From Kluyveromyces lactis (Eukaryota > Ascomycota > Saccharomycetes > Saccharomycetales > Saccharomycetaceae), in assembly GCF_000002515.2 (NCBI RefSeq), contig NC_006042.1, positions 2,538,198-2,602,197 of the forward strand: a stretch of DNA of 64,000 nucleotides, given 5' to 3'. Each line of letters starts with the position of its first letter. The first letter of the stretch is position 1. Of this stretch, positions 1 through 64,000 are shown one piece after another. The notes beneath the pieces were generated by a model. It saw only the letters and a list, made by a program, of their open reading frames with translations, had not been told where the DNA came from and did no database searches. The translations under genes and the position numbers were made by a program.

Positions 1-694
1 TTACGGTAGCGTCATGACGTTCTTTGATATTTTGTAACACATTGTAGAAATTCCTATTGAAAAGAAGAAGGTCTGCAGGCCAGAATTGATAGAAGTCCTG
101 AGATTTGTTCCAACCAGATACAGTCGAAGACGGCAAAGGGGAGAAATATTTCTGCGGAAGAGGTACTTTACCGCCTGACTTATTATGTTGTGAGTGATGG
201 TTTGACGATGGGCCTGGAATTTTCATCACGATGCCATCATCGATGAATTTTTTATGCTTGCAGTATAAATGATTGGATGAACCTTTACTCTGTTCCATTG
301 ATTTTATTTCTTCTTGTGTAAATAGAAGACGTATCAAGTGGTCTACATTTGCGCTATTGGATCCATAAAATAGCGACTGAAAGATCGCACCGTGCTTCTG
401 AGATTCGTCATGGCTAAAATTGTAAAGATCCTGGAACGATTGAGTATACCAATCCCTAACGGTGATGACTTCTTCAACTTTATTTAATCCTCTGGGAAGA
501 GACTCCAATTCTTTGATCCTATGTGCCAACCGTACAGGCAGTTCATTTAGTAAAAAGCAAGAAGCCTTGAACATTAAACCTGGGGTTGGATGAGACCCAA
601 ATTGACACATTTGACGCAAGGACACCGCTGTTTGCGGTGTCTCCGAGTATTGCCATATTTTGGTCAAAAGAGAACTCGGAAATTTCACAGCCAT
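1..694 (-). CDS. PKP1: Mitochondrial pyruvate dehydrogenase kinase, N-terminal part (cut by window edge)
   Basis: This reading frame starts at the ATG at 694-692 and stays open for 231 codons to the window edge, so the C-terminal ATPase domain lies outside. It resembles the mitochondrial protein kinase family (BCDHK/PDK), which phosphorylates E1 of pyruvate dehydrogenase and so switches it off in the matrix. The visible part is the all-helical N-terminal domain, with the family segment LPVRLAHRIKELESLP at about residues 52-67. The window cuts the gene just after RHDATV, which corresponds to the conserved histidine box of the family. Gene order supports S. cerevisiae PKP1 (YIL042C). A Cbf1-type CACGTG lies upstream at 1372-1377, in the promoter shared with ERS1. 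Confidence 0.85.
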   Translation of the reverse strand, partial: MAVKFPSSLLTKIWQYSETPQTAVSLRQMCQFGSHPTPGLMFKASCFLLNELPVRLAHRIKELESLPRGLNKVEEVITVRDWYTQSFQDLYNFSHDESQKHGAIFQSLFYGSNSANVDHLIRLLFTQEEIKSMEQSKGSSNHLYCKHKKFIDDGIVMKIPGPSSNHHSQHNKSGGKVPLPQKYFSPLPSSTVSGWNKSQDFYQFWPADLLLFNRNFYNVLQNIKERHDATV

Positions 695-1763
695 TCTGCT
701 TTATCGGTTCCTGTATTTTAACCCAAGAATTTCAGAAATAAATAGAGATGAAAAAGAATAGTTCCTGCCTATTTGAGATCACCTATTTCAACTAGTATAT
801 TGTTCGAGAGAAAGTGAAGTGATTAAACCCTCTACTCAATGGTGAAAATCAAGAGAACTTGAATGATTCTTATCGAAAATTCAAACAATCCAAATATTTT
901 ATCCACTGCACATGAAACTAAAGAGACGCAATCATATACCACAGTAAGCTCAGTAACCTTGTCTGCAGATTGTCTGAACTTTTGGCTTGCAGAACAAAGA
1001 ATACGAAATCAAATAATTCATAGCTTTAAGTACTCGAATGATGAAAAGAAAATACAAACAAAAAAAAATCATCATAATAAATAGCGAATTAAACTAATTT
1101 AAACCTGGAGAAACAGCAATCTCAGCATATTGTTAATTTTCAATTTTAGTAATTCGATGAACTACTTTCCCTAGTTGTTTTTATGCAGTGCTCCCTAAGC
1201 GATCGATTTTTTTCACTGATGTTCGTGATAGAAGTTTTCAAATGAACCTGTAGCCTTAACGGATGAATGGAAGTTATGAGGTTTGTGCGCTTTGAAAACC
1301 CTTTTAAGAAACTCATTCCTATACGAAACTTTCTCTATGCTTTTCTCTCACAGATTGCGAAAGAATCACGTCACGTGAATAACGATTCCTTCACAGAAGA
1401 TTTTGGTGTACATTGCCAATTGGAATAGTTCACTGCAATGAATGTCATTTCGAGGTCTTGTGTTCGGAAAATATTGACACTGGTGCCTGTTAACTTGATC
1501 TGCTGGAAATGCTGATGCAACAATCGAAATTCTACTGTTTTTCCTCCTAACAAACCTTTTTCGTTCTTAAGTATTTTTTCTATTTACGTCAAACATCGAA
1601 AGTAACGCCAAAATTCTATGAGAATGGATTAGTTACTAGTTATAGAATTGTGTGGTTATGGCCAAAACAGAAACGGATTTATTCTTCATCGGAATAAGAC
1701 AAGTAATCCTTTCAGATAGAACTTCAACGGTACTGTAACTAAGCATCAGAAGATGGAGCAGTA
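695..1763. other. Divergent intergenic region PKP1-ERS1
   Basis: This is about 1.07 kb between two divergent starts, so it should hold both promoters. It contains a CACGTG E-box at 1372-1377 inside TCACGTGAA, preceded by a second TCACG half. A 73-codon ATG ORF at 863-1084 is low-complexity and has no recognisable domain; I do not call it a gene. Confidence 0.5.
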
Positions 1764-2516
1764 ATGGAAAGGGTGCTGGGAATAACATATGTCATTTGTT
1801 GGTCCGTTTCAGTGTATCCAGTGGTCTGGGCCAATTGGAAAAATGGGAATGCTAATGCTGTGTCATTTGATTATGTTGTCTTAAATACTGTCGGTTATTC
1901 ATGCTTATTAGCATCCATGGTATTGCAGAAACTGTTCTGGGCTGAAGGTACTGATGAAACACTGATTGCCCCAGAAATTTCCGGATCAGATCTCATTTAT
2001 TGCGGGCATGGTACCTTATTGTGCTTCGTTCTCTTATCACAATTTTTGTTAGGGAATAGACTATGGAATTTCTCACACACTACCAGAACGCATCCAAAGA
2101 TGCATACGGTGTACAAGAGGATGTTTTCCATCATAATGTTAGTTGTCTTGGTCATAACGATTATTTTCTTTACAGATATTTTAACAGTTGGTTTGTCAAA
2201 TGCAACATTACTCTCTTATTGCAATAATTTATCACTTGTAAAGATCACAATGTCTCTGATAAAGCATCTTCCCCAGGTGAGGCACAACTTCCAAAGGAAG
2301 AGTATGGCAGGATTTCCTATCCAATCGACTTGTATAGACGTCTTGGGGAGTGTATGTTCATTGAGTCAATTAGCTCTTCGTTTAGCTTCAAAACCGCAGG
2401 GATTGACCCTGATGTCCTTTTTCACCAACTTCGGGAAGATTGGTATTGGATTGATCACACTTTTGTTTAATATTGTGTACGTCTCTCAATGGATTGTTTA
2501 TAGTTTATCACCATAG
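1764..2516 (+). CDS. ERS1: Cystinosin-like PQ-loop lysosomal/vacuolar transporter
   Basis: A 250-residue polytopic membrane protein of the cystinosin family (proton-coupled cystine export from the vacuole or endosome; S. cerevisiae Ers1, 260 aa). Two PQ-loop repeats are visible. The first, at about residues 5-60, has a degenerate PQ (VYPVVWANW, then SFDYVVLN). The second, at about 165-235, keeps a canonical LPQ at 169-171 followed by R-x-K-S-x-x-GF and the aspartate in CIDVLG. Both repeats keep the aspartate expected for proton coupling. The start is the first ATG. It is convergent with SYG1. Confidence 0.88.
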   Translation: MERVLGITYVICWSVSVYPVVWANWKNGNANAVSFDYVVLNTVGYSCLLASMVLQKLFWAEGTDETLIAPEISGSDLIYCGHGTLLCFVLLSQFLLGNRLWNFSHTTRTHPKMHTVYKRMFSIIMLVVLVITIIFFTDILTVGLSNATLLSYCNNLSLVKITMSLIKHLPQVRHNFQRKSMAGFPIQSTCIDVLGSVCSLSQLALRLASKPQGLTLMSFFTNFGKIGIGLITLLFNIVYVSQWIVYSLSP

Positions 2517-2912
2517 ATTTCTTCAACTGCTTAGCTGAACTGAAATCCATACATACAAATTAGTGCTTGGTTAAAGTAGTTGGATGAAGTTAATATTAAA
2601 TATCATACATTTCTCAGAAGCTGGAGTTGTAAGAGAGTTGTAACCTTGCACCTTGTTCTTCTTTTAATATTTAGCGACTCAATGTGACTTCTGAGGAAAT
2701 AATAGTGAACTTTAAATGATTTTTTCAGGGTTGGCATAGAACAAAGGATTTCATTTCATAACAGTCCAAAAGCCTAGCTCTGAGTGGTATAATGAAATGC
2801 TAAGCTGTAAAATTAGACATTGGGTTGTTATAAACACTTTAAATGGTAGCTTTTATTATATATTTACAACATTTCCATTTAGCCAGCGGAAAGAATAACA
2901 AAACCAGATATT
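2517..2912. other. Convergent intergenic region ERS1-SYG1
   Basis: A 396-bp AT-rich stretch between two stop codons. I see only AT-rich 3' processing-type sequence (for example the TATATATT near 2850) and no ORF or RNA gene. Confidence 0.5.
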
Positions 2913-5447
2913 CTAAACTTCGCTCTCTGCTTCAGATTCACTGTCGCTGATGGCAGCAGAGTTGACGCTAGCAGTTTCTATAGGTCTTTGGAAATCTGTG
3001 GCATGTGCCCAAGGAATGATTTCAAATACAGAAGCTTTTCTATTGAGCTTAGGAACAGCACTTGTCGACCTTGGCCGCTGTTGTTGTGATTCTAGGTCCG
3101 ACTTCATAACTGACAACATGGCGATGTTGTCCATGTTTTCAGCTGCTGCACTGTAATCTTCTTCCATATGTAATTCACTATCCTCAATTGTAGGGAATGG
3201 TAGTTGCCAGTTATCATCAGTGACTTTGAATAGATGTACATTTGCAACGTGCTCGTTTTCAACACGTAATATAACCCATACAAATCGCCTTAGAATCTCC
3301 AAAGTGGCCATTGCTAACGCAATCAAAGGGTGGCGCACATAATCTGTATTGTTTTTGACCATGTAAAAGACCCATTCGTATCTGACAACCACATCAAAGA
3401 CCATGATGAAATAGTATATGCACTTCTTTTTGCTGCTATATTTTCCAGATTTCCAATTCTTTTTGCCACATAAGTACAAGTCGTCCCTTAATAAAAAGTT
3501 CTTAGATTTCGTTTGCAGTAACGACCAATCCATAATTAAATCCCATATACTCGTCAAAGTCGAGTTCAAACATCCAAAGACGATTAATAGAACTTTGAAT
3601 TTCTGCATTTGAGGCCAACTTTTATACCAGTATAACGACGCATTGAAGGAGATACCTAATAAATACTTGAAAGCGTTTAAGAGGTGAGGGAACCAATCAT
3701 AGCTATCAAAGTATCTTCTCACACATTGAACAAATCTCCAATAACTAGGCAAACATGACAATATTCCGATCCACATCAATTTTTCATAACGACACTTATC
3801 CTCTTTGGAGTCATTAAAAGTTAAACACCCTAAAGTCGCAAATTGTGACATGGAATATGTCAGTGAACATACAATATCACCTAAGAAGAAATCACCGAAC
3901 TGAACCGGGAAGAATCCCGAAAATACCAAACGGATAAATGACGTGAAAATATACTTTCTTGATTGGAAAGTTTCATACCAATATGGCCATGGTTGTATTA
4001 CTTGAAACTTCCAAAAGAATAGAGCAACAGCGATGCACAGCCACGTGATCATCCACGGCTCTAGCTTTTCGAGCATCAAACTACAAAATGCTAATATTGA
4101 ACATATGCACAGGAATGTTGTTGCATGGAAAAATTGAAGAGGAATGTGTGTCATCCCAAAATCATTGTTGAATAACACCGGTCCGTTTCGTGAATGAATC
4201 TCACCAAACATAATGAACCTATAGTTGATTTTAACTTTATACCAAATAAAACAATCTATGATGAATAGCAATCCCATAAATGTGAGATAGTGGAAACTCG
4301 ACCATATGGGTAACAATGCTGATCTCACTTCATCAGAGGAATTCTTAGCCAATATGATGGTCATCAATATGACTAATGTTACAGAAATACCAAGTTGAGC
4401 ACTTCCAAGGAACATCTGAAACATAGATGCGTTATTTCTGTGGATGGTTTGTTCATTAACAGAGTACTGTAAAGATAAATTCTTGATCCGCTCTAAGTTA
4501 TGTTTTTTATCTTTTGAAGAGGAAGTTAAGGTCATGGTATACCATTTAATTGCAGTTTGTTCCCAGAAAGTCAAAGGATCCTTTTTCAAACGGTCAACAT
4601 CGTTATCACTGCCAAGGAACAAGTTAACATTAATAACCTCTGCATGCTCAACATTATCCTTGATGAGTTTCAAATACTCATCGTATTGGCTGAACATAAT
4701 GGAGTATTTTTTAGCATATGGCATGAAAGTCTTCAATTGATCTTGATGGAGAACTTTATCGAACTTCTTAACAATTTTCCGAAATCCATTAACGTTCAAA
4801 TCTCTATAGTTTTTAAGCAATTGGAGGTATAAGTAGAAATCGAGAATCGCGTCAGAGAGCTGCTGCCTAATCTGAGATAAAGAGAGAGGAGAGGTTTCGG
4901 TTTGAAAAGTTTCCTGGCCCCTTGAAGCTCGTTTACGGTCCTTTTTAGCTAAAAGAGGGTCTCTATTCTTCCAAGAAACGGGCATAGATGGACATAAGTT
5001 GTGGGTCACTAACCACCGCTTGAGATCGTACCAGATTTTTTTTTTGACGGTATCCTTCAAGGCTATCGGACTAAAATTTGGGAATATCGATCCATACGAA
5101 TCTGGGGCTCTCGACAAACTGGCGATACGGTACTCGTCCAGCGAATCTAATCTACTACGCTTATCTGCTTCCAGCACATACAAATGGATCTGCCTCTGCA
5201 ATTTATGATATTTAGCTCTGTATTTAGAGAGTTGCCATTCATAAAACTCATCGCAGTTCTTCAACTGATCTCGCACAAGCCAATCATCAATGAATTCACG
5301 AACAATAGTACGATCCATGGATCCAACATCTTGAACCTTTTTCAATTTTTGGAACTGCTTAATCTTTTTCTTACCGAGTTTATAGTTAACATACTTATCG
5401 CTCCATTCAGGAACTACAGACTCTCGGAGGTGCTCAGCAAATTTCAT
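2913..5447 (-). CDS. SYG1: SPX-EXS plasma-membrane/Golgi phosphate-signalling protein Syg1
   Basis: An 844-residue protein with an N-terminal SPX domain (start MKFAEHLRESVVPEW, KLGKKKIKQ near residue 25-32, and the inositol-pyrophosphate-binding KKFDK helix near 228-232) followed by several membrane spans and a C-terminal EXS domain. This is the architecture of the XPR1/PHO1/SYG1 phosphate-export family; S. cerevisiae Syg1 (YIL047C) is 902 aa and was found as a suppressor of G-protein alpha loss. The start is supported because the first residues are the conserved beginning of SPX. The tail is acidic and serine-rich (SDSESEAESEV). Confidence 0.93.
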   Translation of the reverse strand: MKFAEHLRESVVPEWSDKYVNYKLGKKKIKQFQKLKKVQDVGSMDRTIVREFIDDWLVRDQLKNCDEFYEWQLSKYRAKYHKLQRQIHLYVLEADKRSRLDSLDEYRIASLSRAPDSYGSIFPNFSPIALKDTVKKKIWYDLKRWLVTHNLCPSMPVSWKNRDPLLAKKDRKRASRGQETFQTETSPLSLSQIRQQLSDAILDFYLYLQLLKNYRDLNVNGFRKIVKKFDKVLHQDQLKTFMPYAKKYSIMFSQYDEYLKLIKDNVEHAEVINVNLFLGSDNDVDRLKKDPLTFWEQTAIKWYTMTLTSSSKDKKHNLERIKNLSLQYSVNEQTIHRNNASMFQMFLGSAQLGISVTLVILMTIILAKNSSDEVRSALLPIWSSFHYLTFMGLLFIIDCFIWYKVKINYRFIMFGEIHSRNGPVLFNNDFGMTHIPLQFFHATTFLCICSILAFCSLMLEKLEPWMITWLCIAVALFFWKFQVIQPWPYWYETFQSRKYIFTSFIRLVFSGFFPVQFGDFFLGDIVCSLTYSMSQFATLGCLTFNDSKEDKCRYEKLMWIGILSCLPSYWRFVQCVRRYFDSYDWFPHLLNAFKYLLGISFNASLYWYKSWPQMQKFKVLLIVFGCLNSTLTSIWDLIMDWSLLQTKSKNFLLRDDLYLCGKKNWKSGKYSSKKKCIYYFIMVFDVVVRYEWVFYMVKNNTDYVRHPLIALAMATLEILRRFVWVILRVENEHVANVHLFKVTDDNWQLPFPTIEDSELHMEEDYSAAAENMDNIAMLSVMKSDLESQQQRPRSTSAVPKLNRKASVFEIIPWAHATDFQRPIETASVNSAAISDSESEAESEV

Positions 5448-5777
5448 CTCTTTGCCGGATACCCAAGGGGAATTAGAAAATTAAACAGACTCTGGATTAA
5501 ATCACCTTCACCCTCTTGCCCTGATATTGTTGACTCACACTCCAACCATATTCCTTACACAAGAAGAGGTGTATGTGTCGAAATTTGGAAAGATACATGA
5601 TGTGTGCCTTCAGCCAAGTAAATACCAACTATATCCCTTCATAAATCCTTTCCTTTCTTTATATGTCTTTTTGTTCGCATATATATTTTTCGCTCAAATC
5701 AATGTCACATACTGAAAGCAAAGCACAAACATGATGCTGGTAGTCACGCGTATGCTGATTTAAGTGCGAATTTTTAG
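5448..5777. other. SYG1 upstream region
   Basis: A 330-bp stretch upstream of SYG1 (minus strand) and of a small ORF (plus strand), presumably a shared promoter. Short overlapping frames here have no domain signal. Confidence 0.4.
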
Positions 5778-5993
5778 ATGAGTCAAATAGAAGAGATCAA
5801 TGGTTCTGATGATATAAACAGAGACAGAGATGGACGATATTTGACGAAAAACTGGTTGCGTTATGTACAGCTCGTGACAGTAGCTACTGGTTTTATGATC
5901 TTGCCTCACTTTGTTCACGTGATGTACAGGATCGTTCATCTGGCGCTTCAAAGCATCGCTATATATAGTTTATATAAATTCCTACAGAGGTAA
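5778..5993 (+). CDS. Possible small membrane protein (71 aa), unrecognised
   Basis: An ATG-initiated 71-codon ORF between SYG1 and HIS1. The first 25 residues are polar and charged, then comes one long hydrophobic stretch at about residues 32-64 (LVTVATGFMILPHFVHVMY followed by RIVHLALQSIAIY), and it ends KFLQR. That layout fits a small single- or double-span membrane protein rather than random translation. I do not recognise it. S. cerevisiae annotates a small ORF (YIL046W-A) near the equivalent position, but I cannot align the two from memory. An overlapping minus-strand frame of similar length exists, so coding is uncertain. Confidence 0.33.
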   Translation: MSQIEEINGSDDINRDRDGRYLTKNWLRYVQLVTVATGFMILPHFVHVMYRIVHLALQSIAIYSLYKFLQR

Positions 5994-6168
5994 CACAAAG
6001 CTTAGACGATGCATACTTCGCAGCCCATGTGGCGGAATTGCCGTTCTTCCTAATTCCTATCTCTGATTATGACCTGTCCTTTCAAATCATTCGAACAATT
6101 TTATTTAGTTTGGAATTTGAATTTTTTTTTTTCAAGCTTTCACGCTGGAAAAATTCCAAAAAAAGTTT

Positions 6169-6175
6169 TGACTCA
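6169..6175 (+). promoter_or_regulatory. Gcn4-type site upstream of HIS1
   Basis: A perfect TGACTCA lies 146 bp upstream of the HIS1 start codon. This is the consensus site of the bZIP activator Gcn4, which controls amino-acid biosynthesis genes in budding yeasts. Its position fits general control of HIS1. Confidence 0.7.
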
Positions 6176-6320
6176 CTGACGATATTTAAACTCATGCAAC
6201 ATCCTACCATTCAATGGATACATTAACATGTGTAAGTAGCTGCGTTGTACATTGGTACCATACTGTCCATCTCTACTGAATAAAAAACGGTAAATCACAT
6301 AAGAAGTGCTGCTAACCATC

Positions 6321-7214
6321 ATGGATTTAGTGAATCATTTGAACGACAAGCTACTCTTTGCCATTCCAAAGAAAGGTAGATTATATGAGAAGAGTGTTTC
6401 TATCTTAAAGGGCTCTGATATCAAGTTCCACCGGTCAGCAAGATTGGATATTGCAATTTCCACAAATATGCCTGTTGCATTGATTTTCTTACCAGCTGCC
6501 GACATTCCAATGTTTGTTGGAGAAGGTAGATGTGACCTGGGTATTACGGGAGTGGATCAAGTCAGAGAAAGTGAAGTTGATGTTAATTTACCTATTGATT
6601 TACAGTTTGGGACTTGTAAGCTTCAGGTCCAGGTCCCTGTTGCCGGAGAGTATACTTCACCAGAACAATTAATTGGTAAGACAATCGTTTCCAGTTTTGT
6701 GAATTTGACTAAAAAATACTTCGCACAATTGGAAGGTGTGCCTGAATCCGAAATGGTCACTAGGGTCAAATACGTTGGTGGATCCGTGGAAGCATCTTGT
6801 GCTTTAGGTGTTGCTGACGCTATCGTAGATTTAGTCGAATCTGGAGAAACCATGCGCGCTGCTGGGTTGACCGCTATTGCAACTGTATTGGATACAAGTG
6901 CACATCTAATCGAATCCAAAAATCCAAAGGGAGATGTTGAACTTCTCAGAACTATAAAATCAAGAATAGAAGGTGTCATGACTGCTCAAAAGTACGTCAG
7001 TTGTAGTTATAACGCTCCTGAGAACAAATTACCTGAACTTTTAAAAATTACTCCAGGAAGGAGAGCACCAACCATCTCTCAAATCAACGACAGTGGATGG
7101 GTAGCGGTTTCATCCATGATCGAAAGGAAAAACAAAGGTGATATTATGGATGACTTGAAAAAAAACGGTGCAGAAGATATCATGGTATTCGAAATTTCTA
7201 ACTGTCGTGTCTAA
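6321..7214 (+). CDS. HIS1: ATP phosphoribosyltransferase, first step of histidine synthesis
   Basis: A 297-residue enzyme that joins ATP and PRPP to make phosphoribosyl-ATP and is feedback-inhibited by histidine. The start is the ATG at 6321 (MDLVNHLNDKLLFAIPKKGR), which gives exactly the usual fungal length; codons upstream of it would need a non-ATG start. Visible signatures are the catalytic-domain segment GRCDLGITGVDQV near residue 73-85, GGSVEASCALGVADAIVDLVESG at about 154-176, and the C-terminal regulatory ACT-like domain ending MVFEISNCRV. The S. cerevisiae counterpart is YER055C. A Gcn4 site lies 146 bp upstream. Confidence 0.97.
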   Translation: MDLVNHLNDKLLFAIPKKGRLYEKSVSILKGSDIKFHRSARLDIAISTNMPVALIFLPAADIPMFVGEGRCDLGITGVDQVRESEVDVNLPIDLQFGTCKLQVQVPVAGEYTSPEQLIGKTIVSSFVNLTKKYFAQLEGVPESEMVTRVKYVGGSVEASCALGVADAIVDLVESGETMRAAGLTAIATVLDTSAHLIESKNPKGDVELLRTIKSRIEGVMTAQKYVSCSYNAPENKLPELLKITPGRRAPTISQINDSGWVAVSSMIERKNKGDIMDDLKKNGAEDIMVFEISNCRV

Positions 7215-8335
7215 AATGATTAGCACTTTTCCTCACCATAATTATATATATAAAATCTTATGCATGGGCACCTTATTGTATCCTTGTGTATAATGTAAGT
7301 TAATATAGATAAATTGATACAGCAAAAATTGTGACAATAGCAATATATTGCATGTTGTAGACAATATTTGAAGTCAGCATAGTAGGTATTTGACTCCTGC
7401 CTTTCAGCCCTGCATGATCGAACCAGTGTCCGTTCTTACTGATTGTCTTCGATTCTGTCTCTGTCGTTGTGGCAATTTTGATCACGTGAATGAACGAGAA
7501 AAATCCAGATAGCTTACCTCACCAGAGACACCGCTGGAAAGAACCAGAGATGAACACAGAAAAGCGCATAATGACCGAATGCACAGTAGCAGGTTACACT
7601 ATACATATATAATGACTGATTTTCAAGGGAAAATGTGCCATGTTATATTCTTGGCTTTTAGTCAGATCAAAACATGGAATATCCTTGTAATAAGCCAGAT
7701 AACCTGTAAAGTGTGGCTTACCTACCCTAGCAGTACAAACATATCTTTTTTTCCCATAAAGATAGTAAGAACGGATTTTAGCTAGTACTGAAATTTAGCG
7801 CAGAGAAAAAAAGTAAAAATATCGAAACTTAAACAAAACTCTTGACTGACAAAGGACTTCTTCAAAAGGAAAAACACTGCCAAAGTAAGACTTCTTAATC
7901 CTTAAAGGGGCGTCTCACTTCCCGATCTACCAATAGTTTGTTTGATTTATATAAAGCATCATATTTGTTGTATTAAGCGGTTTGGAAATTTTCAGAACAA
8001 ACGAAAGATCAGCAGCGGAGAGAGCTCAGATAGGGAAGAACAACAAGTTTCGGTAAAGAAAGGTACTAGTGCTCATCATTGGTGGTGTTCTTATAGAATT
8101 TTCCTGTGAATCAAGGAAAGGAATTATATCCTTGTGGATAAGAGACATAAACGAAGGGTTTTGCAGTACTGCATCACTTTGATCACTGGTTCTGGTATAT
8201 TTACAAAAGTTTGAGGAACAGAATAAACATTTTGGAAAGAGAACGCTAGGGAAGTTGTTTTGAGTCAATATACCCCATCATTTTATCTCATCAATATATT
8301 CAAATATACCATACGAGTTACGATCGTATTTCAAA
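7215..8335. other. HIS1-MET30 intergenic region
   Basis: About 1.1 kb that should contain the HIS1 terminator and the MET30 promoter. It carries a Met-type site cluster (listed separately) and a second TGTGGC core at 7712-7717. Small frames on both strands lack domain signal. I see no RNA gene. Confidence 0.5.
7468..7489 (+). promoter_or_regulatory. Met31/32-like core next to Cbf1 palindrome (MET30 promoter)
   Basis: TGTGGC at 7468-7473 is followed nine bases later by the palindrome TCACGTGA (7482-7489). In S. cerevisiae, Met4 is brought to sulfur genes by Cbf1 on CACGTG and by Met31/Met32 on a TGTGGC-containing site, and MET30 itself is a Met4 target. The pair lies about 850 bp from the MET30 start, which is far for a yeast promoter, so its action on MET30 is an inference. 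Confidence 0.5.
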
Positions 8336-10207
8336 ATGGAGTTTAACCTTCAACAGACATGCAGACCGGATTTAAAGCGTAAGTTCGAAGATGTAGATTC
8401 GAATGGAGTGTCAGATCAACGACAGGATACTGATGGGAAGGGGGAAATTCTACGAAACAAAGCTTCCAAGGTCAATCAAAACAATGAGGAAATACAGCTT
8501 CCGAGTGAAATGCCTCAGTTCAATTTCTTTAAATTCTGCTACCGTCATAATCCAGATATTCAACACACTTGTAAGGATTCGATGGTTTTCCAAGATCAGG
8601 TACGGTCGGAGAAGTGGATGGAGAAAATGAAAGCTTTGGACAAGGAATCAGACCGAGCAATTATCAAACAAACGCTAGACAATTTCCAGCATAGCAATGA
8701 TAAGATACGAAGATTAATGCTGGAAGGAATATTACAGCTTTGTTGTTTTCCCCAGCTATCTTATATTGCTGATGAGGTAAAACAATTGATTAAGATCGAT
8801 TTCATTTCAACCTTACCAGAGGAACTTTCTTTGAAAATTTTAGGTTACCTTGACTGTCAGTCTCTTTGCATCGCCTCGCTAACATGTAAGAGGTGGAAAA
8901 CACTAGCTGATGACGATAGGGTATGGTACCATATGTGCGAACAGCATATTGATAGAAAATGTCCAAACTGTGGATGGGGTCTACCCTTACTCCATATGAA
9001 GAGGGCAAGATACTTACCTGTAAATGAAGCACATGTCCATAATCAAAACGGCAATCAATTCCAAAATGTTGCAAACGGCAACGGGAATGAAATTGGAGGC
9101 GGAAAGTCACTAATCAATCCTGGCAACTCTCCCAACCAAACTGTTGCCGCTAGGGCTAGGAATAGCAGGTACTATACGAGACCCTGGAAAGTAATATATA
9201 GGGAACGGTTCCAAGTGGAATCCAATTGGAGAAATGGAAGATGTAGAATTCAGCTCTTCAAAGGCCATATGGATGGGGTATTGTCATTAAAGTTCAACCA
9301 CAGACTGCTTTTCACTGGGTCATACGATTCAACGGTGGCTATATGGGACACAAAATCTGGTAATTTGATTAGAAGACTCACCGGGCACACGGATGGTGTG
9401 AAGGGTATTTATTTTGATGATCAGAAAATGATCACAGCTTCTTTAGACAAGACAATCAGAGTATGGAACTACATTACAGGGTCCTGTATATCAACTTATA
9501 GAGGCCACCAGGATTCTGTGCTATCGGTGGATTCATACAAAAAAATCATTGTGAGTGCTTCTGCTGATAAAACAGTTAAAGTGTGGCATGTTGAATCTAG
9601 GACTTGTTATACGTTGCGGGGCCATACGGAATGGGTCAACTGTGTTAAACTACATCCAAAAAGTTTCACTTGTTACAGTTCCAGTGACGACAAAACATTA
9701 AGAATGTGGGATATCCGTACTAATTCGTGTATTAAAGTTTTCAGAGGACATGTTGGTCAAGTGCAAAAAGTTATTCCATTAACGATCAAAGACACAGAAA
9801 ATTTAGTGGTGGATGAAAAAATTGAAAAAGTACCCAACCCAGAGTTAGAAGAAGATTTTGCAGATGACTGTACAGGAATATTCGATCCGAATTTGAAATA
9901 CCCTACACATTTGCTTTCATGTTCATTGGATAACACCATCAAACTCTGGGAAGTCAGTTCAGGTAGATGCATTAGAACTCAATTTGGACATGTTGAAGGT
10001 GTTTGGGATATCGCTGCTGATAACTTCAGAATTGTCAGTGGCTCTCACGATAAGAGCATCAAAGTTTGGGATCTTCAAAATGGTAAATGCATACAAACTT
10101 TTACAGGACACAAGGCTCCTATTGTATGTGTAGGAATTGGTGACAGTTCATTTGTTAGCGGAGACGAGCTGGGCGAAGTGAAAATGTGGCATTTTGATGA
10201 TATTTGA
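8336..10207 (+). CDS. MET30: F-box/WD40 subunit of the SCF-Met30 ubiquitin ligase
   Basis: A 623-residue substrate receptor of the SCF ligase that controls Met4 and links sulfur metabolism and cadmium stress to the cell cycle. An F-box is at about residues 155-203 (TLPEELSLKILGYLD...CKRWKTLADD), followed by a CPNC pair at 209-212, a low-complexity Asn/Gly linker, and a C-terminal beta-propeller of WD40 repeats from about 307 to the end (repeated GH...W-D units such as LTGHTDGVKG and TIRVWNY). S. cerevisiae Met30 (YIL046W) is 640 aa. The start is the first ATG. Confidence 0.96.
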   Translation: MEFNLQQTCRPDLKRKFEDVDSNGVSDQRQDTDGKGEILRNKASKVNQNNEEIQLPSEMPQFNFFKFCYRHNPDIQHTCKDSMVFQDQVRSEKWMEKMKALDKESDRAIIKQTLDNFQHSNDKIRRLMLEGILQLCCFPQLSYIADEVKQLIKIDFISTLPEELSLKILGYLDCQSLCIASLTCKRWKTLADDDRVWYHMCEQHIDRKCPNCGWGLPLLHMKRARYLPVNEAHVHNQNGNQFQNVANGNGNEIGGGKSLINPGNSPNQTVAARARNSRYYTRPWKVIYRERFQVESNWRNGRCRIQLFKGHMDGVLSLKFNHRLLFTGSYDSTVAIWDTKSGNLIRRLTGHTDGVKGIYFDDQKMITASLDKTIRVWNYITGSCISTYRGHQDSVLSVDSYKKIIVSASADKTVKVWHVESRTCYTLRGHTEWVNCVKLHPKSFTCYSSSDDKTLRMWDIRTNSCIKVFRGHVGQVQKVIPLTIKDTENLVVDEKIEKVPNPELEEDFADDCTGIFDPNLKYPTHLLSCSLDNTIKLWEVSSGRCIRTQFGHVEGVWDIAADNFRIVSGSHDKSIKVWDLQNGKCIQTFTGHKAPIVCVGIGDSSFVSGDELGEVKMWHFDDI

Positions 10208-11259
10208 GAGCCCTGTCGTAGAACCATTGGCATTGTTGCACCGATTACACTATAGCTAATGGTACAGAAGTGAAGGAACAATTGTGTTCAACATCTTCAA
10301 AACTAGCATAACTAAATACAAAAGTTTATATTGTAACTTATTTCTAGTCTCAACTGCTGCCTAAATACAGAGGCCACATAATGCCATTCTTTTTCGAACG
10401 AATACATTACTCAACGATCAGTTTCTGAAAGTTTTATCGTGCTCGGAACAATGTTTAAAATCAATGTACCTACCTGGCTTCATTAACCCCGAAACCATCA
10501 ACGTTAAAAAGTCAAATGTCGAGCATGCGAAGTTGTGGAATTCGTCATTTAATTCGACCGTCGTATATGCGCGGAATCTAATTATAAGATCGCACCATAA
10601 TGATTAAGATGATGAGCCTCGTTGAAACGTAACAGCGCACCGTTTTCTTCTTCGAAAGCCAAACTAACACATCTTCCATTTTTCATTGTCAACATGACCG
10701 TCTTTTGGTTTCCAGATTCTCACCAAACAGCTTAGAAAATATCGTAGTAGAGAAATGTGACTGGGAATCCTTGAAAAGAAAAGGAAAGGAAATAATAAGA
10801 AAAAAAGGGTTGTCACCATGAGCAGACGTTTTCATGCAAGGTATTAATGTTCCTCTGTTTTTAAGACTTCAATCATACATAAGTCGGGTGAGCCAGTGGT
10901 CGAACAGGTTTGTATTGGGTACTTGGTGTTTTATGACCTTCGAGTTAAGAATAAAAATAGTCTTGGTGTTTTCTACTCTGTGAGGTTTTGTTTTAAATTT
11001 TGTTGTTTTAACTTTTGATCGAAGATAAACCAGATATATAACGAGCTACCCCAGTTTGCTCGCATTTTCATTGCTTTATCATCCTTAAAGCATTTAGCAT
11101 TTCATATTGGGCAATAAGCGCTAGTGTAAACAATCACTTTTCGATTACTAGCGTATCTTCCTGATAAACGTATCAAGACACTAGTTAAATAATTGGAGAT
11201 AAGTCAGAATAGATTGAGGCTATCTAAATAGAAGAAGAAATCTACTATGGTCTAGCGAG
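10208..11259. other. MET30-PIG2 intergenic region
   Basis: About 1.05 kb between same-strand genes. A TATA-like ATATATAA near 11034-11041 and a following A-rich leader suggest the PIG2 promoter. I see no further gene or structured RNA. Confidence 0.45.
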
Positions 11260-12756
11260 ATGTACCAACGAGATGCTGTACAGAATTTACAAAGCGGCAA
11301 GTTTAGCTCTTTGAATTTTTTGAGGAAACCACAAAGAATTTCCTGCCAGGTCGAAACAACAGCCATGAACGACGCTTTGAAACGGAACACAGATCTGAAT
11401 AAAAGTAAAATTATTGTAGATAAAAGTTTACAGGATTCTCAACATGATGAACACGATCCTGTGGGCAATGAATTGGCAGGGCGGCTCAACGAGAAATTAA
11501 ATTTCAATAAAGATGCGGACCCATCAAAGAAGGAAGATTGGGATGTTGAAACAGACCCATTGAAGAAAGAAGCATGGGAAAGCGAAACAGACCCAAGCTT
11601 AAGCATGCAAGACTACTTCCCTGTATCGAAACCAGATGTGCCTGAAGTTGAAATCAATAACAATTCCAACGATGACAACGATGACGATGATGATGAACCA
11701 GAAGACAGGTATTTGGATAGTAGAAAACTTAGCGCTATATTCAATCCACCCTCAATATTACTTACACGAAGCAAATCCCTACCAACTTCTCCACTAGAAG
11801 GTAGGGTAAGCCAGGAACAAAGACCTCCTGTTTTCAAGAGGTCTAAATCGGTTCATTTTGCTCAAAGTGAGAAGTTTGAAGTTAAATACTTTAGGGAGGA
11901 CGAAAGTCCGTTATTCTTAAGAAACGAATCAGGAGAGTACGGTACGAAATCTGGAAAGTTAAGGAAAAGCAGACGCCATAGAAGCCGAGAGGCTGTTGCC
12001 AAAGTTAATGGTGATGATGACGACGATGATATGTTGAATATGAAGGGATCAAAGAGGTCCTTGGAATTGGTAAATGGAAACTTGATCCTTCAAGCACAAA
12101 CTCCAAAGTTATTACGATTAGATGTATTTGGTGTAAGAAAAAATCAGTTCCAAACGTTTGCCAATGGTATATATAATTCGATGAACACTCCAAATTCTGG
12201 ATGGTCAAATTCTCTTCACTCTAATAATGCACCTTTTTGGAAGTATAGTCATGGTATTAATGATAATGATGATAATGATAATAACAACAACAACAATAAA
12301 AATGAAGATGACGCTAATACTACTGGCATCCCAAACTTTGATTTCAGCTCTCCTTTTAATACAAATGATAGCTTTAAAAAAGAGGCAAATTTGGGAACCT
12401 TTATTTGTCATTTACAAGACCTTAGATTGGACACACAAGGGCACATGTTGATTGGTAATGTCATTGTACGAAACATATCCTACGAAAAGAGAGTTATTGT
12501 ACGATACACCTTAGATTCCTGGAAATCTCAACAGGATGTTGAAAGTGTATGGATAACAAACCATTGTAACCTGAAAAGTGGTACAGGAGCTATCGATATC
12601 GATGTCTTCCAATTTGCCATTGATCTCGGTAAAATCAATACAATCGAGCACATCGAAATGTGCATACTATACCAAACACGAGAAGGGTCTTCATGGATCG
12701 ATCATTGGGACAACAATTCGGGCCAGAATTACAAAGTCAGTGTCCGAGTAAAGTAA
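11260..12756 (+). CDS. PIG2: Protein phosphatase 1 glycogen-targeting subunit (Pig2/Gip2 type)
   Basis: A 498-residue regulator that brings the PP1 catalytic subunit Glc7 to glycogen synthase. The N-terminal LNFLRKPQRI matches the conserved start region of Gip2/Pig2. The RVxF-type PP1-docking motif KSVHFA is at about residue 196-201, followed by KYFREDESP. A C-terminal CBM21 glycogen-binding domain spans about 385-495 (VRNISYEKRVIVRYTLDSW and WIDHWDNNSGQNYKV). It has acidic D/N-rich runs (about 130-146, 330-350) and an internal ETDP-KKE-W repeat near 84-111. One pre-duplication gene corresponds to both PIG2 (YIL045W) and GIP2 (YER054C). Confidence 0.9.
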   Translation: MYQRDAVQNLQSGKFSSLNFLRKPQRISCQVETTAMNDALKRNTDLNKSKIIVDKSLQDSQHDEHDPVGNELAGRLNEKLNFNKDADPSKKEDWDVETDPLKKEAWESETDPSLSMQDYFPVSKPDVPEVEINNNSNDDNDDDDDEPEDRYLDSRKLSAIFNPPSILLTRSKSLPTSPLEGRVSQEQRPPVFKRSKSVHFAQSEKFEVKYFREDESPLFLRNESGEYGTKSGKLRKSRRHRSREAVAKVNGDDDDDDMLNMKGSKRSLELVNGNLILQAQTPKLLRLDVFGVRKNQFQTFANGIYNSMNTPNSGWSNSLHSNNAPFWKYSHGINDNDDNDNNNNNNKNEDDANTTGIPNFDFSSPFNTNDSFKKEANLGTFICHLQDLRLDTQGHMLIGNVIVRNISYEKRVIVRYTLDSWKSQQDVESVWITNHCNLKSGTGAIDIDVFQFAIDLGKINTIEHIEMCILYQTREGSSWIDHWDNNSGQNYKVSVRVK

Positions 12757-12911
12757 CATATACCCACTCCGTGACACTCAAATATGCAATATATATGAAG
12801 ACACATCAATTATCAGAATTATTATCAATATATATATAATTTTTCATACCACACAAATAATGTCCGAGCGATACATGTCATTAACAGTGACACTCTGTGA
12901 TGATATATCTA

Positions 12912-12937
12912 ATAGTGTTTTTAAAGGAAAACACTAT
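12912..12937. repeat. Perfect hairpin downstream of PIG2
   Basis: ATAGTGTTTT and its exact reverse complement AAAACACTAT are separated by a 6-nt loop, giving a 10-bp perfect stem about 155 bp after the PIG2 stop. A role is not established. Just downstream, 12970-12979 is the palindrome GGCGATCGCC, GC-rich for this neighbourhood. Confidence 0.5.
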
Positions 12938-15093
12938 GATTGGATTCATGCATTTTAAACAGTGGTCTATGGCGATCGCCGGCTTAGCGCTGCTAAACCC
13001 TTTTTGGTTCCCTAATAGAAACTAGTAAAAAAATAGAACGTTCGATGAGGGATCTGCACGTGATTATGTGTTCTAAAGGTATTCCAGTGAGAAAACGTTA
13101 ACCAGATTTGTCGAGAATAGGTGTGCCTGGATCGGCATTTCCCATTTTGCCCGTTCTCATCTAATCCTAGCAACCCAGGAAACGATTGCTTTTTTTCGAT
13201 TGAAAGAACAGCTCGGAATCGAAAGGAACTTGCAAGAATGAAGGAAAGAAAAAACACAGAAGAGAAGGGAGAAAGCGCCCCTGACTTCTTCTTCGAGATT
13301 CATCTCCTAGAGTGGAACAAAAACTGCAGTGTTTTACCTAACCTCTGAACTGAAATGCGATAGCAGGACATCGGTAAAACCTGCAGAGGAATTTTTCGGA
13401 CCTGTTCGGAGTTAGCGACGCCATTACAGACCTCAATTAATATCCTATAAAGTGTTTGGCGTATCAATGGTATGATGGTAAGGTGATAAAACAAAACATT
13501 TTACACGCCTGGAAGCAGATCTGCCAATTTGATCACCTGGTTCATTGTCAATGATATTTATCGCTTCTCATAAACTAGGGACTTCAATTTGCTCGTAGGT
13601 TGTGCATAATATCTGTTTCCCTTTTTTGATTTTCTTCTGTGCAGCGTTTTTAATGGGTATATTTTTTCGCTTTTAACAGTAGCTTTCATGTAGCATTCGG
13701 TAGTGTTTTCTTTTTTTATTTGGGCTCTTATTTTCCTGCCCTACTGCTGCATTGTAATATTGTACAAGACGTGCAAAGAGATAAAAACTGACTGACATTA
13801 TAATAGAAGCATTGGCGTCGGGAAGCAAGGAAGAAAAACACACAAACACTCGGTTATGAACGACAAATGTGTAGCACTGAGGTGTCTGGCAGTATTTCCA
13901 CATCTCTCACCGTTTATTTATTATAGCGGGTTTTCTTTTAGAACTGTTAAATTGTATCACGCTTCGGAAGTTACCGTGCATGCCATTTCCTCTCTCAGAA
14001 ATGTTATGAATGAACTCGAAATAGTTAAAACTGGTTCCACTGTCTCAATCAACTAGGGGTTAATAAAGGCAGTAAGTCTTTCAATGAGGGTAGTTCCATT
14101 TGTTTCACAGCAGTAGACGCTGTGGTGTGTATTACCATTATACTTGTTTTCAGCAAACATTTTGCAGGGCATCGCATCGTTTTCAATTTTCTTGATTTTT
14201 GTCGGCTTTACAATAAGTAACAAATAACAAAAATCGTCGCCATGGATATTAGAACAACATAGGTATTAGTTTACCATCTAAACATCGAGCTTTCCCCCTC
14301 CATATACATCGTGTAGATAAAGGGTATGTTCTTTCCGTCCCAGTAGTTCAAGAACTCATTCGAGAATTACTTTTCCCTTCATTATTATCATCATCTTCTA
14401 CAGGTAGATTCCGATGCTAAGTAACAATTACATAGCAGCACAACCGGTTCATATTGTGTCGCTTGGGAAACTCAACGGAAATCAACCAAACAACACTGTA
14501 TCAGCGTATTAGATCGGCTGATAAGCCTATACAAGAAGTACGTGAATTTCCTAGTCGGTCGGTATATCTTTTCCTACCTCTAATTTAGATAGTTGACGTT
14601 AAAATTTATGTCTCGGATATATACTTTTTCTTTCAGTACGATACTCCCGTCCCGCGCTTCCACCACATATTTTTGCTTTGTAATTTGTTAATGCTTTCTA
14701 TCTGGTTCTATTAATTTTTTTTTTTTTTAAATTTCTCAGTTAATTAATAGAAGAAACTCTAAGGGATTATTAAATCTCTCGGTTTCATTAAGATGTTTTG
14801 CCAGATTCTTAGGCATAAAAGAGAAAATCACGGAGTACCTTTAGAGCAGTACGCGCAGCATGTTTATGGTTACTTTTGAGGAATTGATATTCATATAAAT
14901 CAGATTAATCTGTATATAAATCCAAGCTGTGTACAACAGAAATGTCCCATATCTCAAAGGGTTTCCAACGTCACTTTAAACTTTCTTTCGGGATTAGTGA
15001 AACCAATCATCATTACAGTTCTTTCTGTCGTCATACGCTGAGGGAGAAAATATAAAAACACATACACAAACAACTAAATTTCATAGAAGTACA

Positions 15094-15207
15094 ATGCAAG
15101 ACCTTGAAGTATTCTGCACTATTTTTGCTTTTATTTTTGTCTGCTACCTTGGATCGCATAAGACGACTATGAACCTGTTGAAGGCAGATGTACCTCGCTT
15201 ACAATAG
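15094..15207 (+). CDS. Possible 37-aa small membrane protein
   Basis: An ATG-initiated 37-codon ORF with one hydrophobic segment at residues 5-20 (EVFCTIFAFIFVCYLG) and a polar tail. It is preceded by a TATAAAA (about 15050-15056) and a leader rich in A and CA dinucleotides, which is typical of transcribed yeast genes. It sits inside the 3.6-kb gap that otherwise has no gene. I do not recognise the protein. Coding is an inference from context; a transcript that is not translated is also possible. Confidence 0.3.
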   Translation: MQDLEVFCTIFAFIFVCYLGSHKTTMNLLKADVPRLQ

Positions 15208-15443
15208 ATAACCCATGGTACTGTGATATTTCAAGCGACAGAACTTGCAGGAATTTGATGCCACATCTTTAAACAATGGCCAGGTTTTCTGCGATATAGC
15301 TATAAACGCAGTATGAACGGTTCTATGTTCTTTCAATTCCATCTTTTTCTATTTGTGTGTCCAATTTAGGCTGTTCCAATAGATACCCTTTTCATGACAT
15401 TTATGACTGAACTCGAAAAATAATACTAATGCTAATAATAATC

Positions 15444-15482
<39 letters not shown>
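15444..15482. repeat. AAT trinucleotide microsatellite
   Basis: Thirteen uninterrupted period-3 units (ATA/AAT phase) in non-coding DNA, embedded in a longer degenerate AAT-rich stretch from about 15419. Confidence 0.95.
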
Positions 15483-16373
15483 GTAACAATAACACTGATG
15501 ATAAAATTAATAAACAATGCTCATTATCTAATAGCACTGATCACCCAACTAAGAAATTCCTGTTGTGTTCCATATCAGCTATACCGCTGATTTAATTATG
15601 TGTTGTTCAACCCACTTTTTTTTTAAAGAAAGAGTGCCCGAAAATTAATTTTAATATTCAAACCAAATTCATCACCTTTATTATAATTCAATTCTTCTGT
15701 TTTCTTTCTGAACTTCTTTCCGAGGTTCTTCTCAAATGTGCTTATTTCATAACGGGAGGGGAATGCATTTGTGTGTGCTATAACAATGCATATGCTCTTA
15801 ATTCGCGGCTATGAAAGTCAAAATCATGAAAAACAACAACGTATGCAAAGTCCTACTTTTGATGACTCGTCGATACAATTTCAAACAAGAGTGATATCGG
15901 ATTATACACTCGTACATTTGTTCCGTTTTCTCAACTGAGGAGATCAGCTTTACAAATCTCCGTGGATACATCCGGTGCGCCTTTGCTTCGCTTTTTACAC
16001 ATGCCTTAATGACGTTATTCCACGACGTTTCAACACATGATAATGCCTTTTTTTTGATATTCAAACCTATATATACTTTGATATATAATATGATTCAAGA
16101 TCTCTGTCCCCATTTAGATAAAATTATTAGTTTCCCATAGTGAATCCTGACAAATGTTTGGATAGTACTAGCACATAATGTCAAAATGCAAAAAAACAGC
16201 TGTAAATCTATAGCGCCGATATTTACATCAGTTTTTTTGGAGATTGTTCAGTTTCTATATGCAGGTTGCAAAGCATGTTTATAGTCACTCTAATGGATGT
16301 TATTTGTTTTTATTATATATATATATGACTTACCACAGGTTCTCAAAATATCTCGCATGAGTACCAAACGAAA

Positions 16374-17213
16374 TTATGACCACACATTTTTGAATAAATC
16401 GTCATCCAATGACAAACTTGATCCACTTCTGCTATCATCAACTGCACGCGGCACCGCCCATGGATTTGATGTCAACTTTCCTCCGCTTGATAAACTATTG
16501 CTAGTACTCATGTTTTTGGTAGGAAGGTGAAGTGATGATTGAGATGGAGATTGTGATTGCGAATGGGGAGACGTAGATTTGCGATTTGCGTACAGTGAAA
16601 GAATGGATTTCTTTAAATCTGGTCTATCCGGTGGTCTGTAGACATTCGTGTTTGTAGCAGAAGGTTTCTCAGAGGATATTTGAGGTACGTTTTTGTCTGT
16701 AACCACAGAATTCAGATTCAGCCCCAGATCCAAATCTAGGGAGCGAGGCGAATCTGAAGAAGGACTATTTCTCACTGCCGCTGCTTTCTGGGCCACACGA
16801 TCTTTAGCTTCAGCAGTATGCTTGCTAGACTTAACGTCCACAATGGGATCATCACCAACCCACTTTTTTAATTCATATTTAGTCCTAATAAATTGTCCAA
16901 TTTTGCTTTGGTCTGGTACGTAAGTGCCTCCACCAAGTTTATTCTCGTAATATTCGTTGAATTTCTTATTATTTCCGAATTCCAATACCGCTTCCAAATG
17001 TTCCTCGGTCCATGTATCCAAATCAACACTCTTCACTTTACTAATGTGTGTACCCATAGATCTGTGAAACCCTGCACATTTAATGCACACGAAAACACCC
17101 AGTGACCACGAAGCCCAACGTGGATGAGTTGCAACTTTACAATCACCACATCTGTTATTTTCTGGATCACGAAGCAAGGTAGTCAATACTTTTTTCACCT
17201 CCACACTGGTCAT
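16374..17213 (-). CDS. AGE2: ArfGAP of trans-Golgi transport
   Basis: A 279-residue GTPase-activating protein for Arf1/2 acting in post-Golgi traffic. The N-terminal ArfGAP domain (about 5-125) has the zinc finger C22-x2-C25-x17-C43-x2-C46 and the arginine finger R51 in CAGFHRSMG, followed by KSVDLDTW. The rest is a serine-rich, probably disordered tail. S. cerevisiae Age2 (YIL044C) is 298 aa, and synteny with PIG2 agrees. The start is the first ATG. Confidence 0.94.
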   Translation of the reverse strand: MTSVEVKKVLTTLLRDPENNRCGDCKVATHPRWASWSLGVFVCIKCAGFHRSMGTHISKVKSVDLDTWTEEHLEAVLEFGNNKKFNEYYENKLGGGTYVPDQSKIGQFIRTKYELKKWVGDDPIVDVKSSKHTAEAKDRVAQKAAAVRNSPSSDSPRSLDLDLGLNLNSVVTDKNVPQISSEKPSATNTNVYRPPDRPDLKKSILSLYANRKSTSPHSQSQSPSQSSLHLPTKNMSTSNSLSSGGKLTSNPWAVPRAVDDSRSGSSLSLDDDLFKNVWS

Positions 17214-18464
17214 TCTTGAATAGCAGCAATTGACCTAATATTATTCTTCTATCCTGTTGAAATTGTTTAAAATCCAGTCCGAAAAGATTTAAATTATAAT
17301 TTCAATTCTTATGACGGCCTTTAATCAGTCAACTTGAATACCTTCGTTACGAGTACACCAATAATCAAAAAAAAAAAAAAACCAAGGTGCACAATATGGC
17401 AATAAAAGAAGGGTTTCAATTGGAGATATAGGCTCTCAGTTTCTTCCAAAACAGCTCCAGAACCTCAGTTTGCGAAACAGGATCCTTAACAGAATTAGCA
17501 GCAAATTACTAACTTCATCTGTAAAGTGCATAAACAAGAAAAGAATGATTGTCTATTGTTTAATTTTGATGATACGCTTTTTTCCACTTTCCTAACTCAA
17601 ATCCCATAACAAAATTTCGCATGTTAAATTCGGCAATCTACTCATCTAATTGCAAAAAAACGCTTTTTAGTTTTGTTGCAACACACAAAAGAAACGAAAA
17701 GAAAAAACGCATTCTTTGATTTTATTGTGCGATTACACCTTCTTTATAGTCCATGGAACAGACATATGTTTTTTTTATCGATTTGCATCGATCCTTTTTT
17801 TCCTCTCAACATACATAAGATTCTTTTTTATTTAAGAAAAGTATTTAATTTCGCAACTTATGTCTACCTTTTATAATGTAGTTGAAGGAGGAAGACTGGT
17901 GAGTTCCAAGACTGGATTGATAACTTATATGCAGAGCACATTTTGCCGTGAGTGCATACTGTGTTTGTGTCTGTTATTTATTTTACATCTGTTCGAGTAC
18001 TATTATACAGGCAACAGGCATTCCTCCACTCATCACAGATCTTTTTCTTTTCCATTTGTTACCGTCCAATTGTTACGTATATCACCAGCTGTATCTCCAA
18101 CTAGAGAATATAAAGGAATCACTGTAATTACTGATATTATTACCAGGGGGCCCATTGGATGAGACATTGATTGCTTTTACTGTTGTTTTCAAGTTTATTA
18201 TTGCTAGCTCTGCTATATCGCTTCCACGAGGAACAGTACTATCAACTAGATTGACCCATTCAATTTTTTTTTTTTTTTTGGGTTCAATATTATAACAATT
18301 GTTTTGTTTCCGTTTTGTTGCTTTCGACTAATCGATCAACAGTCCGTCACTATATATTCGTGGAAGTTCAATTGATTGGTGATTATTTTTGTGTTTCTGC
18401 TTAGATTTTCTGAGAATTTTATTCTTTTTTTGGTACAGCATTCATAGCATTTCATTTATTTAAA
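17214..18464. other. Divergent intergenic region AGE2-cytochrome b5-like gene
   Basis: A 1.25-kb region that should hold two divergent promoters. It has long A and T runs (17367-17380; about 18267-18281). Two overlapping ATG frames between 17673 and 18162 (67 and 100 codons) lack domains and are rich in residues expected from T-rich DNA; I treat them as chance. Confidence 0.45.
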
Positions 18465-18983
18465 ATGAGAGACCCGCTAATAACTATGGATGAAGTAGCA
18501 CGACATAGTTCGCGGTCCGACTGTTGGACCGTGATTCATGGCAAAGTGTACGATATAACCAGTTTCCTTCACAAGCATCCAGGAGGTGCTCAAGTTCTTT
18601 TGAAATACGCAGGTAAAGACTCAACTCTGCAATTCGATGACATTGGTCATTCTATGGAATCCCTAGCATATGACTTAGACCCTGGTGCTTTAAAGGGAAC
18701 ATTATATTTACCTAATTCCAAATCAAATCACAACAGCGACAACGAAGATGATTCTTCACTTCCGTATTTCTTGAGTGCAAGCTTCCTGCCGTCAAGTTTA
18801 CTTTGGATCACTAGCATTTATCAAGCAATAAGAAAATTCTTTTTGCTGGAAAGAGACACTAGGATATGGTTGTTCAGTACAATAATTTTCTTCTGTGTGC
18901 TTACATTAGGATTTATTCACTGGGGTCATGATCATAATATCATTGATAATAATGATTATGGAGTTCCCGCTTGGATGGATTGA
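18465..18983 (+). CDS. Cytochrome b5-domain protein with C-terminal membrane anchor
   Basis: A 172-residue protein. A cytochrome b5 haem domain covers about residues 5-84 with both axial histidines visible: H38 in HPGG (38-41) and H62 in IGHS. After an acidic, Asn/Ser-rich linker there is a hydrophobic segment at about 134-152, suggesting a tail-anchored membrane protein facing the cytosol. It is not the short Cyb5 of S. cerevisiae (120 aa), and I know no S. cerevisiae gene at this syntenic position. The b5 reductase gene CBR1 lies 2.9 kb away, so Cbr1 is a candidate electron donor (inference). Confidence 0.85.
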   Translation: MRDPLITMDEVARHSSRSDCWTVIHGKVYDITSFLHKHPGGAQVLLKYAGKDSTLQFDDIGHSMESLAYDLDPGALKGTLYLPNSKSNHNSDNEDDSSLPYFLSASFLPSSLLWITSIYQAIRKFFLLERDTRIWLFSTIIFFCVLTLGFIHWGHDHNIIDNNDYGVPAWMD

Positions 18984-19980
18984 CGCAACTAAAACCAAAG
19001 TCTACGAACTCTTGAAAATGCGGAGCCAACCGCAAAGATAAAACATTCAGCCAGTTATTCGCGAAATTCACTTCAATTATTAAACTTTTTTTGATTAAGC
19101 TTCTATATGGGAAGCCGCATATCTTATAATGGATCAATTCTGGCAAACAGTGCCAATCCATTTAATAATATTCGAGTACCCACAAACTACAACGTTACTA
19201 TACCATAGCTTTCTCATTTCCTCTCATTTTGTTTCATCGAATCATTATCAGTGACCTTTCTAATGTTAGGAGCTATTGGACGTTTCGATTCTGTTCCTAC
19301 TTCATTCCATCATTGCATTATATTTTCCACTACCTTTGTCACTTCAATTCAAAACTTCTTAAAGTTAGCCAAGCTGAAAAGCGATAAAACGCGAATCAAA
19401 CTATAACACAGCTATTACAATACGTACATCCGCTTAAGTTATAGGTATAACATATTGAAATTACAAATAAAAATCAGGAGAATTAACTCACAATTTTATG
19501 TTGTTCTTTACTGTTCCATTACTATTTATTCATAACCATTATCATAACTCCATTTCATTATTTTGTTTATTCTTTTTCAATGCTAGTGTAGCCCACACTT
19601 GCTCCATCTAATAAATTTTGTTTATCATGCAGCATCAGCGAACAATTTCCATTGCATGCTCTTGAATCACCCCGCTTAAAGGGCATATACCTGTCTACCA
19701 TATAGTTCCCATTTTCGTAAATCACGTGAAAATGGCATAATTATCCCATCAATTTTCCATCGAACCTCACAGTTCTAGAAAATATATTGTGAAAAACTAG
19801 AAAGATTTTGACAAAAAGTAATTGAGTCATTTGGTTTGAATGAAATTCATATAAATAAAGGAAGCTCCGACAAAAACCCATTAGCACATTGTCCTCAGCT
19901 GTGTGTTTACAAGACTGCTATACCCTTTGGAAGTAGTAACAGGCCTTTTCTATAAAATAACTTAAAGTATCGATTACGTG
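18984..19980. other. HOM3 upstream region
   Basis: About 1 kb between same-strand genes. It holds a CACGTG (19723-19728) and a Gcn4 site (19823-19829). I checked the CACGTG as a possible centromere element I, but the next 160 bp are not extremely AT-rich, so it is better read as a Cbf1-type site. Confidence 0.5.
19823..19829 (-). promoter_or_regulatory. Gcn4-type site upstream of HOM3
   Basis: TGAGTCA, the exact reverse complement of the Gcn4 consensus TGACTCA, 152 bp upstream of the HOM3 ATG. Expected for an aspartate-family biosynthesis gene under general amino-acid control. Confidence 0.7.
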
Positions 19981-21549
19981 ATGATTGAAACTAGTAACTG
20001 GGTTGTACAGAAATTTGGTGGTACCAGTATTGGTAAATTTTCCAAGCAGATTGTAAATGAAATCATCAAAGTGTACTCTCAGGAATACGACAATAACGTG
20101 GCTGTCGTGTGTTCTGCTAGGTCTTCGTACACTAAAGCTGAAGGTACTACTTCCAGATTATTATTGGCATGTGATCTAGCGTCAAACAACAACTATGAAT
20201 ATAAGAACGTTCTTGATTTAGTCGAGAGAGATCATGTCGCAAATGCAGAAGAGTCTGTCAAGGATATTACCATCCAAGAGACTTTAATTGAGGATACCAA
20301 GAGAGAAATAAATATTGTCAGGAGATATCTGGATGCCTCTCAAGTCTTGGGTGAGGTGTCTACAAGAACTTTGGATTTAGTTATGTCATTGGGTGAGAAA
20401 CTATCCTGTTTGTATGTGACTGCTCTTTGTCAGGATAATGGTGTCAATGCGAGATATGTGGATCTCTCTTTTATTGTTCCAAGTGATTACGAATGTAAGG
20501 AAGGTACTCTGGATAATAGTTTCTACACCTTCCTCGTCACCGCTTTTAGAGAGAAGCTATCGCCGATCTTAAAAGAAACCGAGAATGGCACCAAGATCAT
20601 TCCTGTCATTACTGGGTTCTTTGGAGTCGTTCCAATGGGTCTACTTAATGGTGTTGGTAGAGGATATACTGATCTATGCGCCGCCTTGATCGCCGTCGCA
20701 CTAAATGCTGACGAATTACAAGTATGGAAAGAAGTTGATGGTATCTTCACCGCCGATCCAAGAAAAGTACCCCAAGCAAGACTGTTAGACACAGTTACAC
20801 CCGACGAAGCTGCTGAGTTAACTTACTACGGTTCAGAAGTCATTCATCCATTCACCATGGAACAGGTTATCAGAACTCACATACCGATTAGAATTAAAAA
20901 CGTCCAAAACCCTAAGGGTAACGGTACTATTATTTACCCAAGCGATCAAGCCAAGAAGGGTGAATCCACACCTCCACATCCACCTGTAGCGTTAACATCC
21001 TCTATCTTCGAATCCAAAAAGAAAGGCGCTACGGCCATCACTACTAAATCTGATATTGTTGTGGTTAATATACATTCTAATAAGAAGACGTTATCTCATG
21101 GGTTCTTGGCAGAAATGTTCTCTACGTTGGATAAATATAAACTAGTTGTGGACTTGATTTCTACTTCTGAGGTCCACGTCTCTATGGCCCTTCCTGTACC
21201 TGATTCAGATTCCCTAAAGGCTTTACGGTGTGCTGTTGAAGAGTTAAAGAGACTAGGTACAGTCGATGTTATTAAGAAAATGGCAATTGTCTCTCTGGTC
21301 GGTAAGCAGATGAAGCAATTTGTTGGTATTGCTGGTACTATGTTTACAACCTTAGCTGAACAACATATTAATATTGAAATGATTTCTCAAGGTGCTAATG
21401 AAATTAATATCTCTTGTGTCATTGATGAGAGCAATGCAGTGAGAGCTCTTCAGTCTATTCATGCAAAATTATTAGATTCTCCGCAGAATGAAAATTTTGA
21501 ATCAGCAGTGAATGAAAGGTTGGAACAAATCAAGCAAATGTCTTTATAG
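19981..21549 (+). CDS. HOM3: Aspartate kinase, first step of threonine/methionine synthesis
   Basis: A 522-residue enzyme that phosphorylates aspartate to aspartyl-4-phosphate and is inhibited by threonine. I place the start at the ATG at 19981 (MIETSNWVVQKFGGTS); the in-frame codon just before it is GTG. The amino-acid kinase domain has KFGGTS at 11-16, GVGRGYTDLCAALIA near 221-235 and DPRKVPQARLLD near 259-270. Two C-terminal ACT domains follow (about 375-520), including TSEVHVSMALP and INISCVIDES. Close in length to S. cerevisiae Hom3 (YER052C, 527 aa). Codon use looks like that of a well-expressed gene. Confidence 0.97.
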   Translation: MIETSNWVVQKFGGTSIGKFSKQIVNEIIKVYSQEYDNNVAVVCSARSSYTKAEGTTSRLLLACDLASNNNYEYKNVLDLVERDHVANAEESVKDITIQETLIEDTKREINIVRRYLDASQVLGEVSTRTLDLVMSLGEKLSCLYVTALCQDNGVNARYVDLSFIVPSDYECKEGTLDNSFYTFLVTAFREKLSPILKETENGTKIIPVITGFFGVVPMGLLNGVGRGYTDLCAALIAVALNADELQVWKEVDGIFTADPRKVPQARLLDTVTPDEAAELTYYGSEVIHPFTMEQVIRTHIPIRIKNVQNPKGNGTIIYPSDQAKKGESTPPHPPVALTSSIFESKKKGATAITTKSDIVVVNIHSNKKTLSHGFLAEMFSTLDKYKLVVDLISTSEVHVSMALPVPDSDSLKALRCAVEELKRLGTVDVIKKMAIVSLVGKQMKQFVGIAGTMFTTLAEQHINIEMISQGANEINISCVIDESNAVRALQSIHAKLLDSPQNENFESAVNERLEQIKQMSL

Positions 21550-21857
21550 ATGTTGATTAGATCAATCAATAGACCGAAAAAAATAAAGAAAGGAAACTAT
21601 TTTCCATAGAAAGAAGTAGTTTATGATGTTCTTGTGATAGGCATTTTTGCACAAAGATGTTCTTTAACATAGTTTAATAGGCTCTTAACAGTACGTTTGG
21701 ATGATATAGGTGCCGGAGCTAGAGTCTTTTAAGTAATGATACAATATAGAAAAAAAAAATTACCGACATTCTCCCGTCTTTTATAATGAATTTACAGGTT
21801 GGATAAAGATTTTACTTACATCATAATACTGAACCAGCGATATGTATTCTGATTGTC
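21550..21857. other. Convergent intergenic region HOM3-CBR1
   Basis: 308 bp between two stop codons; A-rich and T-rich 3'-end sequence only. Confidence 0.5.
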
Positions 21858-23015
<1,158 letters not shown>

Positions 23016-24452
23016 TTAAGTGTGTTCAAATTTTATTATTTTATTCTTTAGCTCCGTTATTAGTTCTTTTTTGCTCTGATAATTGATTGGTTTATATTTG
23101 ATGTTAGATGACGAGAGGTATTTGACCAAGTTCTCAATATCTTCCGATGATATCGATTGAATATGATCAGAGTTCAATAGCCATTCACATGTCTTTCCCA
23201 TAACCGATTCAAATTGCGGGAAAGTAAATTTTTTTGGAACTTTTGTCTGATGTTCAATTTCTACCACATTTAGTTGGGTAGTTATGTCTCTTAATGTTAG
23301 GAAATTACCTCCAACGATAAACGAGTCCTCAGGCGTATACACGGCATGAATGTATCCACACGGAATCATGAATAAATTACCCTCGGTCAATTCCATTGCG
23401 ATACCTGCTTCTAGCTGATCTCCTAAGAAAATGTCATTCTGATTATCGTTGTCACACCATTCTCTGTATTTCTTCAAGTTGTAATCTGTCGGTGGGAATA
23501 AGATGAACTTCTTTGATCCCGAGATTACATTATAATAGACACTAGTTCCAGCAAAATCCAAATGAAAGTCTGTATATGCGTTACCCACGGACATTAATAT
23601 GTATTTGGTAACTTTCGGCCGTTCGATGTCGGTCTCTGTACGTCCAAAATTCCAAACTATATCAACCAAATCGTTATTATTCACAGCATTGGGACGTCGT
23701 ATCCCATCTTTGAAACTTTCTACATGGCTTACCTCCAGGGATATAACATTTCTAATACGATCTCTATCGGAAGGGCTAGTATGAGAATAGTACTCGTTCC
23801 ATTGAGAAAGTGTCCATTTCTCATTCATTTGAGTCTGAACATCCATAACGTCTAATGGATAATCATCCCCCATGATTTTTGTTAGATATTCCACGTTAAG
23901 TTTAACATGATCTTTCGAATCGACAAGACCTAGTTCATTAGCTGAAATCACATACATACCACTATCGGCAGGATCGGATACTCTTAATGGTACTTTAATG
24001 ATTTGGAAATCAGATTCCAATTCTGACGAGCTGATCGCCTTAGGATCTTTCCACTTTTCAAAGCATGCGAGGAAGGCTTGCGTATGTGGATGCTCATGCT
24101 TTAATCGTTTATCATTACCTTCATTTAGCGCAATGTAATCTATAGGTCTTTTATTTCTAAGTCTGTTTCTCTTTGTAAAAGCAATATCTTCTGTCCCCAC
24201 TGACACACCGTTCAACTTCAACAACGCACACTTCGATTCATCATGTAGTGTGCATTTAAAAGATTCAACGTGCTTCTCTTTAAAAGCTAATAATTGTGAA
24301 GGATTCTCTAACTTCGGAACCACAAATTGAATAGGCACACACGTTAAGTGACACCAACCGTCACAGAATTCACAACCTACCCATATTGGCTGACCTTTAT
24401 CCTCCGAATCATCCTTTTTGCAAAAATGACATTTCACTGTACCACTAGTCAT
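23016..24452 (-). CDS. JHD1: JmjC histone demethylase with PHD finger (H3K36)
   Basis: A 478-residue nuclear dioxygenase of the JHDM1 family that removes methyl groups from H3K36. I start it at the ATG at 24452; upstream in-frame codons are TTG. The N-terminal PHD finger is at about residues 8-41 (CHFC, CEFCDGWCHLTC). The JmjC domain carries the iron ligands H297 and D299 in DFHLDFAG and H369 in CGYIHAVYTP, with the 2-oxoglutarate lysine in GSKKF (about 314-315), so it looks catalytically complete. S. cerevisiae Jhd1 (YER051W) is 492 aa. It is divergent from ULP2. Confidence 0.95.
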   Translation of the reverse strand: MTSGTVKCHFCKKDDSEDKGQPIWVGCEFCDGWCHLTCVPIQFVVPKLENPSQLLAFKEKHVESFKCTLHDESKCALLKLNGVSVGTEDIAFTKRNRLRNKRPIDYIALNEGNDKRLKHEHPHTQAFLACFEKWKDPKAISSSELESDFQIIKVPLRVSDPADSGMYVISANELGLVDSKDHVKLNVEYLTKIMGDDYPLDVMDVQTQMNEKWTLSQWNEYYSHTSPSDRDRIRNVISLEVSHVESFKDGIRRPNAVNNNDLVDIVWNFGRTETDIERPKVTKYILMSVGNAYTDFHLDFAGTSVYYNVISGSKKFILFPPTDYNLKKYREWCDNDNQNDIFLGDQLEAGIAMELTEGNLFMIPCGYIHAVYTPEDSFIVGGNFLTLRDITTQLNVVEIEHQTKVPKKFTFPQFESVMGKTCEWLLNSDHIQSISSEDIENLVKYLSSSNIKYKPINYQSKKELITELKNKIIKFEHT

Positions 24453-24824
24453 AATCAACAAAGCAAAAAGGTAACTAAACAGTGTAATTTAATTCTGATC
24501 GATTCAAGATAAAGGCAACAAATATGTCTGCTTAGCTTTATGCCTCTCTTTATTCCTTCCTTTTATCTGAATTCTGTGTTGAATTTCGCTTGATTCCAAA
24601 CGAAATATCAATTATCAAAAAAAACTACCGTCATAAACCACTTTAAGACAAGGAGAAACAAGTAACACATATTTCAAGCTATAATTGCTAGTACAGAATC
24701 TCGCTCGAATTAAAACTTGCTACAAGTAGCTACAGGACAAATAGTACGCGAGCATCGAGGAATCTCGCTCTTTCATTACCGCGCTCTTCAGGCGTTTTTC
24801 CTCTCCTCTGATTCTTAAAAAATC
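24453..24824. promoter_or_regulatory. Divergent promoter JHD1-ULP2
   Basis: 372 bp between divergent start codons. The inexact repeat AATCTCGCTC / GGAATCTCGCTC (about 24700 and 24760) flanks the middle; its meaning is unknown. Confidence 0.4.
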
Positions 24825-27800
24825 ATGAGTAGACACAAGGGCAGGTCCGGAACAGTGCCGTCAAACACATTATCAGCATATGATAACAATAGAGCTATAG
24901 TAGATAATTCTACTTCAAAAAAAATCAATAATTCTAAGCCTCGTCCCATAAACTATGACCTATCAAGATTTACAATACCTAAATCCAAAGTTACGACCAT
25001 ACTTGATGACGATGATCTCAAAGAAGAGACAACTAGTTCTACTCTGCGGAATGGAGAGAGCAGTACCGCTGCTAATAGATCATTGTTAGAGTCACATAAT
25101 GATATGCCAGGTATTCTTGGTAGCAATACTCACCAACAACCAAATGAAATAACAGAAAATTTTACAACAGAGGGCACAGTCAAAATTGTCAGCAAAGCAT
25201 CAAAAGACCCTGTCTTCCAGCTGACTACAGCATTAAGTGTTACTCTTTCAAGGGGCAAAGATATGTCAAGCCCAGTGTTACTTTTCCAATTCATGAAGAA
25301 GTCCAAACCCATACAAGGGTTCTCGTTTACCTTAAATGATCAAACAGTGAGGTTTTGGTATGGCTTCAAAGGTGAAGGTTTCGGCGTAATATTCCCCAAT
25401 GAAAAACAATTCTTGTTGCCAAATGTAGATAGAATCAAAACGAGATGTCTTTCTTGGATGGGTTCATTAAGTTCTTCAGAGTCTGCAAAGTTTTTACAGC
25501 TCATGGAGGCCTTTGAAAGAGAAATGTGTTTTACGGGTGTAGATGTATCGTCAGACCGAATATTCAAAGTCAAGAAAAGGGAAATTGATGCAATGCTTAA
25601 TGAATATAAGGCTTCTCCTAGTACTGGAACAAATCAAATGGTCCTTTTTCCTGATCGGTACAAATCGGATAAACTCTTCAATAAGTGCCCCAACTCGTCA
25701 CTGAACTCTCTACATAGAGGCAAACGCGGGTCTGGGAATGGCACAGTTATACAGCTTCCCGACTACAAACCGCTGACTTCATATCAGAACCAAACGCCAG
25801 ACGAGACAGTATCGCAAGAGAGTTTCTATGGGAATCAGTCTACCTCTGAAAAAACCACTGAACATCCACCATTCATTTCTTACGTTTCTAATTTGAGGCG
25901 TGTCACAAGGTCCATATCTGATAACAAAAAACATGGCGATGTACATCATACATCTGATGAACTCATGGAAAGTGAAAACCCGGAGTTATTTGAACCCACC
26001 TTATCTTATACTTTCAATGATGGTTCCAAACTCTCGGTAACTAACCAGGACTTCAAATGTTTGTACAATAATGATTGGATAAATGATACAATTTTGGACT
26101 TTTTCCTAAAGTTTTATATTGAAGAATCGATAAGCGACAACGTAATATCGCGATCCGAAGTCTACTTATTTTCTTCTTTCTTCTACACTAAGCTTGTAAG
26201 TACAGAAGCAAGCAAATATGAAAACGTAAAGAAATGGGTAATTAACTCAGATCTGTTTTCCAAGAAATACGTCGTAGTTCCAGTGAATATGAATTATCAT
26301 TGGTTCGGATGCATAATTGTAAATTTGGACAAGTTGAAGGTAGCCATAGAAGAGCAGTTAACCAAAAAGCTTACATCAAAAGGAGGTAATCTTAAATCAC
26401 CTTCGCTCTCAAAAACTGAGGATGACCGAAACTCAAATATAGCAAGTGCTCCTACGAATGTCACTGCAGATAATATCGAGTTACCTACTGTATTCCTTTT
26501 AGTCTTTGATTCTCTACGACAAACGCATTCAAGATTAATGGACGCTGTGAAAGAATTTATTATTTCATACGGCAGAGACGTTCATAATTACGATATTCAA
26601 AGAGAAAAGCTCAAAGTAAGAACATGCCTTGTACCACAGCAACCCAATATGAGTGATTGTGGTGTCCATGTGATATTAAATACTAAGAAATTTTTTGAAA
26701 AACCGAAAGAAACGCTCGATTTGTGGTTTGCAAAGTCGTCCTACAACCACTCTAAACTGGTAAACGAATTCTTTGAAAAGAAAGAACGCCGTTTTGCAAG
26801 GAAAACCTTAAGAGATGTCTTATTACTTCTCCAAAAGCAACAAATAGCCGCCCATGGGATATCATTGGGCCAAGAAAAGAATGAAAGCATAGAAGAGAAT
26901 CATAGTGATTTGGAGATTATAGAAGATTTTGAGGCAAAAGAGATGGAAACCGACACTATGGAAGAAACAGGAGAGACCAATCATCCACCTAATCATAATA
27001 ATATGCAATGCACTCCAATCGAGGCAAATCTGAATAGCAAAGCAAAAGCGCCTACACCAAATGTCGAGACTTCCATGTACTTCTTGAAATCCACACCATC
27101 AATCGAAAGATGTACTCCAAACAATGATAATAAGCATGAGGACCAACTGATTATAGTTCCAGAATCATCCCAAAATAGTGTTGCAAATAAAGATATTAAT
27201 CTCGGAAATAAATCTGAAAGAGATTTTTATCAGTCTGCGCTTTTAAGTGATGATGACCATCGAAATGAATCAGATTCATGTGCCGATATGATTTCAAGTC
27301 AACCACCAGATAGGGCAAACTTTAGGGATCGATGTCCTACGGCGGAATTGGATGACATTGAAGATTCAACTTCTGATAATGAAAAGTCCAAGGTTTATGA
27401 CATTTCTTGTTCACAACAGAGATGTAATGTGCCAGTTTCACCTGGGAAGCTGTTGAATGAGAAGCTGAAAACTTTGAGTACCAACACTGCGGTTACAAGT
27501 GATGCTAAATATTCGAATTGTAGGAAATATCAGACCGTTTCTTCGTTGATCAGACAGTCACGTGCAATTGTGGATAAAACGAGAGATTCTGACTCTAGAA
27601 TTACACGCTCTGATGATGAAAATGAATGTGGCGGAAAATCTACTGACTCTATAAGGAAACAACTCTCCAATGAACTGCGAGAATCAAATACCGTGAGTTT
27701 GGGTAAATCATCGTCATCTGACGGTGGCAAACTACATCAACCTAACAGCTGTAGTCCTTCTAAAAGCTCCTCTCTTCCGTCAGAGGATTTGGTTGAAGAA

Positions 27801-27959
27801 ATTGTGGAAGTACAACCTATTCTTGAGAAAGTTCATTCCAACAGAAAGGATAACAAAAGGAAAATTGTCCATCTCTTCAGCAATAAAGAAAATAAATCTT
27901 ACGGCAAAAATCCCAAAATACCCAAAGCCAGCTTTTTCGATCAATTTGCATCTAAATAG
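24825..27959 (+). CDS. ULP2: SUMO chain-processing protease Ulp2
   Basis: A 1044-residue nuclear cysteine protease of the ULP/SENP family (C48) that trims poly-SUMO chains. The catalytic domain spans about 385-650: W in NDWINDTILDFFLKFYIEE, H492 in NMNYHWFGC, D562 in VFDSLRQTH, and the oxyanion Q with C612 in QQPNMSDCGVHV. Long N- and C-terminal regions are polar and probably disordered, with hydrophobic-plus-acidic stretches such as DLEIIEDFEAKE and QLIIVPESS that look like SUMO-interacting motifs (inference). S. cerevisiae Ulp2 (YIL031W) is 1034 aa. Convergent with the DOA10 membrane-body gene. Confidence 0.95.
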   Translation: MSRHKGRSGTVPSNTLSAYDNNRAIVDNSTSKKINNSKPRPINYDLSRFTIPKSKVTTILDDDDLKEETTSSTLRNGESSTAANRSLLESHNDMPGILGSNTHQQPNEITENFTTEGTVKIVSKASKDPVFQLTTALSVTLSRGKDMSSPVLLFQFMKKSKPIQGFSFTLNDQTVRFWYGFKGEGFGVIFPNEKQFLLPNVDRIKTRCLSWMGSLSSSESAKFLQLMEAFEREMCFTGVDVSSDRIFKVKKREIDAMLNEYKASPSTGTNQMVLFPDRYKSDKLFNKCPNSSLNSLHRGKRGSGNGTVIQLPDYKPLTSYQNQTPDETVSQESFYGNQSTSEKTTEHPPFISYVSNLRRVTRSISDNKKHGDVHHTSDELMESENPELFEPTLSYTFNDGSKLSVTNQDFKCLYNNDWINDTILDFFLKFYIEESISDNVISRSEVYLFSSFFYTKLVSTEASKYENVKKWVINSDLFSKKYVVVPVNMNYHWFGCIIVNLDKLKVAIEEQLTKKLTSKGGNLKSPSLSKTEDDRNSNIASAPTNVTADNIELPTVFLLVFDSLRQTHSRLMDAVKEFIISYGRDVHNYDIQREKLKVRTCLVPQQPNMSDCGVHVILNTKKFFEKPKETLDLWFAKSSYNHSKLVNEFFEKKERRFARKTLRDVLLLLQKQQIAAHGISLGQEKNESIEENHSDLEIIEDFEAKEMETDTMEETGETNHPPNHNNMQCTPIEANLNSKAKAPTPNVETSMYFLKSTPSIERCTPNNDNKHEDQLIIVPESSQNSVANKDINLGNKSERDFYQSALLSDDDHRNESDSCADMISSQPPDRANFRDRCPTAELDDIEDSTSDNEKSKVYDISCSQQRCNVPVSPGKLLNEKLKTLSTNTAVTSDAKYSNCRKYQTVSSLIRQSRAIVDKTRDSDSRITRSDDENECGGKSTDSIRKQLSNELRESNTVSLGKSSSSDGGKLHQPNSCSPSKSSSLPSEDLVEEIVEVQPILEKVHSNRKDNKRKIVHLFSNKENKSYGKNPKIPKASFFDQFASK

Positions 27960-28092
27960 CTACATATCCTGTTTTCCATCATTTTACTTCCCAGTCGTAA
28001 GTAATAAATTTTAATGGTAAGACTAGATAAAATAATTCATTGAATAAAAAAATTTCGCTAATAAATCTATAAAGACATCTTGACTGATCAAA

Positions 28093-30864
28093 CTATTCTT
28101 CAAAGTTTTTTAGTATCCTTCCTCTTGCATACACTTCGTCTCTCACACTTTGAGATAAAGAATTGTAAAGCGACTTGGATAAAATTGAGCTCACAGTTAG
28201 GAACGCCGAGGAAATCGTCACTACATCAACGTAGTAGAATGCCTTTTGAAATGTAGTCATAAGGGAATGATCTGCCGAGACAGAAGGCTGTATGAAAATG
28301 AAATAAACAAATGGTGCCCATGAAGAGGTGTAAACTTGTTTGTGGGTAAGGAATTCAAACATAGAAAAACTATATTGCAGAGCAAAAGGTACCGCAATCA
28401 TTGCAACGAGGTACACAAAGCATATATCCGTGACCCTAATGAGTAATCTTCTGAATCCTAATGTTTTATTCCGCTTCAAACTGCACTGTACCGCGATGTA
28501 CGCCACTGCTGCTACTTGACAAAACAATAGAGCAGCTATTAATGAGTAAGCTGAATAGCCGCTGTATTCTGATTTTGATGCGAGGTTCGAAAGGAATGGA
28601 ACAAACGATATATCAGGGCTTGTGTTTTCGAGAACGTCGCCTTTCCAGTAGAAATCTTTGAAGTAGGTGAATATGAAGACCGAATGATAATTGATATTCA
28701 ACTTGAAAATGATTGGCATAAAGTAGAATGTAAAGACTGGATACACCATTGTTACAAAGCCTTTGATCAAGTTCCAAACATCACCTTCAGCAATTTCCGG
28801 TACTCTAAATTCATTGGCTACTGGATTTTCATCATTTTCGGGAATATTATCATCATTGTGAACTATATGCTGATGATTATCGTCGTTTGGACCGTTATTT
28901 GGAACATCCCCATTGTGTTCGGCATTAACCTCCAATATTCTGTCATTTAGATGGATATTATTTAATAGATGTGCGTGGTAGGATGACAAAGCGAGAGACA
29001 AAAGTATCATACCAGAAGAAACGGAAAGAAGATTTAATGGTTTTACACTTTCATAGAGTTCATTTTGAAATTTCATTGCTGGGGGGATAACCGCATTCAA
29101 CAATAATTGCAATCCAGTGATAATGGGAAGCCCAGCAAAATTTGAGATTAATAACACAGCAGTAAACAAAAGGGAAGCAAAGATCCATATGAAGACAATT
29201 AACAGCGAATAAGTGAAAGTAAAATGCGGAGGGACATAAACTACCTTATATTCATCAAATTCCGTGGGCTGTTTTTCTAGGTAGCCAAATTCTCCGGCAT
29301 TTCGTTTCTGTCTTTCTTTGATTTTTTCGATATCCAATGGCTTTAGAAGTTTGTCATCCTTAGTAACTGGGACGAACAACAATTGTGCATATTTTTTTGA
29401 TATTATGTCGCTCGCAGGTACGCGCATCATGGTGCCATCGGGGACAAAATATGCGTGAACATCAGGAATAGTTTTGAAAAGAGTATAGGTTTCATCGAGC
29501 GATTTTGGATGAGAGTATAATTCTAGGTTGGACAGTTTTGCCTTGTTTGGGACGAACCATTTATAGTAAAAGTTCCTATAAATAACATGTCCTCTCTCAG
29601 TTGGTGAATCTTTTCCTAAGATGAAAGAGGAAAGTCTTAGTTTTCTGCAGCATATATTGAATACAAAGACCCAATATTGTCTAACATAAGCATCAATAAC
29701 TCTATTCTTCGAGAGAATGAGATACGTTCCAGCAATGACTGCAATAGAAAACATAGAATTTGGTTTTATGAGAGTTGACAATCCATGCTTCATAGGTAAA
29801 AGTTCCGAATGTAAAATGTAAGGAAACAAAAGTCTCGTATGAAATCCAAAACCTACTAAAATGAATGCTGTATAGATTGCCATCGACAATGCAAGTCTGG
29901 AGAGTTGAAGTTTCATTGGGTATATCAAAGAATCCTGTAATAGCTTAATATTAGGATCATCTGGTGATCTTATGAAGAAAAGAACACCCGGTCTGATAAT
30001 ATATTGTCTTACCATGCCGACATATTGAGCAAAATGATACATATAAACAGTACCAATCGCCCAATAAATAATAAATGTCATAGGCGGCCAAAAGGAACAA
30101 AAACTCGGTACGAAAGTCAAGCTGCTCTGTGGTAATAATAGCGGTGAGATCAGTGACACATCAATCAAAAACCCCGCTAAAATCGGAAATCCGGCAAGTT
30201 CAAGTGTAAACAACCCTAGCACTTTCAATGTGCACTTGATGATATAGGAAAACTTGAAAATCGTTCTTTTCAAAGAATTCTTTAGAGGTAGCTTCTTGGA
30301 ATGCCCTCTAGATAACAGTTCTGGTATACAGCAACAAAGAACTATGAAAGTCGCATATGTACTGGCTGGCGCCAACATTCGTACCAGCATCGTATGTTTT
30401 GCTGTGCCTTTCATGTATCCCTGATAGTACGATACTATTGGCATTAAAACTGTCCCATTAATCCAATTTTCAACGTAGGATACCAAAGAAAAAGTTTCTA
30501 TAAGCTTTTGATTGTATTCTGGGATATTTAACCTCTCTGCTGACACTATTACTCCATTCAGCATTATAATCACAACTCTAAAATAAATGAAATTCAACAG
30601 ATATCCGACAAGTGTGGCTAAAGCGTATGAAATGAAAAGATATCCACCAATGACAGAAAAGACTAAGGAAAAGTAGCTCGGTAAATATTTGTAATCAAGA
30701 TTTAAATTCAAGATAGCCGTAGGTTGACCATCTTCATTCTCTAGTACAACCGCTGGTTGAGCATTTATTCCATCTTCTTGTACTTCTCCTTCAACAGGCT
30801 GAGGTCGTCCGAGTTGAGCATCCAACCGCCCATCGAGTTCTCTTTGTGCAAAGTGTCTTTCCAT
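28093..30864 (-). CDS. SSM4: Membrane body of the Doa10/Ssm4 ubiquitin ligase, encoded without the RING domain
   Basis: A 923-residue multi-span ER/inner nuclear membrane protein matching the region of S. cerevisiae Doa10 (YIL030C, 1319 aa) after its second transmembrane segment. I count roughly a dozen hydrophobic segments, starting at about residue 60 (YFSLVFSVIGGYLFISYALA). An acidic, His/Asn-rich loop lies near 650-700. The first ~55 residues are polar and acidic, as expected for part of the cytosolic loop between TM2 and TM3. It has its own ATG. Upstream, all three minus-strand frames hit a stop within 93 bp, so it cannot be read through from the RING-containing gene 508 bp upstream. In the known single-chain protein this part forms the channel-like body that binds Ubc6 and substrates. 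Confidence 0.85.
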   Translation of the reverse strand: MERHFAQRELDGRLDAQLGRPQPVEGEVQEDGINAQPAVVLENEDGQPTAILNLNLDYKYLPSYFSLVFSVIGGYLFISYALATLVGYLLNFIYFRVVIIMLNGVIVSAERLNIPEYNQKLIETFSLVSYVENWINGTVLMPIVSYYQGYMKGTAKHTMLVRMLAPASTYATFIVLCCCIPELLSRGHSKKLPLKNSLKRTIFKFSYIIKCTLKVLGLFTLELAGFPILAGFLIDVSLISPLLLPQSSLTFVPSFCSFWPPMTFIIYWAIGTVYMYHFAQYVGMVRQYIIRPGVLFFIRSPDDPNIKLLQDSLIYPMKLQLSRLALSMAIYTAFILVGFGFHTRLLFPYILHSELLPMKHGLSTLIKPNSMFSIAVIAGTYLILSKNRVIDAYVRQYWVFVFNICCRKLRLSSFILGKDSPTERGHVIYRNFYYKWFVPNKAKLSNLELYSHPKSLDETYTLFKTIPDVHAYFVPDGTMMRVPASDIISKKYAQLLFVPVTKDDKLLKPLDIEKIKERQKRNAGEFGYLEKQPTEFDEYKVVYVPPHFTFTYSLLIVFIWIFASLLFTAVLLISNFAGLPIITGLQLLLNAVIPPAMKFQNELYESVKPLNLLSVSSGMILLSLALSSYHAHLLNNIHLNDRILEVNAEHNGDVPNNGPNDDNHQHIVHNDDNIPENDENPVANEFRVPEIAEGDVWNLIKGFVTMVYPVFTFYFMPIIFKLNINYHSVFIFTYFKDFYWKGDVLENTSPDISFVPFLSNLASKSEYSGYSAYSLIAALLFCQVAAVAYIAVQCSLKRNKTLGFRRLLIRVTDICFVYLVAMIAVPFALQYSFSMFEFLTHKQVYTSSWAPFVYFIFIQPSVSADHSLMTTFQKAFYYVDVVTISSAFLTVSSILSKSLYNSLSQSVRDEVYARGRILKNFEE

Positions 30865-31372
30865 AATGGATTGTGAATTAAAAGTACAGTCGATTAATAA
30901 CTCAGCTAATTGGTAATGATATGAATATGTTGCAGAAGAAATATGATATTGTGATCAGAAGAAAAGAGTAATGCAGGGATCTAATGCGGAAAACTCAAGT
31001 TGAAGATTCAGTTTCTATGATATAATTATTCAACTTCAACAGCTATACAATTGTAGCAAAGATTAAATATTGTTAACCTGTTGTACTTAGTTGTGAAACG
31101 AGATCAGTCGACGATGTATATACTGATTGTCTGCGCCCATGTTGAAATTTCCTTCTTCAAATTTCAATTTCCATTATAAGCCGGGTAATACCAAATTCAT
31201 CTTTGAGAATCTAATGGGCTAGCATGTTTTACTAAAGCAAGTGAATGATTTGATGGGACAACGAGGGAATTATATTGTATATAGAAGTTTATTTCGAACT
31301 GGAGTGAAGGCTGATGCAATGTTTCAATATGAAGATTATCAATATCGTAAATATTTAAATGGGGGATTATAG
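30865..31372. promoter_or_regulatory. Spacer between the two DOA10 genes, probable promoter
   Basis: 508 bp, AT-rich and non-coding on the minus strand. It separates the stop codon of the RING gene from the start of the membrane-body gene. It contains a Reb1 consensus (see next entry) and TATA-like TATATAC and TATATTG stretches, so it looks like a normal yeast promoter/terminator region and not decayed coding sequence. Confidence 0.6.
31181..31188 (+). promoter_or_regulatory. Reb1 consensus site between the DOA10 halves
   Basis: CCGGGTAA is a full Reb1 recognition sequence (TTACCCGG on the other strand), 317 bp upstream of the membrane-body ATG. Reb1 clears nucleosomes at promoters and can also end Pol II transcription by roadblock, either of which fits a boundary between two transcription units. 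Confidence 0.65.
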
Positions 31373-32248
31373 TTAGTTGGCAAGCTGAGGCTCATCATTA
31401 TTTTCGTTTACGATGAAATTGTTCTGTTCTTGTTCGTCTTCTGAAGTATCATCTTCATTTGGATCGTCTTGTCGTTGTCTATTGAGGGCATTTATGAGCA
31501 TGCTTATATCATTTGGATCCATATTTGGAAATCTTTCTCTTAATGACTGCATGGCCAGCTCTTGTTTTGAAAATCTTGGTCCAATCTTATGCAAGATCAT
31601 CTTATTGAAAATTGGCTCTCTGACTACCATATCATATTGTAAATATGCGATAGCATGCACGATCAAAACCATCAGAATTTGTAACAACGAAAATCTGTAA
31701 TTTATCACTAGTTGATATAAAATATCCGTAGTTGTTGGATTTTTTGGTATGTTTCTTTCAAAGCCATAAATCAAATTGATATACCATTTGTTATTTGAAG
31801 GAAATGAAAAATCATCCACAGTAGCCGTATATAGCTTCCCCCAGATATTCCAGGACAGGGGAATTCCAATGAAGAAAAGGAACGCAATCAATGTGAATTT
31901 GAAATAGTGATTTAATTTGCCAAAGATTTTGAAAACGCTATGTTTCAGAAGAAGTAGAAGTGGGATCTTCTCTGGCATTGATTCATCATACAAAGTTTGG
32001 AACGCGATTGGATGATTACAAATCGAACATACCATCCCTGCACCAGGTTTTGTAACATCGACATGTTTTGACTGTAGCCATTCGATCAAACATAATTGAT
32101 GAATATATTTGATGGAGCCTTTGCACTTGCATGGATGGAACAACGGATTATCGGACGTTCCTTCCAGCATACAAATACGGCAAGTTGGAAAATTCCCCGC
32201 ATGCTTATCTTCGTAGTTGTGGTCTCCACCATTCATACTGGATGACAT
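31373..32248 (-). CDS. SSM4: RING-CH N-terminal part of Doa10/Ssm4 as a stand-alone protein
   Basis: A 291-residue protein carrying the N-terminal domain of the ER-associated degradation ligase Doa10. The C4HC3 RING-CH finger is complete: C23, C26, C40, C42, H50, C53, C74 and C77. Two transmembrane segments follow at about 117-135 and 187-205 with a short lumenal loop between them, as in TM1-TM2 of the full-length protein. After TM2 it continues about 85 residues into the cytosol and ends in an acidic D/E/N-rich tail. The stop codon is unambiguous. Together with the downstream gene it accounts for 1214 residues, against 1319 in S. cerevisiae. Confidence 0.88.
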   Translation of the reverse strand: MSSSMNGGDHNYEDKHAGNFPTCRICMLEGTSDNPLFHPCKCKGSIKYIHQLCLIEWLQSKHVDVTKPGAGMVCSICNHPIAFQTLYDESMPEKIPLLLLLKHSVFKIFGKLNHYFKFTLIAFLFFIGIPLSWNIWGKLYTATVDDFSFPSNNKWYINLIYGFERNIPKNPTTTDILYQLVINYRFSLLQILMVLIVHAIAYLQYDMVVREPIFNKMILHKIGPRFSKQELAMQSLRERFPNMDPNDISMLINALNRQRQDDPNEDDTSEDEQEQNNFIVNENNDEPQLAN

Positions 32249-32562
32249 TTTTTATCAATTAGTAAACCGGTACTGCGAAGTTCAAATTTGAAACTTGGAT
32301 AAAAAAATCTTGTGTCTAAGAGGTCGTACTATGGTTTCAACTGTGAAAAATCAAACCTGCAAAGAGATGATTGGGCTGGTTATTATATACAAGAGAAGCA
32401 GGCTACTCTGAGCTGTTTAAGTTTCTCTATGCCATAAGAATTGATCGTTATGCGTATAAGTTTTCAAATTTGAATTGCATTGAAATTGTCTGTAAATTAC
32501 AGACATAAAAAAAAAGAAGTTTAAAAATCTAGGATTCATTCATAAAATAGACAAAAATGGAA
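32249..32562. other. Upstream region of the RING-CH gene
   Basis: 314 bp between the RING-CH gene start and the tRNA-Lys 3' end, AT-rich, with a TATA-like TATTATATAC near 32378. It presumably drives the RING-CH gene. Confidence 0.4.
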
Positions 32563-32635
32563 AGCCCTGTGGGGGGCTCGAACCCCCAACCTTGTGATTA
32601 AGAGTCACACGCGCTACCGATTGCGCCAACAAGGC
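32563..32635 (-). tRNA. tRNA-Lys (anticodon CUU)
   Basis: A 73-nt intronless tRNA gene on the minus strand. Acceptor arms GCCTTGT and ACAGGGC pair over seven positions, the anticodon loop reads ACTCTTAAT with anticodon CTT, and the T-arm is GGGGGTTCGAGCCCCCC with the B-box GGTTCGAGCC pattern. A T-run (TTTTT on the minus strand, about 32552-32556) follows as the Pol III terminator. It is nearly identical to the yeast tRNA-Lys(CUU) that I know. Confidence 0.97.
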
Positions 32636-32957
32636 TATGTAAATTTGTAGATTCTGACTCGCCGTATGGTCAACTACATTGTCCAAGTGTGATCATATAT
32701 GCTCATTCCTTCCTTCCTTCCTTCTTTAAGTGATTTGGTAAAATGTTGTATCGAGTAAGAGATCTTAGAGTTGCATGTGCGTCATATTGTGTTAGATACG
32801 TTCATTTGTAATAGTATGTGAAGGTTTTGCTTTTCCTTTCGCATCATATTTCATCAACCGAATTTAATAACACAAAAGCAGTCAAGTTTCTTAAGATGTC
32901 AATTTATATAGCATAACGTAGAATTATAACATAGAATCGGCATAAATACCAACCATT
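32636..32957. other. tRNA-CDC26 intergenic region
   Basis: 322 bp holding the upstream side of the tRNA gene and the CDC26 promoter. A short TTCC microsatellite lies at about 32707-32721. Confidence 0.5.
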
Positions 32958-33299
32958 ATGCTAAGGCGTGATCCTACAGTTTTATCCTTGACTTCCGATG
33001 ATATTTCCGAGCTACAAGAACATTTAGAAGAGTACAAGCTCCAACGCGAGATACAGACGCAACATCAAGATCTTTTGAAATCATCTGCAAAAATGAGTAG
33101 ATTAGCAGAGATAGAAGGCATTTCTAACCCAAGTGCGACACGGAATGATATTTTATCACACTCATTGCATAAGATGACGCCACCTCAGCGATATAAACAG
33201 TCTGCATCATCAGATCCTCGATTCATTGAACAAAATAGTACACAGAGTACACAGGATCCTCCAAATCCCTTTTACACGTACAATCACAATGATAACTGA
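32958..33299 (+). CDS. CDC26: Anaphase-promoting complex subunit Cdc26
   Basis: A 113-residue small subunit of the APC/C that stabilises the TPR subunit Cdc16. The N-terminus MLRRDPTVLSLTSDDISEL matches the conserved Cdc26 start (M-x-RR-x-PT-x-L-x-L-x-DD), which inserts into the TPR groove. The tail is Ser/Gln/Asn-rich and ends in NPFYTYN, resembling the NPFY end of the S. cerevisiae protein (YFR036W, 124 aa). The first ATG is used. Confidence 0.82.
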   Translation: MLRRDPTVLSLTSDDISELQEHLEEYKLQREIQTQHQDLLKSSAKMSRLAEIEGISNPSATRNDILSHSLHKMTPPQRYKQSASSDPRFIEQNSTQSTQDPPNPFYTYNHNDN

Positions 33300-33446
33300 C
33301 GTCCTAATGTGATTGGTGAAGTGCCTATATTGGCTATCGGCCCTGTATCTACTCCCGTTAGTTATTATTGCAAAGTCATTATATTATGTAATTCCCCAGT
33401 ACATATTATATATATGTATGCGTTTAAGTTACCAATCTTTATCAAC

Positions 33447-33857
33447 TCACAAACTGCGATGAAGGTATTCTTTGAACAGTTTCCTCTTAGCATGGATGTC
33501 AACAAATGAAGGAAGGTAGTTTATTTCCCCATAAGGATCATTGTTTATCACTACATCTGTACTGGACGCCTTGTTCAATTCGATAGGTTTAAGATACTCA
33601 TCTGTCTCAATTATTCGTTCCTCCCCACGAATACTAAGGTACTTAAGCTTGGATTGACTGATAAATGTACCCAAAATAAAGAATAATAACCCGCATAGTG
33701 CCTCCAATTTTACGTCATCTGGTAAACCTGGAGTTTTAGCGTCTGGGTTCTCTAGAATGATATGTTTCACAATCTGATGAAATTCATAGCTGGACACACC
33801 AGAATGAATAATCTGTATCCACGCTATAAAGTAGAATGATTTGGAAAGTATTGACAT
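33447..33857 (-). CDS. EMC5: ER membrane complex subunit 5
   Basis: A 136-residue subunit of the EMC insertase, which inserts transmembrane segments at the ER. The start chosen is the ATG at 33857 (MSILSKSFYFIAW); codons further upstream in frame lack an ATG. Two membrane segments are visible, at about 5-20 and 52-70, with HSGVSSYEFHQIVK between them. The C-terminal PYGEINYLPSFVDIHAKRKLF matches the conserved Emc5 tail. Synteny with IRR1 (YIL027C-YIL026C) agrees. Confidence 0.93.
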   Translation of the reverse strand: MSILSKSFYFIAWIQIIHSGVSSYEFHQIVKHIILENPDAKTPGLPDDVKLEALCGLLFFILGTFISQSKLKYLSIRGEERIIETDEYLKPIELNKASSTDVVINNDPYGEINYLPSFVDIHAKRKLFKEYLHRSL

Positions 33858-34217
33858 TGTTGATTCCAAGATAAAACGGTGAATAGTAGTATTTAAGTAA
33901 AGTAACAAAGCCTATTTATGTTAGATCTGTCCAGTTGAACCTTATACTACCTATATTTTGTTTGGTATTCTTGAATAACCTTTCCGTTTTTTTTTTTTTC
34001 TGAGTGTTATAGAGTTTCCGACAAGAGAAACTATCTAGGTAAAAAAGAGAGATAGCATGCAGTACTGACACACAGCCGCATGATTGAGGAGAGCTTAGGT
34101 TATCGATAGCCATGTAATAGGTTTTATGTATTATGTTTAACACAATTCACCAAAAAAAAAAATAAACTGATTTAAATGCACTCGCAGGAATTTCATTTCG
34201 TAGGATCCCCAATAAGA
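33858..34217. other. EMC5 upstream / IRR1 downstream region
   Basis: 360 bp between two minus-strand genes. It has A/T runs near 33988 and 34152; no gene recognised. Confidence 0.4.
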
Positions 34218-37200
34218 TTAGATTGGTGATGAAACAATGGGGTCTGCAGGGTGCGGAGGCGAATGAACTGTTTCATCCTGAGTGAATTCCTCAATTGGTT
34301 CAAGAACTTCATCATATTGTTGGGGTACTGGTTCTTGGTTTAATTTGGCTGCAGGATGGCTCTCAGCGTTATTTTTCGGTTCATCTTCGAAAACCGTTTC
34401 GCTTACTACACTCTCAAATAATGGCCCTAATTTCTCTTGGTTTAACCCAATTCTTGTAGTTAAATCGCTATAGTTTAGAATTCCAAGTTTGATGAGGCCT
34501 TTCAATTTAATGGTATAGATACAAAGCTCCTTCTCTGGATCTCCATCAACATCGACTAAGTTGACAGCGCCATAATTTACATCTTCATCAGCCACTCGAT
34601 CTAGAGTTATTCCCAAAAATTTTCCAAGACAACTCTCAAGGTAGAGGAAAACTTTGTGGCAAATACCAGTTAGATCTTCGTTAGAGATAACTGAATATTC
34701 TTGCCTTAACGCCCTTATCCAATCGGAATCCTTTTCTGACAAATCGAGCTCAAACATTTTGAATGCAATGATAATATCTAACAATGGAGAGAGTATTACA
34801 TGAAGCACATGGAATTTCTTGTCGTGTTGTATTTCAGGGTTAGAATCGATCTTTGAAGAAAGATTCAGCAATTCGACTAATACCGTTCTAATTTGATTCA
34901 GCGTAGTATGTGAAACAGCTATAGGTTCTTCATTATTTTTGATAACATCTCTCCAAGTTGCTAAATTCCAAGTAACTATTGAGGTGAAAAGCTTAAAATC
35001 TAGGACAGATATGGCATCCGAATCAATCTTTGGTAGTAATTCACTCAACGGCTTCAAGAATTTTTCAACAATGTCATCCAAAAGCGTTTCTGAAATTTCA
35101 ATTGCGAACTCCTTACCCAAAATTACAAGTTTGTTAACATATTGCAGATATAATGTTGTTATTGAATTATCAGATTTTATGTCAAATGATTCCATAAACT
35201 TCTTGAATGATAATGTCACGTTAATCAGACATGACTTCCAATAACCAGTTACCTCTGGTATTTGAAGGGATGCCAAATATGGAATTAAACTCTTATAGGT
35301 TTTAGTAATGGCATTTGCGTTGCTCAAAACCACTGGAGAGCTTTCAAATCGTTTTGTTATTGTTTTATTGATATTAAAAATGACATCCTTTGATTCACTG
35401 GAATTCCATTCTTCTGTGTTTAATAGCTGTATTACATTTAGTAGTTGAGTATATATCTGATCAGAATCAAGATTCATTTTCTTGAAAAGATCTTCTAACT
35501 CTGGAAGAATTAACTGTGTCACGGCTTGTCTGTCCTGGCCTTTGTTGTACTGTATGCCGCCTGTGCATAAGCCGCCCAACACAGTGGCATAAAATAGGAC
35601 ATTGTTATCAGTTTCTGGTAGGAACAATTTGATATCACCCAGATCATTGGAAAAATCATCTGCATCAGCATGAATTGTGCTGCCATCGAAATTTCCCTCT
35701 TCATAGAGTAGTTTTGATATAGTTTCAATTAAGTTGTAAAACTTGGGGGATAAAAATTCCGCCGCTTGCTGTAAGAGTTTGATTTTGTCCGGTGGTACTT
35801 TTGCATAACCTTCTAAATTACTAGTGGAGTTGATATGATTTAACAATGAATTGTGTAATAATCTCATTAACACACCCACCTTAACAAACTGCTCTTCCGT
35901 TACCGAAATTACCGGAACCTTAAACCTTTCATTGTTTATTAGAAACTCTTCCGTTTTTTCAGAAACAATGTTTGCCAAGAATTTGGTAACCTCGTTCAAG
36001 AATTTAACGTCCCTTGACGAAGAAGATACTTTTACTTCATGATCAAAAAAGATCAAGCTAATGATGTCTATTATTTCATGGTCATCCAGATAACCCAACC
36101 CATTAATCGACGAAAGTACTTGAACTGAGGTTAATCTTACTTGAATATCGATGTCTCTGCCAGCTATTTCTAACATTCGATCTTTGAATCTTTCGAAAAA
36201 TTGTCTTAGGGCAGCGTTATCGACAGTATTTTTGTTTCTCTTATTGGAGAACTTAATTAGGTCATGAAGGGACCTTATAACTTGTAACCGGACTGAATTA
36301 CTGCTATCAGATAGCAACCAACCGAAGTATTTGAGGAAGGTTACCTTAAAAAAGTAGTCTGGATTGTTTTCAATCCAATCTAACAAGTAGGATATCGCAA
36401 GGGATCTGATATTTTCATCTACATCTTTGAAACGATGAACAAAACAGAGCTTTATTATGTTATCAATAGTGTTTTCTATCACAGTTTTCGTAGCTTCAGC
36501 ATCAGAAATAGAAGATTCTAGCGTCTCCATAGTTTTGGACTTGGGCTTTTTCTTTTTTCTCTCCAGTGTCAACTGTTTCCTCAGTTTAAATAACACCTCT
36601 GCTTCTAAGCTGGCAGAAGCTCGTGCGAGAGAATCTTGGAAACAGAAGATGGCTTTAGCTGAAACATATCGCAAACATCGTATTTTTGATACTGACATGG
36701 AAGGTATCCATGTAAGTAAGTCAATAATTAATGGATTTGTTTCGATCACAATCTCGTCACTTTCTTCTTTTTCATTCTCAACATATATCATCTCTTTCTC
36801 AATGGCTAGGTCCATTAATGTGGTCATGAAAATGTTAAAATTATCATTCAAAGGACGGAACTTTGCCTTCTTGTGTGTTGCCGATAGTAATAAATGGAAC
36901 TCATGTTTTTTTTGCTCATGGAACATAATTTGTATTTCCCCTATTGTTTCATTCGAAGAGTCATTATTAGCTACATCGTGTTCACCAATATGAGTGAAAC
37001 ATCCAGAACAATCTAATAAGAAATTTATGAGATTCGCTAAGCTGACATTTCGGTTATCTATATAGGAATCCAACCAGTCACTGGCAAGTTCTTCGCAAGA
37101 AAAATCGTCGGAGCTGCTTAGAATTTCAAAAAGCTCTGTGGGTTTGAATTCATTCTGCAATGATATGTATGCTTCCTGTTCTTTTCTTGAAACAGCACTG

Positions 37201-37523
37201 GATATATTATTAGATGGTCGGCCTTTCTCGTTTTGTTTTAATTTCGTTCTCTTGTTGCTTGCAACGCGCCTACCTCCGGAATTTGGTCTTTTTCTGGAGC
37301 CAGGGGCAACATAGTCGTCATCATTGGCGTCATCGTCTTCTTCTGAACTACTAGAACCTTGTGATAAAGCTTCTTCTTCTTTCTGATTATCCGTGTTTTC
37401 GATATTTATTCGATCGTCGGTGACAATGGATCCTATAGTTTCGTGCTCAGAGTCCGATTCTGATCCAGATTGTTCACTATAAGAGGATTTGGTCCTTATC
37501 CTGGTTGACCTTCTCACTGGCAT
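34218..37523 (-). CDS. IRR1: Cohesin subunit Scc3/Irr1
   Basis: An 1101-residue HEAT-repeat subunit of cohesin (STAG/SA family) that binds Scc1 and DNA. The N-terminus is basic (MPVRRSTRIRTKSS) then acidic and Ser-rich, as in S. cerevisiae Irr1 (YIL026C, 1150 aa). The STAG domain lies at about 120-240 and the conserved region with FVHRFKDVDENIRSLAISYLLDWI lies near 350-390. The C-terminal ~60 residues are Pro/Glu-rich. A long antisense frame at 36457-36993 is a shadow. The start is the first ATG. Confidence 0.95.
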   Translation of the reverse strand: MPVRRSTRIRTKSSYSEQSGSESDSEHETIGSIVTDDRINIENTDNQKEEEALSQGSSSSEEDDDANDDDYVAPGSRKRPNSGGRRVASNKRTKLKQNEKGRPSNNISSAVSRKEQEAYISLQNEFKPTELFEILSSSDDFSCEELASDWLDSYIDNRNVSLANLINFLLDCSGCFTHIGEHDVANNDSSNETIGEIQIMFHEQKKHEFHLLLSATHKKAKFRPLNDNFNIFMTTLMDLAIEKEMIYVENEKEESDEIVIETNPLIIDLLTWIPSMSVSKIRCLRYVSAKAIFCFQDSLARASASLEAEVLFKLRKQLTLERKKKKPKSKTMETLESSISDAEATKTVIENTIDNIIKLCFVHRFKDVDENIRSLAISYLLDWIENNPDYFFKVTFLKYFGWLLSDSSNSVRLQVIRSLHDLIKFSNKRNKNTVDNAALRQFFERFKDRMLEIAGRDIDIQVRLTSVQVLSSINGLGYLDDHEIIDIISLIFFDHEVKVSSSSRDVKFLNEVTKFLANIVSEKTEEFLINNERFKVPVISVTEEQFVKVGVLMRLLHNSLLNHINSTSNLEGYAKVPPDKIKLLQQAAEFLSPKFYNLIETISKLLYEEGNFDGSTIHADADDFSNDLGDIKLFLPETDNNVLFYATVLGGLCTGGIQYNKGQDRQAVTQLILPELEDLFKKMNLDSDQIYTQLLNVIQLLNTEEWNSSESKDVIFNINKTITKRFESSPVVLSNANAITKTYKSLIPYLASLQIPEVTGYWKSCLINVTLSFKKFMESFDIKSDNSITTLYLQYVNKLVILGKEFAIEISETLLDDIVEKFLKPLSELLPKIDSDAISVLDFKLFTSIVTWNLATWRDVIKNNEEPIAVSHTTLNQIRTVLVELLNLSSKIDSNPEIQHDKKFHVLHVILSPLLDIIIAFKMFELDLSEKDSDWIRALRQEYSVISNEDLTGICHKVFLYLESCLGKFLGITLDRVADEDVNYGAVNLVDVDGDPEKELCIYTIKLKGLIKLGILNYSDLTTRIGLNQEKLGPLFESVVSETVFEDEPKNNAESHPAAKLNQEPVPQQYDEVLEPIEEFTQDETVHSPPHPADPIVSSPI

Positions 37524-38184
37524 AGGTAGACAGTGGAACGAGGCTGAATGGTTCTAGTAAGTGACTGTTGTTGTTAATGTACTATGAGTGAGAGCTGTTT
37601 TTTTCCTTGATTTGTTGTTCGTCGCCTCTTTTTTTTTACTTTCATACATATAGTTTTTTAGATTTACGCGACGCGTTTTTTTACTCGAATCCATGTAAAA
37701 TGTAAGTATTATATTTTGGCCTAATAACGGCAGCTGTGTTAAGAAGTGAAACAACAGTGTTACATTGTTAAATCACAGACCTATATCAATTTCTCTATCT
37801 AAAGTTAAATGACCTGTTTTACGAAGACATCCATGAACTTTATCTAAGAGCAATTTTCATTCAAATGAGATGACTTTTGTATGCTTTCATTTGAGGCTAC
37901 CAAAGCATGGGAAGAGAGTGTGTTTTGAAGCAATCGTCGTAATCGATTTAAACCGACAGACTGTATTACATCCTGAGAAAAAAAAGAAGTTAGAGGCTAA
38001 ATAAATTAAAGAAGAGAAATAGCACGAGGTTTAAATAGTAATTATTGTAGTTTGATGAATATGTGTTCAGAAGATTTTTACTGGATAGAAGAAGTTGAGC
38101 AAAAAGCAGTGTATATTAGCGTGAAAGGAAGAAAAATCAATTAGAAGGAGAATAGGTAAAGAAGAAATAGCATAAAATTAACCA
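37524..38184. other. IRR1 upstream region
   Basis: 661 bp upstream of IRR1 and downstream of the next minus-strand gene. It includes ACGCGACGCGTTTTT (about 37666-37680), containing two MluI-cell-cycle-box-like cores (ACGCG), about 150 bp from the IRR1 start. That would suit a gene expressed at G1/S like cohesin. No ORF is supported. Confidence 0.45.
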
Positions 38185-38859
38185 TCAACGTTTCCAGTAA
38201 GTGGTTGCACGTCTTAAAGTTGCGACGAGTCCGTGTATCGGATTATATGAAGATGGATATTTGGCATTTTGATCAGAGTAGCTTGCCTGTAGTAGAGTTT
38301 GTTGAGATTGTTGTTCGTCAATATCATCTACCAAAATATCATCAATTGTACCTTGTGTTACTCTCGGATCTAATTCCACGTCCTCAGATGAGCTTAATTC
38401 ACCTCTTGAAGTTACGTGTATGTAATCTTGTTCGCTACTTGGCCTAGTGATTGCTAACTGATCGATCTGAAGATCTGAAGGTGACATAGAAGATCTAAAA
38501 GGTTTTAAATCCAATTCCACATCTTCCATTACAATATCAGCAACCATTTCTTCAGTCTCCAACCAAGCCTTGCAATGGATTAAATTGTTTTCGTGACCCA
38601 TATCATCTATATATTTATCGAAACAGCTCAAAGCTTTCCAATGTTCGTTGTTGACAACGAACTTACAGACGAACGTTTCACTATAGCCATCGTACGGCAA
38701 ATGGGCAATAAAGTAGCCTGTGCTTGAATCATAATTCAAGGTGTACTGACCAGGATTCCAATTATCGAAATCCCCGGTGATAATAACATGATCATCTTTA
38801 GTAAATCCACATGAAGCGGGATCAATTCTAAGACAAAGCTCTTGACAATTTTCGGACAT
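38185..38859 (-). CDS. AMPK-type glycogen-binding (CBM48) domain protein, YIL024C-like by position
   Basis: A 224-residue protein starting at the ATG at 38859 (MSENCQELCLRID). Residues about 20-95 form an AMPK glycogen-binding (E-set) domain: VIITGDFDNWNPGQYTLNYD, then KFVVNNEHWKALSCFDKYIDDMGHENNLI. The rest is acidic and Ser-rich and ends in RRATTYWKR. The same domain occurs in S. cerevisiae Mdg1 and Crp1. Next to IRR1 the uncharacterised YIL024C is the positional counterpart, but I cannot confirm that alignment. Function unknown; a carbohydrate- or cruciform-DNA-binding role as for Crp1 is only an analogy. Confidence 0.75.
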   Translation of the reverse strand: MSENCQELCLRIDPASCGFTKDDHVIITGDFDNWNPGQYTLNYDSSTGYFIAHLPYDGYSETFVCKFVVNNEHWKALSCFDKYIDDMGHENNLIHCKAWLETEEMVADIVMEDVELDLKPFRSSMSPSDLQIDQLAITRPSSEQDYIHVTSRGELSSSEDVELDPRVTQGTIDDILVDDIDEQQSQQTLLQASYSDQNAKYPSSYNPIHGLVATLRRATTYWKR

Positions 38860-39688
38860 TATTTTCAATGGTAAAGTTTTGATGGATACGGTGGCTCTGG
38901 AAACCGAATGAGCAAAGTCCTTGTAGACCCTCTTATCGTAAATATTTCTTTGAGTAGTTTAGTATTTTTTTATTTGTCTTTCAGGGACAAGCGTCTAATT
39001 TTTTCAGGATCAAAAATATATATGACAGCGAGCAACCCTTGAAAGAAAATCAGTAGCAGATATAAGTCCTAAATACTGTACAGTTCTTTGGCTGACAAAG
39101 TAATGATAACTGCTTTATACCGTTGATGAATGGATACAGTAAACTGCTTCGTGAGCTTTATTATATTTTCTGAGGCCTTTGTACAAATGTGATAATATTA
39201 TCCCAGAAATAATGAGGTTCAATTATTGGCTTATACTTTTCCCCCTAAAACGTGAAAACAGTACTGACGACTTTCGATCTCTAAAGCTTTTAGTAGCAAC
39301 TGATCTGATACTATCTATCGGGAATAAAGCAAAGAATTTAATGGCAAGCGCAGGGTGAAAATACCAGTTCCTGTACCGGTCAGATCCTAAAATAAACTGT
39401 TTCCTCTAAAGTAAACATGCATCCCTTTTATATAATGAGGCCTGAATTCTGATTCGATTTTTGATGTTTTGATTTTTTCACTAGCGGTGGCACTGAAAGC
39501 GTAATGATTAAATGAAACAGAAAGAATGTGACACCGTTGTCAATGACAACGAAATAGTATGCCGGAAATGAAAGAGACAAAATTCGTAGGTTATTGAGGT
39601 CAATTTCTTACGAAAACCGATTTTCTGTACGTGTAGGTCAAGATGAGTTACCACACACAATCAATTTTTTGATTGTGAGTGGTTATAA

Positions 39689-39689
<1 letters not shown>

Positions 39690-39728
<39 letters not shown>
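39690..39728. repeat. TA dinucleotide microsatellite
   Basis: About 19.5 uninterrupted TA units in non-coding DNA. It is self-complementary and could extrude as a cruciform. Confidence 0.95.
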
Positions 39729-39732
<4 letters not shown>

Positions 39733-39991
39733 CTTCTTCATCGTTTCTATCTCATTGCCTTCCTAACTTGCAGTGCGGTAAATCTGTGCGGTAGTGGTTC
39801 ATGATATGTAGGAAAAAAAAGGAAATTCAAAATGCGAAATTACAAAAAGAATAACACTCTTTTTGTAGATCACTCATATTGAACCTCATGATGTGATTTT
39901 TAAGTAATACAGAAATGTATCAGTCGTTCGACGCCGTATAACTCGATCCAAGGTGTTTCTTATCAAGTAAAAAAAACATTAGTACTGTTTA

Positions 39992-40025
39992 TGAGAGCTT
40001 CTGACATGTGAGAGCTTCTGACATG
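39992..40025. repeat. Two tandem copies of a 17-bp unit
   Basis: TGAGAGCTTCTGACATG occurs twice head to tail with no mismatch, about 310 bp upstream of the orphan gene. Probably a recent slippage duplication. Confidence 0.9.
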
Positions 40026-40333
40026 TGTCAAAAAAAAATAAAAAAAAACCGATGATTGTCTTGCCTTTGTGTCTGGCTCGAATGCAGTAATTTCTTCAGC
40101 AGCTCTTCAATATACTCAAAAGTTAATGAAAGTATTCTGTTTCACGGCTCTCAAACTAAAATTTTCTCAGGTACAAAATAGGCTATCTTGGTTCCGTTTA
40201 CATGCTTAAGCTGGCTTTGCATTATTGTGTCATTGGTTTAATTAAGAGTTTCTCTAAGTTAAGTAGATAGTAATTTGCAAAAGCTCCACACTATTTATCA
40301 CTTTAACCATAACTATAACTACAACTACAATTA

Positions 40334-40915
40334 ATGTCAGAGAATAAACTTAGGGTCGAGAACGAACAAGTGCAGAAAGGCGATTATGCCTTGGATCATG
40401 AATTGGAAAATGTTACAAATGTTGTTGATACCAGAGATCTTGGAATGATAGGCGAAATCATTCAAGGAATAATTGCTTTCTTAAACTCACCTGCCTTTGC
40501 GACTATAGTACAAATTATACAACAGATAGTAGAGCTGATTATTGGTGCCTTCTCTTTGGTCTCATTTTTAGGATACCATGGATTCCAAGATGAAGTTGTG
40601 AAACAATATATTAGTACCACGTCTTTTTTTGTCGCAACAACACAACACGGTTCGTCCTTATTCAGTAACGGAATTCATTTCATGATATTAATCCTTGACT
40701 TACTTTCCAATCAGGACTTGACAAGTACCGAAATTGATTGGAAAACAATTATCTTACAAATAATTCTTTGGATCATTGAAAAATTATTGAATCCAGACAA
40801 TGACGATGGAACTAATGGTAGACAAAATGATAAGTTGAGGGGATCAGTTTCCTTAATGGCTGCCTCAATCAAAATTGTGTCTATTATTATCTGCTTGCGT
40901 TCAATTTTAGGGTGA
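40334..40915 (+). CDS. Orphan membrane-associated protein (193 aa)
   Basis: ATG-initiated, with an A-rich leader of alternating AACTA units just upstream. The N-terminal ~35 residues are charged. Then come hydrophobic, amphipathic helices: about 38-75 (MIGEIIQGIIAFLNSPAF onward), about 110-127 (NGIHFMILILDLL), 139-152 (TIILQIILWIIEKLL) and a C-terminal segment at 172-191. The Ile-rich IIQxII periodicity resembles helical membrane-binding or pore-type proteins. I recognise no family and no S. cerevisiae gene at this position, so it may be lineage-restricted. Its stop lies 10 bp from the stop of a small convergent ORF. Confidence 0.6.
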   Translation: MSENKLRVENEQVQKGDYALDHELENVTNVVDTRDLGMIGEIIQGIIAFLNSPAFATIVQIIQQIVELIIGAFSLVSFLGYHGFQDEVVKQYISTTSFFVATTQHGSSLFSNGIHFMILILDLLSNQDLTSTEIDWKTIILQIILWIIEKLLNPDNDDGTNGRQNDKLRGSVSLMAASIKIVSIIICLRSILG

Positions 40916-40925
40916 CTGTTGACTC

Positions 40926-41165
40926 CTATGATCGTATTGATATTCCATGTTCTTTAACCGATTGCCATTTGTTATTCTTTAGATCAATGATCTTTTTACG
41001 GTTGACACCAATCTTAATCATGTTTTCGTTTCTAACCTTAAGTGAATTCAAATCTAAAAAAGATTTATGTGGCACTTCCATACATCTTTTGTTTAGTTTC
41101 CCGACGGCCTCATGTAATTTGTTTTCTATTTGGTTGGGCAGCGGTGGCTTCATTACTGTTGACAT
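40926..41165 (-). CDS. Small basic hypothetical protein (79 aa)
   Basis: ATG-initiated minus-strand ORF, 148 bp downstream of WSS1 and convergent with the orphan gene. The protein is basic and hydrophilic with a helical middle (NQIENKLHEAVGKLNKRC) and N/K-rich C-terminal half. The overlapping plus-strand frame begins with GTG and has less protein-like composition, so this strand is the better candidate. Not recognised. Confidence 0.4.
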   Translation of the reverse strand: MSTVMKPPLPNQIENKLHEAVGKLNKRCMEVPHKSFLDLNSLKVRNENMIKIGVNRKKIIDLKNNKWQSVKEHGISIRS

Positions 41166-41312
41166 TCAAATACTTTATAACTAAATAAAATTACTGTTGT
41201 AATCTTTTCTTTGTCAAGGTTTCCAAGTAGGGAAGTAATAAGATAATGAATATGTAAACCAACATTCCTTGGTTATCTAATTTCATCTCTTTATGATCTC
41301 AGATGTTGCAGT

Positions 41313-42044
41313 TCACGTCAAATCCATAATTTCTATACCCCCAGCGGTTTCTAACTTGGTGACTTCAATATTATGATTCTCTTCGTTTGAATCATCATCA
41401 AGAAGTTCTATTACTAGATCTTCTTGAACAGGCATATAGTTTTTCTGATCATTTGAGTTGCAGCATGTTTTGTTATCCGCTGCCCTTTTATCTGCCGCGA
41501 TTGCTGCCATTTCTCTAGCATTCCTTCTTGGTCCTGTTCCAGGTGTCGTACCACCTAGTCTTCTTCCTTTACCTCTTTCTAATGTCTTTCCAATAATAAT
41601 CGACCCCATCGGTTTGCTACCCAATCTTTTCCCGGTGCCGAGAAAGCTGTCGTAAAGTCCCATTTGTTCAATGGTCCATTGTCTTCCCGATAATTGATCC
41701 AGCTTTTCGTAAAACTTTCGGTCATGAGGACCATGTAAATTATGGGTAAGCTCATGAAGCATGGTACCCATAATAGATTCTATCGGTAGAAATTTATATT
41801 CGTCTAATGGGTCTCTAAGCCGCAACATGATCTTCATGCCTTTGTTCACGTTCATACCTAAAAGTGATCGATTCCGTGGATAAAACTCAACTAATTGTCT
41901 TACTTTGAACCTTTCCTCTTTCATCAGATACGATACGTTATGAGCGACCCTTTTCAATATGTTTAATGCATCGTTTTTTCCTGGTTTTGTTTGCAATACT
42001 GCAATGCTTCCTACATGCGGATTCTTTTGTATCGGAGGAACCAT
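41313..42044 (-). CDS. WSS1: DNA-protein crosslink metalloprotease Wss1
   Basis: A 243-residue SUMO-targeted protease of the WLM/SprT-like clan that cleaves proteins crosslinked to DNA. I start it at the ATG at 42044 (MVPPIQKNPHVGSIAVLQ), since the extra upstream codons contain no ATG and the conserved part begins here. The zinc site HELTH is at H97-H101 with the third ligand in GPHD (H107). FLGTGKRLG follows near 146-154. The C-terminus carries two SUMO-interacting motifs, VIELLDDD and the extreme IEIMDLT. S. cerevisiae Wss1 (YHR134W) is 269 aa. Confidence 0.93.
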   Translation of the reverse strand: MVPPIQKNPHVGSIAVLQTKPGKNDALNILKRVAHNVSYLMKEERFKVRQLVEFYPRNRSLLGMNVNKGMKIMLRLRDPLDEYKFLPIESIMGTMLHELTHNLHGPHDRKFYEKLDQLSGRQWTIEQMGLYDSFLGTGKRLGSKPMGSIIIGKTLERGKGRRLGGTTPGTGPRRNAREMAAIAADKRAADNKTCCNSNDQKNYMPVQEDLVIELLDDDSNEENHNIEVTKLETAGGIEIMDLT

Positions 42045-42470
42045 CTGTGCGTTGTCCGTATATAGGCTGTCATTAATTTTCAATAGCGCAACTTTTTTAG
42101 TTAGTTCATATCCATAGGATATTCTACTGTTATCATCCGCAGTAGTATCCAATACTAAAATCCAATTTTTCCTTTGGTCTCTTCGTTTGATGTGTCTCCA
42201 AATGGAGGTTCTTTTGAAATGTTTAAATACGATTCTTAAAACAAAAATCGATAGTCCACTATTTCAACTAAATTTTTTAAAAATACATATCGTACAAACC
42301 ACATTCCTTTCTAATTTATTCTAAAGTGTCCACACACCCTGAGATTTCCAATCGATTTTAGGATCCACCAATACAACTCAAGCTTACGTACAGTTCCACA
42401 GTGATTTAATTGACCTGTGAAACAATATATTTATTGGTAATAAACTAAATTATTGTCGTTCATCAAAAAC
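42045..42470. promoter_or_regulatory. Divergent promoter WSS1-NSG1/2
   Basis: 426 bp between divergent ATGs, AT-rich. TATATTTATTGGTAAT lies about 45 bp before the NSG start. No specific factor site that I would defend. Confidence 0.4.
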
Positions 42471-43241
42471 ATGACAGAAAGCGCGTCGAATAGCACGGGA
42501 TCAAAGTACGGAAGCTCAGAGTCGTCCAACTTGTTGACGAAGCCTGCATTGTATGGACTATATGATGCTGATGTGCTCAAGAGCGAGGACTCAGAGATCT
42601 ATGAAGAAGTTAAAAAAGCATCAAGTGGTAAAGAATTAGAAAATGGAATAGTACAACGTGCTAAGAAAATCCCTAGTTCTGTCAATGTGGCTTTAGCATG
42701 GGTTGTACTATCGATAGCAGGCATCGCTTATCATGAATTATCAAAGAACTTACATGATAATCATGAATTGCATAATGACTTTACTTCCCGCCCGTTATTA
42801 TTGGGTGCCACTATTGCACAATCATTAAGTTTTGGGTATTTACCACCTTGGACATTTTACGCCATCGAAGGTATACTTTTCGGAAGTATCGTTCCATTTG
42901 TAAACTGGATACTTGGAACCTTTGATCGGCAACCAACCACTATTTCTAGTGTTTTAAGATCTACAAATGCCATGTTAGGTGTTTCTTTTGGGATTCGTAG
43001 AATTGAATGGTCTTCCAGTTTACAAGCAAGTGGTGCATGGTTCTTACTCAACATTATCCTTTGGTTGTTCTTTGACAGCTCATTTACTATGCTAGCATCT
43101 GGTTTGGCTATTGGTTTAGTCACTTGCGTGACCTGCTATCAAGACATTACCGATAGCGCACAGTTGTTATATTTCATTGATTTCTACTTCCTTGGTCTAC
43201 TATTCTTCACAAGACTAGGAAAATTTTTATACCGTCAATAA
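42471..43241 (+). CDS. NSG1: INSIG-type sterol regulator of HMG-CoA reductase
   Basis: A 256-residue ER membrane protein of the INSIG family that stabilises Hmg2. The start is the ATG at 42471 (MTESASNSTG); the six codons before it would need a TTG start. A polar N-terminal ~65 residues is followed by about six membrane segments, including VALAWVVLSIAGIAYH, the conserved PPWTFYAIEG and RIEWSSSLQASGAWF, and TCVTCYQDI. The single gene corresponds to both NSG1 (YHR133C) and NSG2 (YNL156C). Confidence 0.88.
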   Translation: MTESASNSTGSKYGSSESSNLLTKPALYGLYDADVLKSEDSEIYEEVKKASSGKELENGIVQRAKKIPSSVNVALAWVVLSIAGIAYHELSKNLHDNHELHNDFTSRPLLLGATIAQSLSFGYLPPWTFYAIEGILFGSIVPFVNWILGTFDRQPTTISSVLRSTNAMLGVSFGIRRIEWSSSLQASGAWFLLNIILWLFFDSSFTMLASGLAIGLVTCVTCYQDITDSAQLLYFIDFYFLGLLFFTRLGKFLYRQ

Positions 43242-43562
43242 ATATATATGTATAAGTTCAGCGGCAATTACCTCATGTCACAATATTTATACGAACATCT
43301 TCTTTCCTAAAGTTTATAATACTAATCCTATACAAGTAATTGTCCGTTATTTGCAAAGCGTTAAAGTTTCCATTATATAAAAGCGTTACAACAGTTGATA
43401 TCTAATTTATATAAACCATTTGTAATTCAAGTATGGTAAGATCAAATAAAACGGGGCGACATAGAGAAACCATACGATGTGCATGAGACTTACGGGAATG
43501 TTGACATCTGTTCCGAGACTTTCCTATTGATGTGATTCTCGAGTTTAATAATAGAACAACTA
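43242..43562. other. Convergent intergenic region NSG1/2-IGO
   Basis: 321 bp between two stop codons, AT-rich; nothing else seen. Confidence 0.45.
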
Positions 43563-44015
43563 CTATTTATTGGGTGACCTTGGTGGTGGTGGACCACTTG
43601 ATATACTGCCTTGTCTATTTAGCCTTTGGGCGTCGACATTGCTGGGACCGTTTGCACTACTGGACATTCTTCTTTTGATGATACTTTCTCTTAATCCGCT
43701 AGGATTTGTCAAAGGTAAATTGTTATTAGCAACTGGACTCGACTGCAAATCGTCAGATTTCACACCTGCCCTACGTAAAGCGTAGTCCCCGCTATCGAAA
43801 TATTTTCGTTCTTGCAATTTGTGTTGGAATAAGTCTTTCTTACTGGGTAGTTTTCCATACATTTTGTATATTTTTAACTCTTGTGGGGAAAGCTTTGACA
43901 AATCAACATTTTCTGGATTAGCTACAGGAGCTTTTGGATCTACACTTTCAGAATCATGTATATGTGGGTGTCTATGTTCATGCCCAAAGACTGGGTGTTC
44001 TTGCTTGTCAGACAT
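43563..44015 (-). CDS. IGO1: Endosulfine-family PP2A inhibitor Igo1/2
   Basis: A 150-residue protein that, when phosphorylated by Rim15, inhibits PP2A-Cdc55 and promotes entry into quiescence. The endosulfine core is at about 44-90: KMYGKLPSKKDLFQHKLQERKYFDSGDYALRRAG split as KMYGKLPSKK and KYFDSGDYALRRAG, with the Rim15-target serine in FDSGDYA. The flanks are low-complexity and Pro/Ser-rich. One gene corresponds to IGO1 (YNL157W) and IGO2 (YHR132W-A). Confidence 0.92.
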   Translation of the reverse strand: MSDKQEHPVFGHEHRHPHIHDSESVDPKAPVANPENVDLSKLSPQELKIYKMYGKLPSKKDLFQHKLQERKYFDSGDYALRRAGVKSDDLQSSPVANNNLPLTNPSGLRESIIKRRMSSSANGPSNVDAQRLNRQGSISSGPPPPRSPNK

Positions 44016-44981
44016 TCTGTTTTTTCACAGATATAATTTAGAGTGTTTTATCTTTGCTTCCCTAATGTGTATTGTGGATCAAGCTTGAAATACCAGATAT
44101 TCAAATCACGAGCAATTTTTTGAAGAGGCCAGAATTCCTAGTAATATTGAAGTCAGGCTGCCACCTTTTATCTAAATAATCATTCTATAAAATTCCTAAT
44201 TCAATAAATATGATTACAATGGATGCACCAGTTCGCATGATATTGACCCTATCTATCTATATTCATCATTCACATTTATTCTATTCTTCCAAATGCTATG
44301 TGAAAAGTGAGGTACATGGGGAGAACGATAGGGCGGGTAACATCCACAATGGATTACACCAATGTTTGCATGCTAGGAGTCATATCAAGTCATTAATTGA
44401 TAGCTTATCAGTGCCGTTAACTGAGGAATTGATAAGCTCTAGGCACACTTTATATTCGCAGGGACGAATGTGGAATGTAGAGTTGTTGCGGTACTGAATA
44501 GCCGTATGCGTCGTAGAAATTTTACCATTCTATTAATTATCAATACGATGATAAAAAAGTGGAAAAGAATCTTTCAAAATCATGACGATGGGGAGTACGT
44601 AAACGTGGACGAATATTTCGATGTATAGGTGCAACAAAATCCTTCGCTGCTAAGTGAATGAATATCCTGAATTGATTATTGACTAACAGTTGTGATCCAT
44701 TCGTTTAAAGGATACCCTTACCAGAAGTGTTCATAGGGTTTTTTTCCTAGTTCAACCGAAATTATTTCGGCATTTCCAGAGATTACTTGGAAGAGAGGTT
44801 AGTTTAGGACTCTAACGAAATAACAAGAAAAGAGCCGTAAGTTATCACTGCTTATACGACCAGGAAAGTGGTTGTTAGATAAATTATTTAAACTGCTACT
44901 GTACTATAGAGGGGATAATAGAGAATACTACGAATACAAGGCAGATTCTGTGTTCCAGCAGTAAGAACGACATTCGAAATT
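44016..44981. other. Divergent region IGO-ECM14
   Basis: 966 bp between divergent starts. A 95-codon ATG frame at 44210-44497 and a 26-codon frame at 44548-44628 (MIKKWKRIFQNHDDGEYVNV...) have no recognised domain. They could be remnants of a lost gene, but I have no homology to support that. Confidence 0.4.
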
Positions 44982-46310
44982 ATGAGAGTAGGAGCTTTAA
45001 CCCTTTGGGTGATTAATCTAATAGTGCTGTTTACCAATACGGCTGAAGCTAGGGATTACTCCAACTACAAAGTGTGCAGATTCAACGATGAGTCTCAATT
45101 CAGTGTTATAATCTCCAAGTTGAAAGACATAGCAATGATAAAACAGGAGTACGAATTCGATATATGGGCAAAATCGAAATCGCATGGATTTATGGATATC
45201 CGGATGCACGATGACATTTTGGAACAATTCCCTAGTTGCGATATTATAATTGAAGATTTAAATTCCGTCATTTCTGAAACAAAATCGGCAGTTGGGGGAG
45301 AAACCTCCAACGACGCCAGAACCCAGAGTTTTTTTGATGCTGAATCTAAAAGGCCAAAAGATATATTCTTTGACGAATATCGTGATTTGGACACAATTTA
45401 CACATGGTTAGATCTCCTACAGTTATCCTTCCCTGATCTTGTTACGGTAGAGTGGACTGGTCAGACCTTCGAAGGCAGAGATTTGAAGGCCCTTCATATC
45501 TCGACAAATAACGTCGAGAAAAATCCTGATAAGAAGACAATTATCATTACCGGTGGGGTGCATGCTCGTGAATGGGTTAGTGTCAGTACGGTGTGTTACA
45601 CTATTTTCCAGTTACTGACGAGATATGGTAAATCAAAAACTGAGACCAGGTTTTTGGATCATTTGGACTTTTTAATCATACCTGTATTCAATCCTGATGG
45701 TTATGTATACACCTGGACGCATGATAGGCTCTGGAGGAAAAATAGACAACAGACTTATTTTCCACGGTGCTTTGGCATTGACATCGACCACTCTTTTGAT
45801 TTTCAATGGACTGGCTCTAACGACTTTCCATGTTCAGAGAGCTACAGTGGTGAATCACCATTTGAGGCTTTAGAAGCGGAATCATGGGATGAATATGTTA
45901 ACAAAGCTAAATCTGAGTACAATATCCACGGATATTTAGATTTCCACTCGTACGCCCAAGAAGTATTGTACCCATATGGTTATTCGTGTGATGCTTTGCC
46001 GAGAGATTTGGAGAACCTTTTGGAGTTATCATATGGCTTATCAAAAGCTATCAGACGCAAATCAGGAAAGGGCTATCATGTTCTTTCATCCTGCGAAGAC
46101 CGTGGTTCTGATTTGCAACCAGGCTTAGGATCAGGATCAGCATTGGATTATATGTACCATCATAGAGCTTATTGGGCGTTCCAGTTGAAGCTTAGAGACA
46201 CTGGTAATCACGGATTCCTACTTCCACCCAAGTTTATAGTTCCTGTGGGTGAAGAGATATATGCTGCTGTTCAGTACTTCTGTGAATTTATTCTTAACCC
46301 TGACCTCTAA
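44982..46310 (+). CDS. ECM14: Inactive metallocarboxypeptidase-like protein Ecm14
   Basis: A 442-residue secretory protein with a signal peptide (about 1-23, ending NTAEA), a prodomain, and an M14 carboxypeptidase domain from about 125. The zinc ligands are kept: H194 and E197 in HAREW, and H322 in DFHSYAQ. The residue equivalent to the catalytic glutamate (E270 of carboxypeptidase A, usually FELRDTG) is lysine K403 (QLKLRDTG). This is the known mark of the Ecm14 pseudopeptidase group, linked to the cell wall. S. cerevisiae Ecm14 is YHR132C (430 aa). Confidence 0.93.
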   Translation: MRVGALTLWVINLIVLFTNTAEARDYSNYKVCRFNDESQFSVIISKLKDIAMIKQEYEFDIWAKSKSHGFMDIRMHDDILEQFPSCDIIIEDLNSVISETKSAVGGETSNDARTQSFFDAESKRPKDIFFDEYRDLDTIYTWLDLLQLSFPDLVTVEWTGQTFEGRDLKALHISTNNVEKNPDKKTIIITGGVHAREWVSVSTVCYTIFQLLTRYGKSKTETRFLDHLDFLIIPVFNPDGYVYTWTHDRLWRKNRQQTYFPRCFGIDIDHSFDFQWTGSNDFPCSESYSGESPFEALEAESWDEYVNKAKSEYNIHGYLDFHSYAQEVLYPYGYSCDALPRDLENLLELSYGLSKAIRRKSGKGYHVLSSCEDRGSDLQPGLGSGSALDYMYHHRAYWAFQLKLRDTGNHGFLLPPKFIVPVGEEIYAAVQYFCEFILNPDL

Positions 46311-46391
46311 TATCACGAACTCCGTTGACTTTGTTTCCTTCAATTCATGTGGTAAAGTAAAATGCAAGTATATTTAGCTCCTACTTAATAA

Positions 46392-46964
46392 TCAATCTGA
46401 TTTATTCTGTTTACGTACTTCGAGAAGTTGGAAGGGGTCTATAGCCCGTATAAAGGAAATCGCACATATTAATACGCATGCGAGATAGAACAGTATTGAA
46501 TACATGTCAACAGGAATTCCAAGTTTTATCACTGCCAAGCTAACATCTACCTTTACTTTATCTTGTAAAATGGGATAAGAATCTGCTCTTGTTTCTATAA
46601 GGATGACTGCTCTGGTCTGTGTGCTTAAAGTGCCTTTAAATACGGTGCCATGAGGTATGAATTGATGACGAATCGATTTAAGGGAAATAGGATCAATTCC
46701 TGTCCAACAAATTTTGACCATATAGTTTTCATTTTTCTTTAGTCCTGTCAATTCCACAAACGTCTTAGCCTCAGGTTGAAGGTGGGTAGTGATAGTCCTA
46801 AATGTTGTATTCCGTGCATTGATATAAGGCAACTTCGGTACATATGATGGGCTTAACTCTGGAAAATCCTTTGGAACATGAAACTGATATGTTTCAGTAT
46901 TACCAAGTGCCAGATGACATAATGAGAAAAACGAAATGATACGTATAAGGAAAGTAGCCATCAT
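46392..46964 (-). CDS. PGA1: GPI mannosyltransferase II subunit Pga1
   Basis: A 190-residue type I ER membrane protein: signal peptide at about 1-21 (MMATFLIRIISFFSLCHLALG), lumenal region, one transmembrane segment at about 154-174 (MYSILFYLACVLICAISF), short basic cytosolic tail. Size and layout match S. cerevisiae Pga1 (YNL158W, 198 aa), partner of Gpi18 in adding the second GPI mannose. The order NSG-IGO-PGA1-ASI2 reproduces YNL156C-YNL159C. The call relies mainly on synteny and topology. Only 81 bp separate it from ECM14. Confidence 0.75.
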   Translation of the reverse strand: MMATFLIRIISFFSLCHLALGNTETYQFHVPKDFPELSPSYVPKLPYINARNTTFRTITTHLQPEAKTFVELTGLKKNENYMVKICWTGIDPISLKSIRHQFIPHGTVFKGTLSTQTRAVILIETRADSYPILQDKVKVDVSLAVIKLGIPVDMYSILFYLACVLICAISFIRAIDPFQLLEVRKQNKSD

Positions 46965-47247
46965 AGGTCCGAGTTAGTTTCAGATCTAGTTGCAGTTAAC
47001 TGAGTGTGTGCAGTGGATTTATTTTTGGGGACGGGTTTTGCTTTATTATTACGGACACTCTTTAGTATATATACACTTTAAACTTCAAATGCTTTATTGA
47101 CATTTTTTCAGAATTATTTCATACTATATCACAACTTTAAAACTAAAGGAAGATCACCTACAAGTCGGGGTGACGAGTTCTTTGGTGGACTTGTGTCATA
47201 CGTTCTAAGCCAGATCATCACAGTTCTGGAAAATTACTTAATATACT

Positions 47248-47949
47248 ATGAGTGATGATGATGAATTATATGAACAGTTTCAATATGAGATGGAGCATGG
47301 CACACCGCACCCAAATGTTGTTGATCCACGAGAACTAGAACAACTTTTACAACAACTGGAAGATGAACAAGAACAAGTTTTCTTGCGCAGAAATGTACGA
47401 CCAAGGAATGCGCCAGTACATTGGCCGGATTTTGTTGTAAGAAGACCATATCTGCGATTTCTTTTAAGGAATCTATTGATATTGGACCATATATTGATGG
47501 TCTTGTTTCTCCCATTTTCTCTTTTCACCGTTCTGAAGACCGTTATTAACCAGGTGACTTTCAGCGACACCGATGTCTTCACTGAAGTTGTCGATTATGT
47601 TCACAATCGTCAAGTTGTAGATCCAACATCCAGCATAGTGTACCTTTACAGAAACGGTGCCGGCCTATTAGGATGCTTTCACAACTCAGCTGTCTATCAT
47701 TCTGCACCTTTTTTTAAATACCTTATGAGAATCTATGAAAATCCAAACGTTCTTCGGCAACTCTACACTATCTACATCAAATGGTATACGGTCACAGTAT
47801 ATCTCGGATACGGTATCTTCGTGAGTTCTTACCTCTCCTTTGTCACCTTCTTTTTCGTCGTATGTGTGACGCTTCTATTCATCAAGAAGTTTAAGGGAGT
47901 GGATGTTATCATCGCTAATATCCTACAAACATGCAACTTAGTATTTTAG
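47248..47949 (+). CDS. ASI2: Inner nuclear membrane protein Asi2 (by synteny and topology)
   Basis: A 233-residue protein. The N-terminal ~75 residues are acidic and Glu/Gln-rich (LEQLLQQLEDEQEQV), with two hydrophobic segments at about 74-96 (LLILDHILMVLFLPFSLFTVL) and 183-214 (VTVYLGYGIFVSSYLSFVTF onward). It sits next to PGA1 exactly as ASI2 (YNL159C, 289 aa) does in S. cerevisiae. Asi1-Asi2-Asi3 form the ubiquitin ligase of the inner nuclear membrane that degrades mislocalised proteins and latent Stp1/2. Sequence recognition alone is weak. Divergent from PGA1 by 283 bp. Confidence 0.65.
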   Translation: MSDDDELYEQFQYEMEHGTPHPNVVDPRELEQLLQQLEDEQEQVFLRRNVRPRNAPVHWPDFVVRRPYLRFLLRNLLILDHILMVLFLPFSLFTVLKTVINQVTFSDTDVFTEVVDYVHNRQVVDPTSSIVYLYRNGAGLLGCFHNSAVYHSAPFFKYLMRIYENPNVLRQLYTIYIKWYTVTVYLGYGIFVSSYLSFVTFFFVVCVTLLFIKKFKGVDVIIANILQTCNLVF

Positions 47950-48524
47950 TTTAGACATTACATAGAATAATAATTTTGCATTAGAAATGGTGGGAAAAAT
48001 ACTACAGAAATTAAACAGTTGCCTTTATTTGTGGAGTTAACATGAACACCGACTTGTCCATGTCCTTGGGGAAAGCTCAACATAAGCACCACGGTGAGGA
48101 GAAGGTATCATGCTTAATATTATATCACGTGACTGTATACGGTCTTGTCTTGTCATTTCCGACAAATTCCTGATTGGGTAAAACTTTCCCCTGCAAAAAT
48201 AGCGACCTTTGGAGTTGTTAAGATAAAATGCGCGATAATAAAGATAGATCAAGCTCGAGGTATAATCGCACGGTATGGTAACGGACAATGCTCAACAAAT
48301 TGAAGGAAATAATTAAACATATTTGATCGGGTTTTTGGTACTTTGTGATGATCGGAAATTGACGTATATAAGTGCTTGCTGTTTAGCTTCTTCTCAGAAC
48401 CGCTTTGAAGGAACTCATTCGGTTACTTCTAACAAGGGTATTCTCAGCCACATCAAATAAAGTTCTTATAGTATCCCACTTTCATTATTAGTACAACAGC
48501 CCTGCTCAAAATTGATAACAAACA
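47950..48524. other. Upstream region of the agmatinase-like gene
   Basis: 575 bp between same-strand genes. It holds a Cbf1-type TCACGTGA (CACGTG at 48126-48131) and a TATATAA near 48364-48370, about 155 bp before the start, which looks like a genuine core promoter. Confidence 0.5.
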
Positions 48525-49757
48525 ATGAAGGTTGCAGGATTTATATTGGGTGCTTTGATACAATTCAGCCTTACTGAAGGACATGTAGAACAGAATGAAA
48601 ATGCCAATCTAACAGAAATGTGGGGCGAGGACTGGCCCTTTTCTGGAATTCAAACCTTTGCACACTTACCTCACCACAAGTGTTTGATCGATATGGAAAA
48701 GAAGTTTGATATAGGGGTCATAGGAGTTCCGTTCGATACAGCTGTGAGCTTTAGAGGGGGTGCTAGATTCGGGCCACAGGCCATTCGTAAGGCATCCCAA
48801 CGCCAAACTTCGATGCGCGGGTTCAATTTCCGTGCAGACATCAATCCATATCAAGATTGGGCTTCTGTGGTCGATTGCGGTGACGTTCCAGTAACACCGA
48901 TGGATAATTGCTTAGCGTTGAAAATGATGACTGCGGCATATGAGAATCTTTTGAGCCATGAATCCCAGACAAGCGACAATAATTTACCTCCAAGGTTTGT
49001 CACTCTGGGCGGTGACCATAGTATCATCTTGCCAGCGCTACGTGCTCTAAGAAAAACTTACGGTCGTCTTGCTGTCATCCATTTCGACTCTCACTTAGAT
49101 ACCTGGGCACCTTCTAAGTACCCATCCTTCTGGCACAGTGATACTTCGGAGTTTACTCACGGTTCAATGTTATGGATAGCTCATAACGAAGGTTTACTCA
49201 CTGAAAATAACAATATCCATGCTGGGTTGAGAACCAGATTAAGCGGATCTAGTTTCGAAGATTACGATGATGATGACAAAGTCGGATTTCACCGTATCGA
49301 AGCAGACGAAATTATGGACGGCGGTATTAAGTCCATTGTTGAAAAGATCAAATCAAAAATTCCTAGTGATGTCCCGGTCTATATAAGTGTCGATATCGAC
49401 GTTTTAGATCCATCTGCAGCACCAGGTACAGGAACTATGGAAGTCGGAGGATGGATGACTAGAGAATTGATCCGTATTATTCGTGAACTAGAAGATCTCA
49501 ACCTCGTCGGTGCAGATATTGTTGAAGTATCTCCACCATTCGATCCTACTGAAATTACATCGTTAGCTGGTGCTCAAATTGCATACGAATTGATCACAAA
49601 CATGGTGAAGAAAGGACCAATAGATCCAGAGCTGATTAAGCATAATCTTGAATTATCAGATAAGTTGACTCAAGGACAACAATTGTTAGGTTTTTCAAGC
49701 CCAACGGATGAACTAAATGACAAAATCCAAAAAGAACAATTTGTTTTGCAAGCCTGA
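48525..49757 (+). CDS. Secreted agmatinase-family ureohydrolase
   Basis: A 410-residue arginase/agmatinase-family enzyme. All six manganese ligands are present: H165 in GGDHS, D188/H190/D192 in HFDSHLD, and D290/D292 in SVDIDVLDP. The substrate loop [10 protein letters not shown] and [10 protein letters not shown] are of agmatinase type, not arginase type, so the likely reaction is agmatine (or another guanidino compound) plus water to urea plus putrescine. The first ~18 residues form a signal peptide ([19 protein letters not shown]), so the enzyme should enter the secretory pathway. I know no S. cerevisiae orthologue; similar secreted forms occur in other fungi. A DUR3-type urea transporter lies 6.3 kb further on. 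Confidence 0.88.
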
Positions 49758-50075
49758 ACGATAAATAACAATGATACTTAATTAACTACAGCTTTCCCTC
49801 TATAATTTAAACGAAATTATCACGGACTTTACCTTTGGTTTAAAAGAAGACCATTTCATTAGATTGTATATAAGATGCCTTCCAGTAGTGACATTTTTCC
49901 CTTTTCTGAAATTCTCAACTGGTGCTCTCAATACTTAAAGTAAATAATGAAAAATATCGAATATTTAGAAGAACAGAGAGAATCGATCCAGACATCAACA
50001 AAGGCGATTTCATCTACTGCTATTCAAACCTTTTCTTCAGTGAACTATAGCATTCCTTCCCTTAATCGTTGAAAT
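49758..50075. other. Agmatinase-MFM1 intergenic region
   Basis: 318 bp between same-strand genes, AT-rich, presumably terminator plus MFM1 promoter. Nothing else recognised. Confidence 0.4.
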
Positions 50076-51269
50076 ATGTTATTTATACGGCAGCTTTCAG
50101 TTATTCCTAAAGCGCCTGCTTTTGCTAAATTTTTCCATACCGCGGGACTGGTCCGCCAAAAGCTGTCGGACCCTAATCACTTAGCAATACTCTTGCAAAA
50201 GAACCTCGCTCAAAGAAACAGCTCTCTGTACAATCCCGAACTAGAGACCATACGATGCACAATATTCGATAGGCATGGAAATATGCAGAAACCGTCCATC
50301 GATCTACGAAGAGATGAGCTCATACACACACATGGACTCCTACCCCGAGACTTGCGAAAGGTTGAAAAATCGAGGAGAAATGACTTGGTTCCCAGTGTTC
50401 TTGTGCGTGAGAATAGCATTTTGGTTAGTATATTGAACATTAGGGCTTTGGTAAAATCAGACATGTTAATTCTTTTCGATTCGATGGGTATAAAATTGGA
50501 TTCGGTTTCTCAACAGAATTTCATTGCGGATTTACAACTGAGATTACAAAATAGAAGCGGTTTTGAGGTACCAGATGTTGTGAATAAAGATCCTTTGCCT
50601 TACGAGTTTAGAGCAGTAGAGTCCATTTTTATTTCGGCTATATCTAACCTTAACGCAGAGCTCAAGGTTCACCTGAATGTTTCAACGGGTATTTTGCAAG
50701 ACTTAGAATATAGTATTACTAGAGATAAGCTACGGTATCTTTTGATTCAAAATAAGAAACTTAGCGTCTTTCACAAAAAATCTTTCTTGATGAGAGAAAT
50801 GATTGAAGAACTATTAGAGCAAGATGATGTCTTGTGTGAAATGTACTTGACTGAGAAACAATTAGGGAAGCCTAGAGAAGAGCATGATCATGCAGAAATT
50901 GAAATGCTTTTAGAAACTTATTACAATCATGTCGATGAAATTGTTCAAACTGTAGGAAATACAATGTCCAATATCAAAACTACAGAAGAAATAATCAATA
51001 TCATTCTTGATTCAAATAGAAATCAATTGATGTTACTTGGATTGCGTTTCAGTATTGGTTTACTCTCGTTAGCCGGTTCTATTTTTATTGCCTCAATCTA
51101 CGGTATGAACTTAGAGAACTTTATAGAGGAAGGTAACGTTGGATTCCCCGTGGTATCGACATTGGGGGTTATTCTAATGGCATATCTGTTTGCATTCTCC
51201 GTCAAACATTTACACAAGTTGGAAAAGGTTCAGTTAATGAGTCATGGAAAAAGCTCTACGCTAAAATAA
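50076..51269 (+). CDS. MFM1: Mitochondrial inner-membrane magnesium transporter, Mfm1/Lpe10 type
   Basis: A 397-residue CorA/Mrs2-family protein with an N-terminal mitochondrial presequence rich in basic residues. A helical matrix domain (LLPRDLRKVEKSRRNDLVPS near 89-108; DSNRNQLMLLGLRFSIG near 307-323) precedes two C-terminal membrane segments. The signature YGMN (342-345) ends the first. Length and the KSRRNDLVPS segment favour S. cerevisiae Mfm1/Lpe10 (YPL060W, 413 aa) over Mrs2 (470 aa). It works with Mrs2 in matrix magnesium uptake. Confidence 0.85.
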   Translation: MLFIRQLSVIPKAPAFAKFFHTAGLVRQKLSDPNHLAILLQKNLAQRNSSLYNPELETIRCTIFDRHGNMQKPSIDLRRDELIHTHGLLPRDLRKVEKSRRNDLVPSVLVRENSILVSILNIRALVKSDMLILFDSMGIKLDSVSQQNFIADLQLRLQNRSGFEVPDVVNKDPLPYEFRAVESIFISAISNLNAELKVHLNVSTGILQDLEYSITRDKLRYLLIQNKKLSVFHKKSFLMREMIEELLEQDDVLCEMYLTEKQLGKPREEHDHAEIEMLLETYYNHVDEIVQTVGNTMSNIKTTEEIINIILDSNRNQLMLLGLRFSIGLLSLAGSIFIASIYGMNLENFIEEGNVGFPVVSTLGVILMAYLFAFSVKHLHKLEKVQLMSHGKSSTLK

Positions 51270-51805
51270 AACTATTCGAATAAGTGCTCCTAACGTATTG
51301 TGTAAATACTCAAGTTAGGGTAGCATTGGATTTTCCAGCTCTTAAATGTTTTATGAATGTTGTGTATATATAATGTGACATATAAGCATCTAATGCAATT
51401 CGCATTAGAATACATACTACTCGACTGCTTCTATCTTTGTTCCAGCGAAAAACACCTGGCAGAATATGATATTAAGGTATAAGCAGTAGTGAAACGGATT
51501 GAAACTGTCCGATATTCTAGAATGTTTCACGACTGTATGTTAATATGCAGTACCAACCTATTGTTAAGTTTAACGTATCTTCATTACCCGGGAGAACGAT
51601 TGTATCACGTGATCAAGGTCGTTTTTGTCCTGGCTCTTGAATGGGGTGCAAAAAATACAATTGAAGACTGGAAAGAAATACTATTATTACATTTGAGATT
51701 GAATCATTATAGAAATTTGATAACGGGCTATAAACTGGTTCTGGTTGACAACATCCACGTAAGCGACGAAACTTATAAGCTAGTATAAAGGATCTTTTAT
51801 TCAAG
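51270..51805. other. MFM1-FTH1 intergenic region
   Basis: 536 bp. It holds TCACGTGA (CACGTG at 51606-51611) and GGGTGCA (51644-51650, see next entry). A 99-codon frame across it starts with GTG and has no domain support. Confidence 0.45.
51644..51650 (-). promoter_or_regulatory. Aft1-like core upstream of FTH1
   Basis: TGCACCC on the minus strand, 156 bp before the FTH1 start. The S. cerevisiae iron regulator Aft1 binds (T/C)(A/G)CACCC(A/G); here the next base is C, so the match is one short. FTH1 is an Aft target in S. cerevisiae, which makes the position plausible, but Kluyveromyces iron control may differ. Confidence 0.3.
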
Positions 51806-53128
51806 ATGTCAAAGTCAAGTTTTGAGAATTATTTCTCGTTTCAAATTTTTTTCATCTTCTTGAGAGAGTCGTTAGAGATCATCATAATCGTTTCCATCTT
51901 GTTGACAATCGTCAAACAAGCCTTATTCTCGCATGATACCACCGCTGAATCCGATACAGAGTCTTCAAAAAATGCTGCCCCGGTTACCATTCAAGAGGAA
52001 GAAGCTTCAGATTTATTATTGAGAGTTAATGACTCCGATTCTCCAAATCTAGGTCTAGAAGTTGATAACCAGCAGTTATATAAAAAACTAAAACTTCAAA
52101 TCATTTCTGGAGGTTTGTTAGGCCTTTTGGCATGTATGTTTATTGGTGGTGGATTTATTGTGGCATTTTATTATGTTGGCACGGATTTGTGGTCTATGAG
52201 TGAACATTATTATGAAGGTGTTTTAAGCGTTATTGCGTCTGTCATCATTTCAGTTATGGGATTGTTCTTCTTAAGAATGGGTAAACTTAGAGAGAAGTTC
52301 AGAGTTAAATTGGCATCCATCATTTACTCAGACAAATTACTTCCGATGGAAAATGGCGAAAGCAAAGCTAAAAGTTTCAGCGAGAAATACTCATTATTCA
52401 TCCTACCATTTGTTACTTCTTTGAGAGAAGGGCTAGAGGCTGTCGTCTTCATTGGTGGTATCGGTATCGATAGTCCATTAACCTCTATTCCACTATCGAT
52501 GCTTTCTGCTACGGCGATCTCGGCAATTTTCGGTGTATTCTTCTTCAAATACTCAAAGTCGTTTTCATTGCAAATTTGCCTTGTGGTAACAACATGTTTC
52601 CTATATCTTATTGCCGGCGGATTATTCTCCAAGGGTGTATGGCAGTTTGAACTTCAGAAGTATGTTGATGCTTGTAACGGTCAAGATATGAGCGAAGTTG
52701 GAAACGGTCCAGGTTCTTATGATATCTCGCGTTCGGTATGGCATGTTAACTGTTGTAACGGTGAAAGGGATGGATTTTGGATGATTTTGACCGCCATTTT
52801 TGGATGGACTAACTCAGCTACCTATGGTTCAGTTAGCAGTTATATTATGTACTGGTTAATTGTTATCGCTGTTATAAAGCTAATGATGCTCGAAGAGAAA
52901 CATGGATATATTCCATTTTTGCCTGTCAGTCTACAAAGAAGGAGAATGAACAAAAGATTATCTATTATTGAAAAGTCTCTTGCACTCAAATCTCAATCAT
53001 CCACGAGTGGCTGGAACTCATCTTCCACTACCAAAAACTTGCCTGATATTCCGAGAGCTTCATCGGATACTCACAATAGCTCTAGCCTCCTGTTAGATTC
53101 TAATTCGCCTGCTCAAGGTTATCAGTGA
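51806..53128 (+). CDS. FTH1: Vacuolar high-affinity iron permease Fth1
   Basis: A 440-residue permease that exports iron from the vacuole together with a Fet5-type multicopper oxidase. The two iron-channel motifs are R20-E-S-L-E24 in the first membrane segment and R207-E-G-L-E211. Segments such as EHYYEGVLSVIASVI and GNGPGSYDISRSVWHVNCCNG match Fth1 (YBR207W) more closely than plasma-membrane Ftr1. It has an acidic/Ser-rich insert at about 45-80 between TM1 and TM2, like Fth1, and a Ser-rich cytosolic tail. No oxidase partner is in the window. Confidence 0.94.
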   Translation: MSKSSFENYFSFQIFFIFLRESLEIIIIVSILLTIVKQALFSHDTTAESDTESSKNAAPVTIQEEEASDLLLRVNDSDSPNLGLEVDNQQLYKKLKLQIISGGLLGLLACMFIGGGFIVAFYYVGTDLWSMSEHYYEGVLSVIASVIISVMGLFFLRMGKLREKFRVKLASIIYSDKLLPMENGESKAKSFSEKYSLFILPFVTSLREGLEAVVFIGGIGIDSPLTSIPLSMLSATAISAIFGVFFFKYSKSFSLQICLVVTTCFLYLIAGGLFSKGVWQFELQKYVDACNGQDMSEVGNGPGSYDISRSVWHVNCCNGERDGFWMILTAIFGWTNSATYGSVSSYIMYWLIVIAVIKLMMLEEKHGYIPFLPVSLQRRRMNKRLSIIEKSLALKSQSSTSGWNSSSTTKNLPDIPRASSDTHNSSSLLLDSNSPAQGYQ

Positions 53129-54069
53129 TGAAATAGTTAGCTATTATTCTTCAAAGTTGCATGTAAACGAATCATTTTCTTGCGTACGCAGTTGCTCCAT
53201 TTGGAAAAGTTACTTAAGAGAAATACTATATACTATTTAGAAATTGCTGTTGTAATATAACACATTACGTTGGATTATAACAAGTATTGACTGTTTTTAA
53301 AGGTGACGGCATGTCAATGTGGGCTGCTGCATGATTACTTACATATTTCTTTTTGGCATATTCTGTCGTTTGTTTGAATACAATGTTCCCTTTTGTACTT
53401 AAATTCGAAAAGTCCTTCAATTCGGCCAAAAAAAAATGAGCAAAAAATAAAGATATGATCACCAAAATCTGGGGTAGCGGGACAGTATATATTACAATAA
53501 ACACCGAAAGCGGTTCACTTGTTTCTAACTTCAGCTTCACTCAGTGAAAACCCGATGTACATGCCGCTGTTATACAAAATCAAAGATTTCACTTCATAAC
53601 TATAATATCTGTGCACACAGCAGGTTTAATGTCTCACTCAGTGTGTATTGCCTGTGACTTTGACAAAGGGTGGATTTCTTTGTTTCTGGGATCAATATAT
53701 ATTCTACCACAACATGGGAATCTAACACTCTAAGTAACATTTCACCCAGTTGAGATTCTTACCTAGTTTGAACTCAGCATCAAATTGCAGTAACGGGAGC
53801 CTATCACCTCTTCGTAAACGCTTTTTTTCCGGTCATTATTCGTGGATGTATCATAGACGTTTATATCAAAATGATGACAGAATTTGCAACGTAAAACGAT
53901 TCCTCTTCAGTATGGGATATTTAATTCAATCATCAATTCATTTGTTATTATAAGGCTATTGTACAATTGGGATCTTTTTTTGATTTTGTGTATCATTCAC
54001 CAAGTTTGTTGGTATTTGTTCGTGGACGCTGACACCTTGTACAGGCAATCCTAATATAGTCATTTGGTT
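53129..54069. other. FTH1 downstream region
   Basis: About 0.94 kb. A 91-codon hydrophobic minus-strand frame (53265-53540) starts with GTG and has no internal ATG near its beginning, so I do not call it. A plus-strand frame at 53750-53953 also lacks support. This marks the start of the gene-decay zone. Confidence 0.4.
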
Positions 54070-55706
54070 ATGGTAAACGTTACAGATTACGAAACTCCTA
54101 ATAAGAGACAAAAGGATAATTCAGGATTGAAAAAGAATCTGATTCTAAATGCCTTCTTGATGAGCTCTCCTGGTAACGAAGTGATTAACTCGTGGAGAGA
54201 GTAAGGTAATCAGAGCTCTCATTCTGCTGAAGATCCACAGTATTGGATGAAATTGGCAAAATTGCTGGAAGATGGGGGGGTTACTAAGTTTTCTTTGCCG
54301 ATGTTTTAGGACCCTATGATGTTTATAATGGACCAGGAAACTTTAGGCCTGTCGCCAAAGCTGGCTCTCGATGGCCATTACCAGATCTAAGTTATTATAT
54401 TCTATTAAAGGTCGCAGTGGCCAGGACGTTGGCATTTGGTATTACTATATCGACAATTAGCGAACAACCGTATCATTTGGCAAGCAGTTTCGGTACTTTG
54501 GACTTAATTACAAAGGGCCGCATCGGATAGAATATTGTGACATCTTCTCTTGACAGCGCCTCAAAGAATCTTTTGAACGGTCAGAACTTTCCGGGCAAGA
54601 CTTAAAGGTATGAAAGAGCTGATGAATATTAATGTTATTTACAAATTGTTTTAAGCTCCGGGAGAGATGGTGCTGTAAAGGCTGATAAGGAAAGAGGCAT
54701 ATATACAGACCCCGATGGGTTGAGAAATATAAGTCATCAAGGTAAAAATTTCATTGTTCCGGGTCCTGGTGTTACACAGCCAAGCCAGTAAAAACTACCA
54801 GCTCTTATACAGGCCAGATTATTCGCCGAAGGGTAAAGAATTAGCGGCAAGCAACGTAGAAATTGTCTTTCTTTCAAATCCTTCAAAAGAATCCCTGAGG
54901 AAAGCTATTTGTTTCAACGAACAGTACGCAGAACATACATTTAACAGAGATCCTTCGAAGATTAAATTCATTGTTCAAATAATTATCGTTATTGGAGACA
55001 CTATCAAGGATGCTGAAGAACAAGAAGCTCGTATTAGACTATTGGCAGAAGATGAAGCAGCCAGAGTGATGTTTTCGGGCTGGGGCGGTGTTGGTCTTGG
55101 CGCTTATCCTGATGATAAACCGTTGGACGATTTAGATAATGCTTCTGTAGTGTCTTTGATCCAGGTCTGGAAGGAAGCTTATCCATATAATAAAAGGTGG
55201 ACAACAAATGATTGTTGTTCCCTGGCGTTGTAGGAGCATTTCTAAGGCGCCAATTATTGAACTAATGCTAAATAAGAAGCTGAAGCTGAGAGAATACCAA
55301 ACATGATGAATATCCAGTCCAACAATGATGTTATCAATTTTATAACGATTGTCGGATCTGGCGCAGTCTTCTTGGTACCATAAAAGGCATCGCAGACAAA
55401 ATAGACAAATATGTTTCTTATTCAGATGTTGCTGGATTTAATTTTGCTTACACATCAGCAACAAGAGCTATGAACAAATATCTGCTAAGTTTATACCAGA
55501 ATTGAGAATGCGTGGTTTATCACTTGGTTGTGAAGCATAGAAGGAACTAATTCAACAGCAACCATTCTTCAGATATCAGCTGTTTGGAAATAATAATCTG
55601 TAACTCGCATCCGGCAAATGATTTAAGATGGAGTAGTGATGGATCAAAAGAAGTCTTCGAAAAAATATTGCCAAAAGCACTTGAAAGGCTGACTGTAAAT
55701 AATTAG
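54070..55706 (+). pseudogene. Decayed flavin-dependent monooxygenase gene (NtaA/SnaA/DszA family)
   Basis: Conceptual translation in shifting frames shows a luciferase-like, FMNH2-dependent monooxygenase of the nitrilotriacetate/dibenzothiophene type, normally about 440-480 aa. Frame 1 runs from the ATG at 54070 (KKNLILNAFLMSSPGNEVIN) to a stop at 54202. A frameshift near the G7 run (54274-54280) separates EDGG from FADVLGPYDVYNGPGNF. TISEQPYHLASSFGTLDLIT follows, then a stop at 54528 where a tryptophan is expected, and further stops. The longest intact piece is 54754-55233 (IVFLSNPSKES, DAEEQEARIRLLAEDEAARV). The C-terminal remnant (PELRMRGL, then SHPANDLRW) ends at 55706. This is bacterial-type and absent from S. 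cerevisiae. Confidence 0.85.
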
Positions 55707-56076
55707 ATATCTTTAGGTCATCATCATTCAATCACTTGGTTTTATTGACTTGTTTATGGTACGTTCTATTACATCCACTACGAGTTACACTGAAAGGAAC
55801 ATGTCAAGCTCGGTGGTTGTAATTTGCATAATGATGAAGTACCCAATAGCTAGCTTTTCTAACTGTTCGTCCGCGACCTACCCCATGTAATGTAAGCAGC
55901 ATTGGGAAGGAGTTGAAAAGACAGATAATTTCTAGACAAATAACTTTTAGAAAACTAGGTTGTTTATATTTAGTTGAATATTAATATTTCCAATCCAGCG
56001 TCCTAATGAATTAAGGGATCTTTAACCAGATATGCTGAACGGGGGGAACGAATTGAAATTGCCTAAGAATTCAGAA
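55707..56076. other. Convergent region pseudogene-DUR3
   Basis: 370 bp between the pseudogene end and the DUR3 stop; no gene recognised. Confidence 0.4.
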
Positions 56077-58173
56077 TCAATTTTTAGATTTGAATATATC
56101 GTTCTTGACACCATTGAAAATTTTAATGAGTGAGTGTCTGCCGTCCCACAATGGGTAGAGGCCAATAAAAATGAGAGCCAAATAAACCCAGATAATAGAC
56201 ACAACCGTCCATCCAGCAAAGAAAGTTTTTGAAAAGATGTAATCTCTATACAATGGTAGAGGCCATACCACCCATGTTATCAATAATACGAATACTGAAG
56301 CACCTGCAGCAATTTTAGTGTAAATATTGATAATTCTCACTTCTTCCGCGGTGAAAGGTGTATTCGCTGGGTTTGAAGACACTTCAGTCTCGTAGAAAGC
56401 AGAATCTTCTTTCAATATTTCAACTGCATTTTCGGTTTTTGTTTCCAGTTCAACGCTAGGCTTAATACTTTTACTACTCTTTTCTTCAATTGATGGAGTA
56501 GCTTCTTTGAATCTATTATTATCATCAAATGAATCTTCTTCTTCTTCTTCTTCCTCGACAATGAGTTTAGCCTTCTTGAAATCAGACCAGTCAAATTTGT
56601 AATTTTTATCAAGTAAACTAATTGGAACGGTTAAAACACCTGGCAAGAATAACGCAGTAAGTCCACCATACATACAGGGTAGTTGTGAGCCTGTACTGGT
56701 AATTGTGACCTCGCCATAAAATTTGTAGGCAGTTCCCAACCAAACTGCAATGCCTGCCAAGAATCCGATCACAGGGGAAATTATGGCTGCAAGTGGTGTT
56801 TGTCTATCCCAGAGAATAGTCAATACCAATGGTATGACACCTGGACAAATAATCATAGAGTAGAAATAACCCATCCATGTCATATCTACTCCGACATAAT
56901 GCAACATGACCGTAAAGCCAGCTGCGAACAAACCGAAGAAAATGACCCCAATATGAGATACTGTGATTAATTGTGAATTGTTAGCATTGGGTTTGAAATA
57001 ATTCCTGTAAATGTCAAATGAGATGATTGAACTAACGGCAATCATTTGAGCACTAACAGTGGATGTCACAGCAAGATAAATAGCTAACAAAAGTCCACCC
57101 AAAGAACTTTTTCCGAGCACAGCCATTAGAGTGTAAGGCAAACCGAATCCATTATTGATCTCGTACGATGTCATAGCTCTTGGATAGGTTGGGAAAAAAG
57201 ATTCTCCTTCTAAAACAATATTAGACAGACCTATAATGGTACCTAATGGCCATACAATTGCAGGGATCAAAGCTGCGGCAATTAAATATCCGGGCACTGA
57301 AGCCTTGACATTTGCACTGAAGGCTTTCTGCCAAAAACTGGAATCCATAACTGTCAATCCAAAATCACCAACACAGTGGATGATGCCAAAGAAAATGGCC
57401 CCTTGAGACTTACCGGTTAGGAATGAACCCTGATAGTTACCTTCGATGTATCTGTCACCTTCGTGTTGTATTACCTTGTCGTATAAGCCGCTAATACCGC
57501 CGATCTTGTCACTGGAAATAACCGCAGTATTAAAGTAGACTAGGATGATCAAAGCAATTAATGAGTGCATGTAGTCTGTTAAAAATGTAGCCTTAAGCCC
57601 TCCAACGACAGTATAGCACATGACACCGAATGGAATCAACATAGTTGAAGCGACAATATGTAAGTTTCCAGAAATAATCGAAATAGCAGCAGCAGACCCC
57701 AAAATCATGGATGAAGATGACAGTAAATTGTTGACAAGACACATAAACATGTAGAGAATATGTGCACTTTTACCATAACGTAATTCTACAATTTCTAAAC
57801 AAGTATGCCCATTTGGAATTTTCTTCTTCGCTTGAATCCCTAACAATGCCATCAGACAAATTTGAACAGATAGCCCCGCAAAGTACCAAAAACTACTCAT
57901 AACCCCGTAAGAGTAAACCATTGTGACAACCCATAAGATTTCAGTTGCCCAATACCAAGAACTGAAAACAACAGAACCTGTTAAACCAATACCCACATTT
58001 CTGTTAGCAACCATGAAGTTCTCCGTAGATTGTGAATCTTCATGTAGATATTTTCCCATCAATTTGGTAGCAACAATGATACCCACCGCAAACAAAGCGC
58101 CGACACCAATCAAGACACCATACCCTGATGCTTTTGTCAATAAACTTATATTGACTTCATCTGCTGAACTCAT
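56077..58173 (-). CDS. DUR3: Urea/polyamine active transporter, Dur3 type
   Basis: A 698-residue sodium:solute-symporter-family permease of the plasma membrane that imports urea and also polyamines. I start it at the ATG at 58173 (MSSADEVNISLLTKASGYGV); the 45 codons upstream contain no ATG. Many membrane segments are visible, including SSWYWATEILWVVTMVYSYG (about 71-90) and GGLKATFLTDYMHSLIALI. A cytosolic loop near 550-620 has an uninterrupted glutamate run (VEEEEEEEDS) coded by repeated TTC/TTC (minus GAA) units at about 56535-56555. S. cerevisiae Dur3 (YHL016C) is 735 aa. It is the last intact gene before the subtelomere. Confidence 0.92.
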   Translation of the reverse strand: MSSADEVNISLLTKASGYGVLIGVGALFAVGIIVATKLMGKYLHEDSQSTENFMVANRNVGIGLTGSVVFSSWYWATEILWVVTMVYSYGVMSSFWYFAGLSVQICLMALLGIQAKKKIPNGHTCLEIVELRYGKSAHILYMFMCLVNNLLSSSSMILGSAAAISIISGNLHIVASTMLIPFGVMCYTVVGGLKATFLTDYMHSLIALIILVYFNTAVISSDKIGGISGLYDKVIQHEGDRYIEGNYQGSFLTGKSQGAIFFGIIHCVGDFGLTVMDSSFWQKAFSANVKASVPGYLIAAALIPAIVWPLGTIIGLSNIVLEGESFFPTYPRAMTSYEINNGFGLPYTLMAVLGKSSLGGLLLAIYLAVTSTVSAQMIAVSSIISFDIYRNYFKPNANNSQLITVSHIGVIFFGLFAAGFTVMLHYVGVDMTWMGYFYSMIICPGVIPLVLTILWDRQTPLAAIISPVIGFLAGIAVWLGTAYKFYGEVTITSTGSQLPCMYGGLTALFLPGVLTVPISLLDKNYKFDWSDFKKAKLIVEEEEEEEDSFDDNNRFKEATPSIEEKSSKSIKPSVELETKTENAVEILKEDSAFYETEVSSNPANTPFTAEEVRIINIYTKIAAGASVFVLLITWVVWPLPLYRDYIFSKTFFAGWTVVSIIWVYLALIFIGLYPLWDGRHSLIKIFNGVKNDIFKSKN

Positions 58174-60478
58174 TTGGAAGAATTTCTTTGGTTTCTTAGT
58201 ATCATAATAAAAGAGAGAGTTGCAATTCAACAAAAGCCTCTTGAGTGTTGACGCATAATTGTTAGATGTGAAGCTTATATAACTTCCCGATAATACTAGC
58301 TTCTTCACAAGAAATAAAGCGAGTGACTTTGATCTTCAGTTAAATCTACTAAGTGGGAATCGAACTACCCATGCCACCACCACAGTGACTCTGCTAAATT
58401 CATCTTTATTCTATTGGTGTAATGAGCTTCATAGATAATCAGCGTTATTACCACACGTCGGCGCAGAAAAAGCTTTACTACCCATTCCGGTTTGCCAATA
58501 CATTTATTTCTTATGGTGACTTTGATGGAATTAAAAGAGTGAGAGCTAAAGAAGACTTACAATATAATCATTGAAAAACAACTCATATAATAGCCGTACT
58601 GTAAATGACATTACCTAGACAAGTCCGGATTCCGTGAGATGAAACCGGTACCAAGTTAAGGTTATAGCTTGGTGAGTGGGGCTCGAACGTGTTCCCGGAT
58701 TTTTTCTTTTGATGAGTTTGTACTATGCTTACCAACCTTATTCATTCTATGATTGTCTTTGGCATGAGCCACAATTATCAGCAAAATCCATTGAAGAGCC
58801 AAATAAGGCACAGTAACAAAAAACACTTCGTATTAACAGCTATCAGCTGCCATCAATAATGAAAGTAAACATATCTTACGTGTCTGCCTAATCACGCGGT
58901 AGGTAAAGGCAGTCGAAATGATATTTTCATGTAGAAACTATTACATCAGTACGGAATAATATTACCGGAAGCACAACAATTCTCAATAGAATCAGGTACA
59001 TGATGGAGAAGTCAATCAATGTGGACGGCAGACTCACCCCATTCATCAAAATGTTCTTCTTAGCGGAAACCAAACGTAGCTTGCGAATACCGGAATTCAA
59101 CATGGGGGCAGAGTATAACATTTCAATTTGGATTTTCAGCAATTTCTTATACTCAACTGAGCTTGAATGTGTTTGAATGGAGATTTGTGGTAATATAATA
59201 TCTTGATAGTATTCACTGGATACCTAGAGAACTTAGTGGAAAGGTAATAAGAAAGTTCGTGACAATACTTCCTGAAGTCTTTTTTTTATTGCTCCTAACT
59301 GAGTTGTTTTTTTTTCAACTTGTAAATGAACAATTGGCCTCTGAGAGACAGCGGTTAGTGTTCGAATCATATCGGCTTTCAAACTGATAATGTATTCGTT
59401 AAGATTTCCCTCCTTACACTTCTTGTAAGTTGAAAATTGTCACATAGCTACAAAGAAGTGGGTAAATCAATATAAGAGTCACCGTGTCTTTGAATCAGCG
59501 GATCAGAATGTAGAATGTATTTGAATTGATTTATCGCTCAATAATAACACCGCCTTAGTTCTCTTGTACCAATGAGAGCCATTCTTAGTACGGCAGAAAC
59601 AGACCTTATATTTAGTTACCTTTACCATTCATTGCATGCATTTAGTGTTCGGTAGTCTTTTTTTTGACGTTTTCAGTCTTTGTAACTTTCTTCTTACCAA
59701 ACATACAGCGAATGGATAATAACCATCGCGTTGCTCCTTTAATTTTGCTTTTAGGAGTTTGAAAGTTTAAATCAGAGAGGGTGAAGCATCTTTATATCAA
59801 CCGTTTGATGTTCTCCGGTGTCTGATCACAACTAGGCTCCGAGCTATGAAATTTAAGATGTAGATAACGCAAAATTTCAAGTAAAGATTTCTTGCTTGTG
59901 GGTATCCGAATTTGCTCAAGTTGGATTGGACGATGATGAGATTTGGTAGCAGGCGCTTTTTTTAGAGTGTTAGTAGTATACATGTCAATAGATTCTATAC
60001 TGGCTTAGAGTTTGATAATGCAATTATTGGATGGTTGAACTGATGCTCTGTATGCGAACTTCAGCTAATTAAGTGTATTATTTAAGATGTTCTACTTGGC
60101 TTCCGCCTGACGGATAATTTAATATAGAGCCACAATAGATAGGTTGTCAAATCCGAATAGGAATTGAATGAAGATGCCATTTACTTATATACTTGTTACA
60201 TCTGATGTTCAAATGCTGGGTGCCGTAGCGTTGATGTTGATCATAGTGACTTCAGAATTCCTTCTGTATCGTTTCCATAAAGAGGCGGGCTGGGGATAAG
60301 TACAATGCCGTGGAACAATACGTCATTGTTAAACATTAAATCGATCCTATATCGTCTCTCCATTACAACTGTTGACGAAAACGTAGGAGTTTACAGGATA
60401 TTCATTTAAAAGTTTTTATAAGACTTGACCATAATGAATAAAAAGCTGAGAAAATCTAAGTGATTTCTGCTATGGTTA
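58174..60478. other. Gene-poor subtelomeric stretch upstream of DUR3
   Basis: About 2.3 kb without a supported gene. The DUR3 side has GATAA cores at 58434-58438 and, in reverse, 58775-58779, possible sites for nitrogen GATA factors. ATG frames at 59792-59983 (minus, 63 codons) and 60172-60303 (plus, 43 codons, hydrophobic middle GAVALMLIIVTSEFLLY) are short and unrecognised; the latter might be a remnant of a membrane protein. Two spots resemble tRNA T-arms (near 58357 and 58682) without the rest of a tRNA. Confidence 0.5.
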
Positions 60479-61485
60479 TCATTCCTCGGAAGCATTACCG
60501 GAACATTGAGTAACATCTTTGTTGTCAATACAGTATCCATAAACGACACTATTCGTGTTAAAAAACAGTTTTCCACGTGCAGAAGTTACCGCACCTAATT
60601 GATTATGGCCTTGTCCACCGCCAGGATTAGGATTATCAGTGGCTATCCAGCAGCTCTTCTAGGCAGTTGAACCATGCCAACAGTCGTAAACGGACGGATC
60701 ATAATCTTCCTCAGCGATCCTCTATCATGGGCACCAATTCTTAACAGATCTTTGTCTGCATCACCCCATGCCCAAGGTAGTTGTATCTCCCGTGTAAGCC
60801 CTCCTGATTAGTGTAATTTAAAGTTGATTCTAAACAGTCAGGGTTTTACTCTCAGTGGTATTATTGTCTATTAAGTCTGGTTTCAGTATTCAAAGGTACG
60901 GCAGTATTAGACTCCAGAGGGCTATCAAAGTATGGAATATGAACCGTGTCAGTGACAGTGTCGTATGCATCTACGATCAAAAGGTATCATACCCATCCTA
61001 AAGTCTGTTGAAGGCCAAACACCAATCGCCAATAGTAAAAACTCACGCGAGCAGCTCTGCTATCTTTCACCTTGATATATGTGGAATCTCCTGCTGAAAG
61101 AACTGAATTCTTCACGTTTTGCGTCTGATGAAATCCAACCGTTTTAGGTTTTCCTGTAGCCGTTTGAAAGATAGTACCAACGGTACCAGCAAGCGTAGCT
61201 GGCAAGGGCTCCTGCTGATATCAAGAACCCAGCAACAACTGAACTTGCAATCCAGTTCCAATGATCATGCTTGACTAGCACATAATTAGACACGCCACCG
61301 GCTTTCTCAGCAATGTTAACGTCATTCGAATGGCCTGCTTGTCTCTGAGCCTCCCTATATAAATGATAACAACTGATCAATCCAAAGAAGAAAACAAATA
61401 GAATGAGGAATTGAATGAGAATGGTTTTCCATGACTTCGTCGAAGGAGCTTCACGAACTAGGTTTTCAGAGTCATCTTGAATCAT
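60479..61485 (-). pseudogene. Frameshifted membrane/secreted protein gene, unrecognised family
   Basis: The minus strand carries pieces of one protein in several frames. The first starts at the ATG at 61485 and has a hydrophobic segment (KTILIQFLILFVFFFGLISC), a polar part and a second hydrophobic segment (NWIASSVVAGFLISAGALA). A shift of frame near 61190-61205 then continues as GTVGTIFQTATGKPKTV and DSRAARVSFYYWRL. After further stops, Cys- and Gly-containing C-terminal pieces are readable (YDCWHGS, CWIATDNPNPGGGQGHNQLG, FFNTNSVVYGYCIDNKDV, QCSGNASEE) and end at a stop at 60479-60481. I do not recognise the family. Such subtelomeric families often have intact copies at other chromosome ends. 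Confidence 0.6.
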
Positions 61486-61904
61486 GGTCAGTTTGCAGGA
61501 ATCACGCAACCTATTTGCTGGTAAGAAATAATACGTATCTCATAGTTCTATAAGCACACTTTCATAATGAATGTCGTAGGAAACCTTTTGTCTCGTTGAT
61601 TTTAACTTTCTCATGATATTTTTGTAGTACATTTCCCAACTTGGAAGATGTAAAATAAATATGTTTAATTGAGAGCATTTTTTTAGTTTTTGAGTAGGAA
61701 ATGAAGATTAGAGATGGAAAAGTGAAAGGAAGGAAAAGATGGAGGGAAGAAAGAGAGGACAAAGGCAAGGTGTAGGGAGGAATAATTGGGTGTAAGCAGT
61801 AGTATAATAGTAGTATAGCGGCAGTATACATCGAATAGGAAGTTCGTAGTTCATAGTTCAAGCCATGTACAAGGGATATTTGTTACTAGAGTGTTTGCGG
61901 TGGT

Positions 61905-62688
61905 CACGTGTATGGAGAAGCGTATTCTATTCACAGGGGGAGAGGTCCTCTATGTGAGGGATGATGGACAGAGAGTATGAAAATGAAAAATACTTCCTCT
62001 GTTTATCACGTGAATAAGTTCAGGGGATGATTCACGAGAGATTGAGCATTTACTCCTGGTGAAAAATGAAAATGGGATGGTTGAAGTAGTCACGTGTATT
62101 CAGGAAAAGGGCAACCATTTACAAGGATCCCCTTGTGGTAGCAGGAATAGTGCAATGAAAAATGAAAAAAATGAAACAGATTTGAAGGAAAAGGGGTAAC
62201 CCGGACAAAAACAGGATTGAAGTATGGATTGAGAATGGATGGGATGGGACAGGAGAGAACGACTGAGGTTCGTTCCGTATGAAACGATGTAGGAAGGTGG
62301 GTGAAAAGGAGTTGCGTGGGTAGAAAGGAGTGATAAGAGGCACGTGATGTACAGTAAAGCAGGGTAAGTATTAGGGTCAAGAAGTGAAGTAATTTTAAAT
62401 GAAGTTTGGTGGCAAGAGAAGCAGAAATGGGAGATGTGGAATGGGTATTGTTTGTGCGGGTAACTGTAGTATGTCAGACAGGATCATTGAAGGAACATGG
62501 AGGGAGAGGTGTAGTTTAAGTGCGGGTAAGTAGTAATTGTGAAAAAGATACAATCTGATATTCAGAGGGAGAGAGAGGGAAAGAAAGGTAGAATGAGAAG
62601 GGATGAAAAATGAAAGTGAAGAGAAGCAGGTGAAGAGAAGCAGGTGATGGGAAGCGGGAGATGGGAAGCGGGAGATGGGAAGCACGTG
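61905..62688. promoter_or_regulatory. Cluster of five CACGTG sites in the subtelomeric element
   Basis: CACGTG occurs at 61905-61910, 62007-62012, 62091-62096, 62341-62346 and 62683-62688, most within TCACGTG or CACGTGA contexts, which are Cbf1 binding sites. In a purine-biased strand this C-containing palindrome stands out; five in 0.8 kb is far above chance. Confidence 0.65.
62371..62376 (+). promoter_or_regulatory. TTAGGG (Tbf1-type) site
   Basis: TTAGGGT matches the recognition sequence of Tbf1, which binds subtelomeric repeats in S. cerevisiae. It lies between the E-box and CGGGTAA clusters. Confidence 0.4.
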
Positions 62689-62770
62689 ATTTATAATAAA
62701 GCAGGGTAACTAAGGAAGTGATGAAGTGAAGTAATTTGAAATGAAGTTTCATGGCAAGAGGAGCAAAAGT
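62382..62770. repeat. Two diverged copies of a ~80-bp block
   Basis: A block with CACGTGAT, AAAGCAGGGTAA, GAAGTGAAGTAATTT, AAATGAAGTTT and GGCAAGAG in the same order occurs at about 62341-62420 and again at about 62683-62765, 342 bp apart, with small differences. This indicates an internal direct duplication of the element. Confidence 0.75.
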
Positions 62771-62906
62771 TGGAAGAAGTTGAAAATGGGTGATAATTGT
62801 GCGGGTAACGTGTGTATCCTATGCAAGGACCAGGCCCAGCAGGACCAAGCATTGGCCATGGCAAGAAGGTGGATTGACAAAGAAAATGTGATGGAAGTGC
62901 GGGTAA
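62454..62906 (+). promoter_or_regulatory. Four copies of GTGCGGGTAA (Reb1-type sites)
   Basis: The decamer GTGCGGGTAA occurs exactly at 62454-62463, 62520-62529, 62799-62808 and 62897-62906, all in the same orientation. Its core CGGGTAA is the Reb1 recognition sequence (TTACCCG). In S. cerevisiae, subtelomeric anti-silencing regions combine Tbf1 and Reb1 sites, so this arrangement may be a boundary or anti-silencing module. Confidence 0.65.
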
Positions 62907-63039
62907 GGGGAAATGGTGAAAAACAGTCAAGAATACTGCCAAAAAAAGTATAAATTGAGGAATGAGAATGGATGAGAGTGAAAGGAGAAAGCGAAAGAGG
63001 AGAAGAGGAAAAAGAAATTAAAGTAAAAAACAAAGAAGC

Positions 63040-63266
63040 AAAATTACCGAAAGAGGAAATCCGTTTCGAGTGATTAGAAAAGAGAAAATGAGAAAATGAG
63101 AAAATGAGAAAAAGAAAATTACCAGAAGAGGAAATCCGTCTAGAGTGATTAAAAAAGAGAAAATGAGAAAATGAGAAAATGAAAAAATGAAAAAATGAAA
63201 AAAATGAAAAAAATGAAAAAAAATTGAAAAAAATAAAAGTAAAATTACCCAGAAAGGGAGGAGCGG
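63040..63266. repeat. Tandem ~75-bp units with GAGAAAAT microsatellite, next to the telomere
   Basis: A unit beginning AAAATTACC and continuing AGAGGAAATCCGT...GAGTGATTA then several GAGAAAAT repeats starts at 63040 and again at 63115; a third, partial AAAATTACC starts at 63241 and runs into the first telomere repeat. The GAGAAAAT tail grades into GAAAAAAT variants at 63180-63225. Confidence 0.8.
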
Positions 63267-63748
63267 GGTGTACGGATTTGATTAGGTATGTGGTGTACGG
63301 ATTTGATTAGGTATGTGGTGTACGGATTTGATTAGGTATGTGGTGTACGGATTTGATTAGGTATGTGGTGTACGGATTTGATTAGGTATGTGGTGTACGG
63401 ATTTGATTAGGTATGTGGTGTACGGATTTGATTAGGTATGTGGTGTACGGATTTGATTAGGTATGTGGTGTACGGATTTGATTAGGTATGTGGTGTACGG
63501 ATTTGATTAGGTATGTGGTGTACGGATTTGATTAGGTATGTGGTGTACGGATTTGATTAGGTATGTGGTGTACGGATTTGATTAGGTATGTGGTGTACGG
63601 ATTTGATTAGGTATGTGGTGTACGGATTTGATTAGGTATGTGGTGTACGGATTTGATTAGGTATGTGGTGTACGGATTTGATTAGGTATGTGGTGTACGG
63701 ATTTGATTAGGTATGTGGTGTACGGATTTGATTAGGTATGTGGTGTAC
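63267..63748 (+). repeat. Telomere repeat array, 25-bp unit, 19 complete copies plus 7 bp
   Basis: A perfectly regular 25-bp period: each unit begins GGTGTACGGATTTG and ends TTAGGTATGT. All copies look identical by eye. The G-rich strand is the plus strand, running 5' to 3' to the right, so the chromosome end should lie to the right. The unit equals the K. lactis telomere repeat that I know, and 480 bp is a normal telomere length for that species. The array ends after GGTGTAC, and other sequence follows (next entry). Confidence 0.97.
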
Positions 63749-64000
63749 ATATACTTTTCATGTGGTATCTTGCCCAACTTAATGTAAATACTCCATTTTG
63801 TATAGGTTTAGATGAATAAGTAGATTCTTTAATTTTCTTTATCAGCATAAAATCAGTGTCCCATATCTTATATGCCTCTTCTGACTCAAAATCTATATCA
63901 TCTTCTGATTTTATAAAATACTCAAAATTTACCCATTTTTGTGCGAATTTGCCCCATAAACTGTTCATAATAATTTTGATAACATTTTCCAGCACACTGC
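63749..64000 (-). pseudogene. Fragment of a family-B (protein-primed type) DNA polymerase gene, distal to the telomere
   Basis: The minus strand is open from the window edge to the telomere junction. It shows polymerase motif B, K-x3-N-S-L-W-G-K (63951-63977), followed about 55 codons later by SWARYHM (63759-63779), as in the DNA_pol_B_2 family used by linear plasmids (cytoplasmic killer-type and mitochondrial) and by Polinton/Maverick elements. The frame then runs into telomere sequence and stops at 63732, before the expected motif C with its DTD, so the polymerase is truncated at its C-terminal side. The 5' part of the gene would lie beyond 64000. The segment is about 29% GC. In Kluyveromyces, a linear virus-like plasmid is the most likely source; the Trp in motif B leaves a Polinton-like source open. 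Confidence 0.75.

What the first reader, a model, noticed from the sequence alone, without database searches (positions are those of the whole stretch)
63732..64000. Linear-plasmid or Polinton-type DNA polymerase fragment joined directly to the outer side of a telomere
The telomere G-strand points right, toward where the chromosome should end, but after 19 repeats the sequence switches at 63748/63749 to AT-rich DNA encoding a family-B polymerase with motif B and a SWARYHM block. The polymerase frame runs toward the telomere and is cut before motif C. A telomere-capped plasmid would have repeats pointing away from the plasmid; here they point into it. That fits end-joining of a linear element onto a finished telomere, so the array became internal, or a chimeric assembly. 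If real, it is capture of a virus-like element at a chromosome tip and leaves a fossil telomere.
Basis: partly seen in the sequence, partly recalled or inferred. Interest (0 to 1): 0.93.

Follow-up and report, generated by a model that had tools for sequence, protein, structure and literature searches.

The report
Telomere–plasmid cloning artefact at chromosome end
The piece of virus-like polymerase gene stuck to the outside of this yeast telomere ends in what looks like cloning-vector sequence, so it is most likely two unrelated DNA fragments joined in one sequencing clone rather than a real capture of a plasmid by a chromosome.

Summary
Nineteen perfect 25-bp telomere repeats end at 63748 and are followed by 252 nt of AT-rich DNA whose minus strand encodes part of a family-B polymerase (Pfam DNA_pol_B_2, E 2.7e-16). 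The same outward sequence follows the telomere repeats at three other chromosome ends, longer at two and shorter at one. So the tail looks like the end of one shotgun-clone insert: chromosome, telomere, 236 nt of plasmid-type polymerase, adaptor, vector. The polymerase piece is cut inside the gene on both sides, has no stop or frameshift, and has no second copy found in the genome. It is 77% identical (61 of 79 residues) to an intact ~1000-residue polymerase on an AT-rich contig. Best reading: a chimeric clone in which a fragment of a cytoplasmic linear plasmid was ligated to a telomere end and left untrimmed. Reads were not available, so in vivo capture is not strictly excluded, but nothing supports it positively.

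The parts
62072..63271 (+). Purine-rich subtelomeric element (73.6% A+G on the G-strand) that adjoins the telomere
   Evidence: 70.6-74.6% purine in the 1200 nt before the first perfect repeat block at all 12 ends (at C2L this stretch includes some imperfect repeat sequence); 8 of the 11 other ends match over about 1.1 kb at 92-94% identity, C1R and C5R only in shorter pieces, C2R not at all. Supports that the array is an ordinary chromosome end.
63267..63748 (+). Telomere array, 25-bp unit, 19 perfect copies, G-strand pointing right
   Evidence: other 11 ends: 12-25 perfect copies
63749..63984 (-). Internal fragment (about 79 codons, motif B to SWARYHMKSI) of a terminal-protein family-B DNA polymerase of cytoplasmic linear plasmid type; cut inside the gene on both sides
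   Evidence: PF03175, E 2.7e-16; relative on L027, 61 of 79 residues and 189 of 237 nt identical
63985..64000 (+). Probable cloning adaptor and first bases of the vector (BstXI-adaptor/pcDNA-type junction, identified by recall plus literature passages); the last base is probably a read error
   Evidence: 14 of 14 bases (63986-63999) match adaptor+polylinker, 0 of 2000 shuffles as good; same sequence at C1 left, C3 right, C4 right tips

Best explanation
The tail is an artefact of clone-based shotgun sequencing. In preparing the library, the natural end of the chromosome (telomere terminus, made blunt) was ligated to a sheared internal fragment of a high-copy cytoplasmic linear plasmid, probably the pGKL1 polymerase gene. 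The joined insert was then cloned through adaptors into a pcDNA-type vector. The read from that clone runs telomere, plasmid, adaptor, vector, and was left untrimmed as the last 252 bases of the record. Shown: the telomere array, the polymerase homology, the record end, and a shared adaptor/vector-like sequence at this and three other tips. Inferred: the identity of the vector, that the joint was made in vitro, and that the donor is pGKL1 of the same strain.
For: Window end = contig end. Adaptor/vector: CCAGCACACTG has 6 exact sites in 10.73 Mb, and 3 of the 6 lie within 60 nt of a contig tip, all reading outward (P about 6e-12, but the word was chosen after seeing the tips, so this is not a blind test). 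Aligned to adaptor+polylinker typed from recall: C3 right 43 nt, C1 left 20 nt, C4 right 10 nt, window 14 nt; C1 right and C5 left were tested and do not match. An oligonucleotide for a pcDNA3-based construct in PMC4429562 contains CCAGCACACTGGCGGCCGT (passages). Genoscope shotgun fragments were ligated into pcDNA2.1 'using BstXI linkers' (PMC2270835, passage), and a Genoscope/Genolevures yeast project also used pcDNA2.1 (PMC4022394, passages). Polymerase homology ends about where the adaptor begins. Both ends of the piece are internal to the gene, as for sheared DNA. No stop or frameshift, dN/dS about 0.16 against L027: not an old decayed relic. No other copy of the polymerase found in the genome.
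Against: Vector at the tip shows that the clone insert ends there; by itself it does not show where the telomere-plasmid joint was made, since a real genomic joint would be cloned with the same adaptor. I could not see the reads, so the number of clones that cross 63748/63749 is unknown. The vector was not found in PLSDB by similarity. The adaptor's first base as recalled (C) is T in the window.
Confidence: 0.91

Rival explanations
1. In vivo capture: a fragment of a cytoplasmic linear plasmid was joined by end-joining to the finished telomere of this chromosome (a nuclear plasmid-derived sequence, NUPAV, at a chromosome tip), and the shotgun clone happened to be cut inside it.
For: Plasmid-derived nuclear sequences are known in yeasts (passages of PMC4431711 and PMC5499181). 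The polymerase reads toward the telomere, so the plasmid part upstream of the gene would lie outward; in L027 the polymerase ORF starts 275 nt from the contig end, though that contig end is not shown to be an element terminus.
Against: By homology the joint lies inside the gene and not at a plasmid terminus; no decay; no other polymerase piece found in the genome; array length (19) lies inside the range of the other ends (12-25), so the end looks like an ordinary telomere; vector-like sequence at the tip. A recent capture cloned once would look the same.
Confidence: 0.06
2. Assembly (computer) chimera: a read of a plasmid clone was joined wrongly to the last telomere read, without any chimeric DNA molecule.
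For: Same end product; telomere arrays are repetitive and easily misjoined; the tail carries vector-like sequence at its outer end.
Against: No shared stretch between telomere and polymerase piece is visible at the joint that would make an overlap (sequence; the donor beyond the joint is unknown); a single read that crosses the joint is the easier source.
Confidence: 0.03

Closest known systems
Untrimmed vector/adaptor and chimeric inserts at the ends of Sanger shotgun contigs (class recalled)
   Same: Adaptor/vector-like sequence at the tip, seen also at three other ends of the same genome record
   Different: Here 236 nt of another replicon lie between the telomere and the adaptor; the other three go from repeats to adaptor/vector
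Terminal-protein DNA polymerase of cytoplasmic linear plasmids (pGKL1 ORF1, TP-DNAP1)
   Same: DNA_pol_B_2 homology; AT-rich; wild-type residues I777 and W814 of TP-DNAP1 (variant names in passages) fall on I and W of the fragment at one offset, and L640 on L of the L027 homologue at the same numbering
[quoted passage not shown] Frank and Wolfe 2009, not found held under the DOI tried; seen through passages of PMC4431711 and PMC5499181)
   Same: Plasmid-type gene fragment in a nuclear chromosome record near a chromosome end
   Different: No decay, outside the telomere, ends in vector-like sequence
pGKL-based vectors that acquire telomeres under nuclear selection (Kamper 1989; title only, in the reference list of PMC6211774; paper not held)
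   Same: Same two partners, K. lactis telomere and killer-plasmid DNA
   Different: There telomeres are attached to the plasmid (recalled: G-strand pointing away from it); here the G-strand points into the plasmid piece

Membership tests
Chimeric shotgun clone with untrimmed vector | Vector/adaptor at the end of the foreign piece | tested here: met
   14 of 14 bases at 63986-63999. In all, 4 of 12 chromosome ends carry it (C1L, C3R, C4R, C6R); tails of C1R and C5L were tested and do not match; the other 6 ends stop within repeats. Vector sequence typed from recall, backed by passages; not found in PLSDB
Chimeric shotgun clone with untrimmed vector | Joint carried by one clone only | not testable with these tools
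   reads are not held
Chimeric shotgun clone with untrimmed vector | Both ends of the foreign piece are breaks inside a longer sequence | tested here: met
   homologous to residues 788-866 of the 1003-residue L027 polymerase; neither end is a gene end
Cytoplasmic linear plasmid TP-DNA polymerase | Family-B (DNA_pol_B_2) palm motifs | tested here: met
   alignment with L027; motif names recalled
Cytoplasmic linear plasmid TP-DNA polymerase | About 1000-residue protein with long N-terminal terminal-protein part, AT-rich | tested here: inconclusive
   true in length and composition of the nearest relative L027 (1003 aa, DNA_pol_B_2 at 423-872, 26-29% GC); the window holds only 79 codons
Cytoplasmic linear plasmid TP-DNA polymerase | Identity with pGKL1 of the strain | not testable with these tools
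   no pGKL1 sequence was found in the collections searched; residue fingerprint only
NUPAV (genuine nuclear capture) | Continuity with chromosome on both sides, or several reads across the joint | tested here: inconclusive
   the record ends in vector-like sequence 236 nt after the joint, so there is no outer chromosomal side to test; reads not held
NUPAV (genuine nuclear capture) | Relics in different stages of degeneration (as PMC4431711 words it) | tested here: not met
   no stop, no frameshift, dN 0.15, dS 0.92; a very recent capture would look the same
Polinton / Maverick | Capsid, ATPase, integrase genes and terminal inverted repeats nearby | tested here: inconclusive
   nothing beyond the polymerase piece exists in the record; L027 shows a polymerase ORF, one unassigned partial ORF and one short ORF, and only weak AT-rich inverted repeats

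The most novel reading that the evidence does not exclude
In the sequenced strain, this chromosome arm really ends in a captured terminal piece of a cytoplasmic killer plasmid outside a full telomere. The plasmid's own tip would then point outward and might even be kept by protein-primed replication, leaving an internal fossil telomere.
Probability: 0.03. Interest if true: 0.85.

Novelty: not a real feature. Interest (0 to 1): 0.1.

Why it matters
Mainly as a correction: the last 252 bases of this chromosome record should not be used as evidence of plasmid-to-nucleus transfer or of an interstitial telomere, and three other ends of the same genome appear to carry leftover vector. It also suggests that the DNA that was sequenced held a linear plasmid. 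If, against expectation, the joint were genomic, it would be a telomere made internal by plasmid capture.

Tried and rejected
Looked for sequence beyond 64000: none exists. Looked for a second copy or other pieces of the polymerase in the genome by protein, profile, DNA and the L027 homologue: only this place was reported (these searches score the best candidates only). Looked for relatives in phages (none at E 1), bacterial plasmids (two Rhizobium matches, E 2; none at E 0.001 for the L027 protein), IMG/VR (4 pattern matches, none confirmed), solved structures (one match, E 0.64, presumed chance). Looked for the vector in PLSDB with the C3R tail (3 matches, E 0.07-3, presumed chance) and with the polylinker from recall (none): the vector identity therefore rests on literature passages and recall. 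A polylinker part further into the vector is absent from the genome, as expected for tails that are short or full of read errors. Inverted repeats in L027: 11 pairs of 21-45 nt, 71-82% complementary, AT-rich, none at both contig ends, so no element terminus is shown.

Papers: a text search for SWARYHM found 0. Searches for earlier mention of plasmid DNA or a chimera at this end showed none in what was listed (20 of 166; 5 of 5, passages of 2 read; 20 of 65; 15 of 66), so I do not claim that it is absent from print. Frank and Wolfe 2009 (DOI typed from recall), Ravikumar 2018 (DOI from recall) and Kamper 1989 were not held. The paper on strain GG799 (PMC5532825, whole text) says of chromosome ends only that subtelomeres are not identical in organisation. 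PMC5618225 (passages) did not say whether NRRL Y-1140 carries plasmids; PMC7555113 and PMC7648111 (passages) gave no further residues. Considered and rejected: telomere-capped plasmid (orientation wrong), Polinton (no supporting gene), ordinary chromosomal gene (outside the telomere, vector-like tip).

Full report
What the window is. The window is positions 2538198-2602197 of contig C6 in a 10.73-Mb, 7-contig genome, and C6 is 2,602,197 bases long, so base 64000 is the last base of the chromosome record. The contig lengths (1,062,590; 1,320,834; 1,753,957; 1,715,506; 2,234,072; 2,602,197; and 40,291) and the 25-bp telomere unit are, by my recall, those of Kluyveromyces lactis NRRL Y-1140, chromosomes A-F and mitochondrial DNA. 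CBS 2359 = CLIB 210 as reference strain and the accessions CR382121-CR382126 are given in PMC9897184 (passages), and CBS 2359 = NRRL Y-1140 in PMC3508617 (passages).

The observation. The array has 19 perfect units at 63272-63746, and telomeric sequence runs to 63748. It follows a purine-rich element (73.6% A+G here; 70.6-74.6% over all 12 ends) that matches 8 of the 11 other ends at 92-94% identity over about 1.1 kb; two more match in shorter pieces and C2R not at all. It looks like an ordinary, full-length chromosome end: the other 11 ends have 12-25 perfect units. The following 252 nt encode on the minus strand 83 codons without a stop. Pfam DNA_pol_B_2 matches at E 2.7e-16. The open frame alone would not be remarkable (345 of 3900 control frames).

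The key finding: vector-like sequence at the tip. I compared all 12 chromosome ends. Six (C2L, C2R, C3L, C4L, C5R, C6L) stop within repeats. Of the other six, C3R reads ...ACGGATTTGATT, then CTTTACCAGCACACTGGCGGCG... for 50 nt; C1L has CCAGCACACTGGCGCCGGTT; C4R has CTTTCCAGCAT; the window's end has TTTTCCAGCACACTGC. These four align to a cloning adaptor plus pcDNA-type polylinker with 1, 0, 1 and 0 of 2000 shuffles scoring as well (C1L, C3R, C4R, C6R). C1R and C5L were tested and do not match (1886 and 1607 of 2000 shuffles score as well). Genome-wide, CCAGCACACTG occurs at 6 places, 3 of them within 60 nt of a contig tip and reading outward; the nominal chance probability is about 6e-12, but the word was chosen after the tips had been seen. 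The polylinker and adaptor were typed from recall. Independent support: an oligonucleotide for a pcDNA3-based construct in PMC4429562 contains CCAGCACACTGGCGGCCGT (passages); [quoted passage not shown] and a Genoscope/Genolevures yeast project used pcDNA2.1 for its 3-kb library (PMC4022394, passages). That K. lactis was sequenced at Genoscope in this way is recalled and was not read. Against it: neither the C3R tail nor the recalled polylinker found the vector in PLSDB.

What lies between telomere and vector. About 236 nt (63749-63984, 28% GC). The only confirmed relative in the collections searched is L027, a 3,779-nt contig filed under a Clostridia metagenome bin (1 of 50 pattern matches). 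It encodes a 1003-residue polymerase (DNA_pol_B_2 E 5.6e-115) at 26-29% GC. 61 of 79 residues and 189 of 237 nucleotides are identical; differences by codon position are 15, 8 and 25, dN 0.15 and dS 0.92. The alignment is unbroken from residue 5, just inside the adaptor; of residues 2-4 only one matches. In L027 YSDTDS follows 14 residues after SWARHHMK, so the fragment is cut on both sides within the gene. Published variant names of the pGKL1 polymerase TP-DNAP1 (passages of PMC10920827 and PMC8601171) give wild-type residues L477, L640, I777, W814. I777 and W814 fall on I and W of the fragment with one offset; L640 falls on L in L027 with the same numbering, and L477 is one residue off. The I-W spacing alone arises in 25% of shuffles, so pGKL1 is the likely but not the proven source. 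PMC6831550 (passages) states that pGKL1 (8,874 bp) and pGKL2 (13,447 bp) each encode a DNA polymerase with terminal protein. That CBS 2359 carries them, at 50-100 copies per cell, is recalled; at that dose plasmid DNA would be roughly a tenth or more of a total-DNA library and so a likely chimera partner.

Interpretation. A telomere terminus is a natural DNA end, and after blunting it can be ligated to any sheared fragment. This gives the orientation seen, with the G-strand pointing into foreign DNA, and a foreign piece with gene-internal breaks at both sides. In vivo capture would more naturally show a plasmid terminus, other relics or decay. None is seen, though a recent capture cloned once would look the same. 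The vector-like sequence shows where the cloned insert ends; it does not by itself date the joint. Hence 0.91 for the clone chimera, 0.06 for real capture, 0.03 for a purely computational misjoin.

Known background. Nuclear captures of plasmid genes (NUPAVs) are established in yeasts (passages of PMC4431711; PMC5499181), and telomere attachment to killer-plasmid vectors under nuclear selection is the title of Kamper 1989 (seen in a reference list only), by my recall with the opposite arrangement. On the evidence at hand the junction is not shown to belong to either class.

Noticed in passing
G000 C1:1-20, C3:last 50 nt, C4:last 11 nt (loci L010, L021, L022): Three other chromosome ends of the same genome record retain adaptor/vector-like sequence after the telomere repeats.
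   Followed up: yes
L027:275-3286 (CAMTHN010000088.1): A contig filed in a Clostridia metagenome bin encodes a complete ~1000-residue terminal-protein-type DNA polymerase at 26-29% GC; it looks like a yeast cytoplasmic linear plasmid binned with a bacterium (inference).
   Followed up: partly
L010, L015, L022, L023: Single variant telomere repeats of 31, 31, 30 and 26 nt interrupt the arrays at C1L, C4L, C4R and C5R; C1L and C4L share the same variant.
   Followed up: no
C1R and C5L tips (L011, L016): The last 25-33 nt after the last perfect repeat are degenerate or unrelated letters that match neither perfect repeats nor vector; probably low-quality read ends.
   Followed up: partly
window 58174-64000: No ATG-started ORF of 150 or more codons lies in the last 5.8 kb; the last one listed ends at 58173.
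   Followed up: no
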